This document shows positions 1 through 33,851 of a DNA stretch of 33,851 nt, in pieces. The position numbers were made by a program, and so were the translations under genes. The stretch lies in contig JACQVI010000006.1 of NCBI GenBank assembly GCA_016209795.1, positions 1 through 33,851 on the forward strand, read 5' to 3'. Source of the DNA: Ignavibacteriota bacterium (GTDB lineage: Bacteria; Bacteroidota; Ignavibacteria; UBA10030; SZUA-254). How positions within the stretch are numbered: position 1 is the stretch's first letter; each line of letters begins with the position of its first letter. A model generated the notes under the pieces. The model made no database searches. It was not told the DNA's origin and was given only the letters and a program-made list of their open reading frames with translations.

Positions 1-325
1 GACCAATTTCATGGATAAGGACATCATAAATTTTTTCTTCGATTTCTTTTTCTGTCCTACATACTGCTTCAATGTTGTTCTTATACAAAGAAATTTTGTC
101 CGGTGAAACAGGACTCATCCCGTACCACGATCCTCGTTTAGGCAATGGAATTCCTTGATACAAGCCGAGCAAGGAATATTTTGAAGGTAAATTCATTTTC
201 TGAACGATATCGTCTGTTGGATAATTTTCGACGAACACTCCCATGTTTTCAATGGCATTCCTGAACTGCTCGGGAAGCCGCTCGAATGTACGCTCAACGA
301 TCCTTTCGAATTCTTCTTGATCCAC
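1..325 (-). CDS. Zinc metallopeptidase family protein (DUF1025/zincin_1), 3' end outside window
   Basis: The minus strand reads V-D-Q-E-E-F-E-R-I-V-E-R from a GTG at 323-325 and ends at the window edge inside V-L-I-H-E-I-G, the beginning of the HEIGHHFG-type zinc-binding helix of the small DUF1025/zincin_1 metallopeptidases. The visible part has the family layout: LPEQFRNAIENMGVFVE near residues 17-33, the SLLGLYQG segment, and a stretch before the helix rich in Lys and Glu. The family is about 120-135 residues, so roughly 108 are visible and little is missing. I chose GTG because the ATG just upstream belongs to the last codons of the preceding gene and runs into TAA. The start lies 15 bases after the stop of the YIP1-like gene, which suggests one transcript. 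Substrate is unknown. Confidence 0.8.
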   Translation of the reverse strand, partial: MDQEEFERIVERTFERLPEQFRNAIENMGVFVENYPTDDIVQKMNLPSKYSLLGLYQGIPLPKRGSWYGMSPVSPDKISLYKNNIEAVCRTEKEIEEKIYDVLIHEIG

Positions 326-339
326 AAAGTCTCTACATC

Positions 340-1038
340 TTACGTTATCATTGAAAAAACTAATGTACAGATCCCAAGAATGATGACTAAAGATATCAAC
401 ATCACTGAAAGAGCTTTCATCCAACTAGAATCTAATAACACTTTTATACCAACCCATAGCAATAGTAGCGACCAGAGTGTAAAAATACCATCCAGAATCA
501 GAAGTATGACGTAGGATACCGGTTTCAGCGCGTAAGGAGATGGTTTCGATGTGAAAAAATAGATTCCGAACGTCAAGATTTCGATAGGTAAAACCAAAAT
601 GACTGAGATGATGATGGGAACCAAGGCATACGTCGTAACAGCATACGCATTCTTGAGACTGACGCTTAATCTCATCACGTGTGAAATAGATGTGAGCAAT
701 GCTGCATACAAAAGCACAACGAGGATTCCAACCACTGGACCTACCGCAAAGCCCGCAGCAAGAATGTTCAAAAGCGATTCAGAAAATTCACCGGCTTTGA
801 TAACCCAGAAGGTAAAAAATGTGAATGCGATACCAGCAACAGCAGAAAGAAACAGAATATAATTTTTATGTTGCGCTACTGCAATCGTATGAAAAGCTTT
901 CCTGGGGCTTTCAAGCACTTTCCATGAAGTGGCGAAGAGATCAATATTTTCAATCCGTGCTTGAATGAAGCTTCCACAAGAAGAGCAAATGACTGCAAGG
1001 TGATGATTTTGTGTCTGACAGATCGTGCAAGTAATCAT
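340..1038 (-). CDS. Zinc-ribbon plus YIP1-like multi-spanning membrane protein
   Basis: 232 residues. Residues 4-7 and 18-21 form two CxxC knuckles (CTIC and CSSC), a typical N-terminal zinc ribbon. A soluble linker containing SWKVLESPRKAFHTIA follows; this 'P-x-x-x-F' segment commonly precedes YIP1 domains. Five or so hydrophobic segments then run to the C-terminus (approximately residues 60-80, 92-118, 133-158, 173-195, 205-230). Topology and the pre-membrane motif suggest a YIP1-family integral membrane protein of unknown role. The ATG begins 5 bases after the tryptophanase stop codon, so translation is probably coupled. No better functional guess can be made from sequence. Confidence 0.75.
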   Translation of the reverse strand: MITCTICQTQNHHLAVICSSCGSFIQARIENIDLFATSWKVLESPRKAFHTIAVAQHKNYILFLSAVAGIAFTFFTFWVIKAGEFSESLLNILAAGFAVGPVVGILVVLLYAALLTSISHVMRLSVSLKNAYAVTTYALVPIIISVILVLPIEILTFGIYFFTSKPSPYALKPVSYVILLILDGIFTLWSLLLLWVGIKVLLDSSWMKALSVMLISLVIILGICTLVFSMIT

Positions 1039-1043
1039 GTATT

Positions 1044-2417
1044 CTATAGTGGAGCAAATCGTGCTGTAAAATGCCTTAGCATTGGCGGTTCGGAGATAAT
1101 CCGATAGCCACGGAGCTGAGAGCGGTTCTTGTATACTTCAATCACGCATTCGATGACGTAATCGATGTGGCTCTGTGTATAGACACGGCGGGGAATTGCG
1201 AGACGGACTAATTCCATCGAAGCAGGAACAAATTTTTCTGTCTCTTTATCTTTCTTTCCGAACATCACACTTCCTATTTCTACGGAACGAATCCCTCCTA
1301 TTCGATACAGCTCACAGACGATGGACTGCCCGGGAAACTCATGCGCTGGAATGTGAGGAGTAAATCGTTTGGCATCAAGATAGATAGCATGACCGCCGGG
1401 TGGCTCTACAATTGGAACTCCAGCTTGTACTAATTTCTCGCCGAAGTATTCGACGGAACGGATGCGGTATGTAAGATAATGTTCATCGAGAACTTCTTCC
1501 AAACCTTGTGCCATTGCTTCAAGGTCTCGCCCAGCTAAGCCACCGTACGTAGGGAAACCCTCTGTCACAACCAGAATATTTCTCGCTTTGCCGGCAAGGT
1601 CATCATTATTCAGACCAAGAAATCCTCCCATGTTGACAAGCGCATCCTTCTTTCCGCTAAATGTACAGCCATCAGCATAAGAGAACATCTCTTGAGCAAT
1701 TTCTTTGATAGACTTGTTTTGATATCCTTTCTCTTTTTTCTTAATGAAGAACGCATTTTCTGCAAATCGACATGCATCAAGAAACAACGGGATGTTGTAC
1801 TTCGATGCAGTAGCTTTGGTCTGCTTGATGTTTTCCATTGATACTGGTTGTCCACCGCCTGCATTGTTTGTCACCGTGATCATGATGAGCGGGATGTTTT
1901 CTTCACCTTTCTCTTTTATGAAACGTACCAGGGCATCTGTGTCCATGTTCCCTTTGAAATCAGCTACTGCTGTAGGATCTTTTCCGATAGGAATTGGCAA
2001 ATCAACAGCCGTTGCACCTGAGTATTCTACGTTCGCTCGTGTTGTATCGAAGTGTGTATTGTTGGGGATGTATTTCCCTGGTCCGCCAACAAGTGTAAAC
2101 AAAATTTTCTCTGCTGCTCTCCCCTGATGAACAGGGATGATGTATTTAAAGCCCGTTAATTCTCTTGCGATCTTTTCAAATCGGAAAAAGCTTCGGGCAC
2201 CTGCATACGATTCATCACCTTCCATCATTCCTGCCCACTGCTTGGCGCTCATTGCCGATGTGCCGCTATCGGTCAAGAGATCAATAAGGACATCCTCCGC
2301 CCTGATTAAAAACGGATTATATCCTGCTTCCTGAAGTATTCGTTCCCTCTCCTCAATGGTGGTAAACTTGATTGGCTCAACGGTCTTGATTTTAAAGGGT
2401 TCTATGATGGTTTTCAT
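1044..2417 (-). CDS. tnaA: Tryptophanase (beta-eliminating PLP lyase)
   Basis: 457 residues, full length for the tryptophanase/tyrosine phenol-lyase family (PLP fold type I), which splits the amino acid to pyruvate, ammonia and indole or phenol. Visible hallmarks: DLLTDSGTSAM near 46-56, THQGR-like VHQGRAAE near 96-103, NNAGGGQPVS at 184-193, FLDACRF with Asp214 and Arg217, and FSGKKD with Lys256 as the Schiff-base lysine. Two positions separate the activities. An Asp (Asp124 in HFDTT) sits where tyrosine phenol-lyase has Thr, and Ile381 in VEIGS sits where tyrosine phenol-lyase has the phenol-binding Arg. Both favour tryptophanase. It is the first gene of a tight minus-strand run. The ATG at 2417 lacks a strong ribosome-binding site. 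Confidence 0.9.
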   Translation of the reverse strand: MKTIIEPFKIKTVEPIKFTTIEERERILQEAGYNPFLIRAEDVLIDLLTDSGTSAMSAKQWAGMMEGDESYAGARSFFRFEKIARELTGFKYIIPVHQGRAAEKILFTLVGGPGKYIPNNTHFDTTRANVEYSGATAVDLPIPIGKDPTAVADFKGNMDTDALVRFIKEKGEENIPLIMITVTNNAGGGQPVSMENIKQTKATASKYNIPLFLDACRFAENAFFIKKKEKGYQNKSIKEIAQEMFSYADGCTFSGKKDALVNMGGFLGLNNDDLAGKARNILVVTEGFPTYGGLAGRDLEAMAQGLEEVLDEHYLTYRIRSVEYFGEKLVQAGVPIVEPPGGHAIYLDAKRFTPHIPAHEFPGQSIVCELYRIGGIRSVEIGSVMFGKKDKETEKFVPASMELVRLAIPRRVYTQSHIDYVIECVIEVYKNRSQLRGYRIISEPPMLRHFTARFAPL

Positions 2418-2521
2418 AAAATTAGCATCTTTAGACGTGGCAATTTACGATAATGTAGCCTCTTTAGCAACGATGAAGTTGACTCCATCTGGAAGAATTC
2501 GTAGATTTATCTCATGCTAAA

Positions 2522-2591
2522 AGGGATTGCATGGTTCGAGCGTGCCTGCACGCTGAAGCGTTTCGGTGCGCAGGCGTGCATCTCACAAAGG
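2522..2591. repeat. Interspersed repeat copy 1, left part (interrupted by the IS)
   Basis: This stretch matches the start of the repeat at 8881-9080 (about 54 aligned bases with roughly six differences). It contains an imperfect hairpin, GCCTGCACGCTGAA pairing with TTCGGTGCGCAGGC across a short loop at about 2543-2574. The repeat breaks off at the IS end and resumes at 4243, showing that the element was inserted into it. Copies lie upstream of secreted-protein genes. Confidence 0.75.
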
Positions 2592-4242
2592 GATCGAGAC
2601 TGTGTAAAAACTCAATCAATTTAGTTATGTACTGGATTCGTTTGAAATCTTTCAACTATCTATATCAGTGTCAGATTACTCGGGCGACCTTGCGAATCAC
2701 CTTCAACTGCTTTGAAGGTGAGCAATCAAATTCTTCGTCCCTAAAATCGCCAATGCTCGTTTGATATTGTATGCTAAGTTCATCAACGCTGCTTCAGCAG
2801 AAACATTAGGTAATCCTCGAAGAAGGAAAGCACCATAATCCCAGATGCTCTTCAAGGTGCCAAAAACGTGCTCAATGATCTTCTTCCGATCTTTGATGAT
2901 ATCTGAACGTGTTGCCAGACGCTGTTTCAGTCGGTCAAGGACAACTTCGTGTTCCCATCGATACACATATCGCCCGCGTGGTGATGTCGTACAGAAGGCA
3001 CGAACGGAACACTGTCCACAGCAGTTGGTTCGATAGATATAAGTACGTCTGCCGTCTGATTTCGGGTGGGTGCTATAGTGCTGGAGCGATTGACCTGCGG
3101 GACACCGATATGTATCTTTTGCAGAATCATACAAGAACTTGTCGTGGTGATAGTCGGGGGTCGGGATATTGGTTCGTTTTGGGACTTTCTGTGCAGGAAC
3201 AGGAACATAGGTTGTGATATTGTTGTCTTCACAGGTTTTGAGATCAACTGTGTCATAATAACCGGCATCGGCACACACAGTCAGGTGCTCAACATCGAGT
3301 GCAGTTTTCGCCGCCGATGCCATCGTTGAAAGGTGATTGTTATCGGCAGCATCGTTTGTCAGTTCATAGTCAACAATGAGCGAGTATTTATCATCAACAG
3401 CCGTTTGCATTTTATAGGATGGTTCGATGCCATGGCGGTCTTTCATTAAACGACAATCGGGATCAGTAAGTGAAATATACTTCTTCCCGCTCTCAATCAG
3501 TTCAGCTTTTGCCTGTTCCAACTCCTGTTGACGGTGTTCAAGAGAGGCAATCTTTTGTTGAAGGGCGTCCTTTGTTAGTGTGGTGGATGTTGTGTCATCC
3601 TCAGCATCGTTTTCATCAAGTTGTCGAAGGTATTGCGTGATCGATGCAGTGATGCGAGCCATACTGTCGTCAAGCTGCCTGTGGTCTTTGATGCGGTCGC
3701 GAGCATTCTGAGCTTTAAACTTTGTACTATCAACGGCAACAAGTTCATTGCCGAACAATTCGAGTCTTTTACACAGTGAGACAAACTCTTTAAACACCTG
3801 GCGAAGAGCATCGGCGTTATCTTTGCGAAAATCGCTGATCGTCTTATGGTCAGGGGATAAGCGCTTCATGAGCCACAGTATTTCAAGATTGCGCGTAGTC
3901 TCCCGTTCCAACAGTCGACTGGAGCGAACCCGGTTCAGATAGCCGTAGAGATAGAGCTTGAGCAGATCTCTGGGATGATACGGTGGACGTCCAGTATCGC
4001 TGAGGTTCGCATGTACGAAACCAAGTGCCGCAGTGTCGAGTTGATCGACAAAAGCGTCGAGGAATCGAACAGGATTCTCTTGGCTGATGTAATCATCCAC
4101 GGCATCGGGAAATAGGGTAATTTGTTCACGTGGTGTGCCGGAAATATGTTCCATGTTTCGTAATAGGTTGTTGAAGAGAAAAATTTTATCTATTAGACGT
4201 AGTATGAACAAAAAGGGTTGCACTTTTTACACAAACTCGATC
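2592..4242 (-). mobile_element. IS1182-family insertion sequence with terminal inverted repeats and GATC duplication
   Basis: The transposase gene is flanked by imperfect inverted repeats: 2592-2612 and the complement of 4222-4242 agree at 18 of 21 bases, with core TGTGTAAAAA. GATC stands at both outer edges (2592-2595 and 4239-4242) and can be read as a 4-bp target duplication, giving an element of 2596-4238 (1643 bp). Alternatively GATC may be part of the ends. Joining the flanks restores ACAAAGGGATCGCTTTG, a near-perfect palindrome, so the element sits at the centre of a dyad. Both ends and the gene look intact, so the copy may be active or recent. Confidence 0.88.
2703..4154 (-). CDS. IS1182-family DDE transposase
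   Basis: 483 residues from the ATG at 4152-4154; a longer reading that starts at 4223 would run into the inverted repeat and is unlikely. The protein has the IS1182 layout: the N-terminal domain with PVRFLDAFVDQLD (28-40) and Y-H-P-R-D-L-L-K-L-Y-L-Y-G-Y (59-72), the SPDHKTISDFR motif (100-110), and catalytic residues Asp142 (VAVDSTKFKA), Asp296 (VCADAGYYD) and Glu428 (IIEHVFGTLK). An insertion with coiled-coil character (about 165-222) lies between the first and second Asp, and a Cys-rich patch (Cys351, 378, 379, 382, 388) lies before the last motif. No frameshift or internal stop is present. Confidence 0.93.
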   Translation of the reverse strand: MEHISGTPREQITLFPDAVDDYISQENPVRFLDAFVDQLDTAALGFVHANLSDTGRPPYHPRDLLKLYLYGYLNRVRSSRLLERETTRNLEILWLMKRLSPDHKTISDFRKDNADALRQVFKEFVSLCKRLELFGNELVAVDSTKFKAQNARDRIKDHRQLDDSMARITASITQYLRQLDENDAEDDTTSTTLTKDALQQKIASLEHRQQELEQAKAELIESGKKYISLTDPDCRLMKDRHGIEPSYKMQTAVDDKYSLIVDYELTNDAADNNHLSTMASAAKTALDVEHLTVCADAGYYDTVDLKTCEDNNITTYVPVPAQKVPKRTNIPTPDYHHDKFLYDSAKDTYRCPAGQSLQHYSTHPKSDGRRTYIYRTNCCGQCSVRAFCTTSPRGRYVYRWEHEVVLDRLKQRLATRSDIIKDRKKIIEHVFGTLKSIWDYGAFLLRGLPNVSAEAALMNLAYNIKRALAILGTKNLIAHLQSS

Positions 4243-4398
4243 GCTTTGCGACCTGTGACCGATAGCGAATGACCCGATCATCTTCGCTCCTTGTTCTTCC
4301 GCTACCTCTCACTTCGATGCATGCCTGAGGAACACCATGCCTCCAGACACAATCACTCAAATTGCACTAAGACACAAATTAACTAATTAACCATTCAC
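4243..4398. repeat. Interspersed repeat copy 1, right part
   Basis: Continuation of the repeat after the IS. The stretch CCTGTGACCGATAGCGAAT aligns with CCTGTGATCGGTGGCGAAT at about 8941-8959. Further shared blocks follow: TTGTTCTTCC, CTCACT..GATGCAT, CCATGCCTCC and GACACAAATTAACTA. It ends in a short tandem of ttaac/attaacc units just before the ribosome-binding region of the fibre gene at 4445, so the repeat forms that gene's upstream region. Confidence 0.7.
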
Positions 4399-4399
4399 C

Positions 4400-4418
4400 T
4401 CCGAAGGAGTCCTTCGGA
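4400..4418. repeat. Perfect 9-bp hairpin in the leader of the 4445 gene
   Basis: TCCGAAGGA and TCCTTCGGA are exact reverse complements separated by one base. The palindrome interrupts the tandem attaacc leader that is continuous in the second repeat copy (9063-9096), so it looks like a small inserted palindromic element. No T-run follows, so it is not a terminator. Confidence 0.6.
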
Positions 4419-4444
4419 CAATTAACTAACTTTTGGAGTATACC

Positions 4445-6535
4445 ATGAAACACTTCGCTCTTTTTCTCACTCTTGCACTTGCCATAAGTGTTACAACTTT
4501 TGGTCAAGTCCCAAAAAAGCTCTCCTACCAGGGACTTCTCACCACATCCGGCGGCACACCTGTCGCCGATGGGAGTTATGATCTTAAGTTCGAGATTTAT
4601 GACGCTTCTGCTGCCGGTATCTTACGCCACAGCGAGACACAGTTTGGCGTGCCGATTACGAAAGGGACTTTTAGTGTTGTTCTTGATTCCCTCGCTGGGA
4701 TTTTTAATGAATCCTTGTACCTAGAAGTCACCGCTGTTACTGGACCTGCAGGTCCCTCCTATCCATTAACATTCTTACCACGTTCTGAACTAACAAGTGC
4801 ACCGTATGCATTTCGAGCAGACACGGCAAATGTTGGTGTGATTGTGGTTACTGATACCCTATGGCGAGCGAGTGGAGATAATGTGTATCGGTTGAGTGGA
4901 AACCTCGGCATCGGCACAGCATCACCTTCTGAAAAACTACATGTTGCCGGTAGCATCAAAGCAAGCGGAACAATATCAAGTGGAAACTCGATCACAATTG
5001 ATGGTGCAAATGATAGAATTACGGCAAGTAGTGGTATCATTAATTTTGATGATGAAGATTTAATCACAACTGGCAAGCTTGGTATTGGCATTACGTCACC
5101 AGTATACAAGTTGGATGTAAGTGAGGATATTAATATCGCCAGTGATAAGCGTTATAGGATCGCGGGTAACCCTATTGTATCGACCAGGGGGATCAACAAT
5201 ATCTTCCTCGGCGCCACTGCTGGTTTCTCGAACACAACTGGCTACAACAACTCATTCGTAGGCTTTCAATCAGGGTTCTTTAATACTACGGGATCTAACA
5301 ATTGTTTCTTTGGATTACATGCTGGTTTAGCCAATACGACTGGATACCAAAATACTTTTCTGGGTTCATCAGCAGGTTTATTTAACACAGACGGAGGAGG
5401 TAATTCATTCGTAGGTCATCAGAGCGGGCATTCGAACACCATGGGAAGTCTTAATACTTTCTTAGGAAATGAAGCAGGTTATTCGAATAGTTCCGCAAGT
5501 GAAAATACTTTTGTTGGTTATAGAGCTGGTCGCTCGACAACAACCTCAGGTGGTAACTCATTCATTGGTTCTCAATCCGGCGTTTCGAATACGACCGGAT
5601 CTGGCAATTCGTTTTTCGGCTTTGCCACTGGTGGCTCGAATGTGTCTGGAGCAAACAATACATTTATAGGTCTAAGGGCCGGTTATTCTAATACCACAGG
5701 TAGTTTCGGGACCATAGTTGGTTACGATGCGGGTTTATGGAAGACCTCAGGTGACTTTAACACATTTTTAGGATACGAAGCGGGTTCTAATAATGTTACT
5801 GGATCAGCCAATTTATTCCTAGGCTACCGAGCTGGGTTCAATGAAACAGGAAGCAACAAACTTTACATTGCAAACTCTTCGATTGACCCACCCCTGATCT
5901 ACGGGGATTTTAGCACTGGCAGAATAGGCATAGGTACGACATTTCTAGCCGGCGAAAAACTAAGAATCAAGGGAAGTGGATTGAGTGAGGTAATGGTCGC
6001 TCTTGAGAACACAGATGCCATTGCTGCTGCAGGGATGAGATTGGAACCGGCCCGATTTACGGTGGGTACATTCGGCGGAGTTCCCACAGATTTTTTGACA
6101 GGTGCAACAACACGGATGCGCATAACCTTTGAGGGGAACGTCGGAATAGGAACAACCAGCCCAGTGGAGAAACTGGATGTGAATGGCAACATCAAAGTGA
6201 GTGGTACAGGTATGTGGCATCACAGCGGTACCCTTGTTTTTGACGGTACATCCCCAACGGCATGGACTGACCTAGACCTTTCCTCGTACGTTGGCGCCAA
6301 CTACGCGCTTGTTTACCTCAAAATCAGCAATGGCGGAGACAATTTTGCGTTTCGATCTGACGGTGAAACAGATGAGTTCTACAACGCAAATGCCTTCGCT
6401 TCATCAAATCGTGGTTGGGCAAATGGAGCAACGTCCGCAACCGTTGTCGTAGAAACTGGATCTAATGGGATCGTCGAATGGAAAACACAAAGCGCCGTCG
6501 CAAGTCAGGTGCGTCTCGTTGGGTTTGTGAAATGA
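4445..6535 (+). CDS. Secreted fibre-like protein with thirteen 17-residue repeats
   Basis: 696 residues from the ATG at 4445; GGAG lies 7 bases upstream, and an upstream in-frame TTG is not needed. A signal peptide ends at TTFGQ, leaving mature N-terminal Gln. Residues ~22-125 form the domain shared with four other proteins here (KLSYQGLL...DGSYDLKFEIYD...LTSAPYAF). Four G-I-G-T-T-S-P-type modules follow at different points (for example NLGIGTASPSEKLHVAGS). Residues ~250-471 are 13 tandem copies of a 17-residue unit, consensus N-x-F-[LVI]-G-x-x-[AS]-G-x-x-N-T-T-G-x-x, ending in SNKLYIANS. This is likely a beta-helical or trimeric fibre shaft, as in tail fibres and YadA-like heads. The C-terminal ~100 residues are a compact domain ending in LVGFVK. 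No T9SS tag and no S74 domain are present. Function is probably adhesion or surface structure; specificity is unknown. Confidence 0.85.
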   Translation: MKHFALFLTLALAISVTTFGQVPKKLSYQGLLTTSGGTPVADGSYDLKFEIYDASAAGILRHSETQFGVPITKGTFSVVLDSLAGIFNESLYLEVTAVTGPAGPSYPLTFLPRSELTSAPYAFRADTANVGVIVVTDTLWRASGDNVYRLSGNLGIGTASPSEKLHVAGSIKASGTISSGNSITIDGANDRITASSGIINFDDEDLITTGKLGIGITSPVYKLDVSEDINIASDKRYRIAGNPIVSTRGINNIFLGATAGFSNTTGYNNSFVGFQSGFFNTTGSNNCFFGLHAGLANTTGYQNTFLGSSAGLFNTDGGGNSFVGHQSGHSNTMGSLNTFLGNEAGYSNSSASENTFVGYRAGRSTTTSGGNSFIGSQSGVSNTTGSGNSFFGFATGGSNVSGANNTFIGLRAGYSNTTGSFGTIVGYDAGLWKTSGDFNTFLGYEAGSNNVTGSANLFLGYRAGFNETGSNKLYIANSSIDPPLIYGDFSTGRIGIGTTFLAGEKLRIKGSGLSEVMVALENTDAIAAAGMRLEPARFTVGTFGGVPTDFLTGATTRMRITFEGNVGIGTTSPVEKLDVNGNIKVSGTGMWHHSGTLVFDGTSPTAWTDLDLSSYVGANYALVYLKISNGGDNFAFRSDGETDEFYNANAFASSNRGWANGATSATVVVETGSNGIVEWKTQSAVASQVRLVGFVK

Positions 6536-6634
6536 CAGCGAACCTTCAGCATAGCCATAGTGTTTGTGCCAGCTAACTTATCGCTTGGAAGTATGATCTC
6601 CCCCATCACTCTGTATAGTTGTGTATAGCGGGTT

Positions 6635-8563
6635 ATGAAACACTTTATCTCCTTACTTGTTTGCCTAGTGCTACTGTTAAGCCTAAACGGGTTAGGCAAA
6701 GTAACTACAAAGAACAAAAAGTCTGTTGGTTCTTCCGACACCTCCACCCTCTGGCTCTTCACCAAGCAAGCTGGAATCCAGCTTGGACCCGATACCGCTG
6801 ACGATCGTTTTTCAATAAAGACAGTCATCGGTGTCGTGCCACCTGTTGAAAACTTCAATCCAGCAACGCAGACCGTCTCCATCAACTTCAACGGAACGGT
6901 TATTGAGTTTCCTCCAGCATCGTTTCAGCAATCTGGAGTGCAATCGAAGTGGAAACTGCGGCGTGGAGTGAACGAGAAGTTCAAAAAGTTCTCCATCGAC
7001 CTGAAGAAAGATTTAGTAGAGATCAGTGCCGTTAAACTAAATCTGAACTCTCCCACTGGTGTTGTTACGTTCAGTCTTACAGTTGGAGATTACTCGGGAA
7101 GCGAAGGCTTTGAGTGTACAACAACTGATGGTATGAATTATACTTGCATTCAACGTGGAGTGTGGGAAGGTCCTATTGACTTGCATGTGGTAGGGATTCA
7201 TGCAGCACTGCTGTATACTGGAAAAGTCCTGCTCTGGTCTTATCCGCAAGATGAAGGTCCTGGAGCTGAGACTTGGCTTTATAATCCTGCAACAGGCGTG
7301 CTGAACGAAGTTTCTATCAACCGAGACATCTTCTGCGGCGGTCATTCATTTCTTGCAGACGGAAAGTTGTTGGTAACAAGCGGCACAGACCCAACCAGTA
7401 CAACGACAACTGAAAAAGGACTTCTTGACACGCACATCTTCGATCCTTTAACAGAAACTTTTACACGAGTTGAAGACATGGCTGCTGGCCGGTGGTATCC
7501 CACGAACGTCACGCTTGCCGATGGACGTGTTCTCATCTTCTCTGGATTAGATCAATTCGGAGAATACAATCAAACAGTTGAGCTGTACACAGTTGGAAAT
7601 GGCTGGCAAATGCTTCCTGCTACAGCGAATCGCTTTCTCGATCTCTATCCATTCATGCACCTGCTTCCATCCGGGAAAATTATTCATTCTGGACCTGAAG
7701 AACTCGTTGACATATTCGACCCTGCCACAAACACACGGGAAGAAATCGGAAGCTTGTCAAATTATCATTACGATGGAACGGCTGTTCTTCTTCCTGGTTT
7801 GAGTAGAATCCTCGTCGCCGCCGGCGGCAAGCCAGCAGAGATCGTGGATGTAAGCAGTCCAACACCTGTGTTGCGATTGACATCAAGGAAGTTCGTTCGT
7901 GCAAAACACACGAACTCAGTCCTGTTACCGGATGGCAATGTCCTTTATGTGGGTGGTGGACGTAAAACACAGCTTTTCAACCCGGCTACGGAGCGATGGG
8001 TTGACCTCGAGAATCTCAAAGTAAGTCGGAAGTATCATTCTACAGCGCTGTTATTACCCGATGGGCGAGTCCTCGCTGCGGGCACTGACGGGAAATTCAC
8101 AGGAGAGATCTTCTCCCCTCCCTATCTCTTCCGTGGTCCACGACCCCAGATTACTTCTGCACCAACAAGTATCACATACGGCAGTTCGTTTCAAATAGTG
8201 ACACCTGAAGCGGCTAACATTCATTCAATTGCATTGGTACGCCCATCTGCTGTAACACATTCCTTCGACCAAGATCAACGATTGGTCGAGCTTGATTTTA
8301 CTGCTTCTTCAGAGACGCTTCAAGTTCAGGCACCTCCCGATGGCAACCATGCACCTCCGGGATATTACATGTTGTTTATTGTTAGCAAGTTTGGGGTGCC
8401 CTCACAAGCTTCCTTTGTTCAGGTTAGCTCGAGTGGCAACTCACCGTCTCCTGAACTCCATTACCCTTCGATTGTTTTATCCAAGACGTTCGCTTTGCAC
8501 CAGAACTATCCCAATCCTTTCAACCCATTTACAATTTTCAATTGCCAATTGTTAGTCTTGTAA
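6635..8563 (+). CDS. Secreted copper-radical oxidase-like kelch protein (galactose/glyoxal oxidase family), tag frameshifted
   Basis: 642 residues with a signal-peptide-like N-terminus (1-21). Kelch-type repeats ('LLPDGRVL-x-x-G') run from ~185 to 490, then an immunoglobulin-like DUF1929/galactose-oxidase C-terminal domain (~503-597). All catalytic positions of copper-radical oxidases can be placed: Cys234 (IFCGGHS) for the Tyr-Cys crosslink, Tyr288 (GRWYPT), Tyr467 and His468 (RKYHST), and His542 (VTHSFDQDQR). It therefore probably oxidises alcohols or aldehydes outside the cell, yielding H2O2. At the C-terminus a T9SS sorting domain begins (HQNYPNPFNP) but the frame breaks near 8542 and stops at 8561-8563; the remainder is in another frame at 8542-8748. 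One missing base near 8542 would restore a continuous protein. The start ATG is at 6635. Confidence 0.85.
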   Translation: MKHFISLLVCLVLLLSLNGLGKVTTKNKKSVGSSDTSTLWLFTKQAGIQLGPDTADDRFSIKTVIGVVPPVENFNPATQTVSINFNGTVIEFPPASFQQSGVQSKWKLRRGVNEKFKKFSIDLKKDLVEISAVKLNLNSPTGVVTFSLTVGDYSGSEGFECTTTDGMNYTCIQRGVWEGPIDLHVVGIHAALLYTGKVLLWSYPQDEGPGAETWLYNPATGVLNEVSINRDIFCGGHSFLADGKLLVTSGTDPTSTTTTEKGLLDTHIFDPLTETFTRVEDMAAGRWYPTNVTLADGRVLIFSGLDQFGEYNQTVELYTVGNGWQMLPATANRFLDLYPFMHLLPSGKIIHSGPEELVDIFDPATNTREEIGSLSNYHYDGTAVLLPGLSRILVAAGGKPAEIVDVSSPTPVLRLTSRKFVRAKHTNSVLLPDGNVLYVGGGRKTQLFNPATERWVDLENLKVSRKYHSTALLLPDGRVLAAGTDGKFTGEIFSPPYLFRGPRPQITSAPTSITYGSSFQIVTPEAANIHSIALVRPSAVTHSFDQDQRLVELDFTASSETLQVQAPPDGNHAPPGYYMLFIVSKFGVPSQASFVQVSSSGNSPSPELHYPSIVLSKTFALHQNYPNPFNPFTIFNCQLLVL

Positions 8564-8748
8564 CGTTGAAAGTGTACGATGTGCTTGGGCGGGAAGTCGC
8601 AACACTCGTGAACGAAGTGAAAGAGCCAGGGGTGTATTCAGTAAGATGGGACGCGTCCCGACAAGTCGGGATGGCGAGTGGTGTGTACACGTATAGGCTT
8701 CAAGCGGGATCGTTCAGTGCTGTCAAGAAGACGCTGTTGATGAGATAA
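8542..8748 (+). pseudogene. Out-of-frame remainder of the T9SS sorting domain of the kelch oxidase
   Basis: This frame reads LPIVSLVTLKVYDVLGREVA and ends with VYTYRLQAGSFSAVKKTLLMR, the canonical second half of a type A sorting domain, continuing directly from NPFNPFTIFN of the upstream frame. It has no start or leader of its own. Either a real mutation removed the surface-sorting tag or an assembly error lost a base in the ATTTTCAATTGCCAATT stretch. In the middle the usual WDAxGMASGVY sequence is expanded by an R-Q-V-G segment encoded by a palindrome (8656-8671). Confidence 0.8.
8656..8671. repeat. TCCCGAC/GTCGGGA palindrome inside coding sequence
   Basis: Seven-base perfect arms around an AA loop. 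The same arms recur at 9823-9829 and 9839-9845, upstream of the GIY-YIG gene. Here it adds residues within the sorting domain. Confidence 0.6.
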
Positions 8749-8880
8749 ACTTCGTATGGAGAGATGGAATAATGGAATCTAACAATACCATCGCAAATTG
8801 ATATTGAAACCTGAATCCTGAAAGGAGCTTTTGTTGACTTTGACCTAAAGACTTTATAGATTTGAATACTCAAAAACCAT

Positions 8881-9080
8881 AGGGTTCCATGGTTCGCCCG
8901 TGCCTGCACGCTGAAGCGTTTCGGCGCGCAAGCGTGTATCCCTGTGATCGGTGGCGAATTCAATCACTGCCACTATTGTTCTTCCACGTCGCCATCCCTC
9001 ACTCTGATGCATCCTTGGCTACCATGCCTCCCGATACAAGCACCCAAATTAAATTATGACACAAATTAACTATTTAACCA
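8881..9080. repeat. Interspersed repeat copy 2 (uninterrupted)
   Basis: It is homologous to 2522-2591 joined to 4243-4398. It holds the GCCTGCACGCTGAA/TTTCGGCGCGCAAGC hairpin and the CCATGCCTCC block and runs into a tandem (tttaacca, attaacca, cttaacca) leader immediately before GGAGG and the ATG at 9113. The rest of the 364-base gap before this gene (8749-8880) holds no gene; a minus-strand open frame over 8700-8963 is only a by-product of the repeat. Confidence 0.75.
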
Positions 9081-9112
9081 ATTAACCACTTAACCATTTC
9101 ATGGAGGATGTT

Positions 9113-9760
9113 ATGAAACACATTATTCTTATTCTGTTGCTGTGTGCTTGCCCGGTTGTGTATGGGCAATCTGTTAAACAGGCAAACTCGAATCTGGAAC
9201 TCAATATGGAAAAATCGGTCGACATTGAGCTGGCTGATTCCGACGAAGTCGGCTTACTGTACCAAGCCGACACCGAATTGGATCTCGATGATGAAGTTCT
9301 TGCAACTGAAGAATCGGACGAGATTGAGCTGACGAACTCTGAAGAAGCAGTCACCCCGTTCATGTTCACAATGACGTCGGGTGCAGTGCAGAGCGTTGGT
9401 CGCATTTTGCTCTCGTCAAGTGGTGGGACAGCGCAAAGCGTACCGATTGTTGTTGAGCCAAAGCAGGAATCGGATGCAGAACCGATCAGCTTCGCACTTT
9501 ACCAGAACTATCCCAACCCTTTCAACCCGACCACGATGCTTGAGTTCGACCTGCCGAAGCAATCCATCGTGACGTTGAAACTCTACAACACGCTTGGACA
9601 GGAAGTGGCTACACTGATTCAGAGCGAATTAATGGATGAAGGATCGCAGGAAGTGGAACTCGATGCCTCTGGGCTTCCTTCGAGTGTGTACTTCTATCGC
9701 ATCGCAGTTGTAGGACAAGTGTTCTACACGGATGTGAAGAAGATGCTCTTGTTAAGGTGA
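9113..9760 (+). CDS. Small acidic secreted protein with T9SS type A sorting domain
   Basis: 215 residues from the ATG at 9113, with GGAGG at 9103-9107; an in-frame ATG at 9101 overlaps that site and is less likely. The signal peptide ends at VVYGQ (mature Gln). Residues ~30-85 are strikingly acidic, with repeated I-E-L/D-E patches, followed by a Ser/Gly-rich stretch. The C-terminal ~85 residues are a full sorting domain: ALYQNYPNPFNPTT, then LPKQSIVTLKLYNTLGQEVA, then V-K-K-M-L-L-L-R. In this system the tag directs outer-membrane translocation and is then removed. The cargo part has no recognisable fold, so the function is unknown; a cell-surface or matrix component is possible. It shares its leader type with the 4445 gene. 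Confidence 0.85.
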   Translation: MKHIILILLLCACPVVYGQSVKQANSNLELNMEKSVDIELADSDEVGLLYQADTELDLDDEVLATEESDEIELTNSEEAVTPFMFTMTSGAVQSVGRILLSSSGGTAQSVPIVVEPKQESDAEPISFALYQNYPNPFNPTTMLEFDLPKQSIVTLKLYNTLGQEVATLIQSELMDEGSQEVELDASGLPSSVYFYRIAVVGQVFYTDVKKMLLLR

Positions 9761-9778
9761 TGTCCCCAGCCAACCTCG

Positions 9779-9805
9779 TCATTCCGAAAATCTCCCGTTC
9801 GGAAT
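9779..9805. repeat. Palindrome type A (ATTCCGAA...TTCGGAAT), left copy
   Basis: Eight-base arms at 9781-9788 and 9798-9805 with a 9-base loop, preceded by the word GTC. A near-identical copy lies at 10295-10323 on the other side of the GIY-YIG gene. Confidence 0.75.
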
Positions 9806-9820
9806 CTGACGTGTAAGCGT

Positions 9821-9846
9821 CATCCCGACATGCTTTTGGTCGGGAT
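9821..9846. repeat. Palindrome type B (ATCCCGAC...GTCGGGAT)
   Basis: Eight-base arms at 9822-9829 and 9839-9846 around a TG/T-rich loop. The arms match the palindrome in the kelch oxidase tag (8656-8671). Confidence 0.7.
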
Positions 9847-9858
9847 CAGAATAAAGCC

Positions 9859-9903
9859 AGGCTGTGATTAGATGCTGACCAGAAGCGTATCAGCATGACG
9901 GGG
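9859..9903 (+). repeat. 45-bp direct repeat, left copy (palindrome type C)
   Basis: It agrees with 10215-10259 at 44 of 45 bases. It contains the dyad ATGCTGA...TCAGCAT and ends in GACGGGG. It ends 16 bases before the GIY-YIG start codon. Confidence 0.9.
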
Positions 9904-9919
9904 TTTTAGGAAACGAAAT

Positions 9920-10213
9920 ATGAAGAGAGGTTACGTTTACATACTCTCGAACTACACTCGCACAACGTTCTACATAGGGGTGACGAGTAAACTCGGTCCT
10001 CGGTTCGATGAACATCAGGCTGGTGTAGGCTCCAAGTTCGTGAGGAAGTATAATCTCAAGTACCTTGTGTATTATGAGGTGTTTGATCGGATAGAGGATG
10101 CCATACGTCGGGAGAAGCAACTGAAGAAGTGGCATCGTGCCTGGAAGATTAGGCTGATTAAGTCGGTGAATGCAGAAATGCGGGACTTGTCGGAAGAAAT
10201 TCCATGGCAGTAA
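9920..10213 (+). CDS. GIY-YIG single-domain nuclease (UPF0213/YhbQ-like)
   Basis: 97 residues. The GIY-YIG signature is present as Y-V-Y-I-L (5-9) and F-Y-I-G-V-T-S (17-23). Arg28 and Glu65 (REKQLKKW) sit at the conserved catalytic positions. The rest is basic and matches the small stand-alone family of about 80-100 residues, whose members are structure-selective or uncharacterised nucleases. The gene fills the space between two 45-bp direct repeats: the ATG is 16 bases after the left copy, and the stop codon ends one base before the right copy. Palindrome A copies lie further out on both sides. No neighbour is functionally related, so the gene and its repeats look like one mobile unit. Homing or repeat-copying activity is inference. 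Confidence 0.92.
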   Translation: MKRGYVYILSNYTRTTFYIGVTSKLGPRFDEHQAGVGSKFVRKYNLKYLVYYEVFDRIEDAIRREKQLKKWHRAWKIRLIKSVNAEMRDLSEEIPWQ

Positions 10214-10214
10214 T

Positions 10215-10259
10215 AGGCTGTGTTTAGATGCTGACCAGAAGCGTATCAGCATGACGGGG
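10215..10259 (+). repeat. 45-bp direct repeat, right copy (palindrome type C)
   Basis: Differs from 9859-9903 by a single A/T change. It begins right after the GIY-YIG stop codon. Confidence 0.9.
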
Positions 10260-10294
10260 AAGGAATGGGATTTGTAGCCACGCCAGCCCACCCT

Positions 10295-10378
10295 GTCATT
10301 CCGAAAATCTGTCGTTCGGAATCTAAACAGAGCCAAGCTTGGTTCAGATGCTGACCAAGAGAACGTCAGCATGACGGG
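10295..10378. repeat. Second palindrome block: type A plus diverged type C
   Basis: Type A arms ATTCCGAA (10298-10305) and TTCGGAAT (10315-10322) are followed by a diverged type C unit at 10346-10378, with arms ATGCTGAC and GTCAGCAT and the same GACGGG ending. The remaining bases up to 10500 hold no gene; they form an AT-rich leader with short 'ttcac' tandem units before AAGGAG and the next ATG. Confidence 0.75.
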
Positions 10379-10500
10379 TAGTAGGGGTGTGATCCTCACG
10401 GATGAAAAAAAGATTTTACTACTGCGATAATGAAAATGAATTCTTGTTCACACACTAATTCACTTATTCACTAACTATATCAACAAAAGGAGTAAACATC

Positions 10501-12009
10501 ATGAAATACTTTGTTCTATTATTCGCATTCTGCATTGTAATCCATCAAGGAGCAATGTACGGTCAGGCAGGAGTACCGAAGAAAATCTCCTACCAGAGCG
10601 CACTCACAGTCGTTGTGAACGCCAAAACGAAGACAGCGAAGAAAGGCACGTACTCGATGCGCTTTGAGCTGTACGATGATCCTGCAGCTGGAACGCTCAT
10701 CCTGACTAATGATCAGACGGTCACAGTCGGTTCTAAGGGCGTGTACACAACCACGATCGGTGAAGACGGATCAAGCCAGGGGAAGTTGGATGGATCAGTC
10801 TTTAATCGATTACTCTGGCTGAAGATTACGCTTCTCTCCGGAGCTGACACGAGGGTCACCTACCCGTATGAGGTTCCCGGTCGTGTCCAACTCACGAGCG
10901 TTCCGTACGCTCTCGGTCCATGGGCATCAAATGAGACTAATGTTTATTACAATGGTGGCAACGTTGGTATCGGGACATCAAGTCCACAACGGCTCCTCCA
11001 CGTAAGTGGAGATCAATCATTTGGAGTGGCACGTTTCGAGCGAGCCTCATCTTCCACCAACCTACTTACACTTTCCCTTCAATTAAAAGGAAAAACTAGT
11101 GGCAATATGATTGACAACTATGGTACGGGCATAAGATTCCTCATTGAAGACGATGCCAGCGTGGAGAATGCGATTGCACTAATTGGTGCTTCAAGGGATG
11201 GAGCTGACAACTCGGGGGCGTTACGCTTCTTTACGACGATAGGTGGAGTAACCGATAATGAAAGAATGAGAATTACGAGTGAGGGCAGAGTGGCCATAGG
11301 CACCACAAGCCCGAACACGGATTCCAGAACGACGATAAGTGCGGCGAGCGAGGATCGCGCCCTCAACCTTGTAGGTAACACGACCGTTGCCGGCGGTAAT
11401 CAAGCTACGCTTCGCGTCGAGAACGCGGGTTCTTCTGAAATAGCAGCATCCTTCAATCCTGATGTGTACGTCTTTGACGATCTTAGTGTCGGTGGAACCC
11501 TGTCCAAAGGCGCTGGTGCTTTCAAGATCGATCACCCGCTTGACCCGGCGAACAAGTTTCTCTACCACTCCTTCGTCGAGTCTCCAGACATGATGAACAT
11601 GTATAATGGAAATGTGCTCCTGGATGGAGGAGGCCAAGCAATCGTGGAATTGCCTGCCTGGTTTGAAGCCCTTAATAAAGACTTCCGCTACCAGCTTACT
11701 GCCATCGGTATGCCCGGACCGAACCTTTATATTTCCCAAAAAATTCAGAACAATCGTTTCAGCATCGCTGGAGGCAGCGCAGGGATGGAAGTCTCCTGGC
11801 AGGTCACCGGAATCCGTCACGATGCCTACGCCAATGCCAATAGGATTCCCGTTGAGGAAGACAAACCAGGGCATGTGCGAGGTCACTATCTTCACCCTGA
11901 GGAGCATGGCCTGCCGAAGGATTTGAAAATTGATCCAGAGCGTACGGGGGAGAGGAAGATCCAAAGAACTCCTTCGGATGCAGATGAAGATCCGACCCAG
12001 TCCGATTGA
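10501..12009 (+). CDS. Secreted fibre-like protein with shared N-terminal domain and DKP/HPxE C-terminal domain
   Basis: 502 residues; AAAGGAG lies just upstream of the ATG. The signal peptide ends at AMYGQ. Residues ~24-140 are the shared N-terminal domain (KKISYQSAL...YSMRFELYD...LTSVPYAL). Two fibre modules follow (NVGIGTSSPQRLLHVSGD and RVAIGTTSP). From about 333 a distinct domain begins with A-F-K-I-D-H-P-L-D-P-A-N-K, continues through YHSFVESPDMMNMYNGNV, and ends in EEDKPGHVRGHYLHPEEHGLP. The C-terminal part of the 12313 gene product has the same plan. The last ~20 residues are charged and low complexity, and their codons run into a hairpin at the stop. There is no T9SS tag. A surface fibre or adhesin role is inferred. 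Confidence 0.82.
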   Translation: MKYFVLLFAFCIVIHQGAMYGQAGVPKKISYQSALTVVVNAKTKTAKKGTYSMRFELYDDPAAGTLILTNDQTVTVGSKGVYTTTIGEDGSSQGKLDGSVFNRLLWLKITLLSGADTRVTYPYEVPGRVQLTSVPYALGPWASNETNVYYNGGNVGIGTSSPQRLLHVSGDQSFGVARFERASSSTNLLTLSLQLKGKTSGNMIDNYGTGIRFLIEDDASVENAIALIGASRDGADNSGALRFFTTIGGVTDNERMRITSEGRVAIGTTSPNTDSRTTISAASEDRALNLVGNTTVAGGNQATLRVENAGSSEIAASFNPDVYVFDDLSVGGTLSKGAGAFKIDHPLDPANKFLYHSFVESPDMMNMYNGNVLLDGGGQAIVELPAWFEALNKDFRYQLTAIGMPGPNLYISQKIQNNRFSIAGGSAGMEVSWQVTGIRHDAYANANRIPVEEDKPGHVRGHYLHPEEHGLPKDLKIDPERTGERKIQRTPSDADEDPTQSD

Positions 12010-12019
12010 GAATCGGACT
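11999..12019. repeat. Nine-base hairpin overlapping the stop codon
   Basis: AGTCCGATT (11999-12007) and AATCGGACT (12011-12019) flank a 3-base loop; the TGA stop lies in the 3' edge of the first arm and the loop. No U-run follows, so this is not a standard terminator. Confidence 0.6.
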
Positions 12020-12036
12020 CTACCTGGAACCGTAGA

Positions 12037-12175
12037 GAGGGTGTCCAAAAAGTCCTTTTGATGTCATTGCGAACGTAGTGAAGCAATCCCGATCCTTGTA
12101 TTTCGCACGAACGAAGGGATTGCGTCGTCGCTTCGCTCCTCGCAAAGACAAATTCCTTTCTTTTTGGACAGCCTC
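12037..12175. mobile_element. MITE-like element, 139 bp, terminal inverted repeats
   Basis: GAGGGTGTCCAAAAAG at 12037-12052 and the complement of 12160-12175 (GAGGCTGTCCAAAAAG) match at 15 of 16 bases. The interior carries an imperfect dyad built on ATTGCGAACGTAGTGAAGCAATCC and GGATTGCGTCGTCGCTTCGCTCC. There is no open frame, so any movement would need a transposase elsewhere. The remaining bases of the 303-base gap (12010-12312) hold only the preceding hairpin and the leader of the next gene. Confidence 0.72.
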
Positions 12176-12312
12176 AGTGAGACACATCCGATTATGAACC
12201 AGCCTGCACGCAGTCTGGCAGGTCGTACTCTACAAGTGTTTATTTTACATCCTCACAGAAGGTGAGGATTAACATGAGAAACAAAAATCTAATCTTATAG
12301 GAGAGTAACATC

Positions 12313-15072
12313 ATGAGACACTTTTTTATTGTTCTTGCATTGTGTAGTCTGTTCTTAAGCACCCCCGCTTACGCACAGCCGCCACAAACTATCTCGTATC
12401 AAGGGTTCTTGTCTTCCTCTGGTGTTCCACTCAATGGAACGTACGCTCTTACCTTCCGTTTGTATCAAGTTCCAGCTGGTGGAACGGTACTGTGGGAAGA
12501 GACACATGCAGCAGTCCCTGTTCAGAATGGGACATTCAACGTCATCCTCGGTGGGACGACATCACTCAGTGGCATCGACTTTGCCCAGCAGTTGTACCTT
12601 GGCATCACCGAAGGTTCGAATGCTGAGTTTTCACCGCGTGCAGAGTTAACGAGTGCACCGTCAGCATTTGTTTCAAATGCCGTCAAAGGTACAGGAGATG
12701 TCACCACCTCAGGCGTCATCGATGCCACTGGACAGAGCAGTAAGATTCGGTTTTATTACGATTTCTTAGGTGATCTACCAGATGCAAATACATACCACGG
12801 TGCTGTTGCTCACGTTCATGCAACAGGTCTCCTGTATTACGCTCACGATGGTCAGTGGTTTCCACTTTCGGCGGAGGGACATCCACATAGCACGCTTGCA
12901 GCATCTGATGGTACGCCAAGTGATGCGGTAAGTGTTGATGCTGATGGCAATGTCGGCATCGGGACGACAAGTCCAGAGAAGAAATTGGAGGTGACAGGAA
13001 GTGTCAAGGTTTCCGATACTTTGTTTGCCACTAATGTTTCCAGTAATAGTCCTCTCAGGTTGCAGACTGCCGGAACAACACGGATGTACATTGATGATGC
13101 TGCGGGCAAAATCGGCATCGGGACGTCCGCACCGGGGGCGCAGTTGGATGTTTCTGGGTCCAATCCGGAAATTATGGTCAGCAATCCAACCAACAATCAG
13201 TTGAACTCGGGGAAACTCATATTCAGGGAAGGATCGACGGACGCCTTCACGCTTCGCTACGACGCAACGTTGGGGAGCAAAAGGCTTTACCTCGACACGA
13301 AGGATGTGGCGAACGCCTTCGTCGTGGACAGGCTCACCGGCAATGTCGGCATCGGACTCACAAATCCTCGGGCTGCCCTGGAAGTTTCCACGCCCATCGC
13401 GAACGGCAGTTACGGGGGCATCCGGATAACGAACAAATCGATACCGGAAACGACCGGTAAGACGATGGTGGAATTCTTTGATGAAGACGCCCTCGAACCA
13501 TCCGCTCGTATTGCGTCCGACAGATTTCTCAGCGGCACTGTTACGGCGAATCTCATGTTTGATGTCGCCGACTTGGGTGGAACTCTTCAGGAACGAATGC
13601 GCATCAAGGGCAATGGCAACGTCGGCATCGGGACGACGAATCCAGCCTACAAGCTGGATGTGGCGGGTCCGATCCGGACGACGGAAAGCGGCGCCCGCCT
13701 CATCTACTTAGGCGAATCGATCATTGGAGACTATTGGGGAGGACCAGAGAGTGGTGACGATTTTGTCATCCATAATTCAGCTTGGGACGGCGTGTCCAAC
13801 TCCAATTACGGTGAAATTATTGGTGGACACTTTTATTCGTATGGAGGAATAGACATTGGTTCTGGATCCGGCCAAGAGGCCAGTTCAAACGGTCTCTACG
13901 TGGCGGGCCAATCAGAACTGATCGGTAATGTTGGCATCGGGACGACGACACCCAATGCACCTTTGGGATTTCCGCCCGTGCTGGGCAAGAAAATCACCCT
14001 ATATCCGGGTGCAACGGGTGACGTTGGCTTTGGTGTTCAAGGCAACCTGCTTCAGATTTATGCGGACCACCCCAACGCCGACATCGCCTTGGGCTATGAC
14101 CAGGCCGGCGTTTTGACCGAACGGATGCGCATCAAAGGTAGCGGTAACGTCGGCATTGGAACGACGACTCCGTCCTACCCACTTCATGTGACAACCACTG
14201 GGTCCGGTGCCGCATGGTTTGACAATAATTCAACTTCGGGTTCCGCCACTGGTCTTTGGGGTTACGCAGACGGCGCAGGCGGAACCACTCATTACGGCGT
14301 CTACGGGTATGCCACCGGAGCCACGACCAACTATGGGATTTACGGATTCGCTAGCGGGGGGACGACAAACTATGGTATTTATAATGCGGCGGGCACGAAG
14401 AACTGGGCAAACCCCCATCCAAAAGACCCAACCAAATCCATTGTCTATGTGACACTCGAAGGGGGAGAAAACGGCGCCTATTATCGAGGAACGGCAAAAC
14501 TCGTGAATGGGAAAGCCACCGTAGTCCTGCCAGAACATTTCCAGTTGGCAACATCGTCGGACAGCTACGTCAACGTGACCGTCACCCCAAATTCCAGAAA
14601 ATCAAAAGGGCTTGCGGTCGTCGAAAGGAGCAACTCTCGGTTCACCGTTGAAGAACTGTTCGACGGTGAGGGCAACTACGAGTTCGACTATATGGTCGTC
14701 GGTATACGAAGAGGATATGAGACATGGGAACCCATCACCGATGTTCTTGATTACGTGCCTTTCTACGGTAACCATGCGAATATGGACGAAGGCAAGACAA
14801 GCACTCAGGATTTTTACGATGGACAATCCGAGGGCTTGAAGAAGTTGTTCATATCCAACGGGCTCTTGAACCCAGATGGAACGGTGAACCGTGAGACATT
14901 CCGGGAGTATGGCTGGAGGATCGTGGAAAAGAATCACCTCCAAGTCGAAGTCGATAAACCGAACGATGAGCGCAGCAAGTATTTTCATCCGAAAGAATTT
15001 GGTCAACCAGCATTGACGGGCATTGACTATGAAATGAGACCAGACATTATAAAGAAACATGAAAACAAATAG
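12313..15072 (+). CDS. Large secreted fibre-like protein with six G-I-G-T modules and DKP/HPxE C-terminal domain
   Basis: 919 residues; AGGAGAG precedes the ATG. The signal peptide ends at AYAQ. The shared N-terminal domain spans ~24-120 (QTISYQGFL...LTSAPSAF). Six modules of the N-V-G-I-G-T-T-x-P type are spread between ~215 and ~625; several are preceded by ERMRIKGNG or similar. Residues ~655-697 contain a short repeat (THYGVYGYATGATTNYGIYG). From ~697 a second domain runs to the end: NPHPKDPTKSIVYVTLEGGE, then LPEHFQ, then a YMVVGIRRGYETWEP segment, and V-E-V-D-K-P-N-D-E-R-S-K-Y-F-H-P-K-E-F-G-Q-P near 880-902, matching the C-terminal motif of the 10501 product. No T9SS tag and no S74 domain are present. 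Probable trimeric surface fibre; ligand unknown. Confidence 0.83.
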   Translation: MRHFFIVLALCSLFLSTPAYAQPPQTISYQGFLSSSGVPLNGTYALTFRLYQVPAGGTVLWEETHAAVPVQNGTFNVILGGTTSLSGIDFAQQLYLGITEGSNAEFSPRAELTSAPSAFVSNAVKGTGDVTTSGVIDATGQSSKIRFYYDFLGDLPDANTYHGAVAHVHATGLLYYAHDGQWFPLSAEGHPHSTLAASDGTPSDAVSVDADGNVGIGTTSPEKKLEVTGSVKVSDTLFATNVSSNSPLRLQTAGTTRMYIDDAAGKIGIGTSAPGAQLDVSGSNPEIMVSNPTNNQLNSGKLIFREGSTDAFTLRYDATLGSKRLYLDTKDVANAFVVDRLTGNVGIGLTNPRAALEVSTPIANGSYGGIRITNKSIPETTGKTMVEFFDEDALEPSARIASDRFLSGTVTANLMFDVADLGGTLQERMRIKGNGNVGIGTTNPAYKLDVAGPIRTTESGARLIYLGESIIGDYWGGPESGDDFVIHNSAWDGVSNSNYGEIIGGHFYSYGGIDIGSGSGQEASSNGLYVAGQSELIGNVGIGTTTPNAPLGFPPVLGKKITLYPGATGDVGFGVQGNLLQIYADHPNADIALGYDQAGVLTERMRIKGSGNVGIGTTTPSYPLHVTTTGSGAAWFDNNSTSGSATGLWGYADGAGGTTHYGVYGYATGATTNYGIYGFASGGTTNYGIYNAAGTKNWANPHPKDPTKSIVYVTLEGGENGAYYRGTAKLVNGKATVVLPEHFQLATSSDSYVNVTVTPNSRKSKGLAVVERSNSRFTVEELFDGEGNYEFDYMVVGIRRGYETWEPITDVLDYVPFYGNHANMDEGKTSTQDFYDGQSEGLKKLFISNGLLNPDGTVNRETFREYGWRIVEKNHLQVEVDKPNDERSKYFHPKEFGQPALTGIDYEMRPDIIKKHENK

Positions 15073-15163
15073 CTCATACGTACATGAAATCAACAATGCA
15101 ATATTGTACATTGATACATAAATCACCCTATAACATCATTCACTAACAATAAGAGGTGCTATC

Positions 15164-16954
15164 ATGAGAACTGTTCTTAAAGTTGTTGTCGTACTATTAT
15201 TGGTGTTCTGTGTACGTGCATCCGGTCAGGCACCAAGTACGAGTACATCTCCATCACCAGTTGCTTTAGAGCAAGGAAGTCAGAAAACGAGTGCCGGCTT
15301 CTCGAGCGTGCCGCTCACCATCTCCTACCAAGGCTTGATGACCACATCGTCAGGTACACCTGTGCAGGACGGCAATTACGACATCCAGTTCGATCTTTAT
15401 GAAGCAAGTGTGGGCGGCACAAGCGAGTGGACTGAGGCGCACTCAGGCGTTGCTGTTTCCAAAGGGACATTTAACGTCATCCTCGGCTCCACGACATCAT
15501 TGAATAATTTTAACTTCAACCGCCAAATGTACTTAGAGGTTACAGCAACTGCTGGACCCGCAGGTCCGTCGTATCCAATCACGTTTCCACGTTCGGCGCT
15601 CACAAGCGCGCCCTCTGCGCTTGCACCGTGGACTGCCAATGGGAGTAACATTAGTTATGTGAATGGCAACGTCGGACTCGGCACGGCGAATCCTTTAACA
15701 CGGCTGCACATAGCTAATGCAAGTGATCCCTACTCAGGGCTATTCCTAGAAGCTACGGAGGGGGATCGGGCTGCTATGTACTACTGGCCGCCTTGGGGGG
15801 GGCTGATTTTTGACAGCTACAGACCGAGTGATGGTCGCCGCTTGCCGTTTCTCTTGCAACCGATTGGTGGTAACGTCGGCATCGGGACGACGAGTCCAAC
15901 TGAACTTTTGACACTAAATGGCAACAATAAAAAGATACTTATGAATTCATCAACCTTGAATCCAGCTACTCGTCTTAGTATTGTATTCTCTGAGGCAGGT
16001 ACCACCCCATATGTTATGTCTCTTTCTTACGATGGTTCGTTAAGCGGTGATGATAATAAATTGAATATTCGTGATGAGACTAACTCAGTAGATAGAGTTA
16101 CATTTACCAGAGGCGGCAATGTCGGCATCGGGACGACGAGTCCGGTGTACAGACTCACGGTGAATCAAACCACCGCGTCTACCTATGCAGCTCACATTTA
16201 CACTTCGGGGCTTGCGGCGGGCACATCCTATGGACTGACAGTCTCTGGGGGAACCAATGCGAGTGACGTTTCATTCACTGCAAGAAATCAAGCAGGGACA
16301 GACTTGCTCTTCGTAAGGGGCGACGGCAATGTCGGCATCGGGACGACGAGTCCGGCGACACTATTGAATCTCCAACAGCCTAGTTCCATTGGAGCGTTGC
16401 AAATCAGCAGAACTGGTTTCACCGATGCAAGGTTTACACTTTCGAGTAATGCGGCAGGTAACTCTGTTTTAGGTGTAGGAATCCCTGGCACTGCATTTCA
16501 AACTACATTTGAATTAAGTTCCGGCAATGTCGGCATCGGGACAACAAGTCCAAGTGCCAAATTGCACGTCAACGGGACTGCAGGAAATAACACAGGTGTA
16601 TGGTCGAATCTATCTGACAGGAGATTGAAAAAAGACATCGAGCCGATTCACAACGCACTTGAAATAGTAACACAGCTTCAAGGTGTTACCTTTCGATGGA
16701 AGGATCCCAAAAAAGATGCAGAATTTGGTCGTGTCCGCGGCCTTATTGCTCAGGAGGTGGAGAAAGTTATTCCTGAGTGGGTGAAAACTGATCCTGATGG
16801 TTATAAGCGTATCGAACCCATTGGCGTGGATGCGCTCCTCATTGAAGCAATCAAAGATCAGCAGAAGGAAATCGAAGAGCTGAGAGCCATGGTGAAGTCG
16901 CTGGTCGAGCAAGGACACGAGACTGTGAACAAGTCTCTTGGCAAGCTGAAGTAG
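15164..16954 (+). CDS. Secreted tail-fibre-like protein with C-terminal S74 (endosialidase-type) chaperone
   Basis: 596 residues; AAGAGG lies upstream of the ATG. The signal peptide ends at ASGQ. The shared N-terminal domain (~52-160) is nearly the same as in the 17980 product, also at DNA level. Five G-I-G-T-T-S-P modules follow between ~168 and ~475. Residues 484-596 form a peptidase S74 domain: Ser484-Asp-Arg-Arg-Leu-Lys489 has the Ser/Lys dyad spacing of the self-cleaving intramolecular chaperones of phage fibres, followed by RGLIAQEVEKVIPEWV and a C-terminal coiled coil (QQKEIEELRAMVKSLVEQ). In known members the domain trimerises the fibre and cuts itself off before Ser. Mature product is thus probably a trimeric surface fibre. 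No T9SS tag is present, so the export route is open. Confidence 0.87.
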   Translation: MRTVLKVVVVLLLVFCVRASGQAPSTSTSPSPVALEQGSQKTSAGFSSVPLTISYQGLMTTSSGTPVQDGNYDIQFDLYEASVGGTSEWTEAHSGVAVSKGTFNVILGSTTSLNNFNFNRQMYLEVTATAGPAGPSYPITFPRSALTSAPSALAPWTANGSNISYVNGNVGLGTANPLTRLHIANASDPYSGLFLEATEGDRAAMYYWPPWGGLIFDSYRPSDGRRLPFLLQPIGGNVGIGTTSPTELLTLNGNNKKILMNSSTLNPATRLSIVFSEAGTTPYVMSLSYDGSLSGDDNKLNIRDETNSVDRVTFTRGGNVGIGTTSPVYRLTVNQTTASTYAAHIYTSGLAAGTSYGLTVSGGTNASDVSFTARNQAGTDLLFVRGDGNVGIGTTSPATLLNLQQPSSIGALQISRTGFTDARFTLSSNAAGNSVLGVGIPGTAFQTTFELSSGNVGIGTTSPSAKLHVNGTAGNNTGVWSNLSDRRLKKDIEPIHNALEIVTQLQGVTFRWKDPKKDAEFGRVRGLIAQEVEKVIPEWVKTDPDGYKRIEPIGVDALLIEAIKDQQKEIEELRAMVKSLVEQGHETVNKSLGKLK

Positions 16955-17004
16955 GGCTGCTGATTTCTACCTCTGCTAAATCCTACCCTTAGGAAGGTCT
17001 GCGA

Positions 17005-17035
17005 CCTCTCTACGAGACCGTAGGTCATAGAGAGG
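17005..17035. repeat. Hairpin between the S74 fibre gene and the toxin gene
   Basis: CCTCTCTA (17005-17012) pairs with TAGAGAGG (17028-17035), and GACC/GGTC can pair inside the loop. There is no T-run. It resembles the other small palindromes of this interval and could be a repeat or a weak stop signal between convergent genes. Confidence 0.45.
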
Positions 17036-17098
17036 AAGAGTGGTGTGAGGTAAGCAAGGTGGAACGTAAAACATAATTTCGGAAGAGATACCGTTGGA

Positions 17099-17437
17099 TT
17101 ACGAAACGAGAGATCGAAACGCGGCAACAACGAGCCGCCACTGCTGAGGAGAACAATTACCAATCACGGCAATGCTGTCCGATTGTCGTAGTGTTGCCAT
17201 GCGGTCAACCTTGATGACTGAACTAACTCTCAATCCAGTTTGCGCAAAATCGGGGTCGCTTTCTTTCAGTACAATTTCCCTTTCAGAAGGATGAACGGGA
17301 ACAACGGAGCTTATGGCACAGACGAGGATATCGTGAAACCGATCGATCGTCTCAGTAAGAACCAATGCTGGTCGCACTTTCGATTGTGCAGGGATAGTAA
17401 AAGGGAAATTGACCAGAATAATATCGCCCTTATTCAT
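17099..17437 (-). CDS. PemK/MazF-family toxin
   Basis: 112 residues beginning MNKGDIILVNFPFT, the characteristic beta-strand opening of the PemK/MazF fold, then K-V-R-P-A-L-V-L (family R-P-A/V-L-V-L motif), the ISS element (~42-44), and L-R-V-S-S-V-I-K-V-D-R-M-A-T-L. Members cut mRNA or rRNA at short sequences when released from their antitoxin. The gene overlaps the upstream antitoxin frame by 8 bases (ATGAATAAGG at its end), typical of co-translated toxin-antitoxin pairs. It lies on the opposite strand to all surface genes and between two near-duplicate fibre genes, consistent with insertion. Cleavage specificity cannot be read from sequence. Confidence 0.87.
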   Translation of the reverse strand: MNKGDIILVNFPFTIPAQSKVRPALVLTETIDRFHDILVCAISSVVPVHPSEREIVLKESDPDFAQTGLRVSSVIKVDRMATLRQSDSIAVIGNCSPQQWRLVVAAFRSLVS

Positions 17438-17639
17438 TCAAACGAGCGCGAGCATAGTCTTGATAGACATCTTCACGAGGATCGTTCCAGAAATCAAAGG
17501 CACGATCAACGAGGCTGAGGTAGCCGAGACGTTGGATCTCATCCATGGTTTCTGCCTCCAGTAACAACCGATAGAGAAAACTCTCTCGCTCTCTTTCGGG
17601 TAAAGACCGTATTGCTTCTATAAGTTCTTCCGTCGACAT
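17430..17639 (-). CDS. Putative antitoxin partner of the PemK/MazF-like toxin
   Basis: 69 residues, acidic overall, starting MSTEELIEAIRSLPERERE, a helical N-terminal segment of the sort found in small antitoxins, and ending DVYQDYARARLNE. I do not recognise the DNA-binding family with certainty; no clear ribbon-helix-helix or AbrB pattern is visible. The assignment rests on gene order (antitoxin first), size, and the 8-base overlap with the toxin. No good ribosome-binding site precedes the ATG at 17637-17639. Confidence 0.7.
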   Translation of the reverse strand: MSTEELIEAIRSLPERERESFLYRLLLEAETMDEIQRLGYLSLVDRAFDFWNDPREDVYQDYARARLNE

Positions 17640-17731
17640 AGACTAGGCAAATGTATCAATTAATATAACAACACATGACTTAAGATGCAAGAGTCTCTAT
17701 CGGATGGTAGACTTAAGAGCTAAACTTGTGA

Positions 17732-17863
17732 GGAGCCGAACCGCTCCTTGTTGACGCTCTGAAAGAACATCTGGTAGAAATCGAAGAACTGAAAGCGATG
17801 GTGAAGTTGCTGGTCGAGCAGAAAAAAGACGGTGAAAAGAAATCGCTGGGTGAGTTGAGGTAA
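17732..17863 (+). pseudogene. Orphan C-terminal end of an S74 fibre gene
   Basis: The frame after a TGA at 17729-17731 reads L-L-V-D-A-L-K-E-H-L-V-E-I-E-E-L-K-A-M-V and then LLVEQKKDGEKKSLGELR and stop. This is the terminal coiled coil of the S74 domain as found at the ends of the 15164 and 17980 products (VKSLVEQ...KKSLGELK). Nothing of the rest of a gene precedes it; the toxin-antitoxin pair does. It is either the severed tail of a fibre gene or a leftover or donor cassette for C-terminal exchange. The rest of the 340-base gap 17640-17979 holds no gene. Confidence 0.8.
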
Positions 17864-17979
17864 TTACAGCTAAATAACACGATAATCTCTAAAATTTAAC
17901 CCTTGACATTCAAATCATAATACTGTAACTTGATCTATAATTTACATTCCACTTATCCACCAACATAAAGGGTTCTATC

Positions 17980-19896
17980 ATGAAAGCCGTTCTTATACTT
18001 GTTATACTGCTTCTGTTGGCGTTCTGTCTGACCGCATTCGGTCAGGTGCCAGCTCCGAGCAAAACTCTCCCATTAACTACCTCCGGACAAGGGGAGCCCA
18101 AAAACACCGCGGGCTTTACAAGTGTGCCGCTCGCTATCTCCTATCAAGGCTTGATGACGACATCGTCAGGCACACCTGTGCAGGACGGAAATTACGACAT
18201 ACAGTTCGATCTTTATGAAGCAAGTGTCGGCGGCACAAGCGAGTGGACTGAGACACATAATGGCGTTGCGGTCTCACGAGGGACTTTCAATATCATCCTT
18301 GGAGCCACGACATCTTTGAATAATTTTAATTTCAACCGTCAAATGTACTTAGAGGTCACAGCAACGGCTGGGCCCGCAGGTCCGTCGTATCCAATCACGT
18401 TTTCTCCCCGTGCGCAACTCACAAGCGCACCAACAGCTCTCGCGCCATGGACAGTGAATTCAGGAAATATTTATTATAACAACGGCAATGTTGGCATCGG
18501 GACGAACAGCCCGAGTACTATTCTTGATGTCCGCAAAGACGTCCCTAATGATTTGGGGCCAATAATTAGTCTATCTAATGGTGGCGGAGGAGCTACGTCT
18601 GGAGGAGCGATTGACTTTAAGAATCTCAATGTTACTTCTCCTACTCAATTCAGGATTAGAACCGACGATGACGGTAACTCATCAGCTCATTTGGCATTTT
18701 TGGCCAGACCGCAGGGCCCAGGTGGTAGTAGCGTTATAGAGCATATGAGAATTACAAGCAGGGGCAACATCGGCATCGGGACCACGACCCCTAGTCAGAA
18801 ATTGCATGTTGCCTCAACCGGATCAAACACCTCAAGGCTTCTTATGGAATCACAAGGTTCAGTAGCTATTAGACAAGCTCTTACACTCACTGCTGGTCAA
18901 GGAAGATGGTCAACTTTTGTTGGTGTTGACGGTAGTTATGGTATAGCAAGTGCTAACGACTTATTCGACGATTTCACCAATAGATTTGTAATAAATCACT
19001 CCTCTGGCAACGTCGGCATCGGGACAATAACGCCAACCGCAAAGCTCCACATCGGGGGTACTCCCGGCATAGACGGTATCCGTTTCCCTGATGGTTCGCT
19101 GCAAACTTCTGGAGGCGTTGGCTCTGCATCTTCGGTCAGTAGTGCAACTGATGCCCTCGTAACTGGTGACAATGACAACAATGGCTCCGGCGATGTTCGC
19201 TTTGTCACTGGACTTTCTGATAAGATGCGGATTACAAACGGAGGCAACGTCGGCATCGGGACGGCGAGCCCGTCTGCAAAACTACAAGTGACCGGTTCCG
19301 AGACCACAACAGATGGAAAAAATGCCGCTATCACTATTTCCAATACAGCTTCTGGTGGAGCCAACTGGTATTTGCGAGCTGGTGCTACCGGCACAGTTAC
19401 TCCGGCCGCTGGATTTTCTATTGCTGATGATATAACCTATAGATTCGTTATATCTGGCATAGGAAACGTGGGGATTGGAAATTATATTGTTACCCCTAGT
19501 AACATTATAACTGTCGAACAAAATTCTTCTACCGACCCCATTGCCGACGCCTGGACTACTTACAGCTCACGTCGTTGGAAAACGAACATCAAGACAATCG
19601 AAAGAGCTTTAGATAAAATTCAACTTCTTCGGGGTGTTCGGTTTGACTGGAAAGCAGATGGCAAGCATGATATCGGTCTCATCGCTGAAGAAGTCGGCGA
19701 GGTCATCCCAGAAGTCGTCGCTTATGAAGAGAACAGCAAGGATGCCAGGTCGGTAGATTATGCGAGACTGGTCGCAGTGTTGATTGAAGGGATGAAGGAG
19801 CAGCAAAAGGAACTCGAAGAGCTGAGAGCGATGGTGAAGTCGCTTGTGGAGCAACAGGCGGACAACGAGAAGAAATCGCTTGGGGAGTTGAAGTGA
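17980..19896 (+). CDS. Secreted tail-fibre-like protein with C-terminal S74 chaperone (paralog of 15164)
   Basis: 638 residues. The signal peptide ends at AFGQ. The shared N-terminal domain (~52-160) aligns without gaps to the 15164 product over 15331-15590 versus 18147-18406 (constant offset 2816) and is very similar at DNA level. Five modules of the G-I-G-T type lie between ~170 and ~510; one is altered to NVGIGNYIVTPSN. Residues 529-638 form an S74 domain with Ser529 and Lys534 at the dyad spacing (S-S-R-R-W-K), DIGLIAEEVGEVIPEVV, and the coiled coil QQKELEELRAMVKSLVEQ. The middle, between the modules, is unlike its paralog, so the variable part is the fibre shaft. Expected product: self-cleaved trimeric fibre. 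No T9SS tag. Confidence 0.87.
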   Translation: MKAVLILVILLLLAFCLTAFGQVPAPSKTLPLTTSGQGEPKNTAGFTSVPLAISYQGLMTTSSGTPVQDGNYDIQFDLYEASVGGTSEWTETHNGVAVSRGTFNIILGATTSLNNFNFNRQMYLEVTATAGPAGPSYPITFSPRAQLTSAPTALAPWTVNSGNIYYNNGNVGIGTNSPSTILDVRKDVPNDLGPIISLSNGGGGATSGGAIDFKNLNVTSPTQFRIRTDDDGNSSAHLAFLARPQGPGGSSVIEHMRITSRGNIGIGTTTPSQKLHVASTGSNTSRLLMESQGSVAIRQALTLTAGQGRWSTFVGVDGSYGIASANDLFDDFTNRFVINHSSGNVGIGTITPTAKLHIGGTPGIDGIRFPDGSLQTSGGVGSASSVSSATDALVTGDNDNNGSGDVRFVTGLSDKMRITNGGNVGIGTASPSAKLQVTGSETTTDGKNAAITISNTASGGANWYLRAGATGTVTPAAGFSIADDITYRFVISGIGNVGIGNYIVTPSNIITVEQNSSTDPIADAWTTYSSRRWKTNIKTIERALDKIQLLRGVRFDWKADGKHDIGLIAEEVGEVIPEVVAYEENSKDARSVDYARLVAVLIEGMKEQQKELEELRAMVKSLVEQQADNEKKSLGELK

Positions 19897-19956
19897 GAGG
19901 ACCCTCTCCCCTGCCCCTCTCCCAATTTGGGTGTGGGGTTTGGGGTGTGGGTAGAG

Positions 19957-20018
19957 CCTGTAACCTGAAACTTGAAACATAAATCGTGAACACCCGAACC
20001 TATAACCTAAAACCTAAT
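19957..20018. repeat. Heptamer-like tandem leader (AACCTGA / AACCTAA)
   Basis: Two runs, 19957-19980 (about three degenerate AACCTGA-type units) and 19997-20018 (AACCTAT AACCTAA AACCTAA), make up most of the leader of the T9SS gene at 20038. Similar 7- to 9-base tandems occur before other surface genes here. Confidence 0.55.
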
Positions 20019-20037
20019 ATCATAAGAGGATAAAACT

Positions 20038-21444
20038 ATGAAAAGCAAACTATTTGTTACAACATTGCTCTTGATCGTGGCAGCCTCACAACTCTACGGT
20101 CAATCCATTATCCATCCATGGAAAGTGGTGGATAACGGCGGAGGAAAATCAACATCGGGAGGAGTAACACTGCACGGCTCCATCGGTCAACCGGCGATAC
20201 AAGCCAGCACATCAGGAGGCATTAACTTAGAAGCAGGTTACATCCCAGGCATCCGTCAGCTTGGTGGCACAACAACCACACTCGATCTGGCGGTCGAAGC
20301 AAGCTGGAATATGGTTTCTGTGCCGCTTATCGTAAGTGATTACGCGAAGACAACGCTGTATTCAAATGCTTCATCCAGTGCTTTCGCTTATGCAAATGGC
20401 TACGTTATTCGGGATACTTTGCAGAATGGTGCAGGCTACTGGGTAAAATTTCCTTCAGGGAAATCAATTCAGATAACAGGAACGAGTCTAACAGAAGACA
20501 CCATTGATGTGAATGAGAAGTGGAACATTATCGGCTGTCTCTCTTATCCTGTCCTGATCAGTGACATCAGTCCCGTGCCACCGGTAACCATTCTTTCCAG
20601 TTTCTTTGGATACTCGAATATCAGCGGCTACTTCGACGAGGATACACTCAAACCGGGCAGCGCGTACTGGGTAAAGGTGAGTCAGGCAGGGCAACTGTAT
20701 ATGCAAGCCGGCTCCGTGCTTATGCAGCCAAAGACTTCCATGCTCGAAGCTGCTAAAAGAAAAAATCCCTCGAAGCTGAGCACACTTTCCCTCTCCGATC
20801 AAGAAGGGATCAACCGCTTGATCTTCAGGGATGCGAAAGGAAGGGGGCGGTCACTCTACTTTTCAACAACACGGACTGATCTCAACCTCGAGCAGTATGA
20901 GCTTCCTCCACTTCCACCAGCGGGACCATTAGATGTGAGATACGAAACTCACCGAATGCTCGAAATTGCGGAGGTTGGAAATCAGAAGGATGTTGCCATC
21001 CTCATCTCCTCGGCTGTGTATCCTCTGACCATCGAATGGGCAATGAGAGATCAATCTGAAGCGACACTGGTTTTAGGCAGCAAAGAAATCTCGATGAGTG
21101 GTATTGGAAAATCCAAAATCCAAAATCTAAAATCTAAAATCTCCCTCAGGCTTTCCCCTGTCTCTGCAGTTGAAATCCCGAAGGAGTTCGCACTGTACCA
21201 GAACTATCCAAACCCATTCAATCCCACGACAAGAATCCGATTCGATGTTCCTAAGGATGCTTACGTGGCGATGACGTTGTATAACGTTCTGGGTCAAAAA
21301 GTCGCTGTGTTAGTCGATAAAGAGGTACGGGCAGGTAAACATACCGTTGAATTTTCGGGGCACAATCTGTCGAATGGGATATACTTCTATCGCATGCAAA
21401 GCGAAGACTTTAGCATGGTCAAAAAGCTAATTTTGATGAAATAG
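20038..21444 (+). CDS. Secreted protein with T9SS type A sorting domain
   Basis: 468 residues; AGAGGA precedes the ATG. The signal peptide ends at LYGQ. Residues ~24-75 carry the VDNGGGKSTSGG...LHGSIGQP pattern seen at the start of many exported Ignavibacteria-type proteins. Two similar beta-rich halves, each with a W-N-(M/I)-(V/I) and an A/G-Y-W-V-K motif, cover ~82-240. A linker with KSKIQNLKSKISLRL (~360-375) is encoded by five tandem AAAATC(C/T) heptamers. The C-terminal ~85 residues are a complete sorting domain (ALYQNYPNPFNPTTRIRF ... MVKKLILMK). The protein is thus probably exported by T9SS and anchored at the surface; enzymatic function is not evident. Confidence 0.85.
   Translation: MKSKLFVTTLLLIVAASQLYGQSIIHPWKVVDNGGGKSTSGGVTLHGSIGQPAIQASTSGGINLEAGYIPGIRQLGGTTTTLDLAVEASWNMVSVPLIVSDYAKTTLYSNASSSAFAYANGYVIRDTLQNGAGYWVKFPSGKSIQITGTSLTEDTIDVNEKWNIIGCLSYPVLISDISPVPPVTILSSFFGYSNISGYFDEDTLKPGSAYWVKVSQAGQLYMQAGSVLMQPKTSMLEAAKRKNPSKLSTLSLSDQEGINRLIFRDAKGRGRSLYFSTTRTDLNLEQYELPPLPPAGPLDVRYETHRMLEIAEVGNQKDVAILISSAVYPLTIEWAMRDQSEATLVLGSKEISMSGIGKSKIQNLKSKISLRLSPVSAVEIPKEFALYQNYPNPFNPTTRIRFDVPKDAYVAMTLYNVLGQKVAVLVDKEVRAGKHTVEFSGHNLSNGIYFYRMQSEDFSMVKKLILMK
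21108..21142 (+). repeat. Five tandem AAAATC(C/T) heptamers inside a coding sequence
   Basis: Units at 21108, 21115, 21122, 21129 and 21136: two AAAATCC, then three AAAATCT. They encode the linker before the sorting domain. Because 7 is not a multiple of 3, adding or losing one unit would shift the frame and remove the tag; three units would restore it. Confidence 0.8.
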
Positions 21445-21470
21445 GCTGAACAAACATCAGGGGAGGTATG

Positions 21471-21508
21471 AAGCCAACACTTTTATGGCAGTGTTGGCTT
21501 TTGTTGTT
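21471..21508 (+). terminator. Rho-independent terminator of the 20038 gene
   Basis: AAGCCAACACT (21471-21481) pairs perfectly with AGTGTTGGCTT (21490-21500), followed by TTGTTGTTT. Confidence 0.85.
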
Positions 21509-21554
21509 TACGATGGTTATAAAAATTTGTAAGCAAATCTTGATGCATTGATTC

Positions 21555-21583
21555 TTGACTTTTAAAAAAAGTTCTTGTATTAT
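21555..21583 (+). promoter_or_regulatory. Sigma70-like promoter of the tandem-repeat T9SS gene
   Basis: TTGACT (21555-21560), 17-base spacer, TATTAT (21578-21583), located 44 bases before the ATG at 21627 and right after the previous terminator. Confidence 0.65.
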
Positions 21584-21626
21584 AGCACGTTAATTAACCC
21601 ATGTCACATTTATAGGAGAGATTCAC

Positions 21627-23306
21627 ATGAAAACATTGTTCAAATTTGTAATGCCCCTGATGATTGTGTGTCTCGTCAACTTCGGGAGGAGTGAAGTTAT
21701 TTACAATATACAATTCTCTCCATCTTCACCTGCATCGTTGGCATTGAATCAAAATGTCAATATTAGCTTTAATTATGAGAGCAATGAAGCTGGGGGAATA
21801 CGAATTTTTCCACGTCCATTTACAAACGGATCATTAACACCAAGCTATGCGGCATCCGGTTCACCTTTGTATCCAGTTGGCAATGGCACAGGTAATGCAT
21901 TTTTTACCATTACGTCCGGATCTGTTATTGTTGACCATATACGATTTCAAGTCCTCAATGCAGACCAGAGCCAGTTACTTCTGGAGTTCTACATTCCTGT
22001 GCATTTCATTTTTTCAACACATGCTATTTCTAATATTGTCATGACACCTACTTCTCCGGCACCCTTGCAGCTAAACCAAAACCTAAGTCTATCCTTTGAC
22101 TATACAACAGATGAAGCAGGGGGCGTACGCATATTTGCACGTCCATTTACAAACGGTTCATTAACACCAAGCTATGCAGCGTCAGGCTCACCGCTTTATC
22201 CTGTGGGAAGTGGAAGTGGAAATGGGACTATCACAATCACTACTGGCGATGTCACCGTCGATTCGATACGATTCCAGATGTTGAATGCTGATCAAAGTCA
22301 GTTGCTGCTGGAATTTTTCGTGCCGGTGGATTATCACTTTGCTCAACATGCAATCTCAAACATTCAATTCACGCCGTCTTCACCAAGTAGTTTTCAGCTC
22401 AATGAAAATCTCAATATCACATTCGATTATACCACAAATGACGCTGGCGGTGTGCGCATATTTGCACGACCATTTACAAATGGATCATTAACACCGAGCT
22501 ATGCAGCATCAGGCTCGCCACTTTATCCTGTCGGAAACGGGAGCGGAAGTGGTACAATTACAATCACTACTGGCGATGTCACCGTCGATTCGATACGATT
22601 CCAGATGTTGAATGCTGATCAAAGTCAGTTGCTGCTTGAGTTTTTTGTGCCTGTGGATTTTCACTTTGGCTCTCACTCTATTTCAAATATCCAATTTCTT
22701 CCTACATCCCCCGCTTATTTTACCCTTAATCACAATGATACCATTAGTTTTGATTATACGACGAATCAAGCTGGTGGTGTAAGGATATTCCCAAGACCTT
22801 TCACAGGCGGCTCATTGACCCCGGGATATGCAGCCTCTGGTTCTCCCTTATATTCTACAGGAAGTGGAAGTGGCAACGGTTGGTATAGAATTACTGCAGG
22901 TGATGTTATCGTCGATCATATTAGATTTCAAATGTTGGATGCTGCTCAGACACAATTGCTCCTCGAACTCTTTATTCCGGTAAGGTTTTATTATGGCTCA
23001 GTTACTACTTCATCAGTACAAGATCTCGGGACTGGGGTGCCAGAAACTTTTGCTTTAGGACAAAATTACCCAAATCCCTTCAATCCTACAACGACAATTC
23101 GTTTTGACTTGCCAAAGCAAACAAATGTGAGTTTAAAGATCTACAACCTCCTCGGGCAAGAAGTGAGTACATTAGTAGATGGCATACAGCAGGCAGGGCA
23201 TAAAACAGTGGAGTTTGACGCAAGAAGTTTACCAAGCGGTATTTATATTTACCGATTGGTAGCTGGTAATTTTGTAGCTGCAAAGAAATTGGTAGTGCTC
23301 AAATAG
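21627..23306 (+). CDS. Secreted four-repeat protein with T9SS type A sorting domain
   Basis: 559 residues; AGGAGA precedes the ATG. A hydrophobic signal peptide (1-20) is followed by four tandem ~109-residue repeats (about 24-133, 134-242, 243-351, 352-462). Consensus: I-S-N-I-x-F-x-P-x-S-P at the start, D-Y-T-T-x-x-A-G-G-V-R-I-F-x-R-P-F in the middle, GSLTPSYAASGSPLYPVG, then D-H/S-I-R-F-Q-M-L-N-A-D-Q-S-Q-L-L-L-E and V-P-V. Each looks like a beta-sandwich unit; I do not recognise a named family. The C-terminal ~85 residues are a sorting domain (ALGQNYPNPFNPTTTIRF ... AAKKLVVLK). Repeats 2 and 3 share 77 identical bases (22233-22309 and 22560-22636, offset 327), a sign of recent duplication or gene conversion. 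It has its own promoter and terminator. Confidence 0.86.
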   Translation: MKTLFKFVMPLMIVCLVNFGRSEVIYNIQFSPSSPASLALNQNVNISFNYESNEAGGIRIFPRPFTNGSLTPSYAASGSPLYPVGNGTGNAFFTITSGSVIVDHIRFQVLNADQSQLLLEFYIPVHFIFSTHAISNIVMTPTSPAPLQLNQNLSLSFDYTTDEAGGVRIFARPFTNGSLTPSYAASGSPLYPVGSGSGNGTITITTGDVTVDSIRFQMLNADQSQLLLEFFVPVDYHFAQHAISNIQFTPSSPSSFQLNENLNITFDYTTNDAGGVRIFARPFTNGSLTPSYAASGSPLYPVGNGSGSGTITITTGDVTVDSIRFQMLNADQSQLLLEFFVPVDFHFGSHSISNIQFLPTSPAYFTLNHNDTISFDYTTNQAGGVRIFPRPFTGGSLTPGYAASGSPLYSTGSGSGNGWYRITAGDVIVDHIRFQMLDAAQTQLLLELFIPVRFYYGSVTTSSVQDLGTGVPETFALGQNYPNPFNPTTTIRFDLPKQTNVSLKIYNLLGQEVSTLVDGIQQAGHKTVEFDARSLPSGIYIYRLVAGNFVAAKKLVVLK

Positions 23307-23329
23307 TATCTCGCGTTCCAAAGTACTGC

Positions 23330-23376
23330 AAAGCCGGTTCATTCCAAACTCTCATGAATGAATCGGCTTTTTCTTT
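23330..23376 (+). terminator. Rho-independent terminator of the 21627 gene
   Basis: AAAGCCGGTTCATTC (23330-23344) pairs with GAATGAATCGGCTTT (23356-23370), one G-T pair, followed by TTCTTT. It lies between convergent genes. Confidence 0.85.
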
Positions 23377-23395
23377 CCCAATGTTTGTTTAAAGA

Positions 23396-23935
23396 TTACT
23401 CAGAATCGTACGTGATGATCGAGAAGATGTCATAGTTCTTCAATTTTTCTCGACCATGAAGGAAAGAAAGTTCGATCAGAAATGCCAAGCCAACAACGAT
23501 CCCACCGGATTTTTCCACTAATTTACATGAAGCAGCAGCTGTTCCCCCTGTTGCAATCAGATCATCCACAACAAGAACATGATCCCCCTTTTTAATTGCA
23601 TCAACGTGAATTTCGAGTGCGTCAGTTCCGTACTCAAGCTGATATTCCGCTCTGATAGTTTTGGAAGGAAGTTTTTTTGGTTTTCGAACTGGGACAAATC
23701 CTGCTCCAAGTCGATATGCCAGAACACTACCAAATATGAAACCCCGTGATTCTACGCTGACGACCTTATCGATCTGTTTACCTCGATATCGCTCGTAAAG
23801 AATATCAAGCGCTTTTTTGAATGCTTCCCTGTTTTGGAGAAGTGTCGTGATGTCCCGAAAGACAACGCCCTTCTTGGGGAAATTCGGAATGTTACGAATA
23901 CACGATCGGAGTTCCTCGCCTTGTTGGTTTACCAT
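23396..23935 (-). CDS. apt: Adenine phosphoribosyltransferase
   Basis: 179 residues, the usual length. It converts adenine and PRPP to AMP in purine salvage, in the cytoplasm. Visible motifs: IRNIPNFPKKGVVFRDIT (13-30), the adenine-site VESRGFIFGS (61-70), PVRKPKKLP (82-90), and the PRPP-binding loop VLVVDDLIATGGTA (120-133). The ATG at 23935 overlaps the end of the upstream enoyl-CoA hydratase family gene by 7 bases, so the two are translationally coupled. No anomaly. Confidence 0.95.
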   Translation of the reverse strand: MVNQQGEELRSCIRNIPNFPKKGVVFRDITTLLQNREAFKKALDILYERYRGKQIDKVVSVESRGFIFGSVLAYRLGAGFVPVRKPKKLPSKTIRAEYQLEYGTDALEIHVDAIKKGDHVLVVDDLIATGGTAAASCKLVEKSGGIVVGLAFLIELSFLHGREKLKNYDIFSIITYDSE

Positions 23936-24711
23936 TCTAAATTTTCTTTCTTAAGGAATGATGTGATGCCTTTCTTGAAGTCTTCGGTCTTTCGAGCTAA
24001 CGCATTGAGGTTTACTGCATAGTCCAAGATGCTTTTATAATCCATCTCATCGAATCGTGAAAAAAGTTCCTTCGTTAAGCTCACGGAAGAAGGGCTTGTC
24101 GTTCGTACAATGGTTTTAGCAAACTCATAGACTTTGAACGTTAACTGATCGTCTTCAATGACTTCAGTTACAAGTCCTTTTTCTTTGGCAGTGTCAGCAT
24201 CAAGTATGTCGCCCATGAGGACAAATTCTCTTGCCCTCCCCTCCCCCATTTTTTTTATCAAGTAAATAAGAATAACCGCTGGAATAAAGCCGAGCTTTAC
24301 TTCCGGTGTACCGAGCTTTGCAGATTCTTTAGCGGCAAAAACAAAATCACATGCTGCAGCTAAACCACAACCTCCGCCAAGAGCCGGACCGTTCACCATT
24401 GCAATAACAGGTTTTTTGAAGTTGTTGACAAGTTGGAGTAGTTTCATCAGGTTGCGTGCATCTTCTAAGTTCTCTTCATGTCCTAATTGTGAACATCTCT
24501 GAAGATATTCCAAATCCATTCCAGCACAGAATGACTTCCCCGCGCCTGTAAGAATGACAACCCTGGATGTTTGACTGCGATTGATAGCATTGAATGCTTC
24601 AGTCAATTCTCTGATCATCACATCATCAAGAGCATTACGGCGATCAGGTTTATTCAGCCTTACGGTAGTTATTCGATCATCGTCTGTAATTGTATGAGAT
24701 GTATAATTCAT
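23929..24711 (-). CDS. Enoyl-CoA hydratase/isomerase (crotonase) family protein, methylglutaconyl-CoA hydratase-like
   Basis: 260 residues from the ATG at 24709-24711; an in-frame TTG upstream would add 12 residues that resemble the non-coding leader. Crotonase landmarks: NKPDRRNALDD (20-30), the oxyanion-hole AGKSFCAGMDL (57-67), and P-A-L-G-G-G-C-G-L-A-A-A-C-D-F (109-123). The first catalytic Glu of classical hydratases is replaced by Gly116, while the second is kept as Glu137 (GTPEVKLGFIPA). The GGGxGL...PEVxLGxIPAVI pattern is like LiuC/AUH-type methylglutaconyl-CoA hydratases of leucine breakdown rather than FadB-type enzymes. Exact substrate is not proven. Operon with apt. Confidence 0.88.
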   Translation of the reverse strand: MNYTSHTITDDDRITTVRLNKPDRRNALDDVMIRELTEAFNAINRSQTSRVVILTGAGKSFCAGMDLEYLQRCSQLGHEENLEDARNLMKLLQLVNNFKKPVIAMVNGPALGGGCGLAAACDFVFAAKESAKLGTPEVKLGFIPAVILIYLIKKMGEGRAREFVLMGDILDADTAKEKGLVTEVIEDDQLTFKVYEFAKTIVRTTSPSSVSLTKELFSRFDEMDYKSILDYAVNLNALARKTEDFKKGITSFLKKENLEW

Positions 24712-24760
24712 CGGGCACAAAATAACAAACTTCTCTCCAAATCTCAAGTCTCATGAATTG

Positions 24761-24800
24761 AAATAAAAAAGCTCTGCAACCTTGCGGAGGCAGAGCTTTT
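24761..24800 (-). terminator. Rho-independent terminator of the lrp-glnA transcript
   Basis: On the minus strand AAAAGCTCTGC (24800-24790) pairs perfectly with GCAGAGCTTTT (24777-24767), followed by a TT-ATTT run. It sits 21 bases past the glnA stop. Confidence 0.88.
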
Positions 24801-24820
24801 GAAGGCACACCCTTGTACTC

Positions 24821-26272
24821 TTACACATCGTAGTACAGTGCAAATTCATACGGATGTGGACGTAATTGCATCGGTTTAACTTCCTTTTCTAACTTATAAT
24901 CGATCCACGTTCGGATGACATCTTCCGTGAAGACTTCGCCTTTGAGAAGGAATTCATGATCTCGCTCAAGGTGAAGTAAAGCATCTTCGAGTGAGCCAGG
25001 AGTTGTTGGAACTTTCTTCAGTTCTTCGGGTTCAAGATCGTAGATATCAACGTCAAGCGGTTTTCCTGGATCGATTTTTTTCTTGATGCCATCGATGCCC
25101 GCCATAAGAAGAGCCGCAAACGCAAGATAAGGATTGCAGGATGGATCAGGGCAGCGGAACTCTACACGCTTTGTTTTAGGATGACTTGAGTACATTGGAA
25201 TACGAACTGCTGCGCTTCGATTTCGTTGTGAATACGCCAAATTTACTGGAGCTTCAAAGCCCGGTACCATCCGCTTGTACGAATTTGTCGTTGGATTTGT
25301 GATAGCACAGAGTGCGGGTGCATGTTTGAGTAACCCTCCGATGAAATACAAAGCTATCTCACTGACGAAGGCATATTTTTTACCAAAGAATAAAGGGTTA
25401 TTGTTCTTCCATAAGCTCATATGGACATGCATACCCGAACCGTTATCATTGAAAATTGGTTTGGGCATAAACGTTACCGTCTTTCCGAATTTTTTTGCTA
25501 CGTTCTTCGTGACGTACTTATACTTCATAACATTATCTGCCATCTTGAGGAGAGCTTCACGGTGCATATCAATCTCAGTTTGTCCGGCAGTAGCAACTTC
25601 GTGATGATGAATTTCAACTCTGACACCAATTTGTTCCATCGTTAGAGCCATCTCTGAACGAACATCCTGTAAACTATCAATGGGTGATGTTGGAAAATAT
25701 CCTTCCTTGAATCGAGGTTTATGACCGAGATTGGGTGAACCATTTGCACTCCCATCTTTTCCGCTGTTCCAGAACCCCTCGTCCGAATCTAAATAATAAA
25801 ACCCAAAATTATGAGATTGATCGAAGCGTACGCTATCGAGAATGAAAAACTCAGCTTCTGGTCCCACATAGCAGGTATCCGCAATCCCAGTTGATTTAAG
25901 ATATTTTTCCGCTTTGGCAGCAATATAGCGGCTGTCGCGAGAATATGGCTTTCCGGTAACAGGGTCCTTCACATTGCAGATGATGCTTAAGGTGGGAGTG
26001 GATGTGAAAGGTTCTACAAAATATGTATTAGGATCGGGAACCAACACCATATCACTTTCATGGATGCGCTGGAATCCTCGAATACTCGATCCATCAAAGC
26101 CTACACCGTTTTCAAAGGCATCTTTATCAAACTCATTCCTCGTCACAGAAAAATGTTGCCACTGTCCAAGTAAATCACAAAATCGTAAATCGATTACTTT
26201 AATATCGTTGTCTCTAAGCGTCTTAAAGACTTTATCTGTAGACACTTTAGCGACGTTACGTATAGCAGGCAT
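24821..26272 (-). CDS. glnA: Glutamine synthetase, type I
   Basis: 483 residues, full length for GSI. It makes glutamine from glutamate, ammonia and ATP in a dodecamer. Motifs: FDGSSIRGF (59-67), metal-binding GPEAEFF (137-143), [16 protein letters not shown] (220-235), [14 protein letters not shown] (275-288), NPTTNSYKR (326-334), [12 protein letters not shown] (350-359), and DIYDLEPEE (409-417), where Tyr411 is the counterpart of the adenylylation tyrosine. AAAGGAG lies 6 bases before the ATG at 26270-26272. The gene begins 18 bases after the stop of an Lrp/AsnC-type regulator, so the two are probably co-transcribed. Confidence 0.96.
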
Positions 26273-26290
26273 TGTTTTCTCCTTTTAGAG

Positions 26291-26749
26291 TTATTTTATA
26301 TTGTTAAGTTTAATTCGTGTAGTTTCTTTTGATGATGAAAGTACAACACTTGTACGTGTCCCCGTTACTCCTTGCCAGGATTGTATTTTAGCTAAGAGCT
26401 TTTCTAATGTCGATGTGTTCTCAGTTCGTATCTTGAGAAGGTGAGATCCTTCACCAGTAATAGCATGACATTCAAGAATCTCATCTGTCGAGTTTGTATG
26501 CTCAAGAAAACCTTGATAATGTTTTGAAGAGTCGATTGAAACAAAGATAAACGCCGTGATATCCTTTCCAAGTTTTTTAGGATCAACGTATGCATAGTAG
26601 CCTTTGATATAGCCACTGTCTTCTAATTTCCGTAACCGATCACTTACTGATGGAAGAGATAGCTCGACGATTGCAGCTAAATCATTTCTGCGGGTTCTCC
26701 CATTTTTCTGTAAAATATCCAGTATTTTAAGGTCTATTGCATCAAGCAA
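26291..26749 (-). CDS. Lrp/AsnC-family transcriptional regulator
   Basis: 152 residues, standard length: winged helix-turn-helix (IDLKILDILQKNGR at 5-18, LSLPSVSDRLRKLEDSGYIK at ~30-49) followed by the RAM ligand-binding domain (ITAFIFVSID, CHAITGEGSHLLKIR). The family senses amino acids such as Leu, Asn, or Gln precursors. The start is TTG at 26747-26749: the frame closes at TAA just upstream and AAGGA lies 9-10 bases before it. Location directly ahead of glnA suggests control of nitrogen metabolism and autoregulation; a partial dyad lies in its leader (26782-26818). Confidence 0.9.
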   Translation of the reverse strand: MLDAIDLKILDILQKNGRTRRNDLAAIVELSLPSVSDRLRKLEDSGYIKGYYAYVDPKKLGKDITAFIFVSIDSSKHYQGFLEHTNSTDEILECHAITGEGSHLLKIRTENTSTLEKLLAKIQSWQGVTGTRTSVVLSSSKETTRIKLNNIK

Positions 26750-26781
26750 TGCTAGGAATCCTTAATAACAAAGGGAAATTT

Positions 26782-26818
26782 ATTAGATAACCTTAATTGT
26801 AAAGGAATAATACCTAAT
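26782..26818. promoter_or_regulatory. Possible Lrp/AsnC operator (imperfect dyad) in the lrp-glnA leader
   Basis: The 37-base stretch starts ATTAGATAACC and ends in ...TACCTAAT; its outer five bases pair exactly, with partial matches inside. It lies between promoter and start codon, which would suit autoregulation. The dyad is weak, so this is tentative. Confidence 0.35.
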
Positions 26819-26827
26819 ATCGCTACA

Positions 26828-26856
26828 AATATAAGGTAATTTTATCTATTTGTCAA
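26828..26856 (-). promoter_or_regulatory. Sigma70-like promoter of lrp-glnA
   Basis: On the minus strand TTGACA (26856-26851), 17-base spacer, TATATT (26833-26828). Expected start near 26821, giving a ~72-base leader. Confidence 0.75.
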
Positions 26857-26894
26857 GTTTCGAGGAAAAACTACGACAAAGCCAGCGATGGGTC

Positions 26895-27560
26895 TTAACG
26901 GAAAGCAGCTGTTCTCAGACGGCGTATTGCTTGAGGGATGTTCTTCTTCGAAAAAATTGAGTGGCCGGCAACGAGCACTGTTGCTCCTGCACGAACAAGC
27001 TCTGCTGCATTTGATTCTTCAACACCGCCATCTACTTCAAGATAAATCTTGGGATTTACTTTAGAAATCATTTCTGACACTTCTCGAATTTTCTTTATCA
27101 TGGATCGGATAAATTGCTGGCCGCCGAAGCCAGGATTTACTGTCATCACTAAAACGAGATCAATATAGGGTAGGATCTCTTTTAACGATACGGCAGGAGT
27201 AGAAGGATTTAATGTAACCCCGGTACTCATGCCAAGCTTTTTAATTCGTTGGATAGTGCGATGCAGGTGGACACAAGTTTCTATATGAACAATCAAGCGA
27301 TCACTCCCTGCCCTTTGAAAATCCTCTATGTACATTTCTGGGTTGGATATCATCAAATGAGTATCAAGAGGAAGATTCGTCAACCTACGAATTGCCTTAA
27401 CAATCATAGGACCAAAAGTAAGGTTAGGAACAAAATGCCCATCCATGACATCAAGGTGAATCCAATCAGCATCTCCTCGTTCAACAAGCTTGATCTGGCG
27501 CTCAAGATTTCGGAAGTCGGCAGAAAGAATTGATGGAGCTATCGTTATTGTTTTTCTCAT
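26895..27560 (-). CDS. rpe: Ribulose-phosphate 3-epimerase
   Basis: 221 residues, TIM-barrel, interconverts ribulose 5-phosphate and xylulose 5-phosphate in the pentose phosphate or Calvin-type pathway. Motifs: IAPSILSADF (7-16), IHLDVMDGHFVPNLTFGP (34-51) with metal ligands His35 and Asp37, DTHLMI with His68, MTVNPGFGGQQFI (139-151), and LEVDGGV with Asp177 as ligand and catalytic base. It follows the PASTA protein gene after a 13-base gap and shares its transcript. Confidence 0.95.
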   Translation of the reverse strand: MRKTITIAPSILSADFRNLERQIKLVERGDADWIHLDVMDGHFVPNLTFGPMIVKAIRRLTNLPLDTHLMISNPEMYIEDFQRAGSDRLIVHIETCVHLHRTIQRIKKLGMSTGVTLNPSTPAVSLKEILPYIDLVLVMTVNPGFGGQQFIRSMIKKIREVSEMISKVNPKIYLEVDGGVEESNAAELVRAGATVLVAGHSIFSKKNIPQAIRRLRTAAFR

Positions 27561-27573
27561 CTGCTCTCAAAGG

Positions 27574-28350
27574 CTAATATTCAAAGATTTCTTTTTTCTT
27601 TTCTCCACCCTGTACAACAAACAGGTCGACAGCTTGTCCATAAGCAACTAATTCATGAGCTCTAGGGTATTGTTCAATAACAGTGTTTGGCAATAAATCA
27701 GAAGACTGAACATAGGTTATATTGCCTACGCTAAGTCCAGTAGACGATAGGATGCTCTCTGCCTCACTCAGCGTTTTCCCTGTGAGATCTGGTACGGTAA
27801 TCTGTTCTTTTGATTTGCCTTGACTGAGAATAATCGAGATATAGGTATTCCGTTTTACTGTCGCACCAGCGTTTACTTTTTGTTCTATAACTGTGTTCGG
27901 TGGAAATTGATCAGAAAACTGATATTCGATTGCGCCTAATTTTAGTCCTTCACGTTCAAGAGCAAATTGTGCGTCCCGTAATGTGCGACCTCGCAAAGTT
28001 GGAACAATGACAATCGACTCCCCACCACTTACCGTGAGGTATACCCGACGACCTTTTTTGACTTTATGCCCGACCGGAGGATTTTGAATAATGACTACCC
28101 CCTCAGGAAACTCACGATCCATTCGGACATCTCCCTTTCTGCCTTCGAGTCCGGCAGAATCTAATAAGCGCATTGCATCTTCAAGCGTTAGACCGATTAC
28201 TGAGGGTACGACGATAATTTCTCCTCTATTAACATACCACGGCATTAATAGATCGTTACAGATGAAGAAAAGAATGAGGAGAAGTGCTAAAACTAAAAAT
28301 ACCTTCTTAGCTCGCTCTGAACGAAGTATTTCTGATATACCCGAAGCCAT
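27574..28350 (-). CDS. Membrane-anchored PASTA-domain protein
   Basis: 258 residues from the ATG at 28348-28350; an in-frame TTG upstream would add seven residues. A short cytoplasmic N-terminus (1-16, basic) precedes one membrane helix (17-35). Three PASTA domains then cover ~46-112, 113-186 and 187-252, each with the 'V-P-x-[LV]-x-G-x-[TL]-L-x-x-A' opening and a P-x-x-T/V-V-I-x-Q-x-P/N middle. PASTA domains bind peptidoglycan fragments and occur in PBPs and Ser/Thr kinases; no kinase or transpeptidase domain is present here. A divisome or wall-sensing scaffold is plausible. First gene of an operon with rpe. Confidence 0.88.
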   Translation of the reverse strand: MASGISEILRSERAKKVFLVLALLLILFFICNDLLMPWYVNRGEIIVVPSVIGLTLEDAMRLLDSAGLEGRKGDVRMDREFPEGVVIIQNPPVGHKVKKGRRVYLTVSGGESIVIVPTLRGRTLRDAQFALEREGLKLGAIEYQFSDQFPPNTVIEQKVNAGATVKRNTYISIILSQGKSKEQITVPDLTGKTLSEAESILSSTGLSVGNITYVQSSDLLPNTVIEQYPRAHELVAYGQAVDLFVVQGGEKKKEIFEY

Positions 28351-28373
28351 AAAATTTAAGTTGTGACGCAAAA

Positions 28374-28402
28374 AATATAGGAAATCCTTCTATGAACTTC
28401 AA
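28374..28402 (-). promoter_or_regulatory. Sigma70-like promoter of the PASTA-rpe operon
   Basis: On the minus strand TTGAAG (28402-28397), 17-base spacer, TATATT (28379-28374), expected start about 17 bases before the ATG at 28350. Confidence 0.6.
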
Positions 28403-28487
28403 ATACAATAAAAGATGATTCCATGTATTTGCAATCTCTAAAAAAAAGCGTAAATTATTGTATTATCAAATTAATATCCTCAACGGC

Positions 28488-29393
28488 ATGTCATTTTCAG
28501 AAATCAAACGTCATATTGCAAGAACGCTGTTGTATTATGAAATATTTGATCACCCTCTCTCAAAGGATGAACTTTTCTATCTTTTTCCACAGAACTCATT
28601 GAAAGCAGATCGTCTGTACACAACGTTAAACGAACTTACTGATCGAGGTTCCTTGATCACATCTCATGGTTACTACTCCCTTCTTAATGGAAAGGATTTG
28701 GCAAAAATCAGATTGGAGCGTGAACATATAGCACGAAGGAGGTTCATCATTGCGAAGCTTGTTGCTCACATCATTAAGCGATTTCCATTTGTCCGTGCAA
28801 TATTCATCTCAGGTGATTTATCGAAAGGTGTTGCAAATCCAAAAAGTGATATTGATTATGTTATTGTCACCGCACCGAATCGTCTCTGGATTTGTCGTAC
28901 ACTCCTCGTCCTTTTTAAGAAAGTGTTCTTATTGAATCAGAAAAAATACTTCTGCCTTAATTACTACGTCGATGCTGAGAATTTAACATTAGACGATCAC
29001 AATTACTTTACAGCTACCGAGATCGCCCATCTTAAGCCTCTTTACAATCTTGAATTTTATCTCAAGTACCTTGACGCAAATACTTGGATCAAGAATTACT
29101 TTCCCAACTATCAAAACTCTGCCTTTAAGCTGTATGAAGGAAATAATCGACCAAGCTTTATTCAGAAAGTTCTGGAGCTATTCTTCTTTGGATCATGGGT
29201 TGATACGCTCGATACATTCTTGATGACATCGATGATAAAGATTTGGAAGAAACGATATCCACAATATGATAATGCTACTCGTGAAAGAATATTCAGGTGC
29301 AGCAAGCACGAATCTCGTGCATTTGTGGGCAACTTTGCTGATAAGGTACTTTCTTTATATCAACAAAAATTAACAGAAAAGAACCTGTTGTAA
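28488..29393 (+). CDS. Nucleotidyltransferase-like protein with N-terminal winged helix
   Basis: 301 residues from the ATG at 28488; an upstream in-frame TTG is less likely. Residues ~8-65 look like a winged-helix segment (TLLYYEIFDHPLSKDELFYLF...LTDRGSLITSHGYYSL). Residues ~104-127 hold a nucleotidyltransferase signature, I-F-I-S-G-D-L-S-K-G-V, then K-S-D-I-D-Y-V-I-V with Asp121 and Asp123 at the metal-binding positions. A Cys/aromatic-rich middle and a helical C-terminus follow. The family donates NMP to proteins, RNA or small molecules; the substrate here is unknown. It starts the plus-strand run ahead of the three radical SAM genes, but a terminator follows, so it may be separately transcribed. 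Confidence 0.75.
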   Translation: MSFSEIKRHIARTLLYYEIFDHPLSKDELFYLFPQNSLKADRLYTTLNELTDRGSLITSHGYYSLLNGKDLAKIRLEREHIARRRFIIAKLVAHIIKRFPFVRAIFISGDLSKGVANPKSDIDYVIVTAPNRLWICRTLLVLFKKVFLLNQKKYFCLNYYVDAENLTLDDHNYFTATEIAHLKPLYNLEFYLKYLDANTWIKNYFPNYQNSAFKLYEGNNRPSFIQKVLELFFFGSWVDTLDTFLMTSMIKIWKKRYPQYDNATRERIFRCSKHESRAFVGNFADKVLSLYQQKLTEKNLL

Positions 29394-29436
29394 AAAAGAC
29401 AATGATTAAGCGTATGATACTTGTCTTTTTCATTAT
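29393..29436 (+). terminator. Terminator after the nucleotidyltransferase gene
   Basis: AAAAAGACAA (29393-29402) pairs perfectly with TTGTCTTTTT (29421-29430), ending in a T-run and CATTATT. Confidence 0.7.
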
Positions 29437-29548
29437 TATGCTATTAACGCAAAAGCCAAGACTTACACAGCGACTTGACGATCCTGAACCTGTTGTCTTA
29501 GTGCTCACAGGAATGAAATACTCATGGAATAACTGGAACTTAAATTAA
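29402..29548 (+). CDS. Possible 48-residue membrane peptide (doubtful)
   Basis: ATG at 29402 and TAA at 29546-29548. The first 16 residues (M-I-K-R-M-I-L-V-F-F-I-I-M-L-L-T) would form one short membrane or signal segment, followed by a polar tail with DDPEPVV. The reading overlaps the terminator hairpin and lacks a ribosome-binding site. I recognise no family. Confidence 0.2.
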   Translation: MIKRMILVFFIIMLLTQKPRLTQRLDDPEPVVLVLTGMKYSWNNWNLN

Positions 29549-29590
29549 AGACTGAAAGCTTAATGAAATTTATTAGAGTCTTTCAGAACT

Positions 29591-31075
29591 ATGGCTGATA
29601 TCCTTTTCACACAGTCGTATTTCTTGAAGTTTGACAGTAAGGAGTACAAGGCTATGATGCCTTATGCACCTCTCGGGACACTCTATGCCGCTGCTTACCT
29701 CCGTAAACATGGTTTTACATCGATTCTCTTCGATAGTATGTTAGCCGAGCGTGAGCAATATATCATTCCATATATCAAAATGCACAAACCAAAAATTGTT
29801 GTCATATACGATGACGACTTTAACTATCTCTCTAAAATGTGTCTGAGTCGTATGAGGAAGGCTGCGTTTACGATGAGCCGATTTGCAAAAGGGCAAGAAT
29901 GTACCGTTGTTGTTCACGGCTCTGATGCAGCAGATCATATCAAAGAATATATCGATCATGGCGCTGACTATGTCATTGTAGGTGAAGGGGAGCTAACCCT
30001 TTCTGAACTCATACAACATCTTTCGGGAGTTTCGAAGAATGGTTTAGAACATATATCAGGCTTAGCCTATCGGAACAATGGATCGATTATAGAAAATCCC
30101 CGCCGAGATGTTGTCCACGATCTGGATACCTTTGACTTTCCCGCTCGTGATTTAGTAGACACCGAGAAATATCGCCAACTATGGAAGCATCGTCATGGAT
30201 ACTTTTCGATGAATATCGTCACAACACGAGGATGTCCCTTCCACTGCAACTGGTGTGCAAAGCCTATCTACGGACAGGTATATCATTCCCGCTCTCCAGA
30301 AAATGTCATCGAAGAAATGAAGATGCTGAAAACCAACTATCGTCCAGATCATCTCTGGTTCTGTGATGATATTTTCGGACTAAAGCCGGGATGGATCACC
30401 AAATTTGCTGATCTTGTTACACAGCACAAAGCTCAGATTCCTTTTAAATGTCTTTCAAGGGCTGATCTTTTGTTAAAGGAAAACGCTATTGACCACCTTG
30501 CCAGTTCTGGATGCCAAACTGTTTGGATAGGTGCTGAATCCGGCTCTCAAAAAATCCTCGATGCGATGGAGAAGGGAATCACTATCGAACAAATTTATAA
30601 ATCGACACAACTTCTCCATCAGCACGGTATCCATGTCGGCTTTTTCCTTCAGTATGGTTATCCCGGGGAATCCCGGGAGGATATCGAGCTGACGTTAAAG
30701 ATGGTAAAAGATTGCAAACCCGATGAAATTGGAGTTTCTGTTTCTTACCCACTACCTGGAACAAAATTCTATGAACATGTCAAACAGCAACTGGGCGAAA
30801 AACAAAATTGGGTAGAGAGTCAGGATCTCGATTTGATGTTCTCAGGGCCGTATGTACCTGATTTCTATCGAACACTTCACAAGATAACACACAAGAAGTT
30901 CCGTATCTGGCAAGGTTTTGATATCTTGAAAAGCGTGATTTCTCACCCCTCGTCGTTAAATCGCTATGCCTTACGCCGACTTGCGGCGACAGCATATCAT
31001 CTAATAACGCTGCCGCAACTTAAGACACAATTAAATGCACTGGCATCTAAGCCCAACCCCAAACATCGAGCATAA
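29591..31075 (+). CDS. B12-binding-domain radical SAM protein (first of three)
   Basis: 494 residues. The N-terminal Rossmann-like cobalamin-type domain (1-~190) shows PYAPLGTLYAAAYLRKHG (24-41) and DYVIVGEGELTL (126-137) but lacks the DxHxxG His ligand. The radical SAM core begins at Cys215-Pro-Phe-His-Cys219-Asn-Trp-Cys222 (CxxxCxxC for the 4Fe-4S cluster), then WFCDDIFG, CLSRADL, and IGAESGSQKILDAM. It is therefore a probable methyltransferase or cyclase-type enzyme on a lipid, cofactor or natural-product substrate; nothing in the sequence fixes which. The next gene starts 14 bases after its stop, suggesting an operon. Confidence 0.9.
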   Translation: MADILFTQSYFLKFDSKEYKAMMPYAPLGTLYAAAYLRKHGFTSILFDSMLAEREQYIIPYIKMHKPKIVVIYDDDFNYLSKMCLSRMRKAAFTMSRFAKGQECTVVVHGSDAADHIKEYIDHGADYVIVGEGELTLSELIQHLSGVSKNGLEHISGLAYRNNGSIIENPRRDVVHDLDTFDFPARDLVDTEKYRQLWKHRHGYFSMNIVTTRGCPFHCNWCAKPIYGQVYHSRSPENVIEEMKMLKTNYRPDHLWFCDDIFGLKPGWITKFADLVTQHKAQIPFKCLSRADLLLKENAIDHLASSGCQTVWIGAESGSQKILDAMEKGITIEQIYKSTQLLHQHGIHVGFFLQYGYPGESREDIELTLKMVKDCKPDEIGVSVSYPLPGTKFYEHVKQQLGEKQNWVESQDLDLMFSGPYVPDFYRTLHKITHKKFRIWQGFDILKSVISHPSSLNRYALRRLAATAYHLITLPQLKTQLNALASKPNPKHRA

Positions 31076-31089
31076 CGCACCCACATCCC

Positions 31090-32514
31090 ATGGCAAAGCT
31101 CTTATTCCTCCAAAATATTGATTACGAATTTCTTGGACCGATGTACATCTCGGCTATGGTCAAGAAATCGGATCATGAGTGTCGTTTGACGTTAGGACAA
31201 ACTATCACTGATTTTCAAAGTGAACTTGAATCACTTAAACCTGATATCATCGGTTTTTCAACGATGAGCGGAAGTCATCGATGGGCTGTGGAGATGGCGA
31301 GAACAATTAAACGTGATTACGGCATTCCGACTATCTTGGGTGGTGCCCATCCAACATTTTTCCCTCAGGTGATCGAAGAAACGGGTGTTGATATGATCCT
31401 ACGCGGCGAAGGTGAAGAATCAGTACTTGAACTTCTGAACCGCATTGATGCCAGGCAATCTCTTACTGACATTCCAAATATCTGGTTTAAAAATGGTACA
31501 GTGTACAAAAATGACCTTCGATCTTTGCGTTTCAATCTCGATGACTACCCTTTCCCGGATAGATCACTTTACGATTCTCTCAATGGCAAATTAGATCGAA
31601 GTGTGCGTAACGTTATCACTTCTCGTGGCTGTCCGTGGCATTGCAGCTTTTGTTTTGAAGATACCATGAGGGAAATTTACGAAGGGAAAGGAAAGTATGT
31701 TCGCATCAGAACAATCGATAAAGTAATCGAAGAGTGCATTGAATTGAAAAGCTCAACCGAGGTTCGTGTCATCTATTTTGCTGATGATGTTTTCGGGATG
31801 AGTAAAAAGTGGTTGTATGAGTTTCTTCCCCGTTACAAGCATGAAGTCGGTTTACCCTTCATTTGTCTCGTGCGTGCAGATATTGTCGCTTCAGATCGTG
31901 ATTATGCCTTTCGACTTGCCGAAGGTGGCTGTCAATCCGTGTTCTTTGGTGTCGAATCAGGGAACGAAGAGCTACGCAATCGTATTCTCGTCAAGCAACT
32001 TTCAGATAAACACATTAAAGAAGCTGCAAAGAACCTTCATGAGTCAGGCATCCCCTTTCGTACCTACAACATTGTGGCACTTCCTGGTGAAAGACTTGAT
32101 GACGCTTTTTCAACAGTCGAACTTAATATCGCAATCAAAACGGATTATCCGTGGTGTTCTGTGTTTTTTCCTTTTCCAGGCACAGCTTTAACTCGGCATG
32201 CCATTGATCAAGGTTTCCTTGATAAAGATTTTGATCCAGAAAAACTGACCAAATCATTTTTTACTGAGTCGAAGCTGATAACGAATGATATCCATCAGCT
32301 TGAGAATCTTCAAAAGTTTTTTCAAACAGCGGTACTGTTGCCATGGACATTCTCAATCATCAAAAAACTCATCAAACTGCCGCCGAATATCTTCTTCATA
32401 ATATGGTTTGGCTTAGTGTATTTCTATGTGTACTGGAAAAGTGAACGCCGGAGTTTTTGGAAAACATTGTTCTTCGCTTTTAAAAATTATAGACACGTAC
32501 TTTCAAAACAATAA
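31090..32514 (+). CDS. B12-binding-domain radical SAM protein (second of three)
   Basis: 474 residues. The cobalamin-type domain (1-~160) includes PDIIGFSTMSG, PTILGGAHPTFFP (80-92) and DMILRGEGEES (101-111); the canonical His ligand is absent. Cluster motif Cys181-Pro-Trp-His-Cys185-Ser-Phe-Cys188, then YFADDVFG, CLVRADI and GVESGNEELRNRI. A hydrophobic stretch (IFFIIWFGLVYFYVYW, about 430-446) near the C-terminus may associate with the membrane, unlike its neighbours. Diverged in sequence from the first and third, so not a simple recent duplicate. Substrate unknown. Confidence 0.9.
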   Translation: MAKLLFLQNIDYEFLGPMYISAMVKKSDHECRLTLGQTITDFQSELESLKPDIIGFSTMSGSHRWAVEMARTIKRDYGIPTILGGAHPTFFPQVIEETGVDMILRGEGEESVLELLNRIDARQSLTDIPNIWFKNGTVYKNDLRSLRFNLDDYPFPDRSLYDSLNGKLDRSVRNVITSRGCPWHCSFCFEDTMREIYEGKGKYVRIRTIDKVIEECIELKSSTEVRVIYFADDVFGMSKKWLYEFLPRYKHEVGLPFICLVRADIVASDRDYAFRLAEGGCQSVFFGVESGNEELRNRILVKQLSDKHIKEAAKNLHESGIPFRTYNIVALPGERLDDAFSTVELNIAIKTDYPWCSVFFPFPGTALTRHAIDQGFLDKDFDPEKLTKSFFTESKLITNDIHQLENLQKFFQTAVLLPWTFSIIKKLIKLPPNIFFIIWFGLVYFYVYWKSERRSFWKTLFFAFKNYRHVLSKQ

Positions 32515-32545
32515 GATTCGTCTTGGTGAAATCTAAAATCAGGTA

Positions 32546-33851
32546 ATGGATTTACTTCTCACACACGGTTATTTTCTGTACGAAGATGAAGCCGAAAAAC
32601 GGATCATGAAACCCTATCCTACGCTCGGTATTCTTTACCTTTCTGCCTATCTGAAAGCAAAAGGTTTTGATGTTAATGTTTACGATACCACGTTTAAACA
32701 CAAATCCGATTTTAACTATTACATCGGTGAGGTACGGCCCTCGATTGTAGGCATTTATTCGAACCTCATGACGAAAATAAGCGTTCTGGAGCAGATAGCG
32801 TATTGCAAATCGAAAGGTTGCACTGTGATCGTTGGCGGACCAGATGTTCCTGAGTACGCTGAACATTATATCCGCTTCGGAGCTGATGTTGCCGTCATTG
32901 GAGAAGGTGAAGCTACACTACAGGAACTTCTTCCAGCGATGATTAACAAAAAGCCATTGAATACAATTGCTGGCATTGTCTTCCGGAATGAAGATGGAAC
33001 TATTAGTCGCACTATTCTTCGTTCATTGATTCCAGATTTAGATTCAATTCCTCTCCCAGATAGGGAAACGATTGACATTTCAGCATACATCAATACTTGG
33101 AAAGTACATCATGGTATGGGCTCAGTCTCCTTGATTTGCGCACGTGGATGTCCGTATACATGTACATGGTGTAGCCGATCAGTGTTCGGCGAAACACATC
33201 GCCGCCGCTCCGTCAAGAACGTTGTTGATGAAATCCAACTGCTCATTGAGCGTTATAAGCCCGATATGCTCTGGTTTGCTGATGATGTGTTCACCATCAA
33301 CCATAAATGGTTTCATGAATTTTATGAGGAAATGAAACGACGAAGTATCCGAATACCGTTCGAATGCATATCCCGCGCCGATCGTTTGAATGAAGATATT
33401 CTGCAGAAAATGGCAGAGCTTGGATCATTTCGCATTTGGTACGGATCTGAAAGCGGCTCTCAACGTATTCTCGATGCGATGCAGCGACGAGTCACTGTAG
33501 AGCAAATTCGAGAAGTCACACAGCTGGCAAAAAAATACGGCATTCAAACGGGGCTGTTCGTGATGCTCGGCTACCCTGGCGAAGAGATATCAGATATCGA
33601 AGATACGGTTTATCATCTCAAGCTCACGAATGCTGATACATTTCTAACCACAGTCGCATATCCAATTAAAGGCACAGAGTTTTATCGGGAAGTCTCTGAA
33701 CGCATCCACCCCTCGTCAGACTGGGCATCGATAACTGATCGTCAACTGAAATTCTCAGGCAGATATTCCGATAGATTCTACTGGTTTGCAAACCGATACT
33801 TGGTGAACGAGGTATTACAACACACTCTAAGTCAAAATGGAAAGCAAAATC
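32546..33851 (+). CDS. B12-binding-domain radical SAM protein (third of three), 3' end outside window
   Basis: The frame opens at ATG 32546 (AGG just upstream) and runs to the window edge without a stop: 435 complete codons. The N-terminus MDLLLTHGYFLYEDEAEKRI is followed by PTLGILYLSAYLKAKG (25-40), GGPDVPEYAEHY (97-108) and DVAVIGEGEATL (114-125). Cluster motif Cys202-Pro-Tyr-Thr-Cys206-Thr-Trp-Cys209, then WFADDVFT, CISRADRL, YGSESGSQRILDAM and MLGYPGEE. It resembles the 29591 product more than the 31090 product (shared ESGSQ.ILDAM and SGPY/SGRY regions). It lies 31 bases after the second gene. Confidence 0.9.
   Translation, partial: MDLLLTHGYFLYEDEAEKRIMKPYPTLGILYLSAYLKAKGFDVNVYDTTFKHKSDFNYYIGEVRPSIVGIYSNLMTKISVLEQIAYCKSKGCTVIVGGPDVPEYAEHYIRFGADVAVIGEGEATLQELLPAMINKKPLNTIAGIVFRNEDGTISRTILRSLIPDLDSIPLPDRETIDISAYINTWKVHHGMGSVSLICARGCPYTCTWCSRSVFGETHRRRSVKNVVDEIQLLIERYKPDMLWFADDVFTINHKWFHEFYEEMKRRSIRIPFECISRADRLNEDILQKMAELGSFRIWYGSESGSQRILDAMQRRVTVEQIREVTQLAKKYGIQTGLFVMLGYPGEEISDIEDTVYHLKLTNADTFLTTVAYPIKGTEFYREVSERIHPSSDWASITDRQLKFSGRYSDRFYWFANRYLVNEVLQHTLSQNGKQN

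Follow-up and report, generated by a model that had tools for sequence, protein, structure and literature searches.

A GIY-YIG nuclease gene bracketed by outward-facing CGTC-type REP hairpins: a probable REP–nuclease–REP unit found in several phyla

The GIY-YIG nuclease gene of the window (the whole 33.9-kb stretch of DNA that was analysed) is flanked by short inverted hairpins of the CGTC-REP kind. Bracketing by hairpins with outward-facing YGTC tags is a systematic feature of this nuclease subfamily and specific to it. Genomes have or lack the gene and its hairpins as one block, which also occurs in duplicate and with internal deletions and whose homology extends to the tags. The locus is probably one copy of a widespread REP–GIY-YIG–REP unit with a nuclease that processes cognate hairpins, making it an analogue of REP/RAYT systems with an unrelated enzyme.

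Organisation of the locus

The six hairpins at the locus (Table 1) have one build, comprising an unpaired GTC tag after C or T, an 8-bp stem starting with AT and a 9-nt loop; they end with CTGA, CTAA or CAGA, not CCA. No other hairpins of this regular form were found in the window. Two inverted, REPIN-like pairs of 81 bp flank the gene. The initial annotation described palindromes of types A, B and C around the gene; all six lie where it placed them, but they form one hairpin class with exchangeable stems, not three unrelated types. It also placed a 97-residue GIY-YIG gene between 45-bp repeats identical at 44 of 45 positions, with 16 bases from the left repeat to the ATG and one base from the stop codon to the right repeat, and the coordinates confirm this. 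The idea that these direct repeats package the gene, however, has been dropped as the key feature. Each repeat is the minus-strand C hairpin with the 10 bp preceding it, that is, the 3′-side hairpin and its flank, occurring twice. The key symmetry is therefore that of inverted hairpins with outward tags, and it is these outward-facing YGTC hairpins that constitute the conserved ends.

Table 1. Hairpins, repeats and nuclease gene at the locus (positions in the window)
Feature	Position	Strand	Remarks
CGTC-REP hairpin, stem type A (GTCATTCCGAA..TTCGGAATCTGA)	9778..9809	+	
CGTC-REP hairpin, stem type B (GTCATCCCGAC..GTCGGGATCAGA)	9819..9850	+	left half of upstream 81-bp pair
CGTC-REP hairpin, stem type C (GTCATGCTGA..TCAGCATCTAA)	9868..9899	-	right half of upstream pair; within left 45-bp repeat
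GIY-YIG nuclease gene	9920..10213	+	97 aa, PF01541, active-site-type residues intact
CGTC-REP hairpin, type C	10224..10255	-	outward tag, just past stop codon; within right 45-bp repeat
CGTC-REP hairpin, type A	10295..10326	+	left half of downstream 81-bp pair
CGTC-REP hairpin, type C	10344..10375	-	right half of downstream pair, outward tag
81-bp inverted pair, upstream	9819..9899		
81-bp inverted pair, downstream	10295..10375		
Left 45-bp repeat	9859..9903		
Right 45-bp repeat	10215..10259		

The genome to which the window belongs, as contig C45, is 3.39 Mb long and 96% complete. Across this genome, the pattern GTCATN{16,36}ATCTRA has 102 matches, compared with 32 for the reversed control. 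Gene-free A/C hairpin pairs of about 90 bp (TTCCGA-type plus GCTGA-type) are located on contigs C222, C29 and C170, and less perfect gene-free pairs on C108 and C93. Three further relatives of the nuclease are encoded: one is intact (C210), one has an in-frame TGA (C122) and one is cut by the contig end (C260). The C210 gene is bracketed as well, by hairpins of a different family, GTCATTGCGA.

Elsewhere in the window, a 506-aa DDE transposase ORF (DUF772 and DDE_Tnp_1; 2703–4223, minus strand) is unrelated to the GIY-YIG unit. The region 8900–9099 contains a different dispersed repeat; positions 8900–8940 are 93–95% identical to C45:2542–2582 and C257:6825–6861, and positions 8976–9080 resemble C45:4291–4393. 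Long, repetitive, secreted-looking proteins are encoded in a row (4433–6535, 10501–12009, 12313–15072, 15164–16954 and 17980–19896) and share repeated GIGT motifs and an SYQG-type region at the N-terminus; they look like a family expansion.

The nuclease

The 97-aa ORF matches PF01541 with an E-value of 3.6e-15 and a score of 56.4 bits, against a gathering cut-off of 22.6. GIY-YIG is the sole domain detected in the protein, and the enzyme found between the REPs is not a Y1/HUH transposase. Residues Y7, Y18, G20, R28, H32, E65 and N84 are invariant in an alignment of 22 sequences. The AlphaFold2 model is confident (pLDDT 94), and its only strong neighbour among solved structures is the UPF0213 protein BH0048, with Slx1 and the GIY-YIG domain of UvrC as weaker matches. 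Slx1 is described as cleaving branched DNA close to the branch point (PMC6902002), which would fit a hairpin or cruciform substrate for the nuclease. No NCBIfam family scored above its cut-off for the protein. INPHARED gave no match, i.e. no named phage was found to carry the gene. A reading of the locus as a defence system was dropped because PADLOC gave no match for it.

Association of the gene with hairpins across genomes

Homologues were gathered by protein similarity alone and comprised 33 GTDB-species loci, 14 loci from a plasmid collection and 70 same-phylum loci; the non-redundant set (n = 112) is weighted toward Bacteroidota-like genomes. An outward-facing GTCA hairpin is located within 200 bp upstream of 69/112 genes, downstream of 66/112 and on both sides of 51/112. 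At distances beyond 500 bp, 43/1604 sequence windows (2.7%) hold such a hairpin; the upstream and downstream enrichments have binomial p-values of about 2e-78 and 4e-73, respectively. Ten other four-base anchors were found upstream of only 1–14 of the 112 genes. A tag-blind count of the base triplets immediately outside all perfect stems of at least 7 bp gave GTC as the top trinucleotide, with 100/363 near the genes versus 43/1838 far from them. With the comparison limited to intergenic stretches, lacking long ORFs, a hairpin was present in 101/136 near and 20/120 far. Sibling UPF0213-type GIY-YIG genes, nearly all from the same phylum, had hairpins on neither side (0/25). An independent set of IMG/VR contigs, used as a replicate only and not taken as true phage genes, had hairpins upstream in 22/38, downstream in 19/38 and on both sides in 15/38 cases; the corresponding values for distant GIY-YIG proteins were 1/22, 2/22 and 1/22. 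These tests exclude chance as the source of the arrangement. The proposal of a REP-like system in which a GIY-YIG enzyme replaces the Y1 transposase is thus strongly supported as a cross-phylum association.

Bracketed genes were found in Bacteroidota, Pseudomonadota, Myxococcota, Cyanobacteriota, Zixibacteria, Saccharibacteria and Doudnabacteria. The pseudomonadotal hosts include Rhizobiaceae, Microvirga, Azospirillum, Sphingobium and Neisseria, and the Neisseria copy is located among dRS3-kind repeats. On a Planktothrix plasmid (L073, 3001–3285), a GIY-YIG gene lies between the gene of an MmeI-type restriction enzyme and DISARM drmA.

Left and right stems of the same gene match at 5.06 of 6 positions, whereas shuffled stems match at 3.45 (sd 0.15), with a maximum of 3.94 in 5000 shuffles; they are identical in 23/51 loci, compared with 2.5 expected. 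Stem similarity also rises with protein similarity (Mantel r = 0.28, with 0/2000 permutations as high; r = 0.20 for locus pairs below 60% identity). Genome ancestry feeds both stem and protein likeness, so this correlation is consistent with recognition of the stems by the nuclease rather than proof of it. The protein tree largely follows phylum; transfer between phyla is therefore not shown, which counts against the preferred reading.

A very improbable explanation of the arrangement is passive co-residence in permissive intergenic spots, or hairpins that serve only as terminators or mRNA stabilisers. REPs do generally favour the 3′ ends of genes (PMC3733652), and some units lie inside hairpin clusters. 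Passive co-residence is, however, already disfavoured by the sibling-gene and intergenic controls; in addition, upstream hairpins are as frequent as downstream ones and face outward, left and right stems match, and homology between copies stops at the tags.

For about a fifth of the homologues (21/112), no hairpin was detected in the 200 bp on either side, and this counts against a hairpin-processing unit. Flanking hairpins were not detected in a rumen Bacteroidales clade (L017, L019, L021, L023, L024, L025 and L029), the nucleases of which have a longer C-terminus (..VDEEYIQAVKEAYE..); this clade may be a domesticated lineage. Genome-scale counts cover genomes of the window's own phylum. In these, the hairpin pattern is modestly commoner in gene-bearing genomes (n = 296; Mann–Whitney p = 0.005), and 13 of the 15 hairpin-rich genomes carry the nuclease gene. 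The genome-wide correlation of gene and hairpin counts (Spearman 0.21) is noisy, uncorrected for relatedness and weak as evidence. One genome (G121) contains 25 CGTC-type pattern matches (e.g. GTCATTCTGAGTCCGACACAGTCGGGCGAAGAATC) but, at E ≤ 1e-12, lacks any nuclease relative, which also counts against the preferred reading.

Unit boundaries, copies and deletion derivatives

Measured from tag to tag, the units are 345–678 bp long (median 435), and a genome can contain up to 11 relatives of the nuclease. Two copies in G088 are 91% identical exactly from the outer left tag to the outer right tag, with unrelated sequence beyond; homology between two distant copies in G077 begins at the tag, and a 99% duplicate in G074 stops 3 bp past the right tag. 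Remnants found at other places in the genus of G065 start at the left hairpin's GTC tag, and two loci (L256 and L258) retain both hairpins around an internal deletion. A deletion derivative is also present in G054. In S. meliloti Ak57, a 159-bp derivative (L066, 2663–2821) adjoins a complete unit; it has both hairpins and the 5′ leader, with the gene reduced to its last codons. Three units are arranged in tandem in G066. At L189 (G198:C1:1480000-1486000), two GIY-YIG genes are located within a dense array of related repeats. Some of the duplicated units stand in tandem or within hairpin clusters; ordinary recombination could suffice to explain them, and this counts against the preferred reading.

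Gene-free alleles

At four orthologous sites, each with conserved neighbouring genes to the left and right, relatives lack the gene. In Azospirillum lipoferum 4B, the sufB–sufC interval comprises a hairpin pair, the gene and a second hairpin pair; in five other Azospirillum genomes it is a short spacer with no hairpins. Shinella HZN7 and WSC3-e carry the unit, and H4-D48, S. sumterensis and S. zoogloeoides have neither gene nor hairpin there. Sphingobium TomMM7A, TYG46 and MM15 carry the unit, TYG72 and TYG65 have neither unit nor palindrome, and TYG64 and TYG74 possess one symmetric palindrome that resembles the outer arms of both hairpins joined. A single fused palindrome is also present in Sinorhizobium C101 at the site of the Ak57 unit. 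Deletion from the left arm of one hairpin to the identical left arm of the other would yield such a fused palindrome, which could also be a target. Loss by stem-arm slippage fits the Sphingobium and Sinorhizobium alleles as well as gain does, which counts against the preferred reading. Congeners of G077 and G065 have one-sided gene-free sites without any REP, which are suggestive only, since synteny breaks off on the other side. No target-site duplication was seen at the few sites read, where the gene-free alleles have diverged.

Fixed ends, multiple copies and empty sites, as in a transposable element, are thus found in relatives rather than at the window's own locus; unit behaviour and gene-free alleles were read mostly in relatives, as the genus of the window is represented by one genome. 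The initial annotation had counted stable presence of the gene in all relatives, without the repeats, as evidence against a mobile cassette, and the gene is not fixed at the loci compared. It had likewise weighed repeats scattered without the gene together with a lack of empty sites: gene-free hairpin pairs do occur in the host genome, but alleles lacking the gene were found among relatives of other carriers. As regards the suggested minimal mobile unit, the unit-like behaviour is upheld (tag-to-tag homology, gene-free alleles and deletion derivatives), whereas cleavage of the hairpins by the nuclease and movement powered by it are what we infer.

The main rival reading, which we regard as unlikely, is REP-targeted homing. 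The nuclease would cut solo hairpins or hairpin pairs elsewhere, and repair from a gene-bearing unit, with the hairpins as short homology arms, would convert gene-free REP sites to gene-bearing ones. The single symmetric outer-arm palindromes of Sphingobium TYG64 and TYG74 and of Sinorhizobium C101 agree with homing, as do the tandem arrays of units; moreover, GIY-YIG is a classic homing nuclease fold, and its chemistry is hydrolytic only. However, the gene-free sites of Azospirillum and Shinella and the one-sided sites of the G077 and G065 congeners lack any REP, and a homing nuclease would have to spare or tolerate its own flanking hairpins.

A host-serving, structure-specific nuclease that trims cruciforms or hairpins, with its gene embedded among its substrates and the hairpins spread by other means, appears quite improbable. 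The nearest solved folds (UPF0213 and Slx1), the tree that follows phylum and the existence of clades without hairpins are in keeping with such a role, but the multi-copy genomes, gene-free alleles and deletion derivatives, as well as the C122 copy with its internal stop in the window's genome, look selfish rather than housekeeping.

Relation to known systems

CGTC REPs, as defined by Di Nocera, De Gregorio and Rocco in 2013 (PMC3733652), have a CGTC or TGTC tag and an 8–9-bp stem beginning with AT, and form predominantly head-to-head pairs. They are intergenic, occur in several phyla, including Bacteroidetes, Chlorobi and Alphaproteobacteria, and include Neisseria dRS3 and Rickettsia RPE-4 and RPE-6. 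Their loop is normally 4–5 nt long, although some families differ, and most, but not all, of their tails fit CCA; a dedicated transposase was not found for them. The hairpins of the window are similar in their YGTC tag, 8-bp AT-starting stem, 3-nt tail and inverted head-to-head pairing, and differ in having 9-nt rather than 4–5-nt loops and a CTGA/CTAA-like tail instead of CCA. At other loci, short loops are present, such as GTCATTCCCGCGAAGGCGGGAATCCA, and TCCA is the commonest hairpin end (89/266); T or C precedes GTCA in 243/266 hairpins of the whole set. A further difference is the GIY-YIG gene between the hairpins, where the defining paper reports no dedicated enzyme.

REP/RAYT systems and REPINs (Nunvar 2010, PMC2817692; Bertels and Rainey 2011, PMC3116915) also have an enzyme gene between inverted, short-tagged palindromes, dispersed gene-free hairpin pairs and stems cognate to the enzyme. 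In the present units, the tag is YGTC instead of GTAG, and the enzyme is a GIY-YIG nuclease instead of a Y1/HUH transposase. RAYTs are described as single-copy (PMC3116915), unlike the GIY-YIG units, which are multi-copy and have deletion derivatives. The UPF0213 or prokaryotic Slx1-like proteins (YhbQ, YazA, BH0048 and EF2693) are similar to the nuclease in fold and size, but sibling genes of this type in the same phylum are unbracketed (0/25). IS200/IS605 elements are likewise small, with hairpins near both ends, but the GIY-YIG unit has no Y1 transposase and measures 345–678 bp from tag to tag. The homing endonucleases I-TevI and I-BmoI belong to the same GIY-YIG superfamily and have a similarly selfish-looking distribution. 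Unlike them, the nuclease has no intron, intein or NUMOD domain around it, and the units, in the annotated loci examined, are intergenic, with hairpins of their own, and interrupt no conserved target gene.

In the open-access literature searched, no link was found between GIY-YIG proteins and REP, CGTC, RAYT, dRS3 or Rickettsia palindromic elements. Term searches in a 2025 REP survey, a 2018 survey of HUH endonucleases and a 2006 GIY-YIG phylogenomics paper gave no GIY-YIG–REP link either.

Possible mechanism and significance

In the preferred reading of a hairpin-processing REP–GIY-YIG–REP unit, the nuclease would recognise its own hairpins, either in single-stranded DNA or in cruciforms, the unpaired YGTC tag being the constant element, and would cut close to the stem base of the cognate hairpin. 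Host replication or repair across the cut might then copy or excise not only the unit but also, in trans, hairpin pairs that have no gene. GIY-YIG enzymes cleave DNA by hydrolysis, and rejoining of strands by them is not known. Movement would therefore need replication or repair by the host, and copying through host repair is more likely than transposition of the classical kind. The scattered gene-free hairpin pairs would be non-autonomous derivatives, related to the unit as REPINs are to RAYTs.

The paper defining CGTC REPs left open which enzyme, if any, disseminates them (PMC3733652), and the bracketed GIY-YIG gene supplies a testable candidate; the GIY-YIG enzyme may be the missing partner of CGTC-type REPs. 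A bolder version, to which we give somewhat less than even weight, is that of a self-spreading element of about 350 bp, in which a single-domain GIY-YIG enzyme acts on CGTC end hairpins and which is the source of CGTC REPs, including dRS3 and RPE-4/RPE-6, across phyla. If this is true, the unit would rank with the smallest candidate autonomous mobile elements of bacteria. Confirmation would also mean that REP-type repeat systems had two origins, each with an enzyme unrelated to the other; it would assign a function to many genes annotated just as 'GIY-YIG nuclease family protein' and make a very small hairpin-directed nuclease available for study.
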